This document shows, piece after piece, positions 1 through 64,000 of a stretch of 64,000 nt of DNA (the first letter of the stretch is position 1; each line of letters begins with the position of its first letter). This DNA is from a bacterium. GTDB lineage: Bacteria > Bacillota > Clostridia > Lachnospirales > Lachnospiraceae. Both the position numbers and the translations under genes were made by a program. The stretch spans positions 1-64,000 of the forward strand of contig JAMPCE010000007.1 in assembly GCA_023666335.1 (NCBI GenBank). The letters run 5' to 3'. The notes beneath the pieces were generated by a model. It worked only from the letters and a program-made list of their open reading frames with translations, had not been told where the DNA came from and searched no databases.

Positions 1-150
1 GGTGTTTTCCCATTTCTATCTGTTCTTTTTTCCTACAAAAACTTTACCCTAGCTGATTTAGATGGATTCTCATGTTCATAAAAATGAAGATATTTTACAA
101 GACATTTGAAAATCTTTGCTTTACAATGGTCTAGCGAGGAGGAACTGTGT

Positions 151-990
151 ATGAAAAAAGAAGTTAGGACAGTTGTTTATGATGAATCCCTGCGGATAGA
201 AGCCTATCGTTTTGAGGGAATTGTACAGCCGTTTCCCAACCATTTCCATGAACATTATGTTATCGGATTTGTAGAGAACGGAGAACGCTGTCTGTCTTGT
301 AGGAACAAAGATTACACAATCGGTCAGGGGAGCGTTGTGATATTCAATCCGAGAGATAACCATGCCTGCGTACAGACTGATGAGGGCACATTGGATTATC
401 GGGGCTTTCATATCAGTAAAGAAATTATGCTTGATTTGGCAGAAGAAATAACAGGCAGACGGGAACTGCCGGGATTTTCAAAAAATGTGATTTATGATGA
501 TGAAGTGATTTGCTATTTACGTCCATTGCATGAAATGGTAATGAATGGAAACTGCGATTTTGGAAAAGAAGAAAATTTGTTGCTTTTGCTGTCCAGCCTG
601 ATACAGAATTACGGTCAGCCTTTTGAAAGCTGTATTCCGGAGTGCAGACAGGAAATAGAAAAAGCCTGTCAATTTATGGAACAGCATTTTGCAGAACGCA
701 TTTATTTAGACCAAATCTGCCGTCATGCAGGGTTAAGCAAGTCAACGCTGCTCAGGGCATTTGCAAAGTCAAAGGGAATTACGCCATATCGCTATTTGGA
801 AACGGTTCGTGTCAATGAGGCGAAAAAATTGTTATCCAATGGTGTACCCCCACTTGATACAGCGATCATGACGGGCTTTTCAGACCAAAGCCATTTTACA
901 AACTATTTCACCAGTTTTATAGGTCTTGCGCCGGGTGTATACCGCGAAATTTTCTTTGAAAAAGACAGGGAGAAAGAGAAAAATGAATGA
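151..990 (+). CDS. AraC family transcriptional regulator
   Basis: A 279-residue DNA-binding regulator. The first ~150 residues form an AraC-type cupin ligand-binding domain (HxHxxY-like 'NHFHEHYVIGFVENGE', then a 'GSVVIFNPRDNHA' turn). The last ~100 residues hold two helix-turn-helix motifs ('IYLDQICRHAGLSKSTLLRAF' and 'LDTAIMTGFSDQSHFTNYF'), the second being the AraC signature. I chose ATG 151 rather than 106 because a GAGGAGG ribosome site lies at 135-142. The gene overlaps the next start by 8 bp, so it is translationally linked to the GNAT and DUF2000 genes. It probably controls this small operon. The block is visibly AT-richer than the genome further right, which suggests transfer. The ligand is unknown. 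Confidence 0.9.
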   Translation: MKKEVRTVVYDESLRIEAYRFEGIVQPFPNHFHEHYVIGFVENGERCLSCRNKDYTIGQGSVVIFNPRDNHACVQTDEGTLDYRGFHISKEIMLDLAEEITGRRELPGFSKNVIYDDEVICYLRPLHEMVMNGNCDFGKEENLLLLLSSLIQNYGQPFESCIPECRQEIEKACQFMEQHFAERIYLDQICRHAGLSKSTLLRAFAKSKGITPYRYLETVRVNEAKKLLSNGVPPLDTAIMTGFSDQSHFTNYFTSFIGLAPGVYREIFFEKDREKEKNE

Positions 991-1639
991 GCCAGCCATA
1001 AGATTAGAAGAACAAATCATAAATCTTTTTCCGAACTTTGAAACAGAAATTTATCAAGGGTGGGTGTTGAAAGAAACGTCCTGCCACCTTGTCATTTATC
1101 CGCTGTACGGTTCGTCAGATAAGGATATTGTGGAACGCATAAAGGTGTGCGAGGAAGTCAGCCGTCAAAAATCATTAAGTTGTGAATTTCGCATAGTGGA
1201 ACATACAAATTATCATTTGGCATCACGCCTTGAGGAATGTGGATATGACATTAAAAACTGTTGTATTGTTGCAGAGCGTTACATGAACGAGGGTGATTTT
1301 TCAATCAACCGAAATTCATATGAAGAAAGCGGGAAGTCTAAAGTCAGTTTAAGCAAAATGGTAGAAACAGACATCATAGAAAATATTGTAGCGGAGGGAA
1401 ATACGGTAATCGGAATAAAACGACAGGAACTTTTGTATCTGCCGAATGGAAAACTGCCTTGCAGTGTAGACATGGACGATATTTTTCAGCTTGCAGTCAA
1501 AAATCAGGTATCAAGAATATTAGCAGATATTTCAGAGAATGGGGAACAGTTGGCATATTATGAAAAAGCGGGTTTTCATAAGGCATACCTTTACCGCTGC
1601 TATCAAAAGGAGGATATAATCGATGAATTTACAGAATGA
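983..1639 (+). CDS. GNAT-like N-acetyltransferase
   Basis: A 218-residue protein resembling the GNAT acetyltransferases that accompany AraC and DUF2000 proteins in Firmicutes. Two half-domains are visible: residues ~35-90 (strand-rich, with 'HLASRLEECGYDIKNCCIVAERYM') and a C-terminal 'QLAYYEKAGFHKAYLYRCYQKE', the usual late GNAT strand-helix-strand. The classical Q/RxxGxG/A acetyl-CoA loop is not obvious, so activity is uncertain. ATG 983 is preceded by an AGGGAGAAAGAG ribosome site and overlaps the AraC stop. The 3' end overlaps the DUF2000 start by 17 bp. Substrate unknown. Confidence 0.7.
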   Translation: MNEPAIRLEEQIINLFPNFETEIYQGWVLKETSCHLVIYPLYGSSDKDIVERIKVCEEVSRQKSLSCEFRIVEHTNYHLASRLEECGYDIKNCCIVAERYMNEGDFSINRNSYEESGKSKVSLSKMVETDIIENIVAEGNTVIGIKRQELLYLPNGKLPCSVDMDDIFQLAVKNQVSRILADISENGEQLAYYEKAGFHKAYLYRCYQKEDIIDEFTE

Positions 1640-2045
1640 GAAATGTGTCATGGTAATTGATGAAAATCTGCCGTTAGGCATTATTGCGAATACGGCGGCT
1701 ATTATGGGTATCACATTGGGAAAGAAAATGCCGGAAGTAGTTGGAGAAGATGTTTATGACAGGACAGGTAATGAACATTTGGGAATTATAGAATTTCCCG
1801 TACCCATCTTAAAGGGAAACGCCGATATGATAAAAGCAATTCGTGAAAAATTATATGAGCCGGACTTTTCAGATTTGACTGTTGTAGATTTTTCCGATTT
1901 AGCGCAGAGTTGTAAAACTTACAGTGAATTTATTGGAAAAATGAAAGAAGTAACCGAAACAGATTTGAACTATTTTGGTATCGCTATTTGTGGCGCGAAA
2001 AAGAAAGTAAATAAATTAACGGGCAGTATGGCTTTGCTCCGGTGA
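1623..2045 (+). CDS. DUF2000 family protein
   Basis: A 140-residue protein matching the DUF2000 family by its N-terminal 'CVMVIDENLPLGIIANTAAIMGITLGKK', the mid-region 'GIIEFPVPILKGN' and the C-terminal 'FGIAICGAKKKVNKLTGSMALLR'. Family function is not established; members have a peptidyl-tRNA-hydrolase-like fold and are often next to or fused with AraC regulators and GNAT enzymes, exactly the arrangement here. A strong AAAGGAGG site lies upstream of ATG 1623. The start lies inside the preceding gene, so the three genes form one tightly coupled operon. Confidence 0.85.
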   Translation: MNLQNEKCVMVIDENLPLGIIANTAAIMGITLGKKMPEVVGEDVYDRTGNEHLGIIEFPVPILKGNADMIKAIREKLYEPDFSDLTVVDFSDLAQSCKTYSEFIGKMKEVTETDLNYFGIAICGAKKKVNKLTGSMALLR

Positions 2046-2087
2046 GTTGGAAAAATCAGGATTTAGAGAAATGTTAATCTGCGTTGC

Positions 2088-2116
2088 TTGCCGCAACGGG
2101 CATTCTTCCGTATAAT
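2088..2116 (+). promoter_or_regulatory. Sigma-A-type promoter for the XRE gene
   Basis: TTGCCG (2088-2093) and a perfect TATAAT (2111-2116) are separated by 17 bp. Transcription would begin near 2123, immediately before the AAAGGAGG ribosome site at 2124-2131, so the leader would be only about 18 nt. It separates the XRE gene from the upstream AraC operon. Confidence 0.65.
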
Positions 2117-2140
2117 AGCGGTGAAAGGAGGTCATCACTA

Positions 2141-2650
2141 ATGCTGAACGAAAACATCAAAGCAATCAGAAAATCCAAAGGACTTTCGCAAGAAGAACTT
2201 GCAATCAAGTTGAATGTGGTAAGACAAACAATATCAAAATGGGAACAAGGTTTGTCGGTTCCTGATGCCGATATGCTAGTTTCCATATCAGAAGTATTTG
2301 AAACACCTGTAAGCACACTGCTTGGAGAAACAATTATCGAGCCGAAGATTGATGATTTAAAAGTAATTTCTGAAAAACTTGAGGTCATAAATTTGCAACT
2401 TGCACATAGAAAGGCAACGAAACAAAAGGCAATTCATTGGCTTTTTATCTCATTGTGTGCGGTTATCGTGGCTATTTTTGCAGTCCTAATAGTATTAAAC
2501 AGTCCTTACCTGGGTTGGGATTATAGCGATCCCGAAACCGCAATTGTCGGAACGGTGTTTCACGCATTTGAGTGGTTGTTCGTAAGAATAGCACCGTTTG
2601 CCCTGCTTGGAGCATTCGTCGGGACCTATTTGACATGGAAGAAAATGTGA
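2141..2650 (+). CDS. XRE family regulator with membrane C-terminus
   Basis: A 169-residue protein. Residues 1-60 are an XRE/Cro helix-turn-helix ('IKAIRKSKGLSQEELAIKLNVVRQTISKWEQG'). A linker is followed by two hydrophobic segments (about 100-122 and 145-162), giving a membrane-anchored regulator as found widely in Firmicutes. ATG 2141 is preferred over 2084 because AAAGGAGG precedes it and the promoter lies between the two. The last 25 bp overlap, on the opposite strand, the 3' end of the hydrolase gene. The overlap coincides with the change from AT-rich to GC-rich DNA. Confidence 0.85.
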   Translation: MLNENIKAIRKSKGLSQEELAIKLNVVRQTISKWEQGLSVPDADMLVSISEVFETPVSTLLGETIIEPKIDDLKVISEKLEVINLQLAHRKATKQKAIHWLFISLCAVIVAIFAVLIVLNSPYLGWDYSDPETAIVGTVFHAFEWLFVRIAPFALLGAFVGTYLTWKKM

Positions 2651-4851
2651 TAGAACCCCACATCATCCATGATGATCTCCCCCGCCCCGCTCCCGTCAAA
2701 GGCGACGCAGATCTTACAAACGGAGGTAAAATCAAATTCCGCATCGCCGGGGAACGCATCTTTCCCCAGCGATACAGTCTGCATTTGATGTTTATATTCG
2801 TAAGAACCAAACAGCACATCCTGTTTATAAAGCTGAACCGCCAGCGACGGATAGACCAGCTGCGGATCTTTTGCCGTTACCGCATTGCCCGCCGCATCAT
2901 ACAATTCCACGGTGTAATGCAGCGCCTCGATCTCCTCCGCGGTATCCTCCCGCATATCCGCCAGTCTGAACGCAATCCCGCCCGCCGACAGATCCGTTTC
3001 CGGAATGTCGATCTCGACCCGCGGTTCGGCATCCGCCGTCCAGGTGCAGTTCAAAACATGATTTTCCCCTTCCATGCCGGATCCGTATATGTCCGCGCGC
3101 TCTTTCCAAGTTTTCATCCCCCTGCAGCGAACGGTAATCTCCGCCGCATCGCCCTGCGTAATGTCGGCATCATCCTCAAAAGAACAAAAACTTACAAAAT
3201 CGGAGTCCGTATAATTGGTGATATAAACCGTTTGGGGAAGCGCTTCCATCGCAGTCCCGTCCCCTTTCAGGAGACCGGCATGAGCGCAGTCACCCAAAAG
3301 CGTTGTATCCAAAAATGCTCTGATGTACCCTTTTGCGATCATCTGCTGCTCCTCCGCCTCCAAAAAATGAGCGGTATGCAAAAAGCCGTTTGTTCCCGGC
3401 ACGCCGTCATAGCGTCCCCACTTTGTATTGAACTGCCCGTGGTTCGCGCCCATGATACATACGCTTGCTTTCCGATAGAGCGTATCATTTTCTTTGGAAA
3501 AACGCACATTATGATACTGTTTTTCACCCGCCATCCTGCTCACATCCTGGTCATGCAGGCCGTGGAGCAGCAGATAATTGACGTCCCAAAGTTCCACTGC
3601 GTGCTGCGCCGGCATATACTGATCGACGGTCGGCGCGATCGCAATGATCGAGGAAATCGGAAAATGGTAATCAAACCTGATATTGCCGTTATCGGGATAT
3701 GCGTCGAGGTCATTAAAAAGGTACGCCGTTGCCACCATCTCGCCGCCCCGGGAATGTCCCGCTATGGCGATCTTTTCCGAATCTATTTTTCCGTAAAGAA
3801 CGCTTTTTTGCTCTTCATTTTCCGTAAGGACCGCCCTGATATTCTCCAACAGCAGAACCGCTCTGGCGTCGTTTTCATTCGACAGGCTGTTCACTACATT
3901 TTCGTCCACCGAAACGACGACATATCCGTTTGACGCAAGATATTCACCCAGATAGTCATATCCAAGATACGACGGAACGCCAAAGTCATGATTTCCATGA
4001 GCAATGAATAACACGGGACAAGCCGATCCATCCTCCGGATACCAGATGCGCCCGGCTACAGGCGCTTCCTGCAAGCCCTGTTTGAAATAGAACTTTGACG
4101 GGAAAGCCATCAGCCCATCCCTTGCGGCGAAGCCGGAGATATCCACGCGTTCCGTGACGATCCCCGCTTCCACATCCGGACCGTAATCGACCACCGCCGT
4201 TTTTCCGTTCCCGTTTTCCAGATAGGCGGCAAAATCTGCACTTCCCTCTCTGCTGTCTTCCGATAACGCAAGATATTTCTGTATTTGATTCTCACCCAAA
4301 CGATCCGTATGAAAGAACAGCCCGAACAGGACCACGATCCCCAAAGACAGCGCCAGAGCGGCATAGCCGAATTTCTGTTTGTGATTTTTGACGACAAGGA
4401 TGCTCCACAGACATCTTCCCAACACATCCACGGCAGCAGCCGTTACCACACCGATCAAAACGCCCGATGCCACGCCGTTCATCTGTGTGCCGATCAAATC
4501 CACCACGATCAGGACAGCCGCCGACAAAAGATAGTATACCCGCGCCCGTTTTACCCTGCCGAGCAGTATTTTTAACAGCAATGCCGCAAGCTCTGTCACG
4601 ATCACCGCCAGCAAAACAGAGAGCAGGAACGCGAGAAATGCAGGCATGACATTCCTGCATAGATACGACATAACGCCGTATAGAAACTGAGCCGCCAGAA
4701 GCGCGCAGAAAATCATGCCGCCGGGTCTGCCCTGCTTAAGAAAGTCCGCCGGACCTGCCGTTTTTTCCCGCAGCCGGCGAAATGTTTTTCCTGCTGTATT
4801 TTTTATTTTCCACGCGATTTTTTTCATTCTGATCATTCCATAGCGAAACAT
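2626..4851 (-). CDS. Membrane-anchored alpha/beta hydrolase
   Basis: A 741-residue protein. Residues ~30-175 contain four or five hydrophobic segments. An alpha/beta hydrolase domain follows, with 'VLFIAHGNHDFG' as oxyanion region, 'IAGHSRGGEMVATAY' carrying the nucleophile serine in G-H-S-R-G-G, 'LLLHGLHDQDV' near the acid, and 'CIMGANHGQFN' with the likely catalytic His. It resembles chlorophyllase/dienelactone-hydrolase-like enzymes. The last ~170 residues look like a beta-sandwich ending 'IIMDDVGFY'. It probably cleaves an ester at the cell surface; the substrate is unknown. No strong ribosome site marks 4851, and starts at the next two Met codons are possible. Confidence 0.75.
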   Translation of the reverse strand: MFRYGMIRMKKIAWKIKNTAGKTFRRLREKTAGPADFLKQGRPGGMIFCALLAAQFLYGVMSYLCRNVMPAFLAFLLSVLLAVIVTELAALLLKILLGRVKRARVYYLLSAAVLIVVDLIGTQMNGVASGVLIGVVTAAAVDVLGRCLWSILVVKNHKQKFGYAALALSLGIVVLFGLFFHTDRLGENQIQKYLALSEDSREGSADFAAYLENGNGKTAVVDYGPDVEAGIVTERVDISGFAARDGLMAFPSKFYFKQGLQEAPVAGRIWYPEDGSACPVLFIAHGNHDFGVPSYLGYDYLGEYLASNGYVVVSVDENVVNSLSNENDARAVLLLENIRAVLTENEEQKSVLYGKIDSEKIAIAGHSRGGEMVATAYLFNDLDAYPDNGNIRFDYHFPISSIIAIAPTVDQYMPAQHAVELWDVNYLLLHGLHDQDVSRMAGEKQYHNVRFSKENDTLYRKASVCIMGANHGQFNTKWGRYDGVPGTNGFLHTAHFLEAEEQQMIAKGYIRAFLDTTLLGDCAHAGLLKGDGTAMEALPQTVYITNYTDSDFVSFCSFEDDADITQGDAAEITVRCRGMKTWKERADIYGSGMEGENHVLNCTWTADAEPRVEIDIPETDLSAGGIAFRLADMREDTAEEIEALHYTVELYDAAGNAVTAKDPQLVYPSLAVQLYKQDVLFGSYEYKHQMQTVSLGKDAFPGDAEFDFTSVCKICVAFDGSGAGEIIMDDVGFYHIFFHVK

Positions 4852-4866
4852 ATTCTATCCATTACC

Positions 4867-5205
4867 TTATAATTCACTTACTGCAACCCCCTCTTCCAGC
4901 ACATTCTGATAAAACGGCAGCACATCTACCCAATATTCATATTGTGCCTTACTTTTAATAATTGGAGAAATGTCTATACCCATGCCCATTTCAATCTCAA
5001 ATGCTATATCATAAACATCATTCTCAAATTTCTTGATCTCTGTCTCCGAAAGATTCACCAAAACCATAACGTCCACATCCGAATCATCCTGATAATTGCC
5101 CCTTGCATAAGATCCATAAACAATCACTTTTAACAAGTGTGAGCCAAATAGTTTCTCCATCTGTTGGGAAAACTGATCAATACTTTTCTTTATCATATCC
5201 GGCAT
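4867..5205 (-). CDS. MNT-type nucleotidyltransferase, orphan
   Basis: A 112-residue minimal nucleotidyltransferase with the motif 'VYGSYARGNYQDDSDVDVMVLV': G-S-x(2)-R-G-x(5)-S-D-x-D, including both catalytic aspartates, and a third acidic position near 'DIAFEIEMGMGIDISPI'. Such proteins are usually the MntA antitoxin of HEPN/MNT pairs, which AMPylate the HEPN toxin. No HEPN gene is present here: tex lies 12 bp upstream and the hydrolase downstream. AGGGGAG precedes ATG 5205. It is probably co-transcribed with tex. Confidence 0.8.
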   Translation of the reverse strand: MPDMIKKSIDQFSQQMEKLFGSHLLKVIVYGSYARGNYQDDSDVDVMVLVNLSETEIKKFENDVYDIAFEIEMGMGIDISPIIKSKAQYEYWVDVLPFYQNVLEEGVAVSEL

Positions 5206-5217
5206 ATTTTTTCTCCC

Positions 5218-7566
5218 CTAATCAGATAATTTCATGGTGAGACTGATCCTCTTCTTCGCCACATCCACGGAGAGCACCTGCACGTCCACCACATCCCCCA
5301 CGCTGACCGCCTCGAGCGGATGTTTGATATAGCGGTCCGTGATCTGGGAGATATGCACCAGACCGTCCTGATGCACTCCGATATCCACGAACGCCCCAAA
5401 GTCGATAACGTTTCGGACCGTCCCCTTTAAGATCATGCCCGGTTTTAAGTCTTTCATATCCAGCACGTCGCTTCGAAGGATCGGCGCAGGCATATCGTCT
5501 CTCGGGTCTCTCGCAGGTTTTTCCAGCTCCGTCAGGATATCCGTCAGCGTGATCTCCCCGATGCCGAGCTCTTCCGCCAGTTTTTTCTTATCTTTCACGC
5601 GCTTTACCAGATTTCCCGTCTGCGCGCCTGCCGCCGGAGCGGAACTGACATCTGTGTCATTTTCTACTCCGTCCAGCGTCATATTACCCATAGCCGCCGC
5701 AAGCGCCTTTCCCATCGCGGTGTCCGTGTTGCGGATCACCAGCTTCTTTTTGGGCGGGCGCTTCTCCTTTGCGGGCGCCGCCGCTTTTGTCTTTACTGCC
5801 GCCTTTTTCTGCGCTTCCCGCACATCTTCCATCGTAAGTCCCAGCTTCTCCATCAATTTTTCTGCCGCCTCGTAAGACTCGGGATGGACGCTGGTAGCAT
5901 CCAGCGGATTGTCGCCGTCCGTGATGCGCATAAATCCTGCGCACTGTTCGTAGGCTTTCGGTCCGAGCTTCGCCACTTTCAAAAGCTGTTTCCGATTCAC
6001 AAAACGCCCGTTCGCCTCCCTGTAATCCACGATATTGCGCGCGATCACTTTGGTCACGCCGGACACATACTCAAGCAGGGACGCGGACGCCGTATTCAAG
6101 TCCACGCCCACGCGGTTCACACTGTCCTCCACCACGCCGCTTAGAGCCTCGCTCAATTTTTTCTGGTTCATATCGTGCTGGTACTGTCCCACGCCGATGG
6201 ACTTCGGGTCAATCTTGACCAGCTCCGCCAGCGGATCCTGCAAGCGCCTCGCGATGGAAGCCGCGCTGCGCTGTCCCACGTCAAATTCCGGAAACTCCTC
6301 CGTCGCCAGCTTGCTCGCCGAGTAGACGGAAGCGCCCGCCTCGTTCACGATCACATACTGCACGGGTACATCCAGCTCTTTGATCAGCTCCACGATCACC
6401 TGCTCGGACTCTCTTGAAGCTGTCCCGTTGCCTACGGAGATCAGGGAAACGTTATACTTTTTGATCAGGCGTTTTAATTCCGCCTTCGCCTGTTCCACCT
6501 TATTCTGCGGCGCGGTGGGATAGATCACTTTCGTGTCAAGGACTTTTCCCGTCTCGTCCACCACCGCCAGCTTGCAGCCCGTGCGGAAAGCCGGATCCCA
6601 GCCCAGCACCACCTTTCCGCGGATCGGCGGCTGTAAGAGGAGCTGTTCCAGATTTTTGCCAAAGACCGAGATCGCGCCGTCCTCCGCCTTTTCGGTGAGA
6701 TCGTTTCTGATCTCCCGCTCAATGGCAGGCGCGATCAATCTGTCATAGCTGTCGGCAATCACTTCCTCCAAAAGCGGAGATGTGACAGGGTTGTCATTTT
6801 TAATGGTCTTTGTCCGCAGAAACTGCAAAATACGCTCCGTCGGCGCTTCCACTTTCACGGTCAGGAATTTCTCGTTCTCGCCCCGATTGATCGCAAGAAC
6901 GCGGTGCCCCGCCACCTTGCCGATCGGCTCCTCATAGTCGTAGTAAGTCTCGTAAACGCTCTCGGCTTTTTCGTCCTTTGCCACACTCACAAGCTTCCCG
7001 TCCTTTGCGGTGACGTCGCGGATGTAGCTGCGGTAATCCGCCTCGTCGGAGATCTGCTCGGCAAGGATATCTTTCGCTCCCTGCACCGCTTCCTCCGCCG
7101 TCTTCACGGATTTTGCTTCGTCCTCGTCCTCATGAATATACTTTGCGGCTTCCTCCTCGATGGGAGCTGTCGCCTCCTGCGCCAGAATAAAGGCGGCAAG
7201 CGGTTCGAGACCTTTCTCTTTCGCCACGCTCGCGCGGGTCTTCCGCTTCGGCCGGTAAGGACGGTAAAGGTCCTCCACCACCACAAGGGTCTGCGCGGCT
7301 TCGATCTTTTCCCGCAGTTCGTCGGTCAGCATTCCCTGCTCCTCTATGCTGTTTATCACCTGCTGCTTTTTCTCCTCCAGACCGCGCAGATAGGTCAGCC
7401 GCTCATACAGATCGCGCAGCGTCTCGTCGTTTAAGGAGCCTGTCTTCTCCTTGCGGTAGCGGGCGATGAAAGGGATGGTATTTCCCTCGTCGATCAGGGC
7501 GACCGCCGCCTCCACCTGCCATTTTTCCACATGCAGTTCTTCTTTTAACTGTAAAATAATATCCAT
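5218..7566 (-). CDS. tex: Tex-type RNA-binding transcriptional accessory protein
   Basis: A 782-residue Tex/YhgF homologue, a cytoplasmic nucleic-acid-binding protein related to eukaryotic Spt6. Visible in order: the Tex N-terminal helical domain ('VALIDEGNTIPFIARYRKEKTGSLND'), a YqgF/RNase H-like domain ('VVLGWDPAFRTGCKLAVVD'), helix-hairpin-helix segments around 'LNTASASLLEYVSGVT' and 'FVNRKQLLKVAKLGPKAYEQCAGF', and a C-terminal S1 domain ('GMILKGTVRNVIDFGAFVDIGVHQDGLVHISQ'). An extra Lys/Ala-rich region of about 100 residues separates the HhH part from S1. The gene carries two of the twelve TGACA-N4-TGTCA palindromes. The start fits the family N-terminus. Confidence 0.95.
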   Translation of the reverse strand: MDIILQLKEELHVEKWQVEAAVALIDEGNTIPFIARYRKEKTGSLNDETLRDLYERLTYLRGLEEKKQQVINSIEEQGMLTDELREKIEAAQTLVVVEDLYRPYRPKRKTRASVAKEKGLEPLAAFILAQEATAPIEEEAAKYIHEDEDEAKSVKTAEEAVQGAKDILAEQISDEADYRSYIRDVTAKDGKLVSVAKDEKAESVYETYYDYEEPIGKVAGHRVLAINRGENEKFLTVKVEAPTERILQFLRTKTIKNDNPVTSPLLEEVIADSYDRLIAPAIEREIRNDLTEKAEDGAISVFGKNLEQLLLQPPIRGKVVLGWDPAFRTGCKLAVVDETGKVLDTKVIYPTAPQNKVEQAKAELKRLIKKYNVSLISVGNGTASRESEQVIVELIKELDVPVQYVIVNEAGASVYSASKLATEEFPEFDVGQRSAASIARRLQDPLAELVKIDPKSIGVGQYQHDMNQKKLSEALSGVVEDSVNRVGVDLNTASASLLEYVSGVTKVIARNIVDYREANGRFVNRKQLLKVAKLGPKAYEQCAGFMRITDGDNPLDATSVHPESYEAAEKLMEKLGLTMEDVREAQKKAAVKTKAAAPAKEKRPPKKKLVIRNTDTAMGKALAAAMGNMTLDGVENDTDVSSAPAAGAQTGNLVKRVKDKKKLAEELGIGEITLTDILTELEKPARDPRDDMPAPILRSDVLDMKDLKPGMILKGTVRNVIDFGAFVDIGVHQDGLVHISQITDRYIKHPLEAVSVGDVVDVQVLSVDVAKKRISLTMKLSD
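5646..5659. repeat. TGACA-N4-TGTCA palindrome, copy 1
   Basis: Central bases TCTG. It lies in tex, where it encodes D-T-D-V within the non-conserved linker. Confidence 0.7.
6783..6796. repeat. TGACA-N4-TGTCA palindrome, copy 2
   Basis: Central bases GGGT, in tex. Same reading phase as copy 1, here encoding D-N-P-V. Confidence 0.7.
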
Positions 7567-7619
7567 GTTTTCTTCCGTTCCGTTTCTTATAGATTTTTTG
7601 ATGCAAATGTGTTACACTG

Positions 7620-7625
7620 ATTATA
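7620..7625 (-). promoter_or_regulatory. Probable -10 element for tex
   Basis: A perfect TATAAT on the minus strand about 54 bp upstream of the tex start. A TGTATT hexamer 17 bp further upstream (7643-7648) is a weak -35 candidate. Confidence 0.45.
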
Positions 7626-7662
7626 CCATAAACACAGATGCGAATACAGTAAATCATTTAGG

Positions 7663-7711
7663 AAAGAATTGCGAAAGCAATTCTTTGGTCGCAGACTGCT
7701 GAGTCTGCGAC
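7663..7711 (+). promoter_or_regulatory. Two abutting perfect hairpins in the DUF4190 leader
   Basis: 7663-7672 (AAAGAATTGC) pairs perfectly with 7677-7686 around a GAAA tetraloop. After a single G, 7688-7697 (GTCGCAGACT) pairs perfectly with 7702-7711 around GCTG. The GGGGG ribosome site follows at 7712-7716 and ATG at 7723. There is no U-run, so a terminator is unlikely. The placement suggests control of translation or mRNA stability, or a small mobile palindrome. Confidence 0.6.
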
Positions 7712-7722
7712 GGGGGTATTTT

Positions 7723-8184
7723 ATGGACTATCAACCGCAAAACCCACAAGGCAGCCCAAACGGCGGCTACAATCCCTATCCGTACGGCGTGCCTGTGCAG
7801 CCGATACCACCGAAACAAAAAGGCGACCGCATGGCGACCGCCGCTATGATACTCGGTATCATCTCGCTGGCAAGCCTCCTGCTCCTGCGCATAACAGTTC
7901 CTTTCTTTCTCGGCGGCGTCGCCATCATTCTGGCGATCCTCTCGAAAGGCAGCGCGCGGAAGATGATCGGCAAGGCAAAGGCAGGCATGATCTGCAGCAT
8001 CACGGCGCTCGGTCTGGACATTGCATTTTTCGCTTTTTCCTTTTGGCTGGTGTTTTCGTTTCTTCCGACCTCTCCGGAATTGACCGAGGAAGTCAATAAA
8101 ATTTACGAAGAACAGTACGGCATCTCCTACGATGAGATCATGGAAGAGATTTACGATATGTGGAATATGGATAACATACAGTAG
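7723..8184 (+). CDS. DUF4190 domain membrane protein
   Basis: A 153-residue protein. Residues 1-35 are Pro/Gln/Asn-rich ('YQPQNPQGSPNGGYNPYPYG'), a common disordered cytoplasmic head. Two hydrophobic segments follow ('MATAAMILGIISLASLLL' through 'PFFLGGVAIILAIL', and 'AGMICSITALGLDIAFFAFSFWLVFSF') with the DUF4190-like 'KGSARKMIGKAKAGMICSI' between them. Function is unknown. ATG 7723 is chosen because GGGGGT precedes it; the longer reading frame would start inside the first hairpin. Confidence 0.75.
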   Translation: MDYQPQNPQGSPNGGYNPYPYGVPVQPIPPKQKGDRMATAAMILGIISLASLLLLRITVPFFLGGVAIILAILSKGSARKMIGKAKAGMICSITALGLDIAFFAFSFWLVFSFLPTSPELTEEVNKIYEEQYGISYDEIMEEIYDMWNMDNIQ

Positions 8185-8205
8185 AAAGACGAGGTGGAAA
8201 ATATT

Positions 8206-8661
8206 ATGACAATATCACCTATTATGGGAAATGAAACATACGCTATAATCCGCAACCCCGGCGAATCCACGACGAAACAGGCAGGCAGAAAATCTTCTCC
8301 CGCCGAGTGCGAGACCTGCAAGAATCGGAAATATCAGGACGGTTCCGACGAGGGGAACGTCTCTTTCAAGGCAGCGGCGCATATCGACCCGAGCGCTTCC
8401 GCCGCCCGCGTGATGGGGCACGAGCGGGAACATGTGAGCAACGCCTACAAGAAAGCTGCGGAGAACAACGGCAAAGTCATGTCCTGCAGCGTCTCCATAA
8501 AGACAGCCATCTGCCCGGAGTGCGGGCGCACCTATGTGGCAGGCGGCACCACCGCTACGCAGATCAAATATTTTAACGAGGAAAATCCTTACCAGAAAGA
8601 AATGAAATCATCGGATGCGGCAAATAAATATCTGGGGATGAATTACGACCAGGCAGTCTGA
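8206..8661 (+). CDS. SprA-related putative metalloprotease
   Basis: A 151-residue protein resembling the SprA-related putative metallopeptidase family. It has a CxxC pair ('CETCKNRKYQDGSD'), the segment 'VSFKAAAHIDPSASAARVMGHEREHV' containing an HExxH-type H-E-R-E-H, and a second CxxC ('CPECGRTYVAGG'). The Cys pairs may bind zinc. A GAGGTGG ribosome site lies at 8191-8197, giving ATG 8206; a GTG at 8194 sits inside that site and is rejected. It follows DUF4190 closely and probably shares its transcript. No signal peptide is visible. Confidence 0.7.
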   Translation: MTISPIMGNETYAIIRNPGESTTKQAGRKSSPAECETCKNRKYQDGSDEGNVSFKAAAHIDPSASAARVMGHEREHVSNAYKKAAENNGKVMSCSVSIKTAICPECGRTYVAGGTTATQIKYFNEENPYQKEMKSSDAANKYLGMNYDQAV

Positions 8662-8697
8662 ATCCGCCAAACTTTCAGAAAGGTTGACAAACACGCC

Positions 8698-9438
8698 ATG
8701 AATCAGTTTAAGTCTTCTGCGGAATTAAAGGCTATCGCCAGAGAACATCTTCTGGGTCATTATGGCACGGTCATCGGCGCCGAAGTGATCCTTATGGGGA
8801 TCTCCGGTTCTGTCGGTATGCTGCTTGGCTCGCTTCTGGATATCAGCACCGTAGTCGGCACGATCATTTACTATGCGATCATGTTCTTTCTCTCCGTCCT
8901 GATGGGGCTCTTCACTTCCGGCACCTGCTATCTCTATCTGAAACTGCTCTGCCGCCGCCCCGTAAACGTCGGCGATCTGTTTTACGGCTTTCAGCTTTCG
9001 CCCGACAAAGCGATCGCCATGCAGGCATGGATCTCACTGATCAGTTATGCCGCCACCCTGCCGCAGATCGTCATTACTTACAAGATTTCCGCAGCCGGAC
9101 CCCATATAGAGAAGCTGCTTCCGCTCCTGTTACCCTATTCGCTCGCCCTGATCCTGTCGGGCGTCGTTTCCGTGATCCTGGGGCTGGTCTATGCACAGCC
9201 GTTTTATCTGCTCCACGATTTTCCGCAGTATACGGCAAAAGAACTGTTAAAAAAGAGCAGACGCCTCATGGTTCACCACAAGGGCCGGCTCTTTTATCTC
9301 TATGTGAGTTTTCTTCCACTCATGCTGCTGGGACTGTTTTCTTTCGGTCTCGCGCTCCTGTGGGTGGTTCCGTACATGACCGCCACACAGACGGCATTCT
9401 TTCTCGATCTGATTCAGCATAATACGGAAGCTGCATAA
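8698..9438 (+). CDS. DUF975 family membrane protein
   Basis: A 246-residue integral membrane protein matching DUF975. The amphipathic N-terminus 'KSSAELKAIAREHLLGHYGTVIGAEV' is typical, followed by about five hydrophobic segments and the family-like 'CRRPVNVGDLFYGF' and 'YTAKELLKKSRRLMVHHKGRLFYLYVSFL'. Function is unknown. GAAAGGTTGA upstream is the ribosome site. It is the last gene of the plus-strand trio and converges with prfB with a 14-bp gap. Confidence 0.85.
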   Translation: MNQFKSSAELKAIAREHLLGHYGTVIGAEVILMGISGSVGMLLGSLLDISTVVGTIIYYAIMFFLSVLMGLFTSGTCYLYLKLLCRRPVNVGDLFYGFQLSPDKAIAMQAWISLISYAATLPQIVITYKISAAGPHIEKLLPLLLPYSLALILSGVVSVILGLVYAQPFYLLHDFPQYTAKELLKKSRRLMVHHKGRLFYLYVSFLPLMLLGLFSFGLALLWVVPYMTATQTAFFLDLIQHNTEAA

Positions 9439-9452
9439 GCAGACTCGAAATG

Positions 9453-10557
9453 TTACGCATTGATCCATTTCAAATACGCATTGATAAAAGGATCGAGCGC
9501 ACCGTCCATCACCGCATCGACATTGCCGGACTCTTCGTTCGTCCGGTGGTCTTTCACCATCGTATAAGGCTGCATCACATAGGAACGGATCTGGTTCCCC
9601 CAGCCGATCTCTTTCACATCGCCGCGGATATCGGAAAGTTTTTCCGCATTCTCCTCCTTCTTCAACAGAAAAAGCTTTGCCTTTAACATCTGCATCGCCT
9701 TGTCCTTATTCTGGAACTGGCTGCGCTCATTCTGACACGTCACCACGATCCCCGTCGGAAAATGGGTGATCCGGATCGCGGAGGAAGTCTTGTTGATATG
9801 CTGCCCGCCCGCGCCGCTGCTTCGATAGGTGTCGATACGGATATCCTCGTCCCTCACCTCGATATCCACATCCTCCTCAATGTCCGGCATCACGTCAAGG
9901 GATACAAAGGAAGTCTGTCGCTTGCCCTGCGCATTAAACGGAGAGATCCGCACAAGCCTGTGCACACCTTTCTCCGATTTCAGATAGCCGTAAGCATTCT
10001 CGCCGTTGATCTGGAACGTCACGGATTTAATGCCCGCCTCGTCGCCGTCCAGATAGTCGATCACTTCCACGGAAAAACCCTTGCGCTCCGCCCAGCGGGT
10101 GTACATGCGGTAAAGCATACTGCACCAGTCGCAGCTCTCCGTGCCGCCCGCGCCCGCATTCAATTTCAAAATGGCATTGTTTCTGTCATACTCTCCCGAG
10201 AGCAGGGTGTTGATCCTGATATTCTCAAAAGTTTCCTTGAAAGCGTTCAGTTCTTCCTCGATATCCGGAATGATCGCCGGGTCGTTGTCCTCATAGCCCA
10301 GCTCGATCAGGGTCAGGATATCCTCGTACTGACCGGAAAGAGCGTCCATCGTCTCCACGATATCCTTGAGCCCCTTGGACTCCCGCATCTTCTGGTTCGA
10401 CTTCTCCGGATCGTCCCAGAAGTCCGGCGCCTGCATCTCCATGTCAAGCTCCTCGATCCGCTTTACCTTATCTGCGAGGTTAAAGTGAATCCCTCACTTC
10501 CGCTAAGGGGCTTTCGTATGCTAAAAGCTCCGCTTTCATATTGTCTAATTCTACCAC
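9453..10557 (-). CDS. prfB: Peptide chain release factor 2, programmed +1 frameshift
   Basis: RF2 recognises UGA and UAA stops and triggers peptide release. The protein shows the RF2 tripeptide S-P-F in 'RISPFNAQG' and the catalytic G-G-Q in 'SSGAGGQHINKTSSAIRI'. The gene is read in two frames: 25 codons from GTG 10557 (AAGGTG ribosome site upstream) to CTT at 10485-10483, then a TAA at 10482-10480. Skipping base 10482 resumes the main frame (N-L-A-D-K-V-K-R) for 367 aa in total. An internal GAGGGA lies just before the slip site, as in known prfB. The stop at the slip site is UAA rather than the canonical UGA. Confidence 0.93.
10480..10494 (-). promoter_or_regulatory. prfB +1 frameshift site with UAA
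   Basis: On the minus strand the sequence reads GAGGGATTCACTTTAAC. It has an internal Shine-Dalgarno-like GAGGGA, the slippery CUU and a UAA stop. In-frame reading ends here; a +1 slip continues RF2. Confidence 0.85.
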
Positions 10558-10644
10558 TTAACGTCACCTTCTTTCCTGATACTCTTTTTAGTATATCCTG
10601 TTTGGCACAATATGTAAAATACTTTGACGGCAATTTTTATGCTC

Positions 10645-13600
10645 CTATGAAGTCTTCTCTAAATATCTCCCGCCAACGGCATTTCTGCCAATCCGCTTCC
10701 CGATACTGTGATAATAAGCCAACAGACAGAAAATAGCCACCAACGCACAGCCTCTCCTGAATGCGCCGCCTTTCTTTGCCCATCTGATAAACGCCGCCAC
10801 AAAGACCTCTTTCTCGCGCTCGGTCATGCCGCGCCCCTCTTCCATAAAGTAGAGCAGCAGATAAGTCAAGCCCGCGATCATCGCCACCGTGGCATATATT
10901 TCTGCCTGAGAGGAATCGCCCGTCTTAGGTTCTTTTCCCCGGCTTTCTGTCGATGGCAGGGATGTTTCTGACACTACTGTCACATTTGTCAGCGCAACGC
11001 CGCCGGCATCGGGGTCTGCTCCGCCTCCCGATTCGGGATCGCTTCCTCCGCCATTTTCTCCCGGTTTAGGCTTTTCTCCGCCGGGCTTATCCTCTTCTCC
11101 CGGTTTCTCTTCTTCTCCCGGTTTCTCTTCTTCTCCCGGCTTCTCTTCCTCTTCCGGCTTCTCTTCTTCTCCCGGCTTCTCTTCCTCTTCCGGTTTGCTT
11201 TCGTCGTTCTCAAAAGCCGCATGGATCGTATGGCTCTCGTTCACATTGGTAAAGGTATAGTATTGGGCTTTTGCCTGCGCTCTTGCTAAAGTGTCCGCAA
11301 GCTCTGCCGTCACATCCCTGTCATCCACAGTAACAGCCTTGATCCGCTTTCCTTCATCAGGCGTGATCGTAAAAGTCTGCTCCCCGCCTTTTGTGACAGC
11401 TATGTCACCTTTTGGATCGATCGTACCGCCCTCGGCGGCTGTCGCCGTGATATGAAACTGCTCCGCCGTCTTTTCCACCCAGCTTGCAAAAATATCGGTG
11501 CGGTCGGTCACGGCAGCGCTGAAATCATAGGGCGTACTACCCTTGTCCTCTGTCTTCCATCCCGCAAACTGCCAGCCCGTTTTAACGGGATCGGACGGCT
11601 TTGCGACTCCACGTCCGCTTAAAACGATCTGCGGCTTTTGCGGCGTATCCGCCCCATAGCTGACGGTTCCGTCATAAAAGATGACAGTGTAGTAGTTGAC
11701 TTCTGCCTCTGCATCCGCATTCTGCACCGTCAGGTCAACTCCTGTATCCGCCGTCGGCGTGGCATAGGCGTCAGGCGTAAGACCTGTGATATCATAGACG
11801 CTGTAGTTCCCGTTTGTCACCTGCGACAGGTCCGTCGTGAAAATGCCGCTGTCATCTGCGCGCAGGGCAAAGCTTCTGCCGTGGTCATTCCATATCTCTC
11901 CGTCCTTTTTTACATTAATTGTCACCGCATAGACAGGCTCCTCATTTTTTGTCCAACTCGCGTAGATATCTGTCGTTGCGGTGATTCCCTGCTCAAAAGG
12001 AAACTCGGTATCACCGCCCGCCTCCGTCACCCACTTGTCAAAGGCGTAGCCTTCTTTTTCCGGATTGGCTGGCTCGGCAACGCATTGATTCTTTAAGATA
12101 ATCTGCTGCTTCCAAGCCGTATCGTCGCCGTATGCCACCCCGTTGCCGTCCTCGTCCAGGTCATAGAAAGTCGCCGTATAGTAGTCTACTGTGACGGATG
12201 TATCGGCATTCTCCACTTTCACGGTAACATCCGTCTTCACGCCCTTTTCCTGAAACTCGTCAGCGGTCAGTCCGCTCACATCATAAACAGTATAAGGCTC
12301 CTCCGCCGCTTCCACCGCAGCCAGATCGGGCACAAAAGTCGCACCGTCATCTTTCGACAGGGCAAAGGTTTTGCCATGATCTGCCCAGGGCTGGTCGTCT
12401 TTTTGAACACATATTGTTATCTGATATGTTGAACCCGCATCGGGTATCCAACGTCCATATAGCACTACATCATCGTCAAGATAAACAGTCTCTAATTTGC
12501 TTCCAGAATAATCTTCTTTCTCATACCACCCGTCAAAAGTAAAGCCCGACTTCTCTGGAACCGGAAGTGTCTTATATGAATAGCGTACGCCATAAGTGTC
12601 CCCATATTCCGGACTATAGCCATCAAGATAATATTCAATAGAATAGACGAATGGTCCAACATCTATCTGCCATCCCCACCATCGTTCATCTCTGGTCTCG
12701 CCATCTCTTTCATCATTCATGAAAATCCGCCGTAATCTGTCCAAATCCGCACCGCCATACCGCTTGCCATTCTCACGATAAAAAAGAAGTTTTGCTCCTT
12801 CTGCCAAAGGATCAAAAGCTTTGTAACCAACCTGAGGCGGTTCACTAAATTCAGAGGAAAGAATCATTGATAATTGTTCTAATCCAGAACACGATGCAAA
12901 CGCGCCTTTCCCTATCTGCCGTACATTACCAGTAATCGTTACATATTGTAAAGCAGCATTTATAAAGGCACCTTCTTCTATGTTTGTCACACTCGCGGGA
13001 ATTCTTATGAAGTTCATACTTGTGCAATAGCTAAACGCATATTTTCCTATACTTATTACACCATCCGGAATCGTTACTGTTTTCGCCGCACTACAGTATT
13101 CAAATGTATTTTCTTCAATTTGTGTTATACTGTTTGAAAGCGTTATGGCTGTCACTTTCTCACAATGCGAAAAAGCCGCCTTTCCTATGCTCGTTACACT
13201 GTCAGGTATATTTATCTCACCCTCTAAATGGGTACATTGCGCAAAGGCTTCCTCCCCTATGCTTGTTAAGCCTTCCGGTAACTGTATGCTATTCGTTATA
13301 GGGCAATCCCAAAAAGCACGATCCCCTATGCTTTTTAAGTTAGTCGGTATATTTACCTTAGTCAACCCTCTACACCTGTCAAAAGCTGACTCTCCTATGC
13401 TTGTCACACTATCAGGTATCTGTATTTCCTGTCTAATAAAATCCGCAAAAAAAGCCTCTTTTCCTATACTCGTCACACGGTAGGTAACGCCCGCATAAGT
13501 AACTGTTTCCGGAATGACCAGCTTAAGGGTATTTTGATCGTCACAACCGCTTACGCTCACTTCATCCTCGCTAATCACGCTATAGTGAATTCTATTGACG

Positions 13601-14094
13601 CCAAAGCCATCCCCAACCGCCAACGCCTCTACACCGTCATCCTCGGACAACAGCGCAATTCCTGCATTCTCCTCCAGATCATTTTCCGAGACAGACTCCT
13701 CCAATTCAAGGTCATTTTCAGAAACAGATTCCTCCGGCTCAGGCAGATCCGTCTGCATTTCTTCCCCGTTACAGGCGGCATAATCCGCCGCACACACAGG
13801 ACAGTCTGCATTTACGCTCTCCGCCTTGCACCTTACCTCACAGACACACCGCGCTTCTGTGTCATCGTCATCCTTTTTATCGTCGGTTTCTGTGCCGTCA
13901 CCGTCTTCCTGTTCAACATCATCCGCTTCACTTTCCTCGTTCCCTGCGGTTCCCTGTATTTCTTCGTCCGGCATCTCTTCTTCCAACGCGATCGGTTCTT
14001 CCGCCAGCACAACAACATGACTCTGCCCCGCCAGCAAAGCCACGGTCAGCGCCACCGCTATCTTTCTGTATATCCTGTTTCTTCTCTTTTTCAT
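10645..14094 (-). CDS. BspA-like LRR and InlB-repeat surface protein
   Basis: A 1149-residue secreted protein. A signal peptide is visible ('KKRRNRIYRKIAVALTVALLAGQ', cleavage near 'VLAEE'). An acidic linker follows, then about seven BspA-type LRR_5 repeats of the form 'VTSIGxxAFxxCxxLTxVxIP'. Three InlB B-repeat/flg_new modules come next ('GFTFDGWYEKEDYSG', 'GYAFDKWVTEAGG', 'GWQFAGWKTEDKG'), then a Glu/Lys/Pro/Gly repeat stalk. It ends in a sorting-like P-K-T-G-D, a hydrophobic helix, and an unusual extra ~60 residues with a second hydrophobic helix. It is probably a wall-anchored adhesin. ATG 14094 is chosen because GGGGAAAACGGG precedes a good signal peptide. Confidence 0.88.
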   Translation of the reverse strand: MKKRRNRIYRKIAVALTVALLAGQSHVVVLAEEPIALEEEMPDEEIQGTAGNEESEADDVEQEDGDGTETDDKKDDDDTEARCVCEVRCKAESVNADCPVCAADYAACNGEEMQTDLPEPEESVSENDLELEESVSENDLEENAGIALLSEDDGVEALAVGDGFGVNRIHYSVISEDEVSVSGCDDQNTLKLVIPETVTYAGVTYRVTSIGKEAFFADFIRQEIQIPDSVTSIGESAFDRCRGLTKVNIPTNLKSIGDRAFWDCPITNSIQLPEGLTSIGEEAFAQCTHLEGEINIPDSVTSIGKAAFSHCEKVTAITLSNSITQIEENTFEYCSAAKTVTIPDGVISIGKYAFSYCTSMNFIRIPASVTNIEEGAFINAALQYVTITGNVRQIGKGAFASCSGLEQLSMILSSEFSEPPQVGYKAFDPLAEGAKLLFYRENGKRYGGADLDRLRRIFMNDERDGETRDERWWGWQIDVGPFVYSIEYYLDGYSPEYGDTYGVRYSYKTLPVPEKSGFTFDGWYEKEDYSGSKLETVYLDDDVVLYGRWIPDAGSTYQITICVQKDDQPWADHGKTFALSKDDGATFVPDLAAVEAAEEPYTVYDVSGLTADEFQEKGVKTDVTVKVENADTSVTVDYYTATFYDLDEDGNGVAYGDDTAWKQQIILKNQCVAEPANPEKEGYAFDKWVTEAGGDTEFPFEQGITATTDIYASWTKNEEPVYAVTINVKKDGEIWNDHGRSFALRADDSGIFTTDLSQVTNGNYSVYDITGLTPDAYATPTADTGVDLTVQNADAEAEVNYYTVIFYDGTVSYGADTPQKPQIVLSGRGVAKPSDPVKTGWQFAGWKTEDKGSTPYDFSAAVTDRTDIFASWVEKTAEQFHITATAAEGGTIDPKGDIAVTKGGEQTFTITPDEGKRIKAVTVDDRDVTAELADTLARAQAKAQYYTFTNVNESHTIHAAFENDESKPEEEEKPGEEEKPEEEEKPGEEEKPGEEEKPGEEDKPGGEKPKPGENGGGSDPESGGGADPDAGGVALTNVTVVSETSLPSTESRGKEPKTGDSSQAEIYATVAMIAGLTYLLLYFMEEGRGMTEREKEVFVAAFIRWAKKGGAFRRGCALVAIFCLLAYYHSIGKRIGRNAVGGRYLEKTS
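10969..10982. repeat. TGACA-N4-TGTCA palindrome, copy 3
   Basis: Central bases CTAC, in the surface-protein gene. Reading phase differs from copy 1; it encodes part of N-V-T-V-V-S. Confidence 0.7.
11089..11196 (-). repeat. Six tandem 18-bp repeats (Glu/Lys/Pro/Gly stalk)
   Basis: Six in-frame copies of an 18-bp unit (plus-strand form CTCTTCTTCTCCCGGTTT with variants) encode the six-residue unit K-P-G/E-E-E-E. The unit length keeps frame, so copy-number change would only alter stalk length. Confidence 0.85.
11394..11407. repeat. TGACA-N4-TGTCA palindrome, copy 4
   Basis: Central bases GCTA, in the surface-protein gene, encoding D-I-A-V. A variant palindrome TGACG-GTTC-CGTCA lies nearby at 11661-11674. 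Confidence 0.7.
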
Positions 14095-14176
14095 CCCGTT
14101 TTCCCCGCCCAAACTCTGTTTTTCCCTTAATTGCCACAAGGACAGACTTTTGCCCGCCCTTGATAATAAATGTTTT

Positions 14177-14434
14177 TTAATATCGCTTATACACGTCTCC
14201 GCGATTGTCAATATTCTCGATCGTGATAATTCGAATTTCTTCCTGTATAGAATAAATCACTCTGACATTCCCTACCCGCATCCTGTAGAGATCATACCCT
14301 TTTAATCTCTTTATATCTGATCCCTCTGGCAGTTTATGAATTGCAGTCATAATACTATTTTGCATTTTGGGAGTCTGTTTTCGTAAAAATTTTTCAGCGG
14401 CTTTCTCGAATCGCACTGTATACGCATTTTTCAT
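14177..14434 (-). CDS. RelE/ParE-type toxin
   Basis: An 85-residue toxin of the RelE superfamily. It shows the N-terminal 'YTVRFEKAAEKFLRKQTPKMQNSI' helix-hairpin, 'KRLKGYDLYRMRVGNVRVIYSI' with the basic strand segment, and the C-terminal 'IITIENIDNRGDVYKRY' where RelE enzymes carry catalytic Arg/Tyr. It would cleave mRNA at the ribosome. Its ATG overlaps the antitoxin stop by 4 bp (ATGA), so the two are translationally coupled. The AT-rich pair sits between secA and the surface-protein gene, consistent with insertion. Confidence 0.88.
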   Translation of the reverse strand: MKNAYTVRFEKAAEKFLRKQTPKMQNSIMTAIHKLPEGSDIKRLKGYDLYRMRVGNVRVIYSIQEEIRIITIENIDNRGDVYKRY

Positions 14435-14649
14435 AATACTACGCCCAATTCATTTGCTAAATCTTCAAGCGCAATCGTTTCTCCGTTATTTTCTTTCTCT
14501 GCCGCTTCTATCATTTGCAAATCCCATTCGTCCGGTTCGATTTCTTCTCCCGCATAAGCCTTTAAGGATTCTAACATCTCAATCACAAAATGTAATTTGA
14601 TATCCGGTATCCCTTCTATCAACTGCATTACCCGCTCCCTGTTACTCAT
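14431..14649 (-). CDS. Antitoxin of the RelE-type pair
   Basis: A 72-residue acidic protein ('SNRERVMQLIEGIPDIKLHFVIEMLESLKAYAGEEIEPDEWDLQMIEAAEKENNGETIALEDLANELG'). The C-terminal acidic, helix-rich part is typical of antitoxins that wrap a RelE toxin. No classic DNA-binding fold is clear. ATG 14649 is preferred to 14688 because AAAGGCGGG precedes it. Order antitoxin-then-toxin with a 4-bp overlap is the standard arrangement. It starts 20 bp downstream of the secA stop. Confidence 0.82.
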   Translation of the reverse strand: MSNRERVMQLIEGIPDIKLHFVIEMLESLKAYAGEEIEPDEWDLQMIEAAEKENNGETIALEDLANELGVVL

Positions 14650-14669
14650 ACACAACGCCCGCCTTTCTT

Positions 14670-17234
14670 CTATTTGCGTCCACAACATTGCTTATATTTC
14701 TTCCCGCTCCCGCACGGGCAGGGATCGTTGGGGTACACTTTCTCCTCCGCGCGCTTCACGGGTCCTTTCTGGAGGGTATCGTCTTTATTCGTGCCTGTGA
14801 CTTTCGCCACCTGCTCCCGCTCTACTTTCTGTTCGATGCGTACGCGGAAGAGAAGCCGCACGGTCTCTTCCTTGATATTCTGCGTCATCTCGTCAAACAT
14901 ATCGTAGCCGCTTAACTTGTATTCCACCAGCGGATCTTTCTGCCCGTAAGCCTGTAAGCCCGCGCCCTGGCGAAGCTGTTCCATATCGTCGATATGATCC
15001 ATCCACTTTCTGTCGATCACTTTTAAGAGGATCACGCGCTCGATCTCACGGATCGCTTCGGGTTCGGGAAATTCCGCTTCCTTGCTCTCGTAAAGTTTCA
15101 CCGCCTCTTCTTTCAACTGCTGTTTCAGGCTGTTTTTCTTAGGCTTCAAGACTCTGGAAGCCTCCACGGGCTTTAAGGGCACGGTGGGTAAAAGCAGAGT
15201 ATTCAATTCGTTGTAATCCCAGTCCTCGAAATCGGAATCATCCCCGATACAGATATCCACGCAATTCTCCGTGATATCCGTGATCATCTTGTAGATCGCA
15301 TCCCGCATACTCTCGCCGTCCAAAACGCGGCGGCGTTCCTCATAGATGATCTCCCTCTGCTCGTTCATCACCTGATCGTATTCGAGCAGGCTCTTTCTGA
15401 TGCCGAAGTTATTGTTCTCGATCTTCTTCTGCGCTGTCTCGATCGCCTTTGTCAGGGCGCTGTGCTCGATCTCCTGCCCTTCCGGAATGCCCAGCGCGTT
15501 AAACATGCTGATCATGCGGTCAGATCCGAACAGCCGCATCAGATCGTCTTCCAGAGAGATATAAAACTTGGATTCCCCGGGATCGCCCTGACGACCGCTT
15601 CGACCGCGCAGCTGGTTATCGATACGTCTCGACTCATGGCGCTCGGTGCCGACAATCATCAGCCCGCCTGCCGCCCGCGCTTCCTCATCCAGCTTGATAT
15701 CCGTACCACGACCCGCCATGTTGGTCGCGATCGTGACCGCACCGTGGATACCGGCATCCGCCACGATCTCCGCCTCCAGCTCGTGGAACTTTGCATTCAG
15801 CACCTTATGCTCCAGACCGTTTCTCTTAAACAGCGCGGAAAGCTCTTCCGACGCGTCGATGTTGATCGTGCCCACCAACACCGGCTGCCCCTTGGCGTGC
15901 GCCTCCTGCACCGCGTGTAAGATCGCCGTCAGCTTTTCCTTTTTGGTCTTATAGACCGCATCCTGATGATCAACGCGGGCGATCGGCTTATTCGTGGGGA
16001 TCGACACCACATCCATGCCGTAGATCTCCCGAAACTCTTTCTCCTCCGTGAGCGCCGTACCCGTCATGCCCGCTTTCTTATCGAATTTATTGAAAAAGTT
16101 CTGGAACGTGATGGTGGCAAGCGTCTTACTCTCCCGCTTCACTTTCACATGCTCCTTCGCCTCGATCGCCTGATGCAGACCGTCGGAATAGCGGCGTCCC
16201 GGCATGATACGTCCGGTAAATTCATCCACGATCAGGACCTGATCGTCCTTTACCACATAATCCTGGTCGCGGAACATCAGATTGTGCGCCCGCAGAGCAA
16301 GGTTGATATTGTGCTGAATCTCCAGATTCTCCGGATCCGCCAGGTTTTCGATCTGGAAGAAACGCTCCACTTTGCCGACGCCCTGCGCCGTCAGGTTCAC
16401 GACCTTATCTTTTTCATTGACGATGAAATCTCCGGTCTCCTCCTGCTCGATCCCCATGATGGCGTCCATCTTGGACAGTTCTTCCATATCCTCGCCGCGG
16501 GTCAGCTGTTTCGCCAGAATGTCGCACGCCTCGTAAAGTTTCGTCGATTTCCCGCTCTGACCGGATATGATCAGGGGCGTCCTCGCCTCGTCGATCAGTA
16601 CGGAGTCCACCTCGTCGATGATCGCATAGTGAAGACTCCTGAGCACCAACTGCTCCTTGTAGATGACCATGTTGTCACGCAGATAATCAAAGCCCAACTC
16701 GTTATTGGTCACATAGGTGATATCGCAGTTGTAGGCTTCCCTGCGCTCCTCGGGTTTCATATCGTTCAAGACACAGCCGACTTTCAGCCCAAGAAACTCA
16801 TGCACCTGTCCCATCCACTCCGCGTCACGCTTCGCCAGATAATCGTTGACCGTAACGACATGGACGCCTTTCCCCTCCAACGCATTCAGGTATGCAGGGA
16901 GCAGACAGGTCTGAGTCTTACCCTCACCGGTACGCATCTCCGCGATCCGTCCCTGATGCAGGACGATGCCGCCGATCAACTGCACCCGATAGTGCTCCGT
17001 GTGCAGAACTCTCCTTGCCGCCTCCCTGACAAGGGCATAAGCCTCCGGAAGAATGTCCTCCAAAGTCTCCCCCTCTGTGAGCCTTTTCTTAAATTCTTTT
17101 GTCTTTTCCCGCATCTGCTCATCTGTCAGTTCCATCATCTCAGGGCGCATCCCCTCGATCTGATTTACCAAGCCGTCGATGCGTTTGATCTCCCGCTCAC
17201 TGTGGGTTCCAAATATTTTCTGTACTACGCTCAT
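14670..17234 (-). CDS. secA: Protein translocase ATPase SecA
   Basis: An 854-residue SecA, the ATPase that drives preproteins through SecYEG. The N-terminus '[18 protein letters not shown]', Walker A '[17 protein letters not shown]', Walker B '[21 protein letters not shown]', '[25 protein letters not shown]', '[13 protein letters not shown]' and '[13 protein letters not shown]' are all intact. The C-terminus '[20 protein letters not shown]' is the zinc-binding tail for SecB or ribosome contact. Length and start (AGAGGAA upstream) are normal. The buk gene lies 12 bp upstream, so secA may be read from the ptb-buk transcript. Confidence 0.98.
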
Positions 17235-17246
17235 AGTTTTCCTCTT

Positions 17247-18314
17247 TTAATATACCTTCAATTCTTCCTCGCCGCGCAGGATCCGCAGACCGCCCTGCAC
17301 AAGCGCCGTCAGCTCATCCTCGCCGGGATAGACCGTCATGGGCGCGATCCACTCCGCCTTTTCTTTCAGACCAGCGATCACGACCTTGTCGTAAGCGATG
17401 CCTCCGGTCACAAGGATCTGATCGACCTTGCCCTGTAAAACGCATGCCATAGAGCCGATATCTTTTGCCACCTGTGTGATAAATGCCTCTCTGACTTCCT
17501 CAGCTTTCTTGTCGCCGTCCTGCACCATCTTTTCCACATCGCGCATATCGTTGGTGCCGCAGTACGCATTGAAGCCGCCCGCGCCTACAAATTTCTTATA
17601 AACTTCTTTCTCACTATATTTCCCTGAAAAACAGAGTTTGATGAGCGCGCCGCTTGGCACCGCACCCGCTCTCTCGGGCGAAAATGCCCCGTCGCCGTCC
17701 AGCGCGTTAAACACATCCACCACGCGCCCCTGCTTATGCGCACCCACGGACACGCCGCCGCCCATATGCACCACGATCAGGTTCAGGGAATCATAAGCCT
17801 TTCCCTGCTCTTTCGCATAACGCTTTGCCACCGCTTTCTGGTTCAGCGCATGGAATACGCTGGTTCTGGGGAGTTCCGGCACGCCCGAATAACGGGATAC
17901 GGGATCCAATTCATCCACCACCACCGGGTCAACGATATAGGAAGGGACGCCGATGGAATCCCCGATCTCTCTCGCCAGAATGCCGCCCAGATTGGAAGCA
18001 TGAGGTCCCTGCACCCCAATCTTTAAATCCTCCAAAAGGTCATCCGTCACCGCGTAGGTGCCGCCCGGGATCGGCTTTAGCATGCCGCCGCGCCCTACCA
18101 CCATGTCGAGGGAATTGATATCAAAATTCTTCTCTTTCAATAAATCTTCAATGATCTTTCTGCGGAAGTCTTTCTGATCGACAATCTTTTCGTACTGCGC
18201 GATCTCCTCCGTGGAGTGCCGCAAAGTCTCCTCAAACAGGAGAGTTTCATCCTCAAACACGCCAATCTTCGTAGAAGTAGAACCTGGATTGATAATCAAA
18301 CTTTTTGTAGCCAT
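17247..18314 (-). CDS. buk: Butyrate kinase
   Basis: A 355-residue acetokinase-family enzyme that converts butyryl phosphate and ADP to butyrate and ATP, the energy-conserving last step of butyrate fermentation. Visible motifs: '[17 protein letters not shown]' (phosphate loop), '[36 protein letters not shown]', '[24 protein letters not shown]' and '[10 protein letters not shown]'. Start 18314 has AGGAGG upstream. It lies 15 bp downstream of ptb. A related branched-chain acyl kinase cannot be excluded by sequence alone. Confidence 0.95.
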
Positions 18315-18329
18315 GTCTATTACCTCCTA

Positions 18330-19250
18330 TCAATTCATCTTCGCCATCGCGCCCGCCATCACCGCGCCGAGCGCCAGCGAATTTACCTTTGTCTCAAAAT
18401 CATCGGAACGGGAAGTCAGGATGACCGGAGCTTTCGTGCCGGTCAGAATGTTGCCGTTCTTGACCTTCGCCGTATGTACCAGGCACTTGTAGACCAGATT
18501 TCCGGCATGGATATCGGGGAAGAGCAGCACATCCGCATCTCCTACGATCTTTCTGCCCTCTGCGCCTTTATGCTTCGCCGCCTCGGGATCGATCGCCAGA
18601 TCTAAAGAGAGCGGTCCGTCCACGATGCAGCCCTTGATCTCGCCGCTCTCGCATTTCTTCGTCAGTTCTTCCGCCTCCACCGTGACAGGCATCTTGGGAT
18701 TCACGACCTCGACTGCCGCAAGAGGCGCCACTTTCGGGTTCGGAATGCCGCAGGCATGGCAGACATCCACCGTATTTTCGATGATATGCACTTTATCCTC
18801 CAGCGTAGGATAGGTCATGAAAGCAACGTCCGTCAAAAACAGGAGGTGATCGATCCCCTCCACCTCAAACACGCACACATGGGAGAGCGCCTTGCCCGTT
18901 CTGAGACCCACTTCCTTATCCAGCACGCTCTTTAAGAAAGACTTCGTGTCGATCAGACCTTTCATGTACATATCCGCTCTGCCCTCGTGCACCAGATTGA
19001 CTGCCTTTAAGGCAGCTTCGTAGTTATCTTTCTCGTCGATGATCTCAAAGCCGCTGATATCGACTTTATCAGCCTCAGCCACCGCTTTGATCTTGTCGGC
19101 GTCGCCTACGAGGATCGCCTCCGCGATGCCCCTTTCCTTCGCCGCCGCCACAGCCTCCAAAACCGCGCTGTCCTGCGCCACCGCAACCGCCACTTTCTTC
19201 ATCTCACACTCGGAAACCTTGGATAACAGATCTTCAAAACTCTTACTCAT
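18330..19250 (-). CDS. ptb: Phosphate butyryltransferase
   Basis: A 306-residue enzyme that exchanges CoA for phosphate on butyryl-CoA to give butyryl phosphate for the kinase next to it. Family features are 'ILVGDADKIKAVAE', 'HEGRADMYMKGLIDTKSFLKSVL', 'LSHVCVFEVEGIDHLLFLTDVAFM' and the late 'DVLLFPDIHAGNLVYKCLVHTA'. The ATG at 19250 is preferred over GTG 19262, because AAAGGAG is about 11 nt from the former and nearly abuts the latter. With buk it forms a butyrate-kinase pathway, an alternative to butyryl-CoA:acetate CoA-transferase. Confidence 0.95.
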   Translation of the reverse strand: MSKSFEDLLSKVSECEMKKVAVAVAQDSAVLEAVAAAKERGIAEAILVGDADKIKAVAEADKVDISGFEIIDEKDNYEAALKAVNLVHEGRADMYMKGLIDTKSFLKSVLDKEVGLRTGKALSHVCVFEVEGIDHLLFLTDVAFMTYPTLEDKVHIIENTVDVCHACGIPNPKVAPLAAVEVVNPKMPVTVEAEELTKKCESGEIKGCIVDGPLSLDLAIDPEAAKHKGAEGRKIVGDADVLLFPDIHAGNLVYKCLVHTAKVKNGNILTGTKAPVILTSRSDDFETKVNSLALGAVMAGAMAKMN

Positions 19251-19394
19251 CGTCCCTTTCACTCCTTTTATATAGTTGTTTACACATCTTTCAAAATCAT
19301 TGCAAAAACCGTATCCTTATAGGCAGGCTCTCAAAAAATGCCCACAGCATATAGCATACCATTATTCCGCCCGAAAGTCAAAAAACCGCCGCGA

Positions 19395-20573
19395 TCAGTG
19401 ATGGAACAGCCGAATCCCCGTAAAGCACATCGTCATCCCGTACTTGTCGCAGACCTCGATCACATTGTCGTCCCGCACGGAACCGCCCGGCTGCGCCACA
19501 TACTGTACGCCGCTTCTGTGCGCCCGCTCGATATTGTCCCCGAAAGGGAAGAACGCATCGGAGCCCAGCGCCACGCCGCTCATCCGATCCAGCCACGCCC
19601 GCTTTGCCTTGGCCGTAAACACCTCCGGCTTCACCTTGAAGATCTTCTGCCACGCGCCGTCCGCGAGCACATCCATGTAATCCTCTCCGATATAAAGATC
19701 AATAGCATTGTCGCGATCCGCCCTGCCAATGCCGTCAACGAACTGTAAGTCTAACACCGTAGGAGACTGTCTGAGGAACCAGTTGTCCGCCTTCGTTCCC
19801 GCCAGTCTGGTACAGTGGATGCGGGACTGCTGCCCTGCGCCGATGCCGATCGCCTGCCCGTCTTTCACATAGCAGACGGAATTGGACTGCGTATATTTCA
19901 GGGTGATCATGGCGATCGCCAGATCGATCTTCGCCTGCTTCGGCAAGTCTTTTACTTTCGTCACGATATTGTCAAAGAACGCATCGTCGATCACAAGCTC
20001 ATTCCTGCCCTGCTCAAAGCTGACGCCGTACACCTGCTTCACCTCGATCGGGGCGGGCACATAATCTTCTTTGATCTGAATGACATTGTAAGCGCCCTTT
20101 TTCTTGGCTTTCAGAAGTTCCAGCGCCTCCGGCTCGTATCCCGGCGCGATCACGCCGTCCGAGACTTCCCGTTTGATCAATTTTGCCGTGTCCACGTCGC
20201 ACACATCGGAAAGGGCGATAAAATCGCCGAAAGAAGACATTCTGTCTGCGCCCCTCGCCCTCGCATAGGCACACGCCAAAGGGGACAGCTCCCCGAGGTC
20301 GTCCACCCAATAAATCTTCGCCAAAGTCTCCTCTAAGGGCAGACCTACCGCCGCCCCTGCCGGAGATACATGCTTAAAAGATGTCGCCGCCGGAAGCCCC
20401 GTGGCTTTCTTCAACTCGCTGACCAATTGCCAGCCGTTAAACGCATCCAAAAAATTGATATATCCCGGTCTGCCGTTTAAGACCTCGATCGGTAGGTCGC
20501 TTTCGTCCGCCATAAAAATGCGGGACGGCTTCTGATTCGGGTTACAGCCGTACTTTAATTCCAGTTTGTTCAT
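19395..20573 (-). CDS. Stand-alone AICAR formyltransferase
   Basis: A 392-residue enzyme corresponding to the transformylase half of PurH, without an N-terminal IMP cyclohydrolase. It transfers a formyl group from 10-formyl-THF to AICAR in purine synthesis. Recognisable blocks: 'LKYGCNPNQKPSRIF', 'VSPAGAAVGLPL', 'DFIALSDVCDVDTAKLIKREVSDGVIAPGYE', 'ALKYTQSNSVCYVKDGQAIGIGAGQQSRIHCTRLAG' (equivalent of the catalytic K-H region), 'SDAFFPFGDNIERAHRSGVQYVAQPGGS'. GGAGG precedes ATG 20573. The missing cyclohydrolase step is supplied by the gene 30 bp upstream. Confidence 0.93.
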   Translation of the reverse strand: MNKLELKYGCNPNQKPSRIFMADESDLPIEVLNGRPGYINFLDAFNGWQLVSELKKATGLPAATSFKHVSPAGAAVGLPLEETLAKIYWVDDLGELSPLACAYARARGADRMSSFGDFIALSDVCDVDTAKLIKREVSDGVIAPGYEPEALELLKAKKKGAYNVIQIKEDYVPAPIEVKQVYGVSFEQGRNELVIDDAFFDNIVTKVKDLPKQAKIDLAIAMITLKYTQSNSVCYVKDGQAIGIGAGQQSRIHCTRLAGTKADNWFLRQSPTVLDLQFVDGIGRADRDNAIDLYIGEDYMDVLADGAWQKIFKVKPEVFTAKAKRAWLDRMSGVALGSDAFFPFGDNIERAHRSGVQYVAQPGGSVRDDNVIEVCDKYGMTMCFTGIRLFHH

Positions 20574-20603
20574 GCTTTATGCCTCCGTAGTTATGTAAAC
20601 CAT

Positions 20604-21317
20604 TCACTGATTCTTGTTGACGATCCGCGTCTCATACTTCCCTGTCGCGATCTCAAGATACCGCACAAAGAGGGAAACCTTGTTCTCCGCATTCAGGTTT
20701 TCCCAGACCGTCTTCGTAAAGCTGTCGATATCCCCCTCGACGCCGATGCGCTTCGGTTCGCCCTCAAAACTCGGCAGCGGATCGCCGTCGCCCTGATAGG
20801 TGTGGATAAAGTGTCCCTCGCCCGCTTTCGGATTCTGATAGGCAAAGGTAAACCGCCGACAGGAAGAGGGATCGCCGTCCGCCGATTTTAAGATGGACAT
20901 CGCGTAATTATAGCCGCCGTTCTCCAGATGCAGGATCCCCGAGATACGCGGCGTAAAATTCGGCGCATCCGGCTCAAACTCTCTCGTGCGCAGCGCCTGC
21001 TCAAATGTCTGCTGCTTATCCATCAGGTCATAGATCGTATCCGTCTGATCCCCATTTGTCACGATCGTCTTATTGCCGAGCACGCGGACCGGCGCATAGA
21101 TGACCAGACTGGGATCCGTGAGCTTCGCGGGATCGAACGCCTGCGTGCGGATCCCCTCGCCCTCCTCCACAAAAATGCGGTTCCTGCTGTTGACGCTCCT
21201 GCCCATGATAAAATACGCCGTCACAGCATATTTTCCGTCCGCGGACTTTCCGATCACGATGCCCCGTCCCGGATACGCGTTCCCCGCTAACTCCTCCGCT
21301 AAATTTTTCTTCTCCAT
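20604..21317 (-). CDS. purO: PurO-type IMP cyclohydrolase
   Basis: A 237-residue protein of the archaeal-type IMP cyclohydrolase family, which closes FAICAR to IMP. Family-like segments are 'NAYPGRGIVIGKSADGKYAVTAYFIMGRSVNSRNRIF', 'DPSLVIYAPVRVLGNKTIVTNGDQTDTI', 'FEPDAPNFTPRISGIL' and 'GEGHFIHTYQGDGDPLPSFEGEPKRI'. It replaces the N-terminal half of bifunctional PurH. GGGAG precedes ATG 21317. guaB lies upstream, separated by ~100 bp containing a 9-bp inverted repeat (21359-21367/21402-21410). Confidence 0.88.
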   Translation of the reverse strand: MEKKNLAEELAGNAYPGRGIVIGKSADGKYAVTAYFIMGRSVNSRNRIFVEEGEGIRTQAFDPAKLTDPSLVIYAPVRVLGNKTIVTNGDQTDTIYDLMDKQQTFEQALRTREFEPDAPNFTPRISGILHLENGGYNYAMSILKSADGDPSSCRRFTFAYQNPKAGEGHFIHTYQGDGDPLPSFEGEPKRIGVEGDIDSFTKTVWENLNAENKVSLFVRYLEIATGKYETRIVNKNQ

Positions 21318-21418
21318 ACTAATCTCCCGTCTTTCTTCTCAATGTCTTATATGCCATGCGAAACGCTCCACAGCCCTAAACTATTGTGCAAATAGCATAA
21401 CAGCGTTTCGTCCTAACG

Positions 21419-22960
<1,542 letters not shown>

Positions 22961-22979
22961 ATTCAATCATTTCTGTATG

Positions 22980-23474
22980 TTAATCCGTAAATACCTTGCG
23001 GGGCGAAATGCCCTGGATCGCTTTGATCATCTCCGCGTTCGGCTCCAAAATGATCTTCGTGTCACCGTTCCAGATCATCATGTAACGCTTCTCCGGCTGC
23101 GCGGCAATGCCCGAACTGTAGTCGAGCGTTTTTAACTGACGGTTTTTGTAGGAATCCAGTCTGTGGGAATTCAGGGGCGCAAAAATCTCCATCTTCTCAA
23201 GATCGTAGCTGCCCACTCTCTTTCTGCGGCTCTTTGCCATCACCTTATCCACACTGACCTCGCGGTCCAGATACAGATACTCGTATTCGATATCCGCATT
23301 CATATAGGAAAAGTAAGCGGCTACGCCCGTCACGATCGCCACCAGAAATCCCGGTACGAACACCATGCCGATGATCACAAAAACCACGGTCAGCATGATA
23401 AAGAGTATTTTTGAAAAGCGGATCAGCGTAGAGCCTTTCCGCGCCACCAGACATTCCACATATGTTTCACTCAT
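22980..23474 (-). CDS. DUF6106 family membrane protein
   Basis: A 164-residue protein of a family common in Lachnospiraceae. The N-terminus 'SETYVECLVARKGSTLIRF' precedes a hydrophobic hairpin (about residues 24-58), then a soluble domain with 'YEYLYLDREVSVDKVMAKSRRKRVGSYDLEKMEIFAPLNSHRLDSYKN' and a C-terminal 'KIILEPNAEMIKAIQ'. Function unknown. GGAGG six bases before ATG 23474 fixes the start; the longer reading frame adds a non-conserved N-terminus. It is immediately upstream of guaB, in the same direction. Confidence 0.82.
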   Translation of the reverse strand: MSETYVECLVARKGSTLIRFSKILFIMLTVVFVIIGMVFVPGFLVAIVTGVAAYFSYMNADIEYEYLYLDREVSVDKVMAKSRRKRVGSYDLEKMEIFAPLNSHRLDSYKNRQLKTLDYSSGIAAQPEKRYMMIWNGDTKIILEPNAEMIKAIQGISPRKVFTD

Positions 23475-23533
23475 AAAAGAACCTCCATAGAAATATAAAG
23501 ATATCATATACCATCTTGCGGAAAGTTTCAAGC

Positions 23534-24793
23534 TCAAACATACCATATTGGAATCTGAAATACATTTTCCCTCAGCATCCCCGGTTGCGGGCAAGTGCAA
23601 AGAACCGCTCCTGTCCCCCTTTTCTTTTCAGGAACTTTATCCAACACCTGAAAAGCCGCCGTCATATCCGCTGTAGCTTTACTGTTCATTTTGATCTCCA
23701 CGGGATACAGTACTCCGTTCTCTTCTATGATGAAATCGATCTCTGACTCCCGTTCCGCCGACTTGCCATTCTTTGCTGCCCTGCCTTTGTCTTTCCCCCT
23801 GTAGTAAGAAACCATATAACGATAATCCAGACCCTCATTGGAAAAAGATTTTAAAATCTCAGATATGGCAAACGTCTCAAAAAGCGCTCCGTTCATAGCG
23901 CCATACGCCAGCGTTTCCGGCGTCAGCCAGCGTGTCAGATAGCACGCCAGTCCTGTATCCCTAAAATAGAGTTTTGGACTTTTGACCGCCCTTTTCAAGG
24001 CGCTCGACGCATACGGTTCCAAAAGATAGATCACCCCCGACGCCTCCAATATGGAAATCCAACGTTTCACGGTGTCGGCGTCTTTACCAATCTCCGACGC
24101 GATATTGCTGTAATTCAATATCTGACCTGTCCGCGCTGCCGCTGCGGTCATGAATCTCCTGAACACATTCAGATCCTGTACTGCCGCCAGCGCCCGGACA
24201 TCCCTTTCCAGATAAGTCTTGACATAATCGGCATAAAACGCGCTCCATTCTTTTTCAGAATCAGCCATTTCCGGATAACTTCCCCGATGAATCAACGTCC
24301 AAAGATTCTCAGGGGGCTGTACGGTTTCCTTTCTGGCTGTCATATACTCCATCGTCGGCAGAAAATGTCTGTCAAACGGATCGCCCGAAAGTTCCCGCAT
24401 AGACAAACCGGATAATTCAATGATGCCGATCCGCCCTGACAGCGACTCTGAAACGCCTTCCATCAAATGAAAAGGCTGCGACCCCGACAGGCAGAATAAT
24501 CCTTTCTCCTCCGACTCATCGCACCTGATCTTAATATACCGGAACAGTTCTTTCGCGCGCTGCACTTCATCAATGCTGACCGGCGCAGGATTCAAGCGCA
24601 GGAACATATCCCCGTCCTGTTTTGCCTGCTCCTCCAAAAACGGATCATCCAGAGATACATATCTCCGCTCCGGAAAAACTTTTTTGAGCAGAGTAGACTT
24701 TCCAACCTGCCTTGCTCCCGTCACCAGAACAGCCTTATAAGTCCGACTGTATTTTTCCAATCTCTTTTCCATCGTCCGACGAATATATTGCAT
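23534..24793 (-). CDS. AAA ATPase with DUF4143 domain
   Basis: A 419-residue protein with an N-terminal ATPase of the AAA_14 type (Walker A 'LVTGARQVGKSTLLKK', Walker B-like 'PVSIDEVQRAKELF') and a C-terminal DUF4143 nuclease-like domain ('LYFRDTGLACYLTRW', 'GALFETFAISEILKS', 'SEIDFIIEENGVLYPVEIKMN', a D...E-x-K core). Family members are abundant in gut Firmicutes and Bacteroidetes with unknown role. GGAGG five bases before ATG 24793 fixes the start. A near-perfect palindrome (24804-24834) abuts that ribosome site. Confidence 0.88.
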   Translation of the reverse strand: MQYIRRTMEKRLEKYSRTYKAVLVTGARQVGKSTLLKKVFPERRYVSLDDPFLEEQAKQDGDMFLRLNPAPVSIDEVQRAKELFRYIKIRCDESEEKGLFCLSGSQPFHLMEGVSESLSGRIGIIELSGLSMRELSGDPFDRHFLPTMEYMTARKETVQPPENLWTLIHRGSYPEMADSEKEWSAFYADYVKTYLERDVRALAAVQDLNVFRRFMTAAAARTGQILNYSNIASEIGKDADTVKRWISILEASGVIYLLEPYASSALKRAVKSPKLYFRDTGLACYLTRWLTPETLAYGAMNGALFETFAISEILKSFSNEGLDYRYMVSYYRGKDKGRAAKNGKSAERESEIDFIIEENGVLYPVEIKMNSKATADMTAAFQVLDKVPEKKRGTGAVLCTCPQPGMLRENVFQIPIWYV

Positions 24794-24803
24794 GGCTACC
24801 TCC

Positions 24804-24834
24804 GACAAATCCCGAATTTGATTCGGAATTTGTC
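24804..24834 (-). promoter_or_regulatory. Palindrome upstream of DUF4143 ATPase
   Basis: Two 14-base arms (24804-24817 and 24821-24834) match at 13 of 14 positions around a 3-base loop. The arms end immediately before the ribosome-binding GGAGG of the ATPase. It could act as an operator or as an mRNA hairpin masking the start. Confidence 0.5.
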
Positions 24835-24873
24835 AGTATTATATCACAGGATCGGGAACCAATACAACAAAAA

Positions 24874-25920
24874 TTAACAAAGCGCCATCACCTTCCCATA
24901 TTCTTCTTTCTTATCCCGCATGACAAAAAGCCCGCGGTCCAGCTCCGTAAGCGGCATTCTGTGCGTGATCATCTGCGCGGGCGAGATCCTCCCATCATTC
25001 AGCCTGTCCAGCACATAATGCCAGTCATCCTCCGGCGAATGGGCAAAAGAAGAATTCCATGTGCCGAATACGGTCAACTGGTTTCGCAGGATCTTCCAGT
25101 ATACCGCCTTGGGCAGAGTCATATCGGAAGCCGGATTCCCCACCAGCATGATCCGTCCGCCCGCTCCGGTCAGCCCCACAGCCTGCATCATCGTTTCGTT
25201 TTTTCCGACGCACTCAAAAAACACGTCCGCCCCTTTGCCGTCCGTCCACTCTAACAGCCAGCTCTCCACATTCTGTGTCCTGCTGTCGCAAAAGGCTTCC
25301 GTCGGCAGCCCTAAGTTTTTCGCCATCTGACGCTGAAAGTCCTTATTGCCGATCACACAGATCTCTTTGTGCCCAGCCTCCAGCAAAAACATCAGCAGAA
25401 AAAGCCCGATCGTCCCCATGCCGCAGATCACGATCTGCTCTCCTTTGACAGGCGCGATCTTCCGCATGGCATGGACCGCTACCGACATCGGCTCAAACAT
25501 CGCCGCTTCCTCAAAACGCACCGCATCCGGCAGAGCGATCAGGTTTTGTTCCGGTACTGCCACATATTCCGCAAAACCGCCGTCTCTGCGGGATCCCAGA
25601 TAACTGTAGCTTCTGCACATCTCATACTGCTTTTTTTTGCAGGGTCCGCACTTTCCGCAGGGAATCAGGGGAAAGACGCCGGCCCGTTTCCCCTGCCACT
25701 TTTGATCGACGCCTGCTCCCAGCTCCGCCACCTGACCGGAAAACTCATGCCCCGGAATCAGCGGATAAGAATAAGTCCCCGTGTAGAATACTCTGGGGAT
25801 ATCCGATCCACAGATACCAACAGCTTTCACGGCAAGCAAAACTTCATTCTCTCCTATAACAGGAGAGTCTGTCTCTTCCAATCTTAAATCGTTGATCCCA
25901 TGTAAAACCCATGCTTTCAT
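24874..25920 (-). CDS. Zinc-dependent MDR dehydrogenase (TarJ/galactitol-1-P-like)
   Basis: A 348-residue medium-chain dehydrogenase. The catalytic zinc region is 'VGICGSDIPRVFY' with 'IPGHEFSGQV'; the structural zinc lobe is 'PCGKCGPCKKKQYEMC' with all four Cys; the Rossmann motif is 'VICGMGTIGLFLLM'. It is closest in style to galactitol-1-phosphate/sorbitol dehydrogenases, the family that also contains the pentitol-phosphate reductase TarJ. It overlaps the cytidylyltransferase gene by 4 bp. From this context I infer reduction of a pentulose phosphate to a pentitol phosphate, feeding CDP-pentitol synthesis. Confidence 0.8.
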   Translation of the reverse strand: MKAWVLHGINDLRLEETDSPVIGENEVLLAVKAVGICGSDIPRVFYTGTYSYPLIPGHEFSGQVAELGAGVDQKWQGKRAGVFPLIPCGKCGPCKKKQYEMCRSYSYLGSRRDGGFAEYVAVPEQNLIALPDAVRFEEAAMFEPMSVAVHAMRKIAPVKGEQIVICGMGTIGLFLLMFLLEAGHKEICVIGNKDFQRQMAKNLGLPTEAFCDSRTQNVESWLLEWTDGKGADVFFECVGKNETMMQAVGLTGAGGRIMLVGNPASDMTLPKAVYWKILRNQLTVFGTWNSSFAHSPEDDWHYVLDRLNDGRISPAQMITHRMPLTELDRGLFVMRDKKEEYGKVMALC

Positions 25921-26648
25921 TCTATCATCTCCCGAAACCGCTCCAGATCCGCTTTCGTCGTGATCTTGAAATTGCGCTCATCCCCGGGGATCATGGCTAC
26001 ATCCATCCCCGCCATGACCGCAGGCTCCGTAGAGCCGTTGATCCGCAGGATCTTCTCCGGCAGAAGCGCCCGATTGGCTTCATAATATTTTCCCAGCACA
26101 AACAGCTCAGGCGCCTGCCCCGCAAAGATCCGGCTCCGCTCCAAAAGGGACGCGACCGTCTCCCCGTCTTCACTGAAATAGACCGTATCTTTCATGGGGA
26201 GGACAGGAAGCACGCCGTCATGCCCCTCTATCGTGCGAAGACAGTCTGTAATCTGTTTTGCCGAAAGAAGCGGACGCGCCGCATCATGGATCAGCACGAG
26301 ATCCTCTTCCGCCGCATATCGGCGGATATCCTCCAACCCGTTTAAGATCGAGAGCTGTCTGGTCTTCCCCGGCGCAGAAAAGCCGCGGAACTTTTCGATC
26401 CCACGGTTTTCCTGTGCGGAAACTTCTATGCTCCGCCCGCTGTTTCGCAAGCCGTCCATACCGTTTAAGATGGTTTCCTGCCACATCTTGTCCGCAACGA
26501 TCTGCACCGCATCGATGCTTTCATGATGAAACAGACATGCCAGACAGTAAGAAATGATCGGCTTGCCGTTTACTTCTATATATTGTTTCGGTGTTTCCAC
26601 ACCCATCCTCGTCCCGCTGCCGCCGGACAAAACCAGCGCTGTTACCAT
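25917..26648 (-). CDS. IspD/TarI-family cytidylyltransferase
   Basis: A 243-residue enzyme of the IspD/TarI family, which joins CMP from CTP to a sugar-alcohol phosphate. Seen: 'ALVLSGGSGTRMGVETPKQYIEVNGKPI' (CTP-binding loop G-G-x-G-x-R-M with P-K-Q), 'VLIHDAARPLLS', 'VLPMKDTVYF', and 'RINGSTEPAVMAGMDVAMIPGDERNFKITTKADLERF'. The context (dehydrogenase overlapping downstream, pentose-phosphate epimerase upstream, no isoprenoid genes) favours a TarI-like CDP-pentitol role over methylerythritol phosphate. Start 26648. Confidence 0.85.
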   Translation of the reverse strand: MVTALVLSGGSGTRMGVETPKQYIEVNGKPIISYCLACLFHHESIDAVQIVADKMWQETILNGMDGLRNSGRSIEVSAQENRGIEKFRGFSAPGKTRQLSILNGLEDIRRYAAEEDLVLIHDAARPLLSAKQITDCLRTIEGHDGVLPVLPMKDTVYFSEDGETVASLLERSRIFAGQAPELFVLGKYYEANRALLPEKILRINGSTEPAVMAGMDVAMIPGDERNFKITTKADLERFREMIE

Positions 26649-26668
26649 ATCTGTATCCCCTATCGGCG

Positions 26669-27331
26669 TCAGAAATGAAGTTCTCTGATATTTTTCAGCG
26701 TTTCACCATAAGGGGCATTCTTCCCGAAAAGAAGCGTGGTTCCCAGCACAAACCCTTTGACCCCTCTGGGCGCATACTGCTGAATCTTGTCAGCGCCGCA
26801 GGCGCCGTCCCAGTAGATCTCAAAATTCATCTCGTCCTTGATCGCAAGCAGTTTTGTGATCTTCTTTCCCACATAAGGCAGATACATCTGACCCGCGTTG
26901 CCGGGATTCACCGACATGACCAGCACCTTTTTTACAATGACCAGCATCTCCATCACCGTCTCGATGCTGGTGCCGGGATTGATGGCAATTCCCGGTATCA
27001 TGCCCGCATTGATGATCTTCTGCAAGGTCGTGGAAGGATGATACTCCGCCTCCGGATGGATGTAGACCGTGTCCCCTTTGCGCAGCTTATCCAGAAAAAT
27101 ATGAATATTATTGTTGGGATGCTCGATCATCAGATGAACGTCCAACGGCTTTTTGCCGGCTGACGATATATACGCCATATCGTTTAATGACATCGCAAAA
27201 TTTGGTACATATCGCCCGTCCATGATATCGATATGAAAGGAGTCGATCCCTCCCTCTTCCAATTCCTTTACTTCCTTTTCCAGATTCCCGTAGTTCGCGC
27301 ACATCATAGACGCGTTTAATTCAAAGTCCAT
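26669..27331 (-). CDS. Ribulose-phosphate 3-epimerase family protein
   Basis: A 220-residue TIM barrel of the Rpe/allulose-6-phosphate epimerase family. Metal ligands are visible in 'DSFHIDIMDGRYVPNFAMS' (H and D), 'LDVHLMIEHP' (H) and 'EIYWDGACGADKI' (D). The loop 'MSVNPGNAGQMYLPYV' corresponds to the usual NPGfgGQ. The canonical D-G-G at the last ligand is D-G-A, so the substrate may differ from ribulose-5-phosphate. It starts 19 bp after the flagellin stop, so it looks co-transcribed and could supply the pentulose phosphate used by the two following genes. Confidence 0.85.
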   Translation of the reverse strand: MDFELNASMMCANYGNLEKEVKELEEGGIDSFHIDIMDGRYVPNFAMSLNDMAYISSAGKKPLDVHLMIEHPNNNIHIFLDKLRKGDTVYIHPEAEYHPSTTLQKIINAGMIPGIAINPGTSIETVMEMLVIVKKVLVMSVNPGNAGQMYLPYVGKKITKLLAIKDEMNFEIYWDGACGADKIQQYAPRGVKGFVLGTTLLFGKNAPYGETLKNIRELHF

Positions 27332-27350
27332 CGTTCTCTTTCTGCCTTTC

Positions 27351-30300
27351 TCACTCTAAAAGCTGCAGCGCCAGATTCGAATCCTGCCTGATCTGCGCCA
27401 TCATCGCCACGCCCGCCTGCTCTAAGATATTGTGAATGGAATTCTCCATGACTTCTTTCGAGATGTCGGTATCTCTGATGCGGGATTCCGCCGCCTGCGT
27501 ATTTTCCTCCGCATTCTGGTTGTTGTGGATCGCATGTTCCAGGCGGTTCTGCATCGTGCCGAAATAAGTCCGCACTTCCGAAACCTTTACCACCGCCTCT
27601 TTCAGACGGGCGATCGCTTTCTGGGCGTACTTATATTTCTCGACCGTCAGGGTATTGACGCCCAGAGCGGACGTATCCATCCACGGCTTCTCCACTTCGA
27701 TCCAATCGCCTGAAGTGCTGCTCACCCGAAGACGCATCGGCTCGCTCTTTTCCCATGTGCCATTGTCTGCAAAGAACACCTGATTCTTGACCGCTCCCGA
27801 CAGATGGCTAATCTTATGTTTGCCGTAACTGGTGTGCATCAGCTTTAAGTTGCCGTCATCCTCCAGCGCCGTCAGCGGCACGTTTTTTTCCGCCATCAGC
27901 TCATTTAAATGCTCGATCAGCTCTTTCGAGGAATATACTTCCGGCATCAGCTCAAGTTCGTAATGCTCATCATCCACATCGACGGAAAGAACATTCTGTC
28001 CCTCCTTGATCTCTACGCCTTTCGAGATGTCTTTTCCGCCCTTTATATAGGCTCTGGCAATATCGCCGTCCGTCGCATAGAAGACGCTGAATGCCGCAGT
28101 ACCGCCGATCGCCTCGACGCCGTATTTCATGTCCGCGCCATTCGGAAGATCATCCGGAAGTTTCACCGTCTCCGAAAGCCTGAACGCCAACGCGTTCGCG
28201 TCGTTCGCTCCTTCGACCTTGGTATCCACGATGCCGACAACCGCCTCGATCAAGCCCTCCGGCAGACCGTTTGCTTTTAATGCCTTATCGAGCTGCTTCT
28301 GAATCTGCGCTGCAAGCGCACCGCCCTGATAATAGCCGGGATCCAGAACCATCTCCAGCTTATAGGATTTAACCGTAGTCTCATTTGATCCCTGCCCCTG
28401 CGTTATGTTAAACTCCAAACTCAGCTGATCGTTTCCGTCTTTCTGGATCCTGACTTCCTCATTTTTAACATCCTGCCTGCCGACGGCATATACATCGCTG
28501 CCGTTCTGTTTTCCGTCCACATTCGTCGCTGTCTGCTGCGATATCCCCGTATGGGTGGTGCACATGATCTTCTCAAAAAAGGTGCCGCTCGGACGGCAAT
28601 CCTGATACCCATAGCCGCCGTTTGGAGAAATCCGGGTATCCGTATCCCTGAATATCCTGTATTTCGATCCCGCTTTTACCGCCTCGATACGGACGCCGCT
28701 TTTATCGACCGTCACGTTCATCTTGCGCTCGCCGCCCGTATCCTCATCGATCTTTGCCTGTAACGCGTCCCGCAGTTCATCCATCGTATAGGAACCAGCG
28801 TCAAGCGTGATATCGATCGTCTGTATGGTCGCACGACCGTAGCTTGTCGCTACATAATCCTCCGCAAAGTAAAAAGTCATCTGATTATTGCCGTCGGTAA
28901 TGTCTATTTTCCCTTGCGCATTGAGATCGAGGGCAGCGCCGTCCATAAAAGAATGCTGGCCGGAGTGATAGCCGTCCTCGTATTCCGGATCACTGTAGGT
29001 CGTACTCGTTTCAAAGATAAAGGATCCGCCCCGATAACGTTCGTCATCGTCATGCGATTCCACATAGATCGAGCCGTTCTGCGGATTCGGATCATTCGTT
29101 CCGCCATCCCTCGTAAGCGTGAGTTTCCCGTCGTCTGAGATGGATGCCGTCGCGCCCATGATCGGCGTCGTGCCGAAAATCTTTTTCATGGCGGAATCCG
29201 CATTATAGCTCAGAGAAAGCGTGTGACCCGATCCCTTTGCCACCGACTCAAACACAAGCTGATGGCTGCTGTTTATGCTCACTTTTACCTTGTCACCGAA
29301 CACTCTGTTGAACTCATCCTCAAGATCCTTTTCCGTAGCATATGTTTTTGCTGCCAGTTTTCTCGTAACGACCTCACTGCCTACCTTGATCGTAAAATTC
29401 TGTTCATCACCGCTCGAAAGGGTAAACCCGGTCTTTACCGCCTGATTGGTACGCATCTTATAGGGCGTAGAACCGTCCATGCTGTAATTGCCGCTGTTAT
29501 CGTCTTTCGGATAGCCAAAGAGAAACTCTTTCGCCGCATCGCTCAAGGAAACATCCAGCTTATAGCCATCCCCGCCGTTATCAGTCGAAAACGTCAGACT
29601 TCTTCCGCTGATCGATGCCGTAATGCCGTATTTTCCCAGTTTGCTGCTGCTATTCAGATCGTTCAGAAGATCCGTCTGCCCGGTATACTGATAATCTTTT
29701 TTCAGCTTGACCGTAATGGTCTGCGCCGTTTTTCCCGGCTCTGTCAGCGTCAGTGTGATCGTCGGTTCCCCTTTTGTTTTAAAGGATGTATTTACATACT
29801 TCGACGTATTGCTGCTGCTCAGGGTGACGGAAGCCGGGGTGCCGTACTTGTGCAGATCCCACACAAAAGTTCCCTTGCTTGTGTCCATAGTGATCTTCGT
29901 GTCATCCTGTCCGGACATCTGTAGATTCCCATTCATCAGACCCGCTGTGAGCACCAGCTTATTATTATCCGTGCTCACTTTCACGCCGCCGTACTGGTCG
30001 GGCTGTTTCCCCAGCTTACTGTTTATAACCGTCTGCAACGCGCTCGCAAATTCCGAGGCGGAGGTAAACGAAGTCTTTCCCAGCTCTGTTTTGAGATCTA
30101 TATTGACCGTTGTTGAACCGTTCAGGGTAAAGGAAAACTTTTTATTGTCATCCGTAATCTTAAGGGGCGATGCAGCCGACGCATTGATCGGCAGACCAAA
30201 CGTCACCGTTGCGCCGATGTTTGTTTTATAGGCAAAGCTGCTGCCCTGCCCCGCCGTCGTCTCAGTCTTTCCCACGACATTTTTGTAAGTCAAGTCAGGC

Positions 30301-32771
30301 GGGTAGGAGTGCCACTCACCGTCCGTCGGCGTCCCTTTATTCACCGAATTCGTAATGTCCTCTCCCGACGGCGTTATCTTCGTTGTCGTACACGGTATAT
30401 TCGTTTCATAAGGTTTCAGTTTTTCCGTGATATACTGCGCCAGCGCCTCTTTCGACGCCCATGTCCAAGTCTTCCCGCCATCCGACAGATCGACGCTCCG
30501 CTCGACCCCGTCGATCTTTACGACCAGATTGCTGTACCCACGGTCGATCGTGACCGTGCCGTCGGCGTTCATATGCGCGGCATGGGGATGCCTCGTTCCG
30601 TCTGCCATAGTCGGATCCAACGTGACCTCAGCTTTCGGATTGCGGTACTGCGCCTCATAGTCCTCCTTGTAGTCCTTTCCCTGAAAGATATCGCGAAAAC
30701 CGAGATTCGTACCTGTGACGTTTCCCTGATCGTCCTGATTGTCCGCGCTCTTCACGCGGATCCTGGTGATATCCGGCTGCAAGGCGTCGATCGCGATCTT
30801 CGAGCCTGATCCCGTCACACTTATGACACTACTGTCATAATTTGCGGCACCCAGTTGGTTTTGAATCTCTGTCGCGAGCGTCGATGCGTCGTTATAGGTT
30901 CCGGCAGCCACTTTGACCGTCACCCACATATCCTCCGTATCATCCGCTGCTTTCTGGTTATGAGAGATCAAAATCGAAAACGTGTCGTTTACGCCCTCTT
31001 CGATCAGCAGACTGTTCGCGCTGTTTATGAGCGCGCTGCCCTGCATCCCGGCATTCTCATCGCGCGTGCCGTCATTGCCGCCAAACTGCGCTTTTTCATA
31101 GCCGGTAACGACTGTCCTCGCCGTAAACAGCGTATCATAGGCTGTACTCTTTGCTTTATTGATCCCCACCTTGGTGCCGGGACCATCTTCCTGCGTCGTA
31201 AACACCAGCCCGGTATACCACAGATGATACTGTTTCCTGCCGTAGGGATCCGTCTCGTCTCGGACCTCACCGTCCTGCCAGCTCTTATGCGCTGTTACGT
31301 TAATCCCCCTGTCTTTCAGAACGTTATGCAGCGCCGCCGCCATCTCGTCTATCGTGCTGCCATCCATATTTTTCCCCTGACCGTCAATATTGGTCAGGTC
31401 GATGACGATCTCTCCCTGATCGTTGGGATTGAGCACCAGCAGATTATTCACGCCTTTTTTGATATGGAATACGCTCCGCTCCGGATCTCCCTGATCGCAA
31501 CCGGGCCAGCTTCCCGGCAGGACATTACCGCCCGTAAAGACACCGGGCGTCACCGAGATTTTACTGTGGTGTACATTGTCGTAAAAGACGCCTGTACGGA
31601 TATCGCTGTCGATCTCGAACATATTGCCCTTAAAGTTCGTGATGATGTAATCCGGACTGGAAAGCTTGATCCCCGTGCCATGTTCAGACACAATGACCCC
31701 TTTCTTCGCCGTGTCCGCATCACCCGAATCCCCTGCATCGCCCGCGTCGCCCGCATCGTCCGCCTGTATCCCCGGTACTGTTGCCATCTGCGCATCCAGT
31801 TCCGTCTGTAAAATTTTCATCAGCATCTCTTTCGTATATTTGCCCGAAGCCAGTGCTTTCCCATTTTTATTGGTAAGCTCAATCTGCTTCACTAATTTTC
31901 CCGTCGCGTCCAGCACATCAAAGGAGAGCTCATCGTTGACGCCCGTCTCCACTTCGATAAAGGAACCGTCATTTAGATATACGGTCGTACCGATCAGTGC
32001 GCCCAAATCGCCGCCGCCAAAATTATCATATAAAAGGTAGGAGAGCCCGCCGGAAACCTCATCAATGATCTTTCCGCCTTCCAGATTCAGATTACAAGTT
32101 TCCTGCTTCGTATACTGAAAGCGGAATCCCTTATCCAAAAGCCCCGCTTCTTCCAGAGCCGTATCAATCTCGTCCACCAGCGCCTTTGTCGTATATACCC
32201 CTGCGTCCACCGTGATCGAGACTGTCTCAAGCGGATCGTCTTCATTGATGGCGTAAGTAATCACCAGATCATTTTCGCCCTCCCTGACGGTGTGCAGCTG
32301 CGTGGGTGACCACACGGTCGCACCCTCGATCTGATGGTAAGGCCATTCGTGCTCCTGAAAGATATGCTGTTCATTAAAGGTCGTATTGTCCGTGAGACGA
32401 TCGATCTCCTTTTGCAGGTGGGCAAACTCCTCCTGCATCATGGCGCGGTCTGTGTCCGTATATGTCTCGTTGGACGCCTTGATCGCAAGTTCCGTCATCC
32501 TGTGGAGCATATCGTGCGCTTCTTCCAGAGAGCCGTCTCCGATCTGCACCCAAGAAATGCCGTCCATCGCATTTTCCGTGCCCTGTCTTAAGCCGCGGAT
32601 CATATGACGCATCTTTTCGGAGATGGAAAGCCCTGCCGCATCGTCCGCCGCCCGGTTGATTCGATAACCGGAGGCAAGTTTCTCCGCAGTCTTTGCCTTT
32701 TTCTGCGTATTGATATTCAAATGCCTGCCTGCATTCATCATGAGCATATTGTGTTGAATGGATGAGATCAT
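27351..32771 (-). CDS. Giant flagellin
   Basis: An 1806-residue flagellin, about four to six times normal length. The D0/D1 N-terminus is clear ('ISSIQHNMLMMNAGRHL', 'KTAEKLASGYRINRAADDAAGLSISEKM', 'IRGLRQGTENAMDGISWVQIGDGSLEEAHDMLHRM', to ~residue 145), as is the C-terminus ('IRDTDISKEVMENSIHNILEQAGVAMMAQIRQDSNLALQLL', from ~1700). The ~1550-residue insert repeats a flagellin-hook-IN-like pattern (I-x-x-G-x-N-x-L/F, then a G-x-Y-T/S-x-x-x-L loop) at least six times and has a G-D-A-rich segment. No HExxH, so not a flagellinolysin. ATG 32771 fits GAGG 9 bases upstream. A sigma-28-like promoter and a G10 tract precede it. Confidence 0.9.
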   Translation of the reverse strand: MISSIQHNMLMMNAGRHLNINTQKKAKTAEKLASGYRINRAADDAAGLSISEKMRHMIRGLRQGTENAMDGISWVQIGDGSLEEAHDMLHRMTELAIKASNETYTDTDRAMMQEEFAHLQKEIDRLTDNTTFNEQHIFQEHEWPYHQIEGATVWSPTQLHTVREGENDLVITYAINEDDPLETVSITVDAGVYTTKALVDEIDTALEEAGLLDKGFRFQYTKQETCNLNLEGGKIIDEVSGGLSYLLYDNFGGGDLGALIGTTVYLNDGSFIEVETGVNDELSFDVLDATGKLVKQIELTNKNGKALASGKYTKEMLMKILQTELDAQMATVPGIQADDAGDAGDAGDSGDADTAKKGVIVSEHGTGIKLSSPDYIITNFKGNMFEIDSDIRTGVFYDNVHHSKISVTPGVFTGGNVLPGSWPGCDQGDPERSVFHIKKGVNNLLVLNPNDQGEIVIDLTNIDGQGKNMDGSTIDEMAAALHNVLKDRGINVTAHKSWQDGEVRDETDPYGRKQYHLWYTGLVFTTQEDGPGTKVGINKAKSTAYDTLFTARTVVTGYEKAQFGGNDGTRDENAGMQGSALINSANSLLIEEGVNDTFSILISHNQKAADDTEDMWVTVKVAAGTYNDASTLATEIQNQLGAANYDSSVISVTGSGSKIAIDALQPDITRIRVKSADNQDDQGNVTGTNLGFRDIFQGKDYKEDYEAQYRNPKAEVTLDPTMADGTRHPHAAHMNADGTVTIDRGYSNLVVKIDGVERSVDLSDGGKTWTWASKEALAQYITEKLKPYETNIPCTTTKITPSGEDITNSVNKGTPTDGEWHSYPPDLTYKNVVGKTETTAGQGSSFAYKTNIGATVTFGLPINASAASPLKITDDNKKFSFTLNGSTTVNIDLKTELGKTSFTSASEFASALQTVINSKLGKQPDQYGGVKVSTDNNKLVLTAGLMNGNLQMSGQDDTKITMDTSKGTFVWDLHKYGTPASVTLSSSNTSKYVNTSFKTKGEPTITLTLTEPGKTAQTITVKLKKDYQYTGQTDLLNDLNSSSKLGKYGITASISGRSLTFSTDNGGDGYKLDVSLSDAAKEFLFGYPKDDNSGNYSMDGSTPYKMRTNQAVKTGFTLSSGDEQNFTIKVGSEVVTRKLAAKTYATEKDLEDEFNRVFGDKVKVSINSSHQLVFESVAKGSGHTLSLSYNADSAMKKIFGTTPIMGATASISDDGKLTLTRDGGTNDPNPQNGSIYVESHDDDERYRGGSFIFETSTTYSDPEYEDGYHSGQHSFMDGAALDLNAQGKIDITDGNNQMTFYFAEDYVATSYGRATIQTIDITLDAGSYTMDELRDALQAKIDEDTGGERKMNVTVDKSGVRIEAVKAGSKYRIFRDTDTRISPNGGYGYQDCRPSGTFFEKIMCTTHTGISQQTATNVDGKQNGSDVYAVGRQDVKNEEVRIQKDGNDQLSLEFNITQGQGSNETTVKSYKLEMVLDPGYYQGGALAAQIQKQLDKALKANGLPEGLIEAVVGIVDTKVEGANDANALAFRLSETVKLPDDLPNGADMKYGVEAIGGTAAFSVFYATDGDIARAYIKGGKDISKGVEIKEGQNVLSVDVDDEHYELELMPEVYSSKELIEHLNELMAEKNVPLTALEDDGNLKLMHTSYGKHKISHLSGAVKNQVFFADNGTWEKSEPMRLRVSSTSGDWIEVEKPWMDTSALGVNTLTVEKYKYAQKAIARLKEAVVKVSEVRTYFGTMQNRLEHAIHNNQNAEENTQAAESRIRDTDISKEVMENSIHNILEQAGVAMMAQIRQDSNLALQLLE
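30824..30837. repeat. TGACA-N4-TGTCA palindrome, copy 5
   Basis: Central bases CTAC, in the flagellin insert, encoding D-S-S-V. Confidence 0.7.
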
Positions 32772-32820
32772 GATCATATACCTCACTTTTCGCAACAGCC
32801 CTGTCCCGGGACACCAAAAG

Positions 32821-32840
32821 ATACACTATAGTATGTGTAT
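32821..32840 (-). other. Inverted repeat in the flagellin leader
   Basis: ATACAC (32821-32826) and GTGTAT (32835-32840) form an inverted repeat overlapping the presumed transcription start of the flagellin gene. Confidence 0.4.
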
Positions 32841-32863
32841 CGGCGCGCAGAGGAGGTCTCTTA
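32837..32863 (-). promoter_or_regulatory. Sigma-28 (SigD/FliA)-like flagellin promoter
   Basis: On the minus strand TAAG (32863-32860), 15 bp, then GCCGATAC (32844-32837) closely matches the flagellar sigma-28 consensus TAAA-N15-GCCGATAA. It lies 66 bp upstream of the flagellin start and supports late-class flagellar expression of the whole flagellin-epimerase-cytidylyltransferase-dehydrogenase unit. Confidence 0.75.
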
Positions 32864-32868
32864 ATATA

Positions 32869-32878
32869 CCCCCCCCCC
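32869..32878 (-). repeat. G10 homopolymer upstream of giant flagellin
   Basis: Ten consecutive G on the minus strand, 5 bp upstream of the sigma-28 -35 element. The tract also falls within the 18-bp spacer of a possible sigma-A promoter (TTGTGC, then TATATT). Length change by slippage could alter transcription. Confidence 0.85.
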
Positions 32879-32898
32879 TAAAAAATGCACAAAAAAGT

Positions 32899-33726
32899 TT
32901 AAATGCCCATAAGCGCCCGCTCCAGCATCTGCGACACCTGCGCCAGTACGCCGACGTTTTGCGCCATCGTGAGCATCTGACGGACTACCGCGTCAAAAAT
33001 CCCGTATTCGGCAAGCGCTTTTCTGTGCAGCACGATCATCCTGCACCGCGCCTGAAAATAGCCGCCGACTCTGGAAGACACGCCGCCCTCATGGAGATCG
33101 GAGAACAGAAGCGGCTCATCCACATAGCCGATCTTCTGCTCTTTTGCGATCCGAAGGAACAGTTCCCAATCCTCCAGACAGGTGAGTTCCTCATCGAACA
33201 GACCGCTTTTTGCAAGGCACTCCCTGCGCACGACCGCTGTCGGCGCACCGATCACGTTCCCCTGTAGGAGCAGGCGGTACAGATCTCCCTGCAACAGGCT
33301 TTTCTCGATAGAATCATCGGGAATGTGTATGTGCGTCCCGTCCTGTTTCCTGCCCTCATACATGCAGTAGACCAGCCCGATCTCAGGATCCTCTTCCAGA
33401 ATACGCATCTGTTTTTCCAGTTTATCCGCCCGCCAGACGTCGTCACTGTCCTGAAAGGCGATACAGGAACCCCCGGCGCGCCGGATGCCCTCGTTTCTGG
33501 CTGCGGAAGCGCCGCAGTTTCGCGGCTGCCTGAAATACTGCACTCTATTGTCCGCTTCCGCGATTTTTTGGAGCAATGCCTCCGTGTCGTCCGTTGACGC
33601 ATCGTCAATCACCAGCAGTTCAAAGTCCGTATAGGTCTGTTGTAAAACGCTGTCGATCGCGCGCTCTATACAATAACACCTGTTATATGTCGGCAGGACG
33701 ATGCTTACCGCCTCTCCGTGTTCCAT
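32899..33726 (-). CDS. Family 2 glycosyltransferase
   Basis: A 275-residue GT-A glycosyltransferase. The nucleotide-sugar site is 'VSIVLPTYNRCYCIERAIDSVLQQTYTDFELLVIDDASTDDTE', the D-x-D-like metal site is 'CIAFQDSDDVWRADKLEKQM', and 'LTCLEDWELFLRIAKE' carries the catalytic E-D-W. No membrane segment, so it works at the cytoplasmic side on a lipid-linked or protein acceptor. Start 33726 is set by GGAGA upstream; longer starts add an unconserved N-terminus. It ends just before the flagellin promoter and G10 tract, so a role in flagellin glycosylation is possible but unproven. Confidence 0.88.
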   Translation of the reverse strand: MEHGEAVSIVLPTYNRCYCIERAIDSVLQQTYTDFELLVIDDASTDDTEALLQKIAEADNRVQYFRQPRNCGASAARNEGIRRAGGSCIAFQDSDDVWRADKLEKQMRILEEDPEIGLVYCMYEGRKQDGTHIHIPDDSIEKSLLQGDLYRLLLQGNVIGAPTAVVRRECLAKSGLFDEELTCLEDWELFLRIAKEQKIGYVDEPLLFSDLHEGGVSSRVGGYFQARCRMIVLHRKALAEYGIFDAVVRQMLTMAQNVGVLAQVSQMLERALMGI

Positions 33727-33932
33727 AAATGATAGTCTCCATTCCGCAGCGTTACTTTTCCAGCGATCTCTCCGATGTCCCGCACGCGTCATATCCGGAT
33801 TTCCTGCTTTTCGATATTTATTATTGTAACATTGAAAAACCCTCGTGTAAACCGATTTACCCGCAGAATGCTCCGACGCCGCCGAAAAGCCGCTCTTTTC
33901 AAAAATTTCATACAATCTTTATCACGCTTTCA

Positions 33933-33961
33933 TTGACAACTTTTCCTGTGTTCTCTATTAT
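33933..33961 (+). promoter_or_regulatory. Sigma-A promoter for the 34048 gene
   Basis: Perfect TTGACA (33933-33938), 17-bp spacer and TATTAT (33956-33961). It lies in the 321-bp divergent region 33727-34047, which otherwise contains a GC-rich inverted repeat just before the ribosome site and no gene I can see. Confidence 0.75.
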
Positions 33962-34047
33962 TGAAAAAGGTACAAACAGTAGCATGGAAAACAAAAAGCG
34001 CCGCCTGTTCAGGAGCTGTAAGCGGCGGCACAGATGGGAGAATCAAT

Positions 34048-34872
34048 ATGGCTGCAGGAAATTCCGTCAACGACGAGATCAAAGAACAGCATCAGAAAGC
34101 AAAAGATATGAGTTTCAAAGGGAAACTTGCCTATTTCTGGGATTACTACAAAATACACACCATCGCTATAGTCTGCGCGATCGTCTTTATCGTCAGCTTT
34201 GTCCGCCAGATCGGCGCGAACAAGCCCTATGCCCTTTATGCCGTACTTCTGAACGCTGCTGTCGGCACAGAAAATACTGACACATCTGTCATATGGGAAG
34301 AGGCATTCCTTGAATACGCCGGGATCGACCCGGAAGCATGGCAGGTCAGCATTGACACCTCTATCACACTGAGCGCCGACGGCGGCTCACAGTACGATAT
34401 GGCAAACCGCCAGAAAATGGCTGCCATGATGAACGCGGGCGACATCCACGCCATCGTGGGCGACACGGAAACCTTTGAGGGCTACGCGCACGTCGGCTAC
34501 TTTTACGACCTCTCGGAACTTATGACCGAGGAGGAACTTGCCGCCTATGCAGATCTGCTCTACTACACGGACGCCGCCGCCTACGATGAGGACACCGGAA
34601 ACACGCTGGAGGAGATCGAAGCCTATCAAAAGGCGTTTCTGGAAAAATTCGTTGACCACAGCGATCCCGCAGGCATGAAACAGCCCGTTCCCGTGGGCGT
34701 GCGTATCCCCGCTTCCGGAAACAGGCTGGCAGACGCGGGCTATTACCGCTATCTGCAGGAGGGCGGCTACACCTTTCAAGGCTGCCCGTCGGAGACGGTG
34801 ATCGGGATTCCGCTCTCGGTGGAAGATCCGACGGCGGCGTTACAATTTATACGGTATCTTACGGAGCGTTGA
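34048..34872 (+). CDS. Membrane-anchored hypothetical protein
   Basis: A 274-residue protein I do not recognise. A charged cytoplasmic N-terminus ('NDEIKEQHQKAKDMSFKGKLAYFWDYYKIH') precedes one membrane helix (about residues 32-50, 'TIAIVCAIVFIVSFV'). The extracellular domain has a mixed alpha/beta look reminiscent of solute-binding proteins ('MAAMMNAGDIHAIVGDTETFEGYAHVGYFYDLSELM', 'VIGIPLSVEDPTAALQFIRYL'). GGGAG precedes ATG 34048; the longer reading frame would start at the promoter. Its last 14 bp overlap gatB on the other strand. It carries one copy of the TGACA palindrome. Confidence 0.75.
   Translation: MAAGNSVNDEIKEQHQKAKDMSFKGKLAYFWDYYKIHTIAIVCAIVFIVSFVRQIGANKPYALYAVLLNAAVGTENTDTSVIWEEAFLEYAGIDPEAWQVSIDTSITLSADGGSQYDMANRQKMAAMMNAGDIHAIVGDTETFEGYAHVGYFYDLSELMTEEELAAYADLLYYTDAAAYDEDTGNTLEEIEAYQKAFLEKFVDHSDPAGMKQPVPVGVRIPASGNRLADAGYYRYLQEGGYTFQGCPSETVIGIPLSVEDPTAALQFIRYLTER
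34278..34291. repeat. TGACA-N4-TGTCA palindrome, copy 6
   Basis: Central bases CATC, in the plus-strand hypothetical gene, encoding D-T-S-V. It is the only copy in a plus-strand gene. Confidence 0.7.
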
Positions 34873-36301
34873 GAATTTCCCGCAGCATCTGATTCACCGT
34901 GCCGGGATCCGCCTTTCCTTTCATGGCTTTCATGGTCTGTCCCACCAGAAAGCCGATGGCTTTCTCCTTACCGTTTCGGTAATCCGCCACGGACTGCGGA
35001 TTTGCCGCGATCACTTCCTCGACCACTTTCTTTAAAGCGCCCTCGTCGTTTTCCGTCTTTAGCCCCTTTTCTTCCACATACCGTTCGGGATCCACATTCT
35101 CTGCAAACATGACCTCAAAGACTTCTTTCGCCACGGAACTGTTGATCACCTTTTTCTCCGCAAGGGCAATGAGCTTTGCCAGATTTTCAGGGGAAAAGCG
35201 CAGGTCAGAAGCGTCCAGTCCCTGTTCTTTCATCAGCCGCAGCGTCTCGACCATCAGCCAGTTGGACACTTTTTTCGGCGAGGCTCCAAACGCCACCGTC
35301 TCCTCGAAGAGATCCGCCAGCGGCTTCTCAGCGGTGATGATCTCGATATCATAGTCGGGAATGTCAAATTCCGCCTTGTAGCGCGCCATTTTCTCGGTGC
35401 GGAATTCCGGCTGTTTCGCCCGGATCTTTTCCAGCATTTCCTCACTCACCGCGACGGGTACAAGGTCGGGATCGGGGAAATAGCGGTAATCCTGCGCGTC
35501 TTCCTTACTCCGCATGGCGTAGGACTCGCCTTTTGCGTCATCCCATCTTCTGGTCTCCTGCACCACGCTTTCTCCCGCTTCCAACAGATCGATCTGCCGC
35601 TCCCTCTCTCCCTCGATGGCGCGGGTGATGGAGCGGAAACTGTTGAGATTCTTCATCTCTGTCCTCGTGCCGAACGTTTTCGTCCCCGCCTCCCTGACGG
35701 AAAGGTTCACGTCCGCGCGCATGGAGCCCTCCTGGAGCTTGCAGTCGGAAGCCCCCAGATACTGGATCACCTGCCTGAGTTTCTCCAGATAGGCAATGAC
35801 CTCCTCGGCGCTGCGCATATCCGGCTCCGACACGATCTCAATGAGAGGGACGCCGGAGCGGTTGTAGTCCACCAGAGAGCAGTCCTCCCACTCGTCATGG
35901 ATGAGTTTGCCCGCATCTTCCTCCATATGGATCTCGTGGATGCCTACAGTCTTTTTAACGCCCGCCTCCGTCTCAATCTCCACGCCGCCGTTTCTACAGA
36001 TAGGCAGATAGAGCTGCGAGATCTGATAATTCTGTGGATTATCGGGATAAAAATAGTTTTTTCTATCAAATTTAGAATATCGTGTGATATCGCATCCTGT
36101 GGCAAGCCCCACCGCGATGGCATACTCCAATACCTGACGATTCAGCACCGGAAGCGTTCCCGGCATCCCCGTACAGACCGGACAGGTCTGGGTGTTCGGC
36201 TCCGCGCCGAACGCGGTGGAGCACCCGCAGAAGATCTTTGTCTTTGTCGCCAGTTCGACGTGTACCTCCAAGCCGATGACGGTTTCATACTGCTTACTCA
36301 T
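34859..36301 (-). CDS. gatB: Asp/Glu-tRNA amidotransferase subunit B
   Basis: A 480-residue GatB, the tRNA-binding kinase subunit that activates misacylated Asp-tRNA(Asn) or Glu-tRNA(Gln) for amidation. Seen: 'YETVIGLEVHVELATKTKIFCGCSTAFGAEPNTQTCPVCTGMPGTLPVLN' (zinc Cys set), 'KNYFYPDNPQNYQISQ', 'DYNRSGVPLIEIVSEPD', 'KLQEGSMRADVNLSVR' and the C-terminal YqeY-like 'VADYRNGKEKAIGFLVGQTMKAMKGKADPGTVNQML'. AGGAGG precedes ATG 36301, which overlaps the gatA stop by 8 bp. Confidence 0.98.
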   Translation of the reverse strand: MSKQYETVIGLEVHVELATKTKIFCGCSTAFGAEPNTQTCPVCTGMPGTLPVLNRQVLEYAIAVGLATGCDITRYSKFDRKNYFYPDNPQNYQISQLYLPICRNGGVEIETEAGVKKTVGIHEIHMEEDAGKLIHDEWEDCSLVDYNRSGVPLIEIVSEPDMRSAEEVIAYLEKLRQVIQYLGASDCKLQEGSMRADVNLSVREAGTKTFGTRTEMKNLNSFRSITRAIEGERERQIDLLEAGESVVQETRRWDDAKGESYAMRSKEDAQDYRYFPDPDLVPVAVSEEMLEKIRAKQPEFRTEKMARYKAEFDIPDYDIEIITAEKPLADLFEETVAFGASPKKVSNWLMVETLRLMKEQGLDASDLRFSPENLAKLIALAEKKVINSSVAKEVFEVMFAENVDPERYVEEKGLKTENDEGALKKVVEEVIAANPQSVADYRNGKEKAIGFLVGQTMKAMKGKADPGTVNQMLREILNAP

Positions 36302-37739
36302 GGCTGCGCACCTCCTGTTCGTAAATGTGGGCAGCCCGCAAAATCTTTTTCTCCTGAAAACAATCCCCGATCAGCTGCAAGCCGATGGGCAGCCCCTTGC
36401 CGTCCTGCCCGCAGGGAAGACAGATTCCGGGAAGCCCTGCCAGATTCACGGCGATCGTGTAGATATCGCCCAGATACATCTGAATCGGGTCCGCAAGGCT
36501 TTCCCCCAGCTTCGGCGCCGTCGTGGGCGCGGCAGGTCCCAAAATCACGTCGTATCCTAAAAAAGCGTCGTCGAACGCCTTTTTGATCAACGCCTTTACT
36601 TTCAGGGCTTTCAGGTAATACGCGTCATAATAGCCGGAACTCAAGACAAAGGAACCGAGCATGATGCGGCGCTTGACTTCCTCCCCGAAGCCCTCTGAGC
36701 GGGATTTTTTGTACATATTATGAAGACCCGCATATTCTTCGGTACGATAGCCGTACTTGACGCCATCGAAACGTTCCAGATTCGAGCTGGCTTCCGCCGC
36801 CGCGATGGTATAGTAGGCGGGAATGGCATATTCCACGAGGCTCAAGTCAAAACGCTCCACTACCGCGCCTTTCTCTTTCAAAACTTCCGCTGCGCGGAGA
36901 ACCGCCTGCTTTACCTCCCCGTTCAGCCCCTCGCCCAGATAGTCGTTTGGAATGCCGATGCGCAGCCCTTTCACATCCTCTGTGAGCGCCGCCGTAAAAT
37001 CCGTATCCGTGCGCGCAATGGAAGTGGAGTCTTTCTCATCATGGGAGGCTAAGACCTCAAGGACCGCCGCGCAGTCCGCCACATCCTTAGTCAGGGGACC
37101 GATCTGATCCAGCGAGGAACCGTAAGCGATCAGACCGTAGCGCGACACTGTCCCGTAAGTGGGTTTCATCCCCACCACACCGCAGTAGGAAGCCGGCTGC
37201 CTGATGGAACCGCCCGTGTCGGAACCGATGGCGTAAAAACATTCCCGCGCCGCGACCGCAGCCGCGGAACCGCCGGAAGATCCGCCCGGCACATGCTCCG
37301 GATCGCGGGGATTTCTCGTCACCCCGTAAGCCGAGGTCTCCGTGGTGGAACCCATCGCAAACTCATCCATGTTCGTCTTGCCGAGGATCACCGCCCCTGC
37401 CTTTTGCAGATTCTTTACCGCCTCCGCCGTGTACGTCGGAACAAAATTGTGCAGGATCTTAGAGGAGCAGGTCGTCCGCAGCCCCTCCGTGCAGAGATTG
37501 TCTTTGAGCGCGACGGGAACGCCAGCCAGCGCTCCTGTCAGCTCTCCCGCCTCGATCCGCTTCTGGACCGCCTTTGCCTGCGCGAGCGCGCCGTCCGCGT
37601 CCACCGTTACATAACAGTTGTAATTTTTATCCTGCGCCTCGATCTGCGCCAGCGCCGCCTCTGTAGCCTCCACGGCTGTCGTTTTCCCGTCCTTTATGGC
37701 TGCCGCAAGCTCCAGCGCGGTCATCTCTAAGATCTCCAT
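36294..37739 (-). CDS. gatA: Asp/Glu-tRNA amidotransferase subunit A
   Basis: A 481-residue amidase-signature enzyme that frees ammonia from glutamine for GatB. The Ser-cisSer-Lys triad is visible: K in 'VALKDNLCTEG', 'GGSSGGSAAAVAAREC' and 'IGSDTGGSIRQPASYCGVVGMKPTYGTVSRYGLIAY'. AAAGGAAAG precedes ATG 37739. The 200-bp gap to gatC contains structured element A. Confidence 0.98.
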   Translation of the reverse strand: MEILEMTALELAAAIKDGKTTAVEATEAALAQIEAQDKNYNCYVTVDADGALAQAKAVQKRIEAGELTGALAGVPVALKDNLCTEGLRTTCSSKILHNFVPTYTAEAVKNLQKAGAVILGKTNMDEFAMGSTTETSAYGVTRNPRDPEHVPGGSSGGSAAAVAARECFYAIGSDTGGSIRQPASYCGVVGMKPTYGTVSRYGLIAYGSSLDQIGPLTKDVADCAAVLEVLASHDEKDSTSIARTDTDFTAALTEDVKGLRIGIPNDYLGEGLNGEVKQAVLRAAEVLKEKGAVVERFDLSLVEYAIPAYYTIAAAEASSNLERFDGVKYGYRTEEYAGLHNMYKKSRSEGFGEEVKRRIMLGSFVLSSGYYDAYYLKALKVKALIKKAFDDAFLGYDVILGPAAPTTAPKLGESLADPIQMYLGDIYTIAVNLAGLPGICLPCGQDGKGLPIGLQLIGDCFQEKKILRAAHIYEQEVRSHE

Positions 37740-37794
37740 CTCTTCTTTCCTTTCCCGTTTACTGTGTGTCGCCGCTCCTTCTCAACGTGTCTGT

Positions 37795-37927
37795 AGGAAC
37801 AGACCGCCATTTCTTAAGGAGCCCCTCAAAACGCGCCGGTACTTGGTGAGGTTTCCCACGAACCTAGTATCCGCTGCGTGTTTTGCGGAGCGGGAGCGCG
37901 GCGACGTAGAAATGACGGCCTGTTCCT
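37795..37927 (-). other. Structured element A (gatC-gatA spacer)
   Basis: A 133-bp element starting 12 bp after the gatC stop. Its 20-base ends (37795-37814 and 37908-37927) are complementary at 18 of 20 positions, and both exceptions are G-U pairs in minus-strand RNA. Inside, small hairpins can form, including 37849-37853 with 37861-37865 and 37871-37875 with 37889-37893. Three internal blocks match element B: 17/18 at 37809-37826, 10/13 at 37842-37854 and 24/27 at 37887-37913. The outer parts of the closing stem do not match B. Interpreted as a dispersed structured RNA or mobile palindromic element. Confidence 0.65.
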
Positions 37928-37939
37928 GCTCTTCACACG

Positions 37940-38230
37940 TCAGAACGTCGGCGGCACCACAAACATCCCGTCTTTCTGCTGCGGCGCATTTAATAACAGG
38001 TGTTCTCTATCATCCCCGTTCGTCACCACATCCTCACGGAACACATTTTCCGCGGAAAATACATGCGACATCGGCTCCACGCCGTCCGTGTCCAATTCCC
38101 CCAGCTTATCGATATAGTCGAGCATCCTGCCCATATCCGCTTTCGCCTGTTCCTTCTCCTCGTCGGACAGCTCGAGTTTTGCGAGGATCCCTACATATTC
38201 TATTGTCTCGTCATCTATGATATTCGCCAT
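37940..38230 (-). CDS. gatC: Asp/Glu-tRNA amidotransferase subunit C
   Basis: A 96-residue GatC that clamps GatA to GatB. Typical features: '[53 protein letters not shown]' and the C-terminal tail '[33 protein letters not shown]'. AAAGGAAAGATC precedes ATG 38230, preferred over 38251. Structured elements flank it on both sides. Confidence 0.97.
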
Positions 38231-38309
38231 GATCTTTCCTTTCTCACTCATATCTGCATATTATCATCTGTTTTCATTCTTATCATCTGCTGCCGTAGCG
38301 ATTGCGCTC

Positions 38310-38468
38310 GGATGGAAGTTTATTTCTCAAGGAGCCCCTTGGAAAGCGTCAGCGCTTAACGAGGTTTGGAGTTGTTGTGCAATGAAATTGCACGTCAACT
38401 CCCGAGTTTAGCACTGTTACGCTTGGAATGGAGCGCAAGCGCGGCGACGCAGAAATAAACTTTCATCC
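38310..38468 (-). other. Structured element B (aspS-gatC spacer)
   Basis: A 159-bp element starting 23 bp after the aspS stop. Ends 38310-38327 and 38451-38468 are complementary at 17 of 18. Inside are hairpins: 38328-38332/38337-38341 (loop AGCC); an AAGCG/CGCTT stem around TCAG near 38344-38357; a 14-bp interrupted stem-loop at 38368-38402; and 38420-38425/38436-38441. Conserved blocks shared with element A are at 38322-38339, 38355-38367 and 38430-38456. The layout resembles a four-way multiloop closed by a long stem. Confidence 0.65.
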
Positions 38469-38491
38469 GCGCTGCACAACGCTCCCACGCT

Positions 38492-40243
38492 TTACGCCCT
38501 GACCTTGATATGCACTTCCCTCAGCTGCTGCTCCGTCACATCCCCCGGCGCGCCGCACATCAGATCCTGCGCGGAACCGCTCATGGGGAAAGCGATGACT
38601 TCCCGGATATTCTCCTCGCCCCGAAGCAGCATGATCATACGGTCTACGCCCGGCGCCATCCCTGCATGCGGCGGCGCGCCGAACTGGAACGCATTGTACA
38701 GGGCGCCGAATTTTGTTTTCAGAGTCTCCGCGTCGTAGCCCGCGATGGCGAACGCCTTTTCCATGATCTCCATATCGTGGTTGCGCACCGCGCCGGAGGA
38801 GAGTTCCACGCCGTTGCAGACGATATCGTACTGATAAGCCAGCACTTCCAGCGGATTCTTTGTATTGAGAGCCTCCAGACCGCCCTGCGGCATGGAGAAC
38901 GGATTGTGCGTGAAACCGATCTGCTTGGTGTCCGGATCCAGCTCATACATGGGGAAATCATTGATATAGCAGAAGCGGTAAGCATTCTTTTCCAAAAGAT
39001 CCAGCTTCACACCCAGCTCCGTGCGCAGCTGCCCCGCGTAGTATGCCGCCCGCTCTTCCTTGTCGGCGATAAAGAAGATGGTGTCCCCTTTTTCCAGCGA
39101 CGCGAGCTGCAAAAGTTCCCCTTTCTTTTCCTCGGGGATAAATTTATCGATGGGACCTTTATAGCTTAAGTCTTCCGCCACTTCCAGATAGCCTAAGCCG
39201 CCCATGCCCATGTCTGTCGCGAATTTTAAGAGTTTCTCATGGAAGCCCTTGGACATGTCCGCGTGCACCTTGATGGCGCGCACCGTCCTTCCCACAAAAG
39301 GCTTAAAGGTACACGCCTGAAAGAAGTCCGTCACGTCGATGATCCGCAGAGGATTGCGCAGATCCGGCTTGTCGGTGCCAAATTCCAGCATTGCCTGCTT
39401 ATAGCTGATGACCGGATAGGGCGCTTTCGTCACCGCAAACCCCTCGGGCGCAAACTTTTCAAAGGTGGCTGAGAGCACCTCTTCTCCCACGTGGAACACG
39501 TCCTCCTGCGTGGCGAAGCTCATCTCAAAATCGAGCTGGTAAAACTCGCCGGGAGAGCGGTCCGCCCTGGCGTCCTCATCCCGAAAACAGGGCGCGATCT
39601 GAAAATACTTATCAAAACCCGACACCATCAAAAGCTGTTTGTACTGCTGGGGCGCCTGCGGCAGGGCATAGAATTTTCCCTTGTATCTTCTCGACGGCAC
39701 GATGTAGTCTCTCGCGCCCTCCGGAGAGGATGCGCACAGGATCGGCGTCTGGATCTCAAGGAAGCCCATCTGCGTCATTTTCTCCCGCAGATAGGCAATC
39801 ACCTGCGAGCGAAAGATGATGTTGTCTTTCACTTTCTGGTTGCGCAGATCCAGGTAACGGTACTTGAGACGCACATCCTCTCTGGTCTCTTTGGAAGTCA
39901 TCACCTCGAAAGGAAGCTGCTTGTAGACTTTGCCCAAAACATCCACCTGATGCGCTTCCAGCTCAATGGTGCCCGTGGGGATGCGGGGGTTGTAGGTCTC
40001 CTCGTCACGCTTCTCGATCAGACCCTCAATGGAAACGCTCATCTCTCTGGTAAGACCCGCAAGCAGCGCGGTATCCCGCATGACCACTTGCAGCACCCCG
40101 TACATATCCCGCAGATCCACGAAAGAGACGCCGCCGTGGTCCCTGATGTTCTCGATCCAGCCCGCCACGCGCAATTCCTTTCCGATGTCGTCCTCCCCGA
40201 TCTCCCGCAGGGTCACATCCCTGTATCTGTTCTTCGTTTCCAT
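38492..40243 (-). CDS. aspS: Aspartyl-tRNA synthetase
   Basis: A 583-residue bacterial-type class II synthetase. Seen: N-terminal OB-fold anticodon domain ('VAGWIENIRDHGGVSFVDLRDMYG'), motif 2 ('QIAPCFRDEDARADRSPGEFYQLDFEMSF'), the GAD insertion domain (about residues 290-420), and motif 3 ('PPHAGMAPGVDRMIMLL'). Co-location with gatCAB suggests it may also charge tRNA(Asn) with Asp for amidation. No stand-alone AsnRS is seen in the window, but that is not proof. AAAGGAG precedes ATG 40243. Confidence 0.98.
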   Translation of the reverse strand: METKNRYRDVTLREIGEDDIGKELRVAGWIENIRDHGGVSFVDLRDMYGVLQVVMRDTALLAGLTREMSVSIEGLIEKRDEETYNPRIPTGTIELEAHQVDVLGKVYKQLPFEVMTSKETREDVRLKYRYLDLRNQKVKDNIIFRSQVIAYLREKMTQMGFLEIQTPILCASSPEGARDYIVPSRRYKGKFYALPQAPQQYKQLLMVSGFDKYFQIAPCFRDEDARADRSPGEFYQLDFEMSFATQEDVFHVGEEVLSATFEKFAPEGFAVTKAPYPVISYKQAMLEFGTDKPDLRNPLRIIDVTDFFQACTFKPFVGRTVRAIKVHADMSKGFHEKLLKFATDMGMGGLGYLEVAEDLSYKGPIDKFIPEEKKGELLQLASLEKGDTIFFIADKEERAAYYAGQLRTELGVKLDLLEKNAYRFCYINDFPMYELDPDTKQIGFTHNPFSMPQGGLEALNTKNPLEVLAYQYDIVCNGVELSSGAVRNHDMEIMEKAFAIAGYDAETLKTKFGALYNAFQFGAPPHAGMAPGVDRMIMLLRGEENIREVIAFPMSGSAQDLMCGAPGDVTEQQLREVHIKVRA

Positions 40244-40290
40244 AACACCCGTTCTCCTTTATTGCATTTTTGTATACAAATATACTTTGT

Positions 40291-40319
40291 TATATATCAC
40301 AAATCTATGCACAGTGCAA
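40291..40319 (-). promoter_or_regulatory. Promoter of the aspS-gat operon
   Basis: Minus-strand TTGCAC (40319-40314), 17-bp spacer and TATATA (40296-40291), about 48 bp before the aspS start. No T-box elements (specifier stem, T-box bulge, terminator) are seen in this short leader. Confidence 0.6.
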
Positions 40320-40344
40320 GTCTTATGCGGAAAAACTGTCGGAT

Positions 40345-41619
40345 CTACTCCCGAAGAGAAGTGATCGGTACGACAAACACACCGTCTTTCCGTCTATAAG
40401 CTGCATTAGACAGCCCGCAGATCACACACAGGATCTTTGGTCGTTTTCCGTTTTCAGCAGCAATCTCTCGATCGATTTTCAGCAGGTTTTTTGCCGCTTC
40501 ATCGATTTGATTTGCGCCGAGCTTAATCTCAAACGCACACCACTCTCCATCCCGCAGCTCCAGCACCGCATCTATCTCCCTGCCGCGATAATCCTGATAA
40601 TGATACAGTGCGGCATCAAACGCCTCTCCGTATATTCTCAGGTCACGCTCGCAGAGCGCTTCAAATAAGAAACCAAGCGTTTCCAGATCGCCCAACAGTT
40701 TCTCAGGCGTCGCTTTCAGAAGAGCGCAAGCTAATGAAGGATCCGAAAAATGGCGTTTTTCCGCTTGCTTTACCCGCACGGAAGAGCGAATCCCCGCCGC
40801 AAAGGGCGGCTGGTTTTCGATCAGAAACAGCCGTCTGAAAATGTCCAGATATACCGCTACGGTCTCCACGTCAATATCCTCGCGATCGACCTCCCTGATA
40901 TCGTTTTTCAGCGACTTGATCGTAGCCGTCGTGCTCTCGTTTCTCGCAAGAGATTGGAGCAGGAGTTTCATTTTTGAAAAATCGCGTTTGACGCCATCCA
41001 GCCGATAGATATCATCCCCCAGCACCGCATCCAGATATTCCGCAGGCAGATATGCCGCCTGTTTTGATTTCATATCAATACCCGCCGGCCAGCCGCCTCT
41101 GACGATAAGATCTATGAGTTCTTTTAGATCGACATCGCCTTTCAGCACGGGATCTAATTCACCGTCACACAATTTTTCCAACGATACGGCGCCGTCCGAT
41201 GCTCCCGACTCAAACAGGGACATGGGACGCATCCGCAGTCTGGCAATACGTCCGGCTCCACTGTGGAGAATCCCCTTATGAATCGGCGTAGCGGAACCCG
41301 TCAGGATAAACTGCCCTTTCTCCACCGTCTGATCCACCTTATGACGCACGGCATCCCAAAGGGGCGGAACCTCCTGCCATTCATCGATCAGACGCGGCGT
41401 TTCTCCTTCCAGCACAACGGAGGGTGACATCTTCGCCAGTTCTCGGTTCTGGAAATTCCCCTCGGGATCTCCCAGATAGATCTGACTCTTGCTGTGAAAA
41501 GAACAGGTCCATGTCTTTCCGCACCATTTGGGTCCCTCGACGCAGACTGCTCCAAAAGTCTGTAGATACTCTTCTATTCTGTCATCTATGATCCTGCGTT
41601 TGTATTCTGCGTTTTTCAT
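40345..41619 (-). CDS. AAA ATPase with DUF4143 domain (second copy)
   Basis: A 424-residue paralogue of the ATPase at 23534, only distantly similar. N-terminal Walker A is 'CVEGPKWCGKTWTCSF' and Walker B-like 'TPRLIDEWQEVPPLWDAVRH'. The C-terminal DUF4143 domain has 'ALLKATPEKLLGDLETLGFLFEALCERDLRIYGE' and the nuclease-like 'REIDAVLELRDGEWCAFEIKLG'. GGAGGCAG directly precedes ATG 41619. Role unknown. Confidence 0.88.
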   Translation of the reverse strand: MKNAEYKRRIIDDRIEEYLQTFGAVCVEGPKWCGKTWTCSFHSKSQIYLGDPEGNFQNRELAKMSPSVVLEGETPRLIDEWQEVPPLWDAVRHKVDQTVEKGQFILTGSATPIHKGILHSGAGRIARLRMRPMSLFESGASDGAVSLEKLCDGELDPVLKGDVDLKELIDLIVRGGWPAGIDMKSKQAAYLPAEYLDAVLGDDIYRLDGVKRDFSKMKLLLQSLARNESTTATIKSLKNDIREVDREDIDVETVAVYLDIFRRLFLIENQPPFAAGIRSSVRVKQAEKRHFSDPSLACALLKATPEKLLGDLETLGFLFEALCERDLRIYGEAFDAALYHYQDYRGREIDAVLELRDGEWCAFEIKLGANQIDEAAKNLLKIDREIAAENGKRPKILCVICGLSNAAYRRKDGVFVVPITSLRE

Positions 41620-41712
41620 GCTGCCTCCATCTCAAAAGAGCAACTTTCGCTCGTGGCGGATATACCGTGTTTGCGATATTACTTTAACACATCCGTTGAG
41701 ATTTCGCAATGC

Positions 41713-41787
41713 CAACCCGATGGATTTTGCATTTTCAACCCGATGGATTTCGAATTTTCAATCCGACGAATTTCGAATTTTCAATCC
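41713..41787 (-). repeat. 23-bp tandem repeat, 3.3 copies
   Basis: Units at 41713-41735, 41736-41758 and 41759-41781 plus six bases of a fourth. Plus-strand unit: CAACCCGATGGATTTCG followed by AATTTT, with a few substitutions. It lies between the histidine phosphatase stop (41796) and the DUF4143 ATPase start. Too short and spacer-free for a CRISPR array. Confidence 0.8.
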
Positions 41788-41795
41788 TTAAGATT

Positions 41796-42434
41796 TCACA
41801 GATAGATCCTGGCCTCTCTTCCGAGCCCAGCCGCATCCAGTTCCACAAACGTTTTTGTCTCTTCGTCATATCCGGCAAAGGTATTCCTGCCGCCCTCCCA
41901 ACTGATCCGGTAAAGGCACCCCTGCTTAATGCAAGCCGAGCGTCCCTGATAGGGGATCGGTTCCTCCGACGCCGCCTCCAACAGCGCAAAGAGGACCGCT
42001 CCGTGGGCTGTCAGCAGAATGCGCTCCGCATCCCGAAAGGTCTCCGTGATCGTTTGCAGCGCAAGCCCCGCCCGCGCGATCAGTTCCTCTTTCGATTCCA
42101 TGCCGGGGCAGTCGCGGTCGGGATACTTTTCTTTCATCTCGGCAAGCGCCATGCCCTCCCCCTCTCCAAAGCCCCGCTCGATCAAAAGCGGTTCCACCGC
42201 GATCCGCTCCGGCGGATATCCCAGCACACGCGCCGCGATCGCCGCGCTCTCCCTCGCCCGCTTTAAGGGGCTTGTCACGATCGCATCCATGCGGAGGTTC
42301 AGATCCGCCAGCTTACGGGCAGTTTCCTCCACCTGCATTCTTCCCTTATCATTCAGCAGGGTATCCGTATGTCCCTGCAACAGCTTTTCTTTGTTCCAGT
42401 CCGTCTCTCCATGCCGGAGCAAATACAATTCCAT
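41796..42434 (-). CDS. Histidine phosphatase family protein
   Basis: A 212-residue phosphoglycerate-mutase-like phosphatase. The catalytic His motif is 'LYLLRHGETDWNKEKLLQGHTDTLLNDKGR', followed by 'IVTSPLKRARESAAIAA' (phosphate-binding Arg), 'ERGFGEGEGMALAEM' (acid residue) and 'ILLTAHGAVLFALLEA' (second His). The family includes alpha-ribazole phosphatase and broad-specificity phosphatases; the substrate cannot be told. It starts 14 bp downstream of dapL and probably shares its transcript. Confidence 0.9.
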   Translation of the reverse strand: MELYLLRHGETDWNKEKLLQGHTDTLLNDKGRMQVEETARKLADLNLRMDAIVTSPLKRARESAAIAARVLGYPPERIAVEPLLIERGFGEGEGMALAEMKEKYPDRDCPGMESKEELIARAGLALQTITETFRDAERILLTAHGAVLFALLEAASEEPIPYQGRSACIKQGCLYRISWEGGRNTFAGYDEETKTFVELDAAGLGREARIYL

Positions 42435-42448
42435 CTTCCGACCTCTCT

Positions 42449-43663
42449 CTACATGCTTTTGATGCGGTCTACCGCTTCCACGGTGTTCTCGTAGCTGCCG
42501 AAAGCCGTCAGCCGAAAATATGTCTCGCCGCTCGGTCCGAAACCCGATCCGGGCGTGCCCACCACATTGACCTTTTCCAGAAGATAGTCGAAGAACTCCC
42601 AGCTTGTCATGCCGTTCGGCGCTTTCAGCCAGATATAAGGCGCATTGACGCCGCCGGAGACCGTATAGCCCGCGCTTTTCAACCCCTCTAAGATGTAAGC
42701 GGCATTTTTCATATAATAAGCCACCAGCTCTTTCGTCTCCCGCCTGCCGGCTTCGCTGTAGACCGCCTCGCCTGCCCGCTGGATGATGTAGGGCGCGCCG
42801 TTATACTTCGTGCCGTGGCGTCTCGCCCAAAGACCGTGGAGCGCCACGCCTCCCACTTTCAGTTCTTTCGGCACGACCGTATACCCCAGCCGCACCCCGG
42901 TGAAGCCTGCGTTCTTGGAGAAAGAGTGCAGTTCAATCGCACAGGTTCTCGCTCCCTCGCACTCATAGATGCTGTGCGGCACGTCCGCCTCGGAGATATA
43001 AGCCTCGTAAGCCGCATCGTAGATGATGACGGCGCCGTTTTTGTTGGCATAATCCACCCACTCCTGCAGCTGCGTTTTCGTGATGGTAGATCCCGTAGGG
43101 TTATTGGGGAAACACAGATAGATCAGATCGGGCACCTGACCAGGCAGTTCCGGCGCAAAATCATTCTCCGCCGTACAGGGCATATAGATGACGTCGCTCC
43201 ACTTTTCTGTCTTTTCATCGTAAGTTCCCGTCCTGCCCGCCATCACGTTGGTATCCACATACACAGGATATACGGGATCGCAGACCGCGATCTTATTATC
43301 CAGGGCAAAAATCTCCTGAATGTTTCCGGAATCGCATTTTGCGCCGTCGGAGACAAAGATCTCGTCCGCCTCGATCTGACAGCCCCTTGCCTGATAGTCG
43401 TTTGCGGCAATGGCATTCCGCAAAAACTCATAGCCGAGGTCGGGCGCATAGCCCCGAAAGGTCTTTTCGTCCGCCATCTCGTCCACCGCCGTATGCAGCG
43501 CGCTGATAATAGCCGGCGTCAGAGGTCTGGTCACATCACCGATCCCCAGCCGGATGATCTTTTTGTCCGGGTTTGCCGCCGCGTAGGCATTTACCTTTTT
43601 GCCGATGGTGGAAAACAGGTAACTCCCGGGTAATTTCAAATAATTATCATTAATCTTTGCCAT
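42449..43663 (-). CDS. dapL: LL-diaminopimelate aminotransferase
   Basis: A 404-residue PLP enzyme making LL-diaminopimelate directly from tetrahydrodipicolinate, bypassing the succinylase/acetylase routes to lysine and peptidoglycan. Typical: '[59 protein letters not shown]', '[17 protein letters not shown]', '[12 protein letters not shown]', '[15 protein letters not shown]', and the PLP lysine in '[23 protein letters not shown]'. ATG 43663 is preferred to 43747. dapF lies directly upstream, giving consecutive pathway steps. Confidence 0.97.
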
Positions 43664-43743
43664 ACTCTTGTGATCCTCCTCTTTCATCTTTATAGATAAT
43701 TGTGCAAATAGGATAACCATAAGCAGATCCCTTGTACAATTTT

Positions 43744-44577
43744 TCAAATCTCACCCTCAAACACCGTCTCCGCAGGTCCCGTCATATAGACCAGATCCGC
43801 CTCCCTGTCCCAGAAAATCTCCAGAGAACCGCCGAGGAGTTCCACCGTGACGCGCTCTTTTGTCAAGCCGTTCAGCACACAGGCGACAGCCACGGCGCAG
43901 GCGCCCGTACCGCAGGCCAGCGTCTCTCCCGTGCCGCGCTCCCAGACGCGCATCCGCACCGTGCTCTCGTCAAGCACCTCCGCAAACTCTGTGTTCGTCC
44001 GGTTCGGGAACCGCTCATGCCGCTCAAAGAAAGGACCGATCTTTTCGATCTCGAGCGTCTCCACCCCTTTCATGAACACCACCGCATGGGGATTTCCCAT
44101 AGAAACACATGTTATTTTATAGTCACGACCCTGCACACGGATCGGCTCGTCCACCGCCCGCTTGCTGTCACAGATCACCGGAACCAAACTTGCCGCCAGT
44201 TCCGGCGCACCCATGTTGACCTTCACCCGCTCGACCTTGCCATCCTTTAGAAGAAGCGTGAGATATTTGACCTTTTCTGCACTTATGACACTAATGTCAG
44301 TTTTGTCCGTCATGCCGTTATCGTATACATACTTTCCGACGCAGCGGATACCGTTGCCGCACATTTCCGCCCTGCTGCCGTCCGCATTGTACATCTCCAT
44401 CTCGAAATCCGCTTCTTTCGAAGGATTGATGAAGATCACGCCGTCGCCGCCCACACCGAAATGCCGATCGCTTAAACGCCGCACCAGTTCCGGTTTCTCC
44501 TCCTGCGCGATCCGCTCCCTGCTGCCGTCGATGTAGATATAATCGTTCCCGCAGCCGTGCATTTTTGTAAATTTCAT
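43744..44577 (-). CDS. dapF: Diaminopimelate epimerase
   Basis: A 277-residue epimerase converting LL- to meso-diaminopimelate. Both catalytic Cys are present in '[16 protein letters not shown]' and '[18 protein letters not shown]', with N-terminal '[14 protein letters not shown]'. ATG 44577 is chosen because GGAGAG precedes it. It carries one TGACA palindrome. Confidence 0.97.
44286..44299. repeat. TGACA-N4-TGTCA palindrome, copy 7
   Basis: Central bases CTAA, in dapF, encoding D-I-S-V. Confidence 0.7.
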
Positions 44578-44638
44578 GTTACTCTCCATTTCGACCCGTT
44601 ATTTCCGCAAAAAACCGCAATCATCTTCCAGTATACCC

Positions 44639-45187
44639 TTATGTCCGCATCATCGCAAGTACCATCTGCGCCGTCTCCACCAGATTCGTGCCGCTTTCCA
44701 TGCTGCACTTTTGCAGATAGCGGTGCGCTTCCTCCTCGGACATGTGATTCCGGTTCATCAGGACCGCCTTTGCCTCCGCGATCAGCGCTTCCTCCTCACC
44801 GCTCCGCTCTCTGGGCTTTTGTCTGGCTTTTCTCCTCCGCCGCTCCATAGAGCGGCACATCATGTCCACCGTATTGATCAGATCGAAGACCTTAAAGGGC
44901 ATGGCAAGCGACACGATCCCGCTTCCCTCGCATTCCTGCAGGATATCCCGGGAAGCTAAGAGCAGCATCTCGAAATCTTTCGGAAGACAGGCGTGCAGTT
45001 CGCTGTATATCATATCAGACATCCGATAGCTGCAGATCACAAGCCCGGCGCTCAAGTCGTCCAGCTTGCTGAGAGCCTGGGAACCTGTCGTGCAGACGCC
45101 GCTGACCTGAAACCCGTTCTTCATCAGCAGATTGCGGATGCTTTTTGCGTCCTCCGGCTTTGGCAGGACAACAATGATACCCGCCAC
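44639..45187 (-). CDS. ANTAR-domain antiterminator (NitR-like)
   Basis: A 182-residue protein. Residues 1-115 look like a receiver domain, but the phosphoacceptor region reads 'AGLVICSYRMSDM', without the usual Asp, so it is probably not phosphorylated. The C-terminal ~55 residues match ANTAR ('EEALIAEAKAVLMNRNHMSEEEAHRYLQKCSMESGTNLVETAQMVL'), which binds paired hairpins in leader RNA and prevents termination. It lies 38 bp after glnA, as in the clostridial glnA-nitR pair. GTG 45187 follows GGGAGG. The glnA leader contains a terminator it may control. Confidence 0.88.
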   Translation of the reverse strand: MAGIIVVLPKPEDAKSIRNLLMKNGFQVSGVCTTGSQALSKLDDLSAGLVICSYRMSDMIYSELHACLPKDFEMLLLASRDILQECEGSGIVSLAMPFKVFDLINTVDMMCRSMERRRRKARQKPRERSGEEEALIAEAKAVLMNRNHMSEEEAHRYLQKCSMESGTNLVETAQMVLAMMRT

Positions 45188-45225
45188 ACGCTCACCTCCC
45201 TTCTTCCGTATTGGCTTTTGGCGCT

Positions 45226-46560
45226 TTAGTATTGATTCAGATATTCATTGGTCTCCCAATCCGTCACCTGGCGGCGGTAGCGGTCCCACTCCTCCTTTTT
45301 CAAGGCGATATACCGTCCAAATATATGCTCGCCCAGCGTCTCCCGCATAAAATCATCCCGCTCCATGCAGGCGACAGCTTCCATCAGTGTTCCGGGAAGG
45401 GCTTCGATCCCCCTCTCCTGCCGCTCCCAATCGCTCATATGGAAGAGATTTCCCTTTACGCTCTCCGGCGGCTCGATCCGATTCTTCATGCCGTCAAGCC
45501 CTGCCCGCAGGACACTCGCCAATACGAGATACGGATTTGCCGAAGGATCGGGGCTTCGCAGTTCCATGCGCGCGCCGTCCCCTCTGGAAGCCGGAATACG
45601 AATCAGCGTGCTCCTGTTATTTGCGCTCCACGAGACATACACCGGCGCTTCATACCCCGGAATGAGCCGTTTATAGGAATTGACAAGGGGATTCATAACA
45701 GCTGTCATGCCCCGCATATGCCGCAGGATGCCGCCCAGAAACCAGGTTGCTTCCCTGCTTAAGCCCGTCTCGGAATCCGCCGCCGCAAAGAGATTTTTCC
45801 CATCCTTAAAAAGAGACATATTGATGTGCATCCCGGATCCGTTCACACCGCTCTTGGGCTTCGGCATAAACGTCGCATGCAAGCCGTGTCTGCGGGCGAT
45901 CGTCTTGACCGCCAGCTTAAAGGTCATAATATTGTCCGCCGTAGCCAGCGCCTCGTCATACTGAAAGCTGATCTCATGCTGGGCTGGCGAAACGTCATGG
46001 TGCGACGCCTCCACCACAAAGCCCATATCCTCCAGCGTAAGCACCATATCCCGCCTTGCGTTCTCCCCGAAATCTACTGGTCCGACATCAAAATAGCCCG
46101 CGTTTTCATGGCTCAAGGTCGTGGGCATCCCGTTCTCGTCCAGATGGAACAGGAAAAATTCACACTCCGCTCCCGCCCGAAACGTAAGCCCCATCTCCTC
46201 CGCTTCCGCAAGCGCCCGTTTCAGGGCATAGCGGGGATCGCCCGCAAACGGCTTCCCGTCAGGGCGGTATACGTCACAGATCAGACGCGCCACCTTTCCC
46301 TGCTGGGGCCGCCACGGAAAGATCTCCAGCGTACTGTAGTCCGGATACAGATACATATCCGACTCCTCGACCCCCGCAAAGCCCTGAATGGAAGACGCGT
46401 CGAACGTGCACTCGCGATCCAGCGCTTTCTCAAGCTGCGCCGCCGTCACCGCCACATTTTTCAGACTGCCGAAAATATCCGTAAACTGGAGCCGGATAAA
46501 TTCGACGTCCTCCTCCTCGACCAGTTTTATGATATCCTCTCTGCTATAGTTTTTTCTCAT
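45226..46560 (-). CDS. glnA: Glutamine synthetase, type I
   Basis: A 444-residue enzyme forming glutamine from glutamate, ammonia and ATP. Seen: 'IKLVEEEDVEFIRLQFTDIFGSLKNVAV', 'FDASSIQGFAGVEESDMYLYPD', 'AGAECEFFLFHLDENG' (metal Glu), 'EASHHDVSPAQHEISFQYDEAL', 'HATFMPKPKSGVNGSGMHINMSLF', and 'NRSTLIRIPASRGDGARMELRSPDPSANPYL'. Length fits the Gram-positive class without the adenylylation insert. Promoter and leader terminator lie upstream. Confidence 0.97.
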   Translation of the reverse strand: MRKNYSREDIIKLVEEEDVEFIRLQFTDIFGSLKNVAVTAAQLEKALDRECTFDASSIQGFAGVEESDMYLYPDYSTLEIFPWRPQQGKVARLICDVYRPDGKPFAGDPRYALKRALAEAEEMGLTFRAGAECEFFLFHLDENGMPTTLSHENAGYFDVGPVDFGENARRDMVLTLEDMGFVVEASHHDVSPAQHEISFQYDEALATADNIMTFKLAVKTIARRHGLHATFMPKPKSGVNGSGMHINMSLFKDGKNLFAAADSETGLSREATWFLGGILRHMRGMTAVMNPLVNSYKRLIPGYEAPVYVSWSANNRSTLIRIPASRGDGARMELRSPDPSANPYLVLASVLRAGLDGMKNRIEPPESVKGNLFHMSDWERQERGIEALPGTLMEAVACMERDDFMRETLGEHIFGRYIALKKEEWDRYRRQVTDWETNEYLNQY

Positions 46561-46591
46561 GCCATACCGCCTTTCTTTTGGTTATACGCGC

Positions 46592-46625
46592 AAAAAGGAC
46601 GCTCTTTCCCCAATCAGAACGCCCT
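46592..46625 (-). terminator. Rho-independent terminator in the glnA leader
   Basis: On the minus strand AGGGCGTTCT (46625-46616) pairs with AGAGCGTCCT (46605-46596) through ten pairs, two of them G-U, followed by a U5 run. It lies between the glnA promoter and start, so it would attenuate glnA unless read through. A small CCC-GAACAA-GGG hairpin with a six-base loop lies just upstream and partly overlaps it, the layout expected for ANTAR targets. Confidence 0.7.
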
Positions 46626-46637
46626 TGTTCGGGTATC

Positions 46638-46667
46638 ATCATATCAGTTTTGGGATTCTCTTGTCAA
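46638..46667 (-). promoter_or_regulatory. glnA promoter
   Basis: Minus-strand perfect TTGACA (46667-46662), 18-bp spacer and TATGAT (46643-46638). Transcription would begin near 46631, giving a leader of about 70 nt that contains the terminator. Confidence 0.8.
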
Positions 46668-46772
46668 CTCCCGCCGTACATCTTCCGACGATCCGCCTCC
46701 GCAAAAAGCGGACGCATAATCCCACTCTCGCCTACATACACTGTAAAAAAGAATCACCACGGGGATATTTGT

Positions 46773-47249
46773 ATGAGTTCTAAAACCAAAATTGTCGTAC
46801 TTCATGTAAAAGAGTTGATATATACCGGCATTTTCGCTGCTCTCGGTATCCTTTTCATCATCCTGCTCATCATCATGTTTCTTCCAAAAGAAGAAAAGAA
46901 AGAGACCATGTCCGCCGTGACACAGCAGACCACTTCGAACTCCTATGTGCCCGGCGTCTACACGACCTCTCTGATCTTAAACGACAACGTTGTCGAGATC
47001 GAAGTGACCGTGGACGAAAAGAATATCAACGCCATACGGCTGGTCAATCTCGACGAAGCCGTCACGACGATGTATCCTCTGATCCAGCCCTCTTTCGAGG
47101 ATCTTGCCGATCAGATCATCAAAAGTCAGAGCATGGAAGGAATTACATATCCCGACGACAGCAAGTATACTTCCATGATCCTTTTGGACGCCATCGAGAG
47201 CTCGCTCAATAAAGCGCTGGAAAATCAGGGAGAGACAGCCGAGGACTGA
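46773..47249 (+). CDS. Membrane-anchored FMN-binding-like protein
   Basis: A 158-residue protein with one N-terminal membrane helix (about residues 16-38) and an extracytoplasmic domain resembling FMN_bind ('SYVPGVYTTSLILNDNVVEIEVTVDEKNINAIRLVN', 'FEDLADQIIKSQSM', 'YTSMILLDAIESSLNKAL'). The flavin-attachment S/T-G-A-T is missing (here 'DDSKYTSM'), so it probably does not carry covalent FMN. GGGGAT precedes ATG 46773. Role unknown. It converges with nadE across 13 bp. Confidence 0.65.
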   Translation: MSSKTKIVVLHVKELIYTGIFAALGILFIILLIIMFLPKEEKKETMSAVTQQTTSNSYVPGVYTTSLILNDNVVEIEVTVDEKNINAIRLVNLDEAVTTMYPLIQPSFEDLADQIIKSQSMEGITYPDDSKYTSMILLDAIESSLNKALENQGETAED

Positions 47250-47262
47250 TGATCGGCTTTGC

Positions 47263-49179
47263 CTACAATTCCTCCAGCTCTGCCAGCCAGACCGCCGCAC
47301 AGGCGTCCGAGGGCATCCGCAGATCCCCTCTGGGCGAGAGCGCCACGCTTCCCACCTTGGGACCGTCCGGCAGGCAGGAGCGCTTGAACTGCTGTGCAAA
47401 AAAACGCTGATAGAAAACTTTCAGCCACTTTAATATGACACTATTGTCATAAATGCCCGCAAACGCTATACATGCCACCCGGTATACCTTTGCCGGAGAA
47501 AACCCGCAGCGCAGCATATAATATAAGAAGAAGTCATGCAGTTCATAGGGACCTACCAGATCCTCGGTCTTCTGCGAGATCACGCCGTCTGCGGGCGGCA
47601 GAAGTTCGGGGCTTACGGGGGTATCCAAAATATCCTGCAAAACGGCCTTTAACGCCTCTTCCCCGCAGGTGTCGGCATAGTAGCGCACCAGATGCCGCAC
47701 CAGCGTCTTCGGCACGCCGACGTTTACGCCGTACATAGACATGTGATCTCCGTTGTAAGTCGCCCAGCCGAGGGCAAGTTCCGACAGATCGCCCGTGCCG
47801 ATGACCAGACCGCCCGTCTGATTCGCAAGATCCATCAGCACCTGTGTGCGCTCTCTTGCCTGCCCGTTCTCGTACGTCACGTCATGACAGTCCATACTCT
47901 GGCAGATATCCCGAAAATGCACGTTCACCGCCTCTTTGATATCCACTTCCCGCAGCGTCGTCCCCAACAGCCGCGCCAGCCGGCAGGCATTGTCATACGT
48001 CCTGTCGGTCGTGCCGAAGCACGGCATGGTAACGGATGTTATTTTATCTTTGGAAATGCCCAGCAGATCAAACGCCCGCGCTGTCACAAGCAGGGCAAGC
48101 GTGGAATCCAGCCCGCCGGAGATCCCCAGCACCGCCGACTGACATCCCGTATGCTCCAGACGTTTTTTCAAGCCGTAAGACTGAATAGACAGAATCTCGT
48201 CGCAGCGTCTCTCCCGCTCTCCCGGCTCATCCGGCACGAAAGGTCTTGCCGAAAACCGCCTTTCCAAAAAAGTCTCCTCCTCTTCCATGTGGATAGGAAC
48301 GATCGTGTGCGCCCGCAGATTCCCGCAGTCATCCCGATAGGTCGTCATCCTGCGCCGCTCATGCAGCAGCCTGTGGATATCCAGATCCGAATAAATAACA
48401 CCCGTTTCGAAACGTTTCGCCTGCGCCAGCACCGTGCCATTCTCCGCAATGATGTTGTGACCGCCGAAGACCAGATCCTGCGTGGACTCGCCGTCGCCTG
48501 CGGAGGCGTAGACATAGGCCGCGATCTGTCTTGCACTGGCGGATTTCACCAGCAGTTCCCGATAAGCGTCCTTTCCCACCGTCTCGTTGGACGCCGAGAG
48601 ATTTGCGATCACCGTTGCGCCTGCCAGCGCGTGCGCCGTCGCCGGCGGATCCGGCGCCCAGATATCCTCGCAAAGTTCGCAGCCAATCAGAAGCCCCTGC
48701 ACGCCGTCCGACTGAAACAGGATATCCGCCCCAAAGGGAACCTCTTTCCCTTCATAGACAAACGGTTCCGGCGCAAAATTCCCCGGCGCAAAATGCCGCG
48801 CCTCATAAAATTCCGCATAAGCAGGGATATGCCTCTTCGGCACAAAGGCAAGGACCTCGCCGTTTTGCAGCGCCGCCGCTACGTTGTACAGCTTATGCCC
48901 CTTGACTAACGGGAGCCCCACAAAGACCAGCGCGTCGCTGTCCTGGGTAGCCGCCGCCACATCCGACAGGGCTTCCAGCGCCTGCGCAAGCAGAATATCC
49001 TGCAAAAACAAGTCGCCGCAGGTATAACCCGTCAGACAAAGTTCCGGAAAGACGATCAGCTTTGCACCGTGGCGCAGCGCCGCCTCGATTCCTTTCCCGA
49101 TCTCCTTTGCATTATACTGCGGATCCGCCACCCGGATCTTCGGCGTCACCGCCGCCGCTTTCAAAAATCCCTGTCTCAT
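47263..49179 (-). CDS. nadE: Glutamine-dependent NAD+ synthetase
   Basis: A 638-residue two-domain enzyme making NAD+ from deamido-NAD+. The N-terminal nitrilase-type glutaminase shows the E-K-C set ('LIVFPELCLTGYTCGDLF', 'FVPKRHIPAYAEFYEARHF', 'GLLIGCELCEDIWAP'). The C-terminal synthetase has the ATP loop 'VLGISGGLDSTLALLVTARAFD' and 'TGDLSELALGWATYNGDHMSMYGVNV'. Start 49179 begins the conserved glutaminase. It carries one TGACA palindrome. The upstream 549 bp to hslO is AT-rich, and a TATACT -10-like sequence lies about 40 bp before the start. Confidence 0.97.
   Translation of the reverse strand: MRQGFLKAAAVTPKIRVADPQYNAKEIGKGIEAALRHGAKLIVFPELCLTGYTCGDLFLQDILLAQALEALSDVAAATQDSDALVFVGLPLVKGHKLYNVAAALQNGEVLAFVPKRHIPAYAEFYEARHFAPGNFAPEPFVYEGKEVPFGADILFQSDGVQGLLIGCELCEDIWAPDPPATAHALAGATVIANLSASNETVGKDAYRELLVKSASARQIAAYVYASAGDGESTQDLVFGGHNIIAENGTVLAQAKRFETGVIYSDLDIHRLLHERRRMTTYRDDCGNLRAHTIVPIHMEEEETFLERRFSARPFVPDEPGERERRCDEILSIQSYGLKKRLEHTGCQSAVLGISGGLDSTLALLVTARAFDLLGISKDKITSVTMPCFGTTDRTYDNACRLARLLGTTLREVDIKEAVNVHFRDICQSMDCHDVTYENGQARERTQVLMDLANQTGGLVIGTGDLSELALGWATYNGDHMSMYGVNVGVPKTLVRHLVRYYADTCGEEALKAVLQDILDTPVSPELLPPADGVISQKTEDLVGPYELHDFFLYYMLRCGFSPAKVYRVACIAFAGIYDNSVILKWLKVFYQRFFAQQFKRSCLPDGPKVGSVALSPRGDLRMPSDACAAVWLAELEEL
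47436..47449. repeat. TGACA-N4-TGTCA palindrome, copy 8
   Basis: Central bases CTAT, in nadE, encoding D-N-S-V with AT-rich codons that stand out from neighbouring codon use. Confidence 0.7.
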
Positions 49180-49728
49180 GATATCCGGTCAACTCCTTCC
49201 TGTTTTTCGATCTCTTTCTTTAGTAGTATATCCCATTTTTTCCGGAAGCTGAAAATCCGATTTCTTAATTTTGTTTTTAAGCCGATTTGCCAAAATTTCC
49301 CGCTTCGTTTCCGCGCCGACAGATTCGAAAAAATGTACGATATGTTATGTATCGCCTGTTATTTTATGCAAAACATGCGTTATTTTATCAATTCTACCTC
49401 TTGTTATTACTGCGTTTTTGAAATAACATGCCACCTGTTACAAATTTCTTTGAAAATACGGTATTACGTTTATGTCATTTTGTTAAACCCTGTTTTATCT
49501 TTTCGCGTCTTATCCCTTTGTGCTGCCGCAAAAAAATCCACGCCATCGATCCGTAACATCCGCTATGCTTTTCCACTCGCTTTTTCTGTTTTTGCGCGGC
49601 TTGGGATTGCCATCCAAAAACGCTCCCTCCCACAATTCAATACGCCCCGTTATTTATGTGATTTTTGCACGCTTTTTGCGTTTTTCCATATCGTTTTAGT
49701 GTCTTATTTTTATCTCTATTTCAATCAT
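49180..49728. other. AT-rich intergenic region without a gene
   Basis: 549 bp between nadE and hslO. I see no credible reading frame or tRNA. GTTAT recurs at 49344, 49358, 49379 and 49403, twice inside TGTTATTTTAT-like strings, related to the ATAACA motif described in findings. The nadE promoter must lie at its left end. Confidence 0.5.
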
Positions 49729-50634
49729 TTAATCTTGTTTTAACCCTGCTGATTCGCCGTTTTTCCCCTGATCAAGCTTTCCGATCTCCTCCGGCGAAAA
49801 AACATAGTTCCTGCCGCAGAAATGACAGTGCAGTTCCACATCCTCGCCCGCATCGATCAGCTCCTGCCTGTCCTGTCTGCCAAGGCTTAGGAGCACCTTT
49901 TCCACCCGCTCCCTGCTGCAATCGCACCGAAAAGACACCGGAAGTCTGTCCGTAATCTCCACCCCGAACCCGTCCAGCACCGTCTTCAGAAGCTGTTCCG
50001 GCGTACTGCCCGCCTCTAAGAGCGTGGTCACAGACTGTATCCCGGAAAGCTTTTCTTCCAGCCTGCCGATCACCTCCTCCGAAGCAAAGGGCATCAACTG
50101 TAGGATAAAGCCGCCCGCCTGCCGCACCGTATTCTCCCGGTTCATCAGAACGCCCAGCGCCACAACGGACGGGACCTGTTCGGACGCGGCAAAATAATAG
50201 GTCAGATCATCCGCGATCTCCCCCGTCTGCAAAGCGATCGTAGAAGAATACGGTTCTTTCAGCCCCATATCTTTCATCACATGCAGAACGCCTGCGCCGA
50301 TCACGCCGCCCACATCCAGTTTTCCGGCGCTGTTAGGCGGCATCATGGCCTGCGGACGATCCGCATAGCCTTTCACATGACCTGCGGCGTCCGCCGTCAC
50401 TGTAAGACCGTGCACCGGACCGTCTCCGCTGACCTGCAGCGTAAGCATATCGTTCTCCCCCTTTAACATACTGCCCATCATCAGGGCGCCGCTCATCAGC
50501 CGCCCCAGAGCCGCCGTCACCACGGGGCTTAAGTCATGCGCTGCCCGCGCATATTCCACAAGTTTTCTCGACGTCACCGCGAAAGCGCGTATCTGCGCAT
50601 CCGCCGCGGTCGCCCGCACCATGTAATCTTTCAT
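49729..50634 (-). CDS. hslO: Redox-regulated chaperone Hsp33
   Basis: A 301-residue Hsp33 that holds unfolded proteins during oxidative stress. The redox zinc switch is intact: C-x-C in 'RCDCSRERVEKVLLSLG' and C-x2-C in 'HCHFCGRNYVFSPEE'. The N-terminal domain has 'HDLSPVVTAALGRLMSGALMMGSMLKGENDMLTLQVSGDGP'. GGGAGAAG precedes ATG 50634, which overlaps the stop of the upstream glycosyltransferase by 4 bp, so the two are coupled. Confidence 0.96.
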   Translation of the reverse strand: MKDYMVRATAADAQIRAFAVTSRKLVEYARAAHDLSPVVTAALGRLMSGALMMGSMLKGENDMLTLQVSGDGPVHGLTVTADAAGHVKGYADRPQAMMPPNSAGKLDVGGVIGAGVLHVMKDMGLKEPYSSTIALQTGEIADDLTYYFAASEQVPSVVALGVLMNRENTVRQAGGFILQLMPFASEEVIGRLEEKLSGIQSVTTLLEAGSTPEQLLKTVLDGFGVEITDRLPVSFRCDCSRERVEKVLLSLGRQDRQELIDAGEDVELHCHFCGRNYVFSPEEIGKLDQGKNGESAGLKQD

Positions 50635-52103
50635 TTCTTCTCCCATATCTCCACTCCATATTCGTCTTTTGCCTGTACCAACCGATAATGCTGCGCAAGA
50701 AACTGTTCCATTTCTTCATCCACACCCATGTGAATCCGCAAACAGTATATTTTGTCGTAAGAAAGCAGCTCCTCTTTCGGAATCTGCGCATAATTGGGAT
50801 AAAATCTTGTCTCCTGTTCACTGTGTACCATACTGTCCACAATGTGCGGCGGCGCCTCATAACCTCTTTTTTCGATATAATAGTGCACAAAGCCGTCTAA
50901 CATACAAGCCTCATTGGAACCCACAAACAGAGCCGTATCCGCCCAGACGCCCCCTTCCCGCACCAGATAATCGGCTGCCTCGCGATAGGGTTCCAGCGGT
51001 TTTCGAATTGCTTTATATGAATCCCTGTAGCAGATGCCAAATGTTACCGCGAGCAGCAAAACCACGGCAGCCCGCAGCGTCCACCTCCCCACGCGCAGCA
51101 CAACCCGCTGTGTTGGGAGTCGGTCAGCCAGATTCAGGATCTCTTCGACCCCCAGTGTTGTAATCAATAAGATATGCGGATGCACGACCGTAAAATAACG
51201 CTGTACATATAGACTGCCCTGCGGATTAATATATTTGCTGAATACAAATACGACCCCGATCACCCACGCAACAACAGCCACACAGAATGCCGACAGCATC
51301 ACCTCCGTTTTCTCTTCTGTATCCGCCTGCCGCACTGCCGGCACCACCTTTGCAAATAACAGCAGCCCTGTGAGGAGACACAGAAACCACAGGATGCGAT
51401 TACCATTCAGATAAAACAACACCGTCCAAACCATATCCTTCCATTGCGGCACTTCGGTCCAAAAATGATCAAGTTCTCCGCCTTTGAAATAAAACGATAC
51501 AAAAAGCCACGGGAAGAAAAGGAGACAGCCCGGGACATAACATAACAGGTGTTTCCATGATATTTTCCGCAAAACTGCCATCAACAAATCGGTCACGCCG
51601 TAAAAAAACAGCATGATGCAGGCAAACCAGTGTGTCCAGAGGCAGAGGGCTACAGCCGTAGCAAATAAGATCATATGCTTACGGTCCGGCATACGACACT
51701 TGCCAACAAATGTATAAAATACCAGCGCAGAGAAAAAGAACGCCATCGCATAGCACCTGATTTCCCATGCTGCCTGCCAGAGCAGACTGCTCGAGGATAC
51801 CCCCAGACACAGAGCGATAAACCCTGCCCTTTTTCCCTTTAATCTGTATGCAGACGCCGCCAGCAGCACAATCCCTGCCAGACAGAACAGAATCGAGGGA
51901 AGCAGCAGATACTTTTCTCCATAAGGCATGATCCGGTAAACCACATACAGGAGCAGGGAATACAGCGGCAGATTCGTTTCCCTGTACAGATAGGTATTCA
52001 GCATTTCTGATATACTCAAACCGTTTCTGACAAATCCGATAGACGCAATCTCATCCGCCCAGAATGACTGGCAGTTTCCGTTCATAAAGGCAAACAGCCC
52101 CAT
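50631..52103 (-). CDS. Membrane glycosyltransferase (GT39/ArnT-like), phase-variable 5' end
   Basis: A polytopic protein with about ten hydrophobic segments and the family entry motif 'SFWADEIASIGF' with acidic catalytic residues after the first helix, so it probably moves sugars from a lipid donor outside the membrane. The open frame from 52103 encodes 490 residues but starts halfway through the first membrane helix and lacks a ribosome site of its own. The real start appears to be ATG 52162 (AAAGGAAG upstream), inside the methyltransferase end. It is out of frame here because of the G11 tract. Nine or twelve G would join M-K-N-R-R-K-T-I-E-I-F-V to the main frame. The 3' end overlaps hslO. 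Confidence 0.8.
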   Translation of the reverse strand: MGLFAFMNGNCQSFWADEIASIGFVRNGLSISEMLNTYLYRETNLPLYSLLLYVVYRIMPYGEKYLLLPSILFCLAGIVLLAASAYRLKGKRAGFIALCLGVSSSSLLWQAAWEIRCYAMAFFFSALVFYTFVGKCRMPDRKHMILFATAVALCLWTHWFACIMLFFYGVTDLLMAVLRKISWKHLLCYVPGCLLFFPWLFVSFYFKGGELDHFWTEVPQWKDMVWTVLFYLNGNRILWFLCLLTGLLLFAKVVPAVRQADTEEKTEVMLSAFCVAVVAWVIGVVFVFSKYINPQGSLYVQRYFTVVHPHILLITTLGVEEILNLADRLPTQRVVLRVGRWTLRAAVVLLLAVTFGICYRDSYKAIRKPLEPYREAADYLVREGGVWADTALFVGSNEACMLDGFVHYYIEKRGYEAPPHIVDSMVHSEQETRFYPNYAQIPKEELLSYDKIYCLRIHMGVDEEMEQFLAQHYRLVQAKDEYGVEIWEKK

Positions 52104-52162
52104 CCAGAGCAGTAACCCCCCCCCCCTACAAAAATTTCAATTGTTTTTCTTCGGTTTTTCAT
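52104..52162 (-). other. Out-of-frame true N-terminus of the glycosyltransferase
   Basis: ATG 52162-52160 with AAAGGAAG 8 bases upstream reads M-K-N-R-R-K-T-I-E-I-F-V-G-G-G and then, with 11 G, runs into a stop within about ten codons. With a G count divisible by three it continues L-L-L-W-M-G-L-F-A-F into the main frame, restoring a basic N-terminus and full first membrane helix. Confidence 0.75.
52116..52126 (-). repeat. G11 homopolymer in glycosyltransferase 5' end
   Basis: Eleven G on the minus strand, preceded by TTTTTGTA, much as the G10 tract before the flagellin is preceded by TTTTTTA. Its position inside the coding region makes it a candidate slipped-strand switch. Confidence 0.9.
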
Positions 52163-52979
52163 AATTTTTTCTTCCTTTCCGCGCCACCGCATAAATGCGC
52201 TCACTCTTTGCAGTTACCGCCCCGCGGGTATCTGCATCCACCGCCTCCAAAAACACCAGTCCCGCCTGCTCAAGAAACGCCTGCATCTGCTCCAGACGGT
52301 AGCCCCGCTGGTAGTGCACTTCGTGAAACCTGCGGAACAAATTCTGTTCCGCCACGAAGATCGTCAGATCGTACTCGTTGATCTCCTCCGCTTCATGATA
52401 GTAATTTTCCCAGATAAAGCTGCAATCCTCCCGATTTTCGGCGATCGTCGCGTCCCCGATCACTTCCGCATACTTATACACCGTATTGAAATCAAAGAAA
52501 AAAAGTCCCTCAGGCAGCAAATAATTGTTGACCAGGCGGAAAGTTTTGACCAGATCCTCCTCTTCCAGCAGGTAATTCAGGCTGTCGCAGACGCTGACTA
52601 CCGCCCCCACCGCACCGTAAAGCTCAAATTCACGCATATCCTGCAAAAGATAGAGGATGGGCAGTCCCGACCGCTCCCGTTTTTCCATCGCGATCTGCAG
52701 CATCTCCGGCGCATTGTCCACACCGATCATGTCATAGCCTTTGCGGGCAAGGAGTTCTGTGAGTGTGCCTGTGCCGCAGCCCAGATCCAGGATGGTGTTG
52801 CGCTCCTGCCTGAGATTTTCCGCGGCGCCGTTCTTATTTATGACACATATGTCGCTTTCTGTTTCGCCGGACGCTCCGTACTTTTCCAGCAGTCCGACAA
52901 TGAGAGCGCACCATGCCTCATAGGGGGTGTCGTCCATCAATTCGTCATAGACCTGTGCAAAATCCGTATATGCTTCCAT
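52137..52979 (-). CDS. Class I SAM-dependent methyltransferase
   Basis: A 280-residue Rossmann methyltransferase. SAM-binding motif I is 'TILDLGCGTGTLTELLARKGYDMIGVDNAPEMLQIA', motif II is 'DMREFELYGAVGAVVSVCDSLNYL' and post motifs are 'LPEGLFFFDFNTVYKYAEVIG'. The N-terminus 'MEAYTDFAQVYDELMDDTPYEAW' is typical of this uncharacterised Firmicute group. A non-conserved insert before motif I ('SGETESDICVINKNGAAENL') contains a near-match of the TGACA palindrome (52841-52854, last base G). The last 26 bp overlap the glycosyltransferase start. Confidence 0.9.
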   Translation of the reverse strand: MEAYTDFAQVYDELMDDTPYEAWCALIVGLLEKYGASGETESDICVINKNGAAENLRQERNTILDLGCGTGTLTELLARKGYDMIGVDNAPEMLQIAMEKRERSGLPILYLLQDMREFELYGAVGAVVSVCDSLNYLLEEEDLVKTFRLVNNYLLPEGLFFFDFNTVYKYAEVIGDATIAENREDCSFIWENYYHEAEEINEYDLTIFVAEQNLFRRFHEVHYQRGYRLEQMQAFLEQAGLVFLEAVDADTRGAVTAKSERIYAVARKGRKNYEKPKKNN

Positions 52980-53120
52980 GCTAAAACCTTTCTGTTGCTC
53001 TCCGTTTCTTTCATTTTATCGACACACTCCAATACCCACTTTTCCTATTAAAGACTTTACTAAATTATAATTTCCCCGTCAACTGCCTGTATATTTTATC
53101 ATGAAAAAGACTTTCAAATA

Positions 53121-53150
53121 TTGATAGCGTTCCGATACTTGTGTTATACT
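53121..53150 (+). promoter_or_regulatory. Promoter of the JAB gene
   Basis: TTGATA (53121-53126), 18-bp spacer and TATACT (53145-53150), about 30 bp before the coding start. Confidence 0.65.
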
Positions 53151-53181
53151 AAGGTTAGCAATCGAGAGGATTCCACATGTA

Positions 53182-53772
53182 ATGAAAGACTTGAAACAGG
53201 CAAAACGCCGCGATCGCAAAATTTATATTACAGATGTTGCAATAGACAAAGTTCCCCTCATCGAATATAAGGGGTTTACCGTAACACAAAACAGCATCAT
53301 GAGGAATTTGGCGCAGGAAGTACTCGCTGTTTCAAAAAATATAAACGAAAGCAACGAAGTTGCGATCACCTGCGACCTTGGAACACAAGATCCCCTCGAA
53401 AACTATGGTGTTGCGCTTGGTACCGAGCATGAGGTAAATGTATTAGCTGATACATTGTCCAATCACATCCTCATGTCACGAAATTCTGTTGCCGTTGTAG
53501 TTTTGCATAATCATCCATCGACACAAACTTTTTCATTACAGGACATACAATTTTTCATCGAATTTCCGATGATCGAGGTTATGGCTGTTGTTTCCAATCA
53601 AGGCGCCGTTCACTATTTGAAAAGAGACAAAGAATATCAGGTGAAAGATGCCATAGAGCTATTCGAAGAGTGTATAGACGGCTTGACCAAAAATTCTCCT
53701 GTGACCGAAATTTATCTGGCTTCCTTATCGTTTCTGGCAAAATGCAGCGAAGTCGGTCTGTATTATCGTTAA
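53182..53772 (+). CDS. JAB/MPN domain protein, RadC-like
   Basis: A 196-residue protein with a JAMM metalloprotease-like core in 'VVVLHNHPSTQTFSLQDIQFFIEF' (H-x-H-P and S-x2-D) and an upstream Glu in 'TEHEVNVLADTLSN', so the metal site may be complete. The N-terminal 60 residues are not RadC-like. The gene is AT-rich compared with its neighbours. A GAGAGGA ribosome site is followed by ATG-TAA at 53177 and then the real ATG at 53182, so a one-codon reading frame overlaps the start. It is followed 15 bp later by a 53-residue gene. Confidence 0.75.
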   Translation: MKDLKQAKRRDRKIYITDVAIDKVPLIEYKGFTVTQNSIMRNLAQEVLAVSKNINESNEVAITCDLGTQDPLENYGVALGTEHEVNVLADTLSNHILMSRNSVAVVVLHNHPSTQTFSLQDIQFFIEFPMIEVMAVVSNQGAVHYLKRDKEYQVKDAIELFEECIDGLTKNSPVTEIYLASLSFLAKCSEVGLYYR

Positions 53773-53787
53773 AGGAGGTATTGCTAT

Positions 53788-53949
53788 ATGGAAAAATATA
53801 CATTGAATGACGTAGAATATATGTTTAAGCCATTTGAAATTTTTATGCAAAATCCTGATTATAAGGTAGATGAAGCAGAATTGGAAAAAAGCATCCAAAA
53901 AAGTAAAGAAATCCGTGACAAAGTACGAGCACATCGTTCTAAGGGATAG
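53788..53949 (+). CDS. 53-residue hypothetical protein downstream of JAB
   Basis: A small gene with a perfect AAAGGAGG at 53771-53778 and ATG 53788. The product is helical and charged ('NDVEYMFKPFEIFMQNPDY', then 'EAELEKSIQKSKEIRDKVRAHRSKG'). It is clearly translated as a partner of the JAB gene and shares its AT-rich composition. Its last 11 bp overlap the hexosaminidase 3' end on the other strand. Function unknown. Confidence 0.75.
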   Translation: MEKYTLNDVEYMFKPFEIFMQNPDYKVDEAELEKSIQKSKEIRDKVRAHRSKG

Positions 53950-56722
53950 CCAGCTCCACCTCCCCGTCAAACTGCCCCGTCTCCTCCCCCACTCTCTGCA
54001 AGGGAAACACAAAGGTCGCGTGCTCCTCAAACGGTTCATCGCTTCCCAGACTGTCCACTTTCCGCCCCTCCGCATAGAGGGTCGTCCGTCCCGTCTTGCC
54101 TTCCAGTTTCAGGTTCACCCACTCGCCCCTTGGCAGCGTATAATCAAAAGTATACGTTTTCCCTTCGCGGGCAAAGCCCACCTTTCCCGTCTCCGGCTCC
54201 ACCGCGTAGAACGCCCATTCGCCATACGCGCAATCTCCCGCCGCGATGATCTGCGCCATCTGTCTTTCGTTTTGTGCCTGCCCTGCCGTTCCATCCTCGT
54301 CAAGCCAAACTTTTATTTGAATCTCATAGTCCGGCTCTACCGCCTCCGCCGTGTCATACAAATACGGCTTTTGCACCGAATCGTAATCTTCCGGCATCTG
54401 CATTCCCCACAATTTCGCACTCAGCACCCCCAGCGGCTCCAGAAACCGCTCATACAGATCATATTCACAGATTCCCACATCCAGCCTACCGCACATATCG
54501 TTCCAGATCATATAAGCTGCCCCCAGCATCTGCGGGGAATAGGCGGGAACGGTCTCGATCCTGTTATAGTCGTAAAATCGCTCAGGCGTCCAATTTTCAT
54601 ATAAATCTTCGATATCCAAACGATCGTAGCCGCCGCCCGGTATGATATAAAGGTGATTGTTCTGCATATTGATCAGGGAATAGCCGGACTCATACATCTC
54701 CATCGGATCAGCCCAGACCGTACTCCAGAGGTTCATCTGTAAGTCAGCCGCGGACGGCGCTGTCGTGCCGCCCATATTGCCAAGACTTCCCCAGAGGCGC
54801 GCCGTTTTGCCGTTTCTCTGCACCAGCTCGCTGATCTTTACCAGATACTGCCGGTACTGCTCGCCGTCGCCGTAATACTCATCCATGCCGATGTTGACGA
54901 TCCCGGCGTCCCGAAACGCCCCCTTTTCCCGATCCAATGCCTCCTGCCACAGGCTCTCCACAAGCGATACCGCCTCGTCATTGCCCAGATCGATCTGATC
55001 CGCCGATTCCGCGGAAGTGCGCAGGGCGTATTCGGGATACCGCCCAGTGATGGCTAGAGAGTGCGCGGGGGTATCGATCTCCGGCACCACCGTCACGCCG
55101 TACGCCTTTGCCGTGGCAATCAACTGCGCCAGTTCTTCGCGCGTGTAAACATATTCCTGCGGCGAAGACGCTTCCCTGCCCGCCTGCACGCCCAGAACAT
55201 CGGATTCCAAGCGGAACGCGCTCTCCGCTGTCATCGCCTGCTCCGCCGATGCGGTCAGTCCGCTGGTCGCCAGGATTTCATTGTCATTTAAGTGGATCGC
55301 CAGATCGTTCATCTTATAGCGGGACATCGTCTCCATTATGGCATACAGCATATCCAGGGACACCGCTTTCCTCGCCACGTCGATGCCGAAGCCCCGCACC
55401 TCGTAGAGCGGGTAATCTCGGATCTGTCCCTGCGGCACAGAAATTTCTTCCGACAGCTCTCCGGCGCAGAAAAGCTGCAAAAGCGTAACCGTACCCCAGC
55501 GGACGCCTCTTGCCGCTTCCGCCTTTATGACACACTTGTCAGTAATATCGCAGGTATACCCTTCGTCCCCCAGACCGTTCGCCTCTTTGGCATAGCCCAG
55601 ATAGATATCGCCCGCTTCCGTGTCCGCAAGCGTCCCCCGACAGACCGTCAGCTTTGCATGAAAAGATCCGTCTTTCTCTATGCTTTCGTTCATAAGCGCC
55701 GCGATCTCCCATAATGCCTGCGCCGCATCTTCTCCTGCCGCTTCCGCGTCCACTACGATCCGCGCGCTTTCCCGCAGCACAAAATCCCCCCTGCCGCCTT
55801 TCCACTCTGCGACAGCAGGAAACACCCGCTTGTCGGGGCGTTCGTTCACAGCTGTCTCCCCGCCCGCTTTCTCCGCCACGCGCCCGTCATCAGACAAAGC
55901 GGCGTCCGCCGCCGGCACTGTCACCGTAAAGGAAACCTCCCGTGTCTCCTCCCTGCCGCGCGTATCCTCGACCCGATAACCCACCGTCACTTCCTTGTCC
56001 TGAATGGTCTCATAGACCGTACCGTCCGCACCAATCACCTGCTCTAAGTCCGCGCCGATCAGCGTGACTGCAAAGCCCGCAGGGGCTTCCGGCGCAACAA
56101 GCGTTCGCTTTCCGTCCGCCGCCGTTTCAATAACAGGTGTTTTTAATTGATACGCCGCAGGCTTGTCCGCATAAACTTCAAATTCATAGAGGGAAACATT
56201 CTGATACAAGTCGGAATAGTCCGCCGCCTCCTTTGACACTTCGTAAGTAGAAAGCCGCAGAAACCGCGTCTGCACAGGCTCCGCCAGCACGATCTCCTGC
56301 ACAAGCGTCTCGGGCGCTGTGTCAAAGACCGCCAGTTCCTCGTAAGCCGTACCGTCCAGAGATCCCTCCAGCGCATAGGAGATCACGTTTGCGCGCTCCC
56401 ATTTCAATACAACAAAAGAAACTGAAATTTCTTTGGGAAATTCCAGCATGATAAAATGGGAGGCATCCTCCCTGTTATTTTCGCTCGACCAGCGTGAAGT
56501 CCTGTCTTCGTCATTGCCGTCGATCGCCCGATCCGCGGACAGCGTCTCCTGCTCCACGCTGTCACATACAGCTTTCACGCCCTTTTGCATGGCAAGGTTC
56601 GGGTTTGGATTGCTGAAAGAATCCGTCCGAAGCAGAACGCCGATCAGAGCCGCCCCTGCCAGAATGACCGCGGCTGCCGTTCCCATCAGCACATATTTCG
56701 TTTCGATTTTCTCCGCTTTCAT
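53939..56722 (-). CDS. Family 20 beta-N-acetylhexosaminidase, membrane-anchored
   Basis: A 927-residue exported glycosidase. An N-terminal membrane anchor (about residues 12-30) is followed by a discoidin/CBM32-like domain ('LSADRAIDGNDEDRTSRWSSENN' to 'TRFLRLSTYEV'), a GH20b-type alpha/beta domain (~300-400), and the GH20 barrel ('YEVRGFGIDVARKAVSLDMLYAIMETMSRYKMNDLAIHLNDNE', 'VTVVPEIDTPAHS', and the D-E pair in 'IVNIGMDEYYGDG'). The C-terminal ~170 residues look LamG-like. It should release terminal GlcNAc/GalNAc from host glycans or peptidoglycan. The ATG overlaps the previous stop by 4 bp. Confidence 0.92.
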   Translation of the reverse strand: MKAEKIETKYVLMGTAAAVILAGAALIGVLLRTDSFSNPNPNLAMQKGVKAVCDSVEQETLSADRAIDGNDEDRTSRWSSENNREDASHFIMLEFPKEISVSFVVLKWERANVISYALEGSLDGTAYEELAVFDTAPETLVQEIVLAEPVQTRFLRLSTYEVSKEAADYSDLYQNVSLYEFEVYADKPAAYQLKTPVIETAADGKRTLVAPEAPAGFAVTLIGADLEQVIGADGTVYETIQDKEVTVGYRVEDTRGREETREVSFTVTVPAADAALSDDGRVAEKAGGETAVNERPDKRVFPAVAEWKGGRGDFVLRESARIVVDAEAAGEDAAQALWEIAALMNESIEKDGSFHAKLTVCRGTLADTEAGDIYLGYAKEANGLGDEGYTCDITDKCVIKAEAARGVRWGTVTLLQLFCAGELSEEISVPQGQIRDYPLYEVRGFGIDVARKAVSLDMLYAIMETMSRYKMNDLAIHLNDNEILATSGLTASAEQAMTAESAFRLESDVLGVQAGREASSPQEYVYTREELAQLIATAKAYGVTVVPEIDTPAHSLAITGRYPEYALRTSAESADQIDLGNDEAVSLVESLWQEALDREKGAFRDAGIVNIGMDEYYGDGEQYRQYLVKISELVQRNGKTARLWGSLGNMGGTTAPSAADLQMNLWSTVWADPMEMYESGYSLINMQNNHLYIIPGGGYDRLDIEDLYENWTPERFYDYNRIETVPAYSPQMLGAAYMIWNDMCGRLDVGICEYDLYERFLEPLGVLSAKLWGMQMPEDYDSVQKPYLYDTAEAVEPDYEIQIKVWLDEDGTAGQAQNERQMAQIIAAGDCAYGEWAFYAVEPETGKVGFAREGKTYTFDYTLPRGEWVNLKLEGKTGRTTLYAEGRKVDSLGSDEPFEEHATFVFPLQRVGEETGQFDGEVELAIP
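55528..55541. repeat. TGACA-N4-TGTCA palindrome, copy 9
   Basis: Central bases CACT, in the hexosaminidase gene, encoding D-K-C-V. Confidence 0.7.
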
Positions 56723-57219
56723 CCTACTAACGCCGCCAGAAGTCCGTAGGATAAAAAGGACATAATGACCGTCGCGATCGCGATCCCCAAAAGTTCCGCC
56801 AGGATTGCTTTCTTAAAGTCCACATCCAGAAGCGCCGCGATCAGAGAACCCGTCCACGCACCCGTGCCCGGAAGCGGAATCCCCACGAACAATACCAGCC
56901 CCCAGAATTCATAACGCTTGATATTGTCACTCTTGCTCATGGCGCGGTTTTCCAGTTTTTCAATGATTCCGCGGAAGAGTTTGATCTTTTTCAGCCACTT
57001 AAAAATCTGCTTGATGAAAAGCAGGATAAAGGGAATGGGAATGATGTTGCCGATGATGCAAAGCGGTATCGCTTTCACGATCGGCACCTGGATCAACTGG
57101 GAAACGATCAGTCCGCCCCTAAGCTCCAGGATCGGTATCATGGAAATGATAAAGACCACGATCTCCTTGCTCACATATTTTCCCAACGTATTGGCAAATG
57201 CTACCGCTAAACTTTCCAT
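56719..57219 (-). CDS. Small multidrug export family membrane protein
   Basis: A 166-residue membrane protein of the Sm_multidrug_ex family. Family segments are 'SKEIVVFIISMIPILELRGGLIVSQL', 'PLCIIGNIIPIPFILLFIKQIFKWLKK' and 'YEFWGLVLFVGIPLPGTGAWTGSLIAALLDVDFKKAILAELLGIAIATVIMS', the last with the conserved P-x-P-G-T-G. Substrate unproven. The start follows a 77-bp gap after hisC. Confidence 0.9.
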   Translation of the reverse strand: MESLAVAFANTLGKYVSKEIVVFIISMIPILELRGGLIVSQLIQVPIVKAIPLCIIGNIIPIPFILLFIKQIFKWLKKIKLFRGIIEKLENRAMSKSDNIKRYEFWGLVLFVGIPLPGTGAWTGSLIAALLDVDFKKAILAELLGIAIATVIMSFLSYGLLAALVG

Positions 57220-57296
57220 ATCAAATAGATTCCTTTCCGCTTCTATTCATTATATGCGCCGTCCCGCCGAACCATGCGCCCTGACTGCAAATATGC

Positions 57297-58352
57297 CTAT
57301 CCACAGATCCTCCCGAGTGCGCGGTACAGCGCCTCCATCTGTTCGTCTGTGCCGATGGTGATCCGCAGGTAATTGTCGATGCGCGCCTTATTCCACCACC
57401 TGACATATATGTCATTTTCTTTCAACTGCTCGAAGATCTCATGGGCAGACACCGTTTTGTGCGAAGCAAAGATAAAGTTCGTACAGGACTTCGGAAAGAC
57501 AAATCCCAGCCGCGCAAGCTCCTGTTCCGCTCTCGCTCTGGTATCCATGATCTTTTTCCGGCAGATTTCAAAATAAGCCTCGTCCCGCACGGCTTCCACG
57601 CCAAGTTCCAGCGCCGCCGTATTCATCGTGTAGGAATTGACGGAATACTTCACATCATTGAGATAGCGGATGAGCGTCGGCTGCCCCATTGCAAATCCAA
57701 TCCGCATCCCCGCCATCGCCCGGGACTTGGAAAAGGTCTGCACCACCAGCAGGTTGTCGTACTTTTCGATCAAAGGCAGGGCGCTCGTCCCGCCAAAATC
57801 AATATAAGCCTCGTCCACGATCACCACCACGCCGCGGTTCGCCGCCACGATCTCCTCCACTTTTTCGAGGGGCATCAGCACACCCGTCGGCGCATTGGGA
57901 TTGGGGAAGACCACGCCGCCGTTCGGCTGCCTGTAATCTTCCGGTCTGATCTGAAAATCCGCGTCGAGCGGCTTCGTCTCATAGGGTATTTTGTAGACAT
58001 CCGCCCACACATCATAGAAAGAATAGGTGATATCCGGAAACAGGATCGGCTCTCCGCTGTTAAAAAAGGTCATAAACGCCAATGAGAGCACGTCGTCGGA
58101 TCCGACCCCGATGAAAAGCTGATCCGTACCGATATGATAGTGCGCCGCCAGCGCCTCCGCCAGCTTCGTCTTTTCCGGAAAAGCCGGATACAACCGCAGT
58201 TTCTCGATTTCCATCGCTGCTGCCGCCCTCGCCACGCCCGGCGCCGGAGGATAGGGGCATTCATTGGTATTCAATTTAATAACACCTACTTTTTGCGGCT
58301 GTTCCCCCGGCGTATATGGCACGACCCGCCGCACATTCTCTTCCCACTTCAT
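57297..58352 (-). CDS. hisC: Histidinol-phosphate aminotransferase
   Basis: A 351-residue PLP aminotransferase of histidine synthesis. Seen: 'IKLNTNECPYPPAPGVARA', 'DQLFIGVGSDDVLSLAFMTFFNSGEPILFPDITYSFYDVWA', 'VFPNPNAPTGVLMPLEKVEEIV', 'VIVDEAYIDFGG', and the PLP lysine in 'VVQTFSKSRAMAGMRIGFAMG'. ATG 58352 has AAGGGGAG upstream and overlaps the previous gene by 4 bp, so the longer frame is rejected. No other his genes are present, so a broader aromatic aminotransferase role is possible. Confidence 0.95.
   Translation of the reverse strand: MKWEENVRRVVPYTPGEQPQKVGVIKLNTNECPYPPAPGVARAAAAMEIEKLRLYPAFPEKTKLAEALAAHYHIGTDQLFIGVGSDDVLSLAFMTFFNSGEPILFPDITYSFYDVWADVYKIPYETKPLDADFQIRPEDYRQPNGGVVFPNPNAPTGVLMPLEKVEEIVAANRGVVVIVDEAYIDFGGTSALPLIEKYDNLLVVQTFSKSRAMAGMRIGFAMGQPTLIRYLNDVKYSVNSYTMNTAALELGVEAVRDEAYFEICRKKIMDTRARAEQELARLGFVFPKSCTNFIFASHKTVSAHEIFEQLKENDIYVRWWNKARIDNYLRITIGTDEQMEALYRALGRICG
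57401..57414. repeat. TGACA-N4-TGTCA palindrome, copy 10
   Basis: Central bases TATA (the whole 14-mer is a perfect palindrome), in hisC, encoding D-I-Y-V. Confidence 0.7.
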
Positions 58353-59380
58353 GCTTTTTTCTCCCCTTCTATAGACCATTCGGCAGCCAGCCGCGTATAC
58401 TCCGCCGCCTGCTCCGCGTTCCCCAGCTCCTGATAGCATTTTGCAAGCCCCCGAAGCGGCAGATCGCCCCCGCTGTGGATATCCAGGATGCTCTCCGTCT
58501 CGTAAGCCGCGTTGTACAGCCATATGATGGCTTCGTCGTAGTCTTTCCGCTCCATATAAAAGGCGCCCAGCTCGCAGCAGACCTCCGCGCAGCCACCGGA
58601 TGCCACCGCTTTCATCGCATACTTGAAAAAGTCAGCCACATCTCCGGCAAGTCTCGCCGCCCGCGCCGCCACGCAGGCTGCCTCCATCAACTCGTCCGCC
58701 CCCCGCCTGCCGTCCTTGCAGGATTCCTGAAAAAACGCCCGCGCGCCGGAAAAATCTTTCGGTTCTCCCGAGATAAAAAGTTCTTTCGCGTAAATGTTGT
58801 GCAGTCTCTTGTCCAGAGGCTCCCCTGCCTCCGTAAGCCGTACAAACGCCGCCAGATCCCTGTCCTTGTGATTCTCCTCCGGCAGATGCTGAATACAGAT
58901 CTCGCTGTCATAAATAACAGGCGTTATCCCCACCTGCTCATGAATGGCTCCCTGCCACTGAAACGTCCGGTTCCTCTTATAAAGTTTGGGACGCAGTTCC
59001 TTGTCATAATTGTAGATCGTCCCATTCGCAAGCTGGTTTACATAATACATCTGCACAATCTCGATCTCCGGAAGCAGCACTTCCTTCATCCGCAGAAAAG
59101 CGGCGCGGTTCTCCTCGTCCAGCATCTCGTCTGCATCCGCCGAGTATATGTAATCCATCTGCGCCTTGGAAAAGGCAAAATTCCGCGCATCGGAGAAACT
59201 GCCCGTCCACGCAAAATCATAGACCCGATCCGTGTATTTTGCGGCGATCCGCTTTGTCTCATCCGTCGAACCGGTATCCACGATAATGATCTCGTCCACG
59301 ATCCCTGCCAGACTGTTCAGGCATCGGTCTAAGATCCGCTCTTCATTTTTCACGATCATGCACGCGCTGATTGTGACCAT
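58349..59380 (-). CDS. Family 2 glycosyltransferase with TPR-like C-terminus
   Basis: A 343-residue GT2 of the type 'TISACMIVKNEERILDRCLNSLAGIVDEIIIVDTGSTDETKRIA', with metal site 'DYIYSADADEML'. The C-terminal half has helical repeats resembling TPRs ('CELGAFYMERKDYDEAIIWLYNAAYE', 'GLAKCYQELGNAEQAAEYTRLAAEW'). Related enzymes glycosylate peptides (SunS-like) or surface polymers; the acceptor here is unknown. The stop overlaps the hisC start. Confidence 0.9.
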   Translation of the reverse strand: MVTISACMIVKNEERILDRCLNSLAGIVDEIIIVDTGSTDETKRIAAKYTDRVYDFAWTGSFSDARNFAFSKAQMDYIYSADADEMLDEENRAAFLRMKEVLLPEIEIVQMYYVNQLANGTIYNYDKELRPKLYKRNRTFQWQGAIHEQVGITPVIYDSEICIQHLPEENHKDRDLAAFVRLTEAGEPLDKRLHNIYAKELFISGEPKDFSGARAFFQESCKDGRRGADELMEAACVAARAARLAGDVADFFKYAMKAVASGGCAEVCCELGAFYMERKDYDEAIIWLYNAAYETESILDIHSGGDLPLRGLAKCYQELGNAEQAAEYTRLAAEWSIEGEKKA

Positions 59381-59417
59381 GTGCTCTTTCTCCCATTTCG
59401 CGGCAGTCTTTATTCCG

Positions 59418-59819
59418 CTAATTCAAATACCGCGTCCGCCACCCCGGAACGTGCGCATACAAGACATCCGCCCGCATCCGCTCCTCAATCGGCAGCCACA
59501 CCTGTGCCGCTCCCGCCCGCAGCAGGAGATTTTCATAGCGGCAGCGTTTCGCAAACGGCGCGGACACCAGCAGAAGATAGCGTGTGGTGCGGGAAGCCTC
59601 CCCCATCCGGCTGCGCATCGTGACGACATAGGCATCCCGCCCTCTCCGCAGCCGTTCACGACCCAAAAAGCGGTATCTTTTGCCGTCCCAGTTGTAGATC
59701 CGCACCGTGCGGTACAACAGATCGTGCCGCACCGCTGCCAGAATACCTGCCAGAAAAACCAGCCCGAAAACGGCTGCTATCCAGCCCTCCTCAATAAATA
59801 ACAGTAGTTCTTTTATCAT
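59418..59819 (-). CDS. Single-helix membrane hypothetical protein
   Basis: A 133-residue protein with one N-terminal membrane helix (about residues 10-28, 'GWIAAVFGLVFLAGILAAV') and a basic, strand-rich soluble part ('RTVRIYNWDGKRYRFLGRERLRRGRDAYVVTM', 'YLLLVSAPFAKRCRYENLLLRAGAAQVWLPIEERM'). I do not recognise a family. AAAGGAGG five bases before ATG 59819 fixes the start. Confidence 0.65.
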   Translation of the reverse strand: MIKELLLFIEEGWIAAVFGLVFLAGILAAVRHDLLYRTVRIYNWDGKRYRFLGRERLRRGRDAYVVTMRSRMGEASRTTRYLLLVSAPFAKRCRYENLLLRAGAAQVWLPIEERMRADVLYAHVPGWRTRYLN

Positions 59820-59900
59820 TGTGCCTCCTTTTGTAAAAGGCACATTCTCTCCATACAAATACTAGCGTAACACACTCACCCTGCGAATGCAAACGGAAAC

Positions 59901-61076
59901 TCAACGTCCGAACAATCTGCCCTGCCCCGGCGCAGGCAAATGTCTCCTCACCGCAGGCAGTAAAGCATCCAGCCCTCTCTGCAACAGCAGCGGCAGCACG
60001 ACCCCAGCCGCCAGATAGACCATCTGAAAGGCTTCCGAGCCTTTTACCAGATAATAATAATCGATATCCGCACGGAAACGCACCGCATCAAAGTCCGCCA
60101 GATAACCCGTATGGGCGGCGATCCCCGCCAGCGCCATCTTGACCAGCATAAAAGCCATGATATGGTGCATCATCACCGCATAGGTATTCCGCCCCAGATA
60201 CAGAATCGTCGCCTCGCCAGCTTTTCCCCCGCACAACGGCGCAAGCACTCTCGCCACGCGCAGCCAGAATGCCGTACCTGACACTGCTGTCACATATGGA
60301 ATCAGCGGTCCGTTGGCAAAGCCCGTACACCACACGCTGCTGTAAGCCAATCCGTTGCAGCACAAATGCAGGAATACCTGCACCGTAAGCACGATGGCAA
60401 AGTACGGCAGATTCCCGAGGGTATCTTTTGCTTCCAGTTTTTTCCGGTAAAACTGCCCCATCTGAAAACAGGGATAGAGAAAGAGGATCCGCCCCGGCAT
60501 CTTGTAAAGTCCCCATACATGACCGCCGATGGCAAGCTGCACCACACAGACCCCCGCCGCCAGACAGCAGGCAAGAATCAGCCTTTCATCATAGAGGCGG
60601 AGTTTTCGTAAAATCAGCCGCATACACAGATTCATCATTTCTATGACAAAGAGCACAGGCACAAACCATGCCGCAAAATTATAGATATACTGATAACCGT
60701 GCAGAAAGGGCGATACAAACAAGGTTTTTGGAGAAATCGACTCTCCGAAATAAAAGCCGCAAAAGGTTCTGAGCGCCCAGGCGATCACCCCATAGACCAG
60801 ATTCCAGACAAAGTAAGGCAAAAGCAGCCGTTTCACTTTCTTTTTGCAGTAAAGAAAGGGGCTTTCCTCCTCTTCCTCCCGATAAAAATAACCGGAAATA
60901 ACCAGAAAGAGCGGCACATGAAAGGAATAGTAGGGAAACAAACCTCCTACCGTGAAAATCTCGTATCCTGCATGTCCAGCCACGATCATCAGGATCGCAA
61001 AGGCGGAGAGCACGCCGAATGTGACGTTATAAGACGCATTCGGCTGCCGATCCGCCTGTGTTAATTGCCCATACAA
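59901..61076 (-). CDS. Acyltransferase family 3 membrane protein
   Basis: A 391-residue polytopic protein of the acyltransferase-3 type that O-acetylates surface glycans. The family N-terminus is visible: 'FAILMIVAGHAGYEIF' (catalytic-type His), 'FHVPLFLVISGYFYREEE' and 'KKKVKRLLLPYFVWNLVYG'. It starts with TTG at 61076 (GGAGG 10 bases upstream), 3 bp after the NhaC stop; no nearer ATG precedes the conserved region. It carries one TGACA palindrome. Confidence 0.85.
   Translation of the reverse strand: MYGQLTQADRQPNASYNVTFGVLSAFAILMIVAGHAGYEIFTVGGLFPYYSFHVPLFLVISGYFYREEEEESPFLYCKKKVKRLLLPYFVWNLVYGVIAWALRTFCGFYFGESISPKTLFVSPFLHGYQYIYNFAAWFVPVLFVIEMMNLCMRLILRKLRLYDERLILACCLAAGVCVVQLAIGGHVWGLYKMPGRILFLYPCFQMGQFYRKKLEAKDTLGNLPYFAIVLTVQVFLHLCCNGLAYSSVWCTGFANGPLIPYVTAVSGTAFWLRVARVLAPLCGGKAGEATILYLGRNTYAVMMHHIMAFMLVKMALAGIAAHTGYLADFDAVRFRADIDYYYLVKGSEAFQMVYLAAGVVLPLLLQRGLDALLPAVRRHLPAPGQGRLFGR
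60279..60292. repeat. TGACA-N4-TGTCA palindrome, copy 11
   Basis: Central bases CTGC, in the acyltransferase gene. Different reading phase, encoding part of V-T-A-V-S. Confidence 0.7.
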
Positions 61077-61079
61077 TTC

Positions 61080-62705
61080 TTACGCTTCCTCCACTTTTCC
61101 GGCAAAATTCCTGATCGCAAACAATACCACAACCATCAACACGATACCCACCGGCAGAGAGATCCACGCGCTCTGCACAAAGCCCGCCACGATATAGGTG
61201 ACAAAGGATACCGCCGCAGCCATGACCGCATAGGGAAGCTGGGTCGATACATGGCTCACATGCTCACACTGCGCGCCTGCCGACGCCATAATGGTCGTGT
61301 CGGAGATCGGGGAACAGTGGTCGCCGCAGACCGCGCCCGCCATGCAGGCCGAGATGGAAATGATCATCAGCTGCGGATTGCTGTTCTGGAATACCGCCAC
61401 CACGATGGGAATCAGGATACCGAAAGTTCCCCAGGAAGTACCGGTGGCAAACGCCAGAAAACATCCCACGAGGAAAATGATCGCCGGCAGGAAATTGATG
61501 AGCGCGCCCGCGCCGGACTCTACCAGACCTGCCACATACACATCCGCGCCCAGGCTGTCCGTCATGGCTTTCAGCGTCCAGGCACACGTCAGGATCAGGA
61601 TCGCGGGCACCATCGCCCGAAACCCTTCCGGAATGCAGTCCATGCAGTCCTTAAAGGAGAGCACCCGGCGGATCTGATAGAGCACGATCGTGATGACCAT
61701 CCCGAAAAAGCTGCCAAGCGTCAACCCCAAGGACGCATCAGAGTTCGAGAACGCCGTCACGAAGCTCTCTCCGTCAAAGAAACCGCCCGTATAGATCATG
61801 CCGATCACGCAGCAGACGATCAGTGAAATAATGGGGATCAGCAGATCGATCACACCGCCCTTTGTACTGATCTTCTCCTCCACGGAATTTTCATAAGGGC
61901 GGCCCGCCGTCGTGTAGAGATCCCCTTTGGAAACCGCATTCCGCTCATGCTCCCCCATCTTGCCGAACTCTGTCCGCATCAGCACCATGCCCACCATCAT
62001 AACGATCGTCAGGATCGCATAAAAGTTATAGGGGATCGCCCGGATAAAGATGGAGAAACCGTCCTCGCCCTCCACGAAGCCCGTCACAGCCGCCGCCCAG
62101 GAAGAGATCGGCGCGATGATGCAGACCGGCGCCGCCGTGGCGTCAATCAGATAGGCGAGTTTTGCCCGGGAGACCTTGAATTTATCCGTCACGGGCCGCA
62201 TGACGCTGCCAACCGTCAGACAGTTGAAATAATCGTCGATAAAGATCAATACGCCCAGGAAAATGGTCGCAAGCTGCGCGCCGACGCGATTCTTGATATG
62301 CGCGGCGGCAAACTGCCCGAAAGCCGCCGAACCGCCCGCCTTGTTCATCAGGCTGACCATCGCTCCCAGGATCACCAGAAAGACCAGAATCCCCACATTG
62401 TAGCTGTCGGATAGAACGCCGATGAAACCGTCCACGAAAATGTGCGTGACCGTCAGCTCAAAGCGGAAACCCGAGTACAGAAGACCGCCCATCAAAATAC
62501 CGACAAACAGGGAACTGTAGACCTCTTTCGTGACAAGCGCCAGCGCGATCGCCACGATCGGCGGCACCAGCGCCCAGAATGTGGCGTGCAGGGTCGGCAC
62601 ATACTCGATTTCCTCCTCCGCCGCAAAGACCGTCATGGAAAACGCCATTGCCAAAAGAAGCGCTGTCGGCAGGAACATCGCCCACCTCTTTTTCATTTGT
62701 CTCAT
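61080..62705 (-). CDS. NhaC-type Na+/H+ antiporter
   Basis: A 541-residue antiporter of the NhaC family, with about twelve membrane helices. Family segments are 'TFWALVPPIVAIALALVTKEVYSSLFVGILMGGLLYSG', 'FLVILGAMVSLMNKAGGSAAFG', 'TIFLGVLIFIDDYFNCLTVGSVMRPVTDKFKVSRAKLAYLIDATAAPVCIIAPISSWAA', 'FATGTSWGTFGILIPIV' and 'AVCGDHCSPISDTTIMASAGAQCEHVSHVSTQLPYA'. The first 30 residues resemble a cleavable signal peptide ('RWAMFLPTALLLAMAFSMTVFAAEEE'), unusual for a bacterial transporter. GAGGAG precedes ATG 62705. Confidence 0.93.
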   Translation of the reverse strand: MRQMKKRWAMFLPTALLLAMAFSMTVFAAEEEIEYVPTLHATFWALVPPIVAIALALVTKEVYSSLFVGILMGGLLYSGFRFELTVTHIFVDGFIGVLSDSYNVGILVFLVILGAMVSLMNKAGGSAAFGQFAAAHIKNRVGAQLATIFLGVLIFIDDYFNCLTVGSVMRPVTDKFKVSRAKLAYLIDATAAPVCIIAPISSWAAAVTGFVEGEDGFSIFIRAIPYNFYAILTIVMMVGMVLMRTEFGKMGEHERNAVSKGDLYTTAGRPYENSVEEKISTKGGVIDLLIPIISLIVCCVIGMIYTGGFFDGESFVTAFSNSDASLGLTLGSFFGMVITIVLYQIRRVLSFKDCMDCIPEGFRAMVPAILILTCAWTLKAMTDSLGADVYVAGLVESGAGALINFLPAIIFLVGCFLAFATGTSWGTFGILIPIVVAVFQNSNPQLMIISISACMAGAVCGDHCSPISDTTIMASAGAQCEHVSHVSTQLPYAVMAAAVSFVTYIVAGFVQSAWISLPVGIVLMVVVLFAIRNFAGKVEEA

Positions 62706-62734
62706 TGTTGTGATCTCCTCTCGTTTTGCCCTAT

Positions 62735-63433
62735 TTAATCAATATCATATTCCAACACCGACCCGTCCGCCGCGTCGATGGTGTACTCGTATTCCCGCCC
62801 GTCTTTGTAAAACTCGATCTCATATTCGGCGCGTCCGTCGTCGTAGTCAAATTCCTGTTTTGTAATTCTGACATCCGTGTCAGAAAATCCGGCATGCGCC
62901 AATGCCGCCGCCACGGCGCTGTCCGCGTCAATATAAGCATCCGACGCGCCGAGCGTCACATCCTGTACGGGAACTTTCTCCGCATGACCGTGATGCGCCT
63001 CCACGCTCTTACTGTACACCGAGCCGGTCGCGGCATTGATCTCGTACTCATATTCCGTATTGTCCGCAAAAAATTCGATCTCATAGATTGCAATGCCGTC
63101 CTCGTAGTCCAGCTTTGCCTTTGTGTACGTCACTTCCCCGATCACGTCCGCATCTTCAAGAGCGACCGCTTTCGCTTCATCCGGACTGATCTGTCCGTCG
63201 CCCGTCGCAGGCTTCGGCGCTGTCTCGACCGTTGGCGTTTCTTCCTGCTTCGGCGCCTCGACCGCAGGCGCTTCTTCCTGTTTCGGGGTCTCCACGGCAG
63301 GCGTTTCCGGCTGCTGCGGCTGCGGGAGCGGACCGACATTTCTCCCACAGGCGGTCATCATTCCCGCAATTACAAGACAAAGACCTACTGCCGGGATCTT
63401 GGTCTTTAGAATCTCCCGTTTCCATATCATCAT
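62735..63433 (-). CDS. PepSY domain lipoprotein
   Basis: A 232-residue lipoprotein. The signal 'KTKIPAVGLCLVIAGMMTACG' ends in a lipobox with Cys near residue 30. A Pro/Glu/Val-rich repeat linker follows ('ETPKQEEAPAVEAPKQEETP'), then two PepSY repeats: 'EAKAVALEDADV...YEDGIAIYEIEFFADNTEYEYEINAATGSV' and 'AVAAALAHAGFSD...YDDGRAEYEIEFYKDGREYEYTIDAADGSVL'. PepSY modules are thought to inhibit or modulate proteases near the cell surface. GGGG about nine bases before ATG 63433 sets the start. Confidence 0.9.
   Translation of the reverse strand: MMIWKREILKTKIPAVGLCLVIAGMMTACGRNVGPLPQPQQPETPAVETPKQEEAPAVEAPKQEETPTVETAPKPATGDGQISPDEAKAVALEDADVIGEVTYTKAKLDYEDGIAIYEIEFFADNTEYEYEINAATGSVYSKSVEAHHGHAEKVPVQDVTLGASDAYIDADSAVAAALAHAGFSDTDVRITKQEFDYDDGRAEYEIEFYKDGREYEYTIDAADGSVLEYDID
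62869..62882. repeat. TGACA-N4-TGTCA palindrome, copy 12
   Basis: Central bases TCCG, in the second PepSY repeat, encoding D-T-D-V. Confidence 0.7.
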
Positions 63434-63508
63434 TTTGACTGCCCCTTTCATTACTTGCAAACCCACGCTTTCAACGCCTTATTGTCTGCCCTGCAGACCG
63501 TCTGCTCA

Positions 63509-64000
63509 TTATATGTCGTGAATTTCTGCGTGCAGTTCCTGCAGGGATTTCACCCCGCTGCTCTTATGCGTTTTCAGATAATGAATGCCCTCCGCCGTCA
63601 CCTTCGCCGCCGCGACCGTCGTAATATAAGGCGCTTTCGCCTTGATCGCCGCCTTGCGCAGATAGCTGTCGTCGTGGATGCTGTCCTTCCCCACCGGAGA
63701 ATTGATGATCAGGTCAAAATCCCCGTTGGTGATCATATCGCCTACATTGGGTCTTCCCTCATAGAGTTTCTTCGCCATGACCGCGGGAATCCCCGCTGCC
63801 GTGATCAGTTTATAGGTCCCTGCCGTGGCAACGATTTTAAATCCGTCCTCAGACAAGCTCCTTGCCACTTCCACGACTTCGTCCTTATCTTTCTTATTCA
63901 CGGAGATCAGCACCGTTCCGGAAAGCGGCAGTTTCGACTGCACCGCCTCCTGCGCCTTGAAGAAAGCTTCGCCGTAGGAGCGGGACAAGCCCAGCACCTC
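63509..64000 (-). CDS. carB: Carbamoyl-phosphate synthase large subunit, C-terminal part
   Basis: The last ~163 residues of CarB; the gene runs off the right edge. The end of the synthase domain is 'GLSRSYGEAFFKAQEA'. The allosteric MGS-like domain follows: 'GTVLISVNKKDKDEVVEVARSLSEDGFKIVATAGTYKLI', 'VGDMITNGDFDLIINSPVGKDSIHDDSYLRKAAIKAKAPYITTVAAAKVTAEGIHYL'. CarB makes carbamoyl phosphate for pyrimidines and arginine. Confidence 0.92.
   Translation of the reverse strand, partial: EVLGLSRSYGEAFFKAQEAVQSKLPLSGTVLISVNKKDKDEVVEVARSLSEDGFKIVATAGTYKLITAAGIPAVMAKKLYEGRPNVGDMITNGDFDLIINSPVGKDSIHDDSYLRKAAIKAKAPYITTVAAAKVTAEGIHYLKTHKSSGVKSLQELHAEIHDI

Follow-up and report, generated by a model that had tools for sequence, protein, structure and literature searches.

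Beside a flagellar promoter in the genome of an uncultured, gut-type bacterium of the Lachnospiraceae lies an uninterrupted run of ten G, and the gene that this promoter precedes encodes a giant flagellin. Does the run work as a slippage switch of the flagellin gene, and on which promoter would such a switch act? The window, by which we mean the whole stretch of 64,000 nucleotides that was analysed, was compared with the remainder of its genome (3.10 Mb in 117 contigs), with genomes of the same genus and with genomes of the family. Judged from these sequence comparisons, the G10 tract is likely to be a functional slippage switch of this giant flagellin; the choice between sigma-A and sigma-28 as the switched promoter is less certain.

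The giant flagellin gene and its promoter region

The flagellin gene occupies 27351..32771 on the minus strand and encodes a protein of ~1,806 aa. Both terminal domains are present above the curated cut-off (Flagellin_N, E 3e-36; Flagellin_C, E 3e-17), and this protein of more than 1,000 aa thus belongs to the giant flagellins. Of the two possible start codons, the ATG at 32771 is better spaced than the alternative ATG at 32777 from GAGG (32781..32784, minus strand, read as 32784-32781), the probable Shine-Dalgarno sequence. Upstream on the same strand lies a family 2 glycosyltransferase gene (32899..33915, stop codon at 32899-32901), the true start of which is probably internal because homologues align only from ~residue 65. 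In four sister genomes its orthologues are placed directly 5' of flaG and fliD, the gap between them containing a sigma-28 site, and for this reason the enzyme probably glycosylates flagellin. Housekeeping genes, gatAB among them, surround the pair in the window, which resembles a gene for flagellar glycosylation next to a flagellin gene.

The two genes are separated by a compact region (32771-32901) in which all elements are read on the minus strand. TTGTGC, a weak sigma-A -35-like hexamer (32887..32892), is followed by the 8 nt ATTTTTTA (32886-32879), by the G10 homopolymer that is the proposed slippage site (32869..32878), and by TATATT, a sigma-A -10-like hexamer that directly abuts the tract (32863..32868). 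With the ten G in place, the spacer between the two hexamers is 18 bp. The sigma-28 site TAAG-N15-GCCGATAC spans 32837..32863, with TAAG at 32863-32860 and GCCGATAC at 32844-32837, and the first T of its TAAG is also the last T of TATATT. Relative to the sigma-28 start, G10 occupies ~-39 to -48. The leader contains the inverted repeat GATACAC-N8-GTGTATC followed by TTTT (32820..32841). A preliminary description of this DNA had given the same order of elements between the glycosyltransferase stop and the flagellin start, the 18-bp spacer and a T-rich run with TA ahead of both G tracts of the window, and all three hold when traced by coordinate. The second of these tracts, a G11 at 52116-52126 (minus strand), lies near the start of a long open reading frame (50631-52103) without Pfam match; it is assembled in the off state because an upstream start and this frame are joined only at G9 or G12.

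The match to the flagellar sigma-28 consensus that the same description had pointed out is borne out by the rest of the genome. The pattern TAAR-N16-CCGATA has 30 matches there compared with 6 for the reversed control, and among the matches suitably positioned ahead of a gene are those of the main flagellin (L120), a FlaG-like protein (L121), an FlgM-like protein (L122) and the giant flagellin itself (L126), the FlaG and FlgM identities being a reading of N-terminal sequences. The 15-bp spacing of the site is also that of the other flagellin promoters in the genus. Because the motif is common to flgM, flaG, the main flagellin and this gene, and in view of the excess over the control, the sigma-28 site of the giant flagellin is very probably real. 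Its core lies wholly downstream of G10, and the spacing within the core is unaffected by tract length.

Poly-G tracts in the genome, in promoters and at flagellin genes

The G10 tract is more than chance and belongs to a maintained class of homopolymers. Overlapping pattern searches (G7, 146 counts; G8, 105; G9, 66), together with a read-out of every run of at least 9, gave 2 exact G7 runs, 6 G8, 5 G9, 23 G10, 5 G11 and none of G12 or longer. Chance predicts a roughly fourfold drop in count for each added G and hence far more G7 than G10, from which we conclude that long G runs are maintained, ten being the preferred length. The tract upstream of the giant flagellin is one of the genome's 33 runs of G9-11. 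Genome-wide, these are preceded by A (20/33) or T (10/33) and followed mostly by T (27/33), and ten of the 33 are directly followed by TANNNT.

Tract length could instead be an artefact of homopolymer calling in sequencing or assembly. A contig end, where assembly struggles, is no more than 25 nt away from five of the 33 tracts (L023, L032, L033, L034 and L037), and the precise number of G in an assembled run cannot be relied upon, a warning that has also been given elsewhere (PMC9187656). The proximity to contig ends fits length heterogeneity and equally well the ordinary trouble of sequencing G runs. However, the placement of tracts between -35 and -10 hexamers and at flagellin starts in many independent assemblies cannot arise from miscalling, and only the exact number ten is uncertain. 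We therefore regard an artefact as highly improbable. Two of the contig ends, those of C49 and C81, have TTA-G10-TAAATA in common, and the two contigs may be adjacent in the genome, with the break at the tract.

Some of the runs have a characteristic place within promoters. In this genome, five stand precisely between TTGAC(A/G) on one side and TAGAAT or TAGACT on the other, and their spacers measure 18-19 bp. In the genus, TTGAC-N7-12-G8-TANNNT occurs at 67 sites in 34 of 77 genomes, and in the family TTGACA-N5-20-G8-TANNNT occurs at ~50 sites in 34 of 397 genomes from 31 genera; the reversed control gave 0 in both searches. The distribution of spacers was taken from the wider list, because the genus-level list is bounded at 19 bp by its own pattern, and it has its peak and its median at 19 bp, whereas the ordinary TTGACA-TANAAT promoters of the genome peak sharply at 17 bp (54/92). 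It may be that most assembled states are weak ones, or that a run of G has a structurally shorter form. In 49 poly-G promoters, the length of the prefix showed no correlation with that of the G run (r ~0, permutation p 0.48), which gives no sign of a spacer held at one length; selection for a fixed total spacer was rejected on these values. Such independence is compatible with drifting tracts, although it is no proof of them. In a conserved promoter of the form TTGACAGAAGGCA-Gn-TAAAGT, the run is G10 at two loci (L076 and L079) and G11 at a third (L077), again a change of one G between species. A single site in another genus (G337:C47:12754-12793) has G21 between TTGACA and TAAACT, far above all other lengths and possibly an assembly artefact.

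The genes next to poly-G promoters encode mostly large proteins with signal-like N-termini, as judged by reading the N-termini without a prediction tool, and some have BspA-type leucine-rich repeats. Tracts without a good -35 adjoin genes for a pullulanase-like protein (L012) and a chemoreceptor (L014); upstream of the former, at about locus position 2501, the G10 is flanked by the near-palindromic AAAATATACT and TATATTTTGC. Other tracts are inside coding sequences. Where the frame is open both before and after such a tract, the assembled copies divide about evenly into in-frame and out-of-frame states, the split expected for switching genes; the G11 of the window is a tract of this kind.

At flagellin genes, G runs are clearly concentrated near the starts. 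In the fetched genus loci, a run of G8 or longer lies within 150 nt upstream of 8 of 32 flagellin starts, a rate of 25% that is biased in that these loci are mainly the best match to the window flagellin in each genome, and these eight make up all but one of the 9 such runs in the whole 149 kb of fetched loci. In three sister giant flagellins the tract is at the ribosome-binding site instead of the promoter (G9 in L043, G8 in L044 and G10 in L046), and ordinary flagellins have G9-10 in the same place (L057, L060, L061 and L062). The flanks in L043 and L044 are nearly identical, leaving a difference of one G between two species. At these seven loci the runs of 8-10 G form or replace the Shine-Dalgarno region, and the tract ends at a constant distance from the start codon. 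In L043 a TAG comes immediately after the tract in the frame of the flagellin, which excludes at this locus a frame switch that would make an N-terminal fusion across the run. Because the position of the tract varies between lineages while its target is unchanged, the sequences suggest that poly-G tracts arose at flagellins repeatedly.

These observations bear on the idea that the tract in the window is a relic or neutral run, a member of a slippage-prone class without effect on a flagellin that is under sigma-28 control only. The sigma-28 core is independent of tract length, and if sigma-28 dominates, tract length could matter little. Moreover, no tract was found upstream of the closest giant-flagellin orthologues (L039, L041 and L042), so that the switch is not conserved along with the gene, and the exact promoter of the window was not found in sister species, the DNA matches in the genus spanning mainly the glycosyltransferase gene. 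On the other hand, the rarity of G7 and G8 beside the abundance of G10 argues that long runs are maintained, and the concentration of poly-G at flagellin starts of the genus argues against a run placed there without consequence. We thus consider a neutral run improbable, and a functional switch remains the reading that we prefer.

The promoter on which a switch would act

In the mechanism that we propose, G10 would be a contingency tract, the length of which is altered by replication slippage. It would belong to the family of poly-G promoters in which the run lies directly ahead of the -10 and sets the distance from -35 to -10, such that the TTGTGC-TATATT spacer, 18 bp as assembled, would become 17 or 19 bp when one G is lost or gained. 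The same change would alter the position of the upstream T-rich stretch with respect to the sigma-28 promoter and leave the sigma-28 core intact; because the core is spared, a point that the preliminary description does not make, the change could act only on the sigma-A promoter or on the region upstream of the sigma-28 promoter. Transcription of the giant flagellin gene would in this way become variable between cells. We infer that the tract slips in this population, that a sigma-A promoter would be active at the locus and that expression would respond. The proposal of the preliminary description that this is a slippage-prone contingency tract finds good support in the comparative evidence on the promoter class and on other flagellins, while its second proposal, a possible sigma-A promoter around G10, is less secure: the tract abuts TATATT, but the -35 is poor and a strict scan of the region returned no sigma-70 promoter. 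TTGTGC agrees with TTGACA at 3 of 6 positions, and because of this poor match a sigma-A promoter in the window is a tentative assignment.

The sigma-28 promoter might be the only one at work. According to this alternative, the flagellin would be transcribed from sigma-28 alone, without a working sigma-A promoter, and the tract would tune transcription from ~-39 to -48 by changing the phasing of a T-rich segment that could serve as an UP-like element; slippage would occur as in the mechanism above and only the promoter affected would differ. Such tuning is favoured by the strength of the sigma-28 motif and its recurrence at flgM, flaG and the main flagellin, and also by the poor -35 and the empty strict scan. 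However, G10 abuts a good -10-like hexamer, and the TTGACA-type poly-G promoters of this genome have precisely this arrangement; for the sister giant flagellins with a tract (L043, L044 and L046), moreover, the promoters look sigma-A-like, and no sigma-28 motif was seen by reading within 300 bp. Tuning of the sigma-28 promoter from upstream is thus a possible but rather unlikely account.

We favour a sigma-A promoter that is switched beside a constant sigma-28 promoter, because the layout matches the poly-G class exactly. At three loci of that class (L010, L013 and L037), TTGACA stands 8 nt ahead of the tract, and TTGTGC has the identical offset in the window. The TTGACA-type class has a clear -35 and a clear -10, whereas here the tract abuts TATATT and the -35 is the weak element. 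The leader might add a further distinction between the two promoters. Its hairpin is weakly stable (7 bp, 3 GC pairs, z -1.0 for the leader), and the predicted sigma-A transcript would carry it in full while a sigma-28 transcript would carry only part of it. Since the full hairpin would be present only in transcripts started upstream, it could attenuate sigma-A transcripts and not sigma-28 ones, which is speculative.

It is tempting to go further and to suppose that phase-variable poly-G promoters exist throughout the Lachnospiraceae, with a G run that abuts the -10 and a working spacer moved to ~18-19 bp, possibly because the run forms a shorter, A-like helix, and that one of them is fused here to a sigma-28 promoter so that the giant flagellin is turned on by chance outside the flagellar hierarchy. 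In this extended form the idea is a conjecture that we would not expect to hold in all its parts.

Relation to known systems

Flagellins of Lachnospiraceae are prominent targets of gut antibody responses. If flagellins and many large surface proteins were indeed switched at random in this family, clonal gut populations would be mosaics of surface types, and metagenomic counts of tract length could read out host selection directly. A literature search, for which subscription journals were largely outside scope, found no report of poly-G phase variation in Lachnospiraceae.

The closest model for the promoter is porA of Neisseria meningitidis, in which a poly-G run lies between the -35 and -10 of the gene for a surface protein and slippage sets the length of the spacer. 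At the level of the class, the resemblance consists in a G homopolymer between -35 and -10 and in a surface protein as target, the -35 in the window being weak. In contrast to porA, the window belongs to a Gram-positive gut lineage, its G run abuts the -10, a sigma-28 promoter overlaps, and the target is a flagellin; in addition, the 19-bp peak of the poly-G class stands against a 17-bp peak for ordinary promoters of the same genome. Compared with sigma-28 (FliA/SigD) promoters, the site has the usual TAAA/G-N15-GCCGATA with the spacing found at flgM, flaG and the main flagellin of the genome, and it is unlike ordinary ones in that one base of its -35 belongs at the same time to a sigma-A-like -10 and that poly-G lies 5 bp upstream.

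The encoded protein resembles described giant flagellins in its length of more than 1,000 aa, its conserved terminal domains and its large central region, and Firmicutes examples have already been listed (PMC6248924); the passages of that study consulted here describe no promoter or ribosome-binding site that could be switched, as is proposed for the gene in the window. For a second system with G tracts of this length, we turn to Bifidobacterium breve, in which G10 and G11 tracts slip measurably and control sortase-dependent pili, and G tracts in promoter spacers are also mentioned (PMC9187656). Although those tracts lie within coding sequence, in another phylum and in a system where slippage has been measured, they share with the window the length of ten or eleven G, a Gram-positive gut commensal as host and surface filaments as target (PMC9187656).
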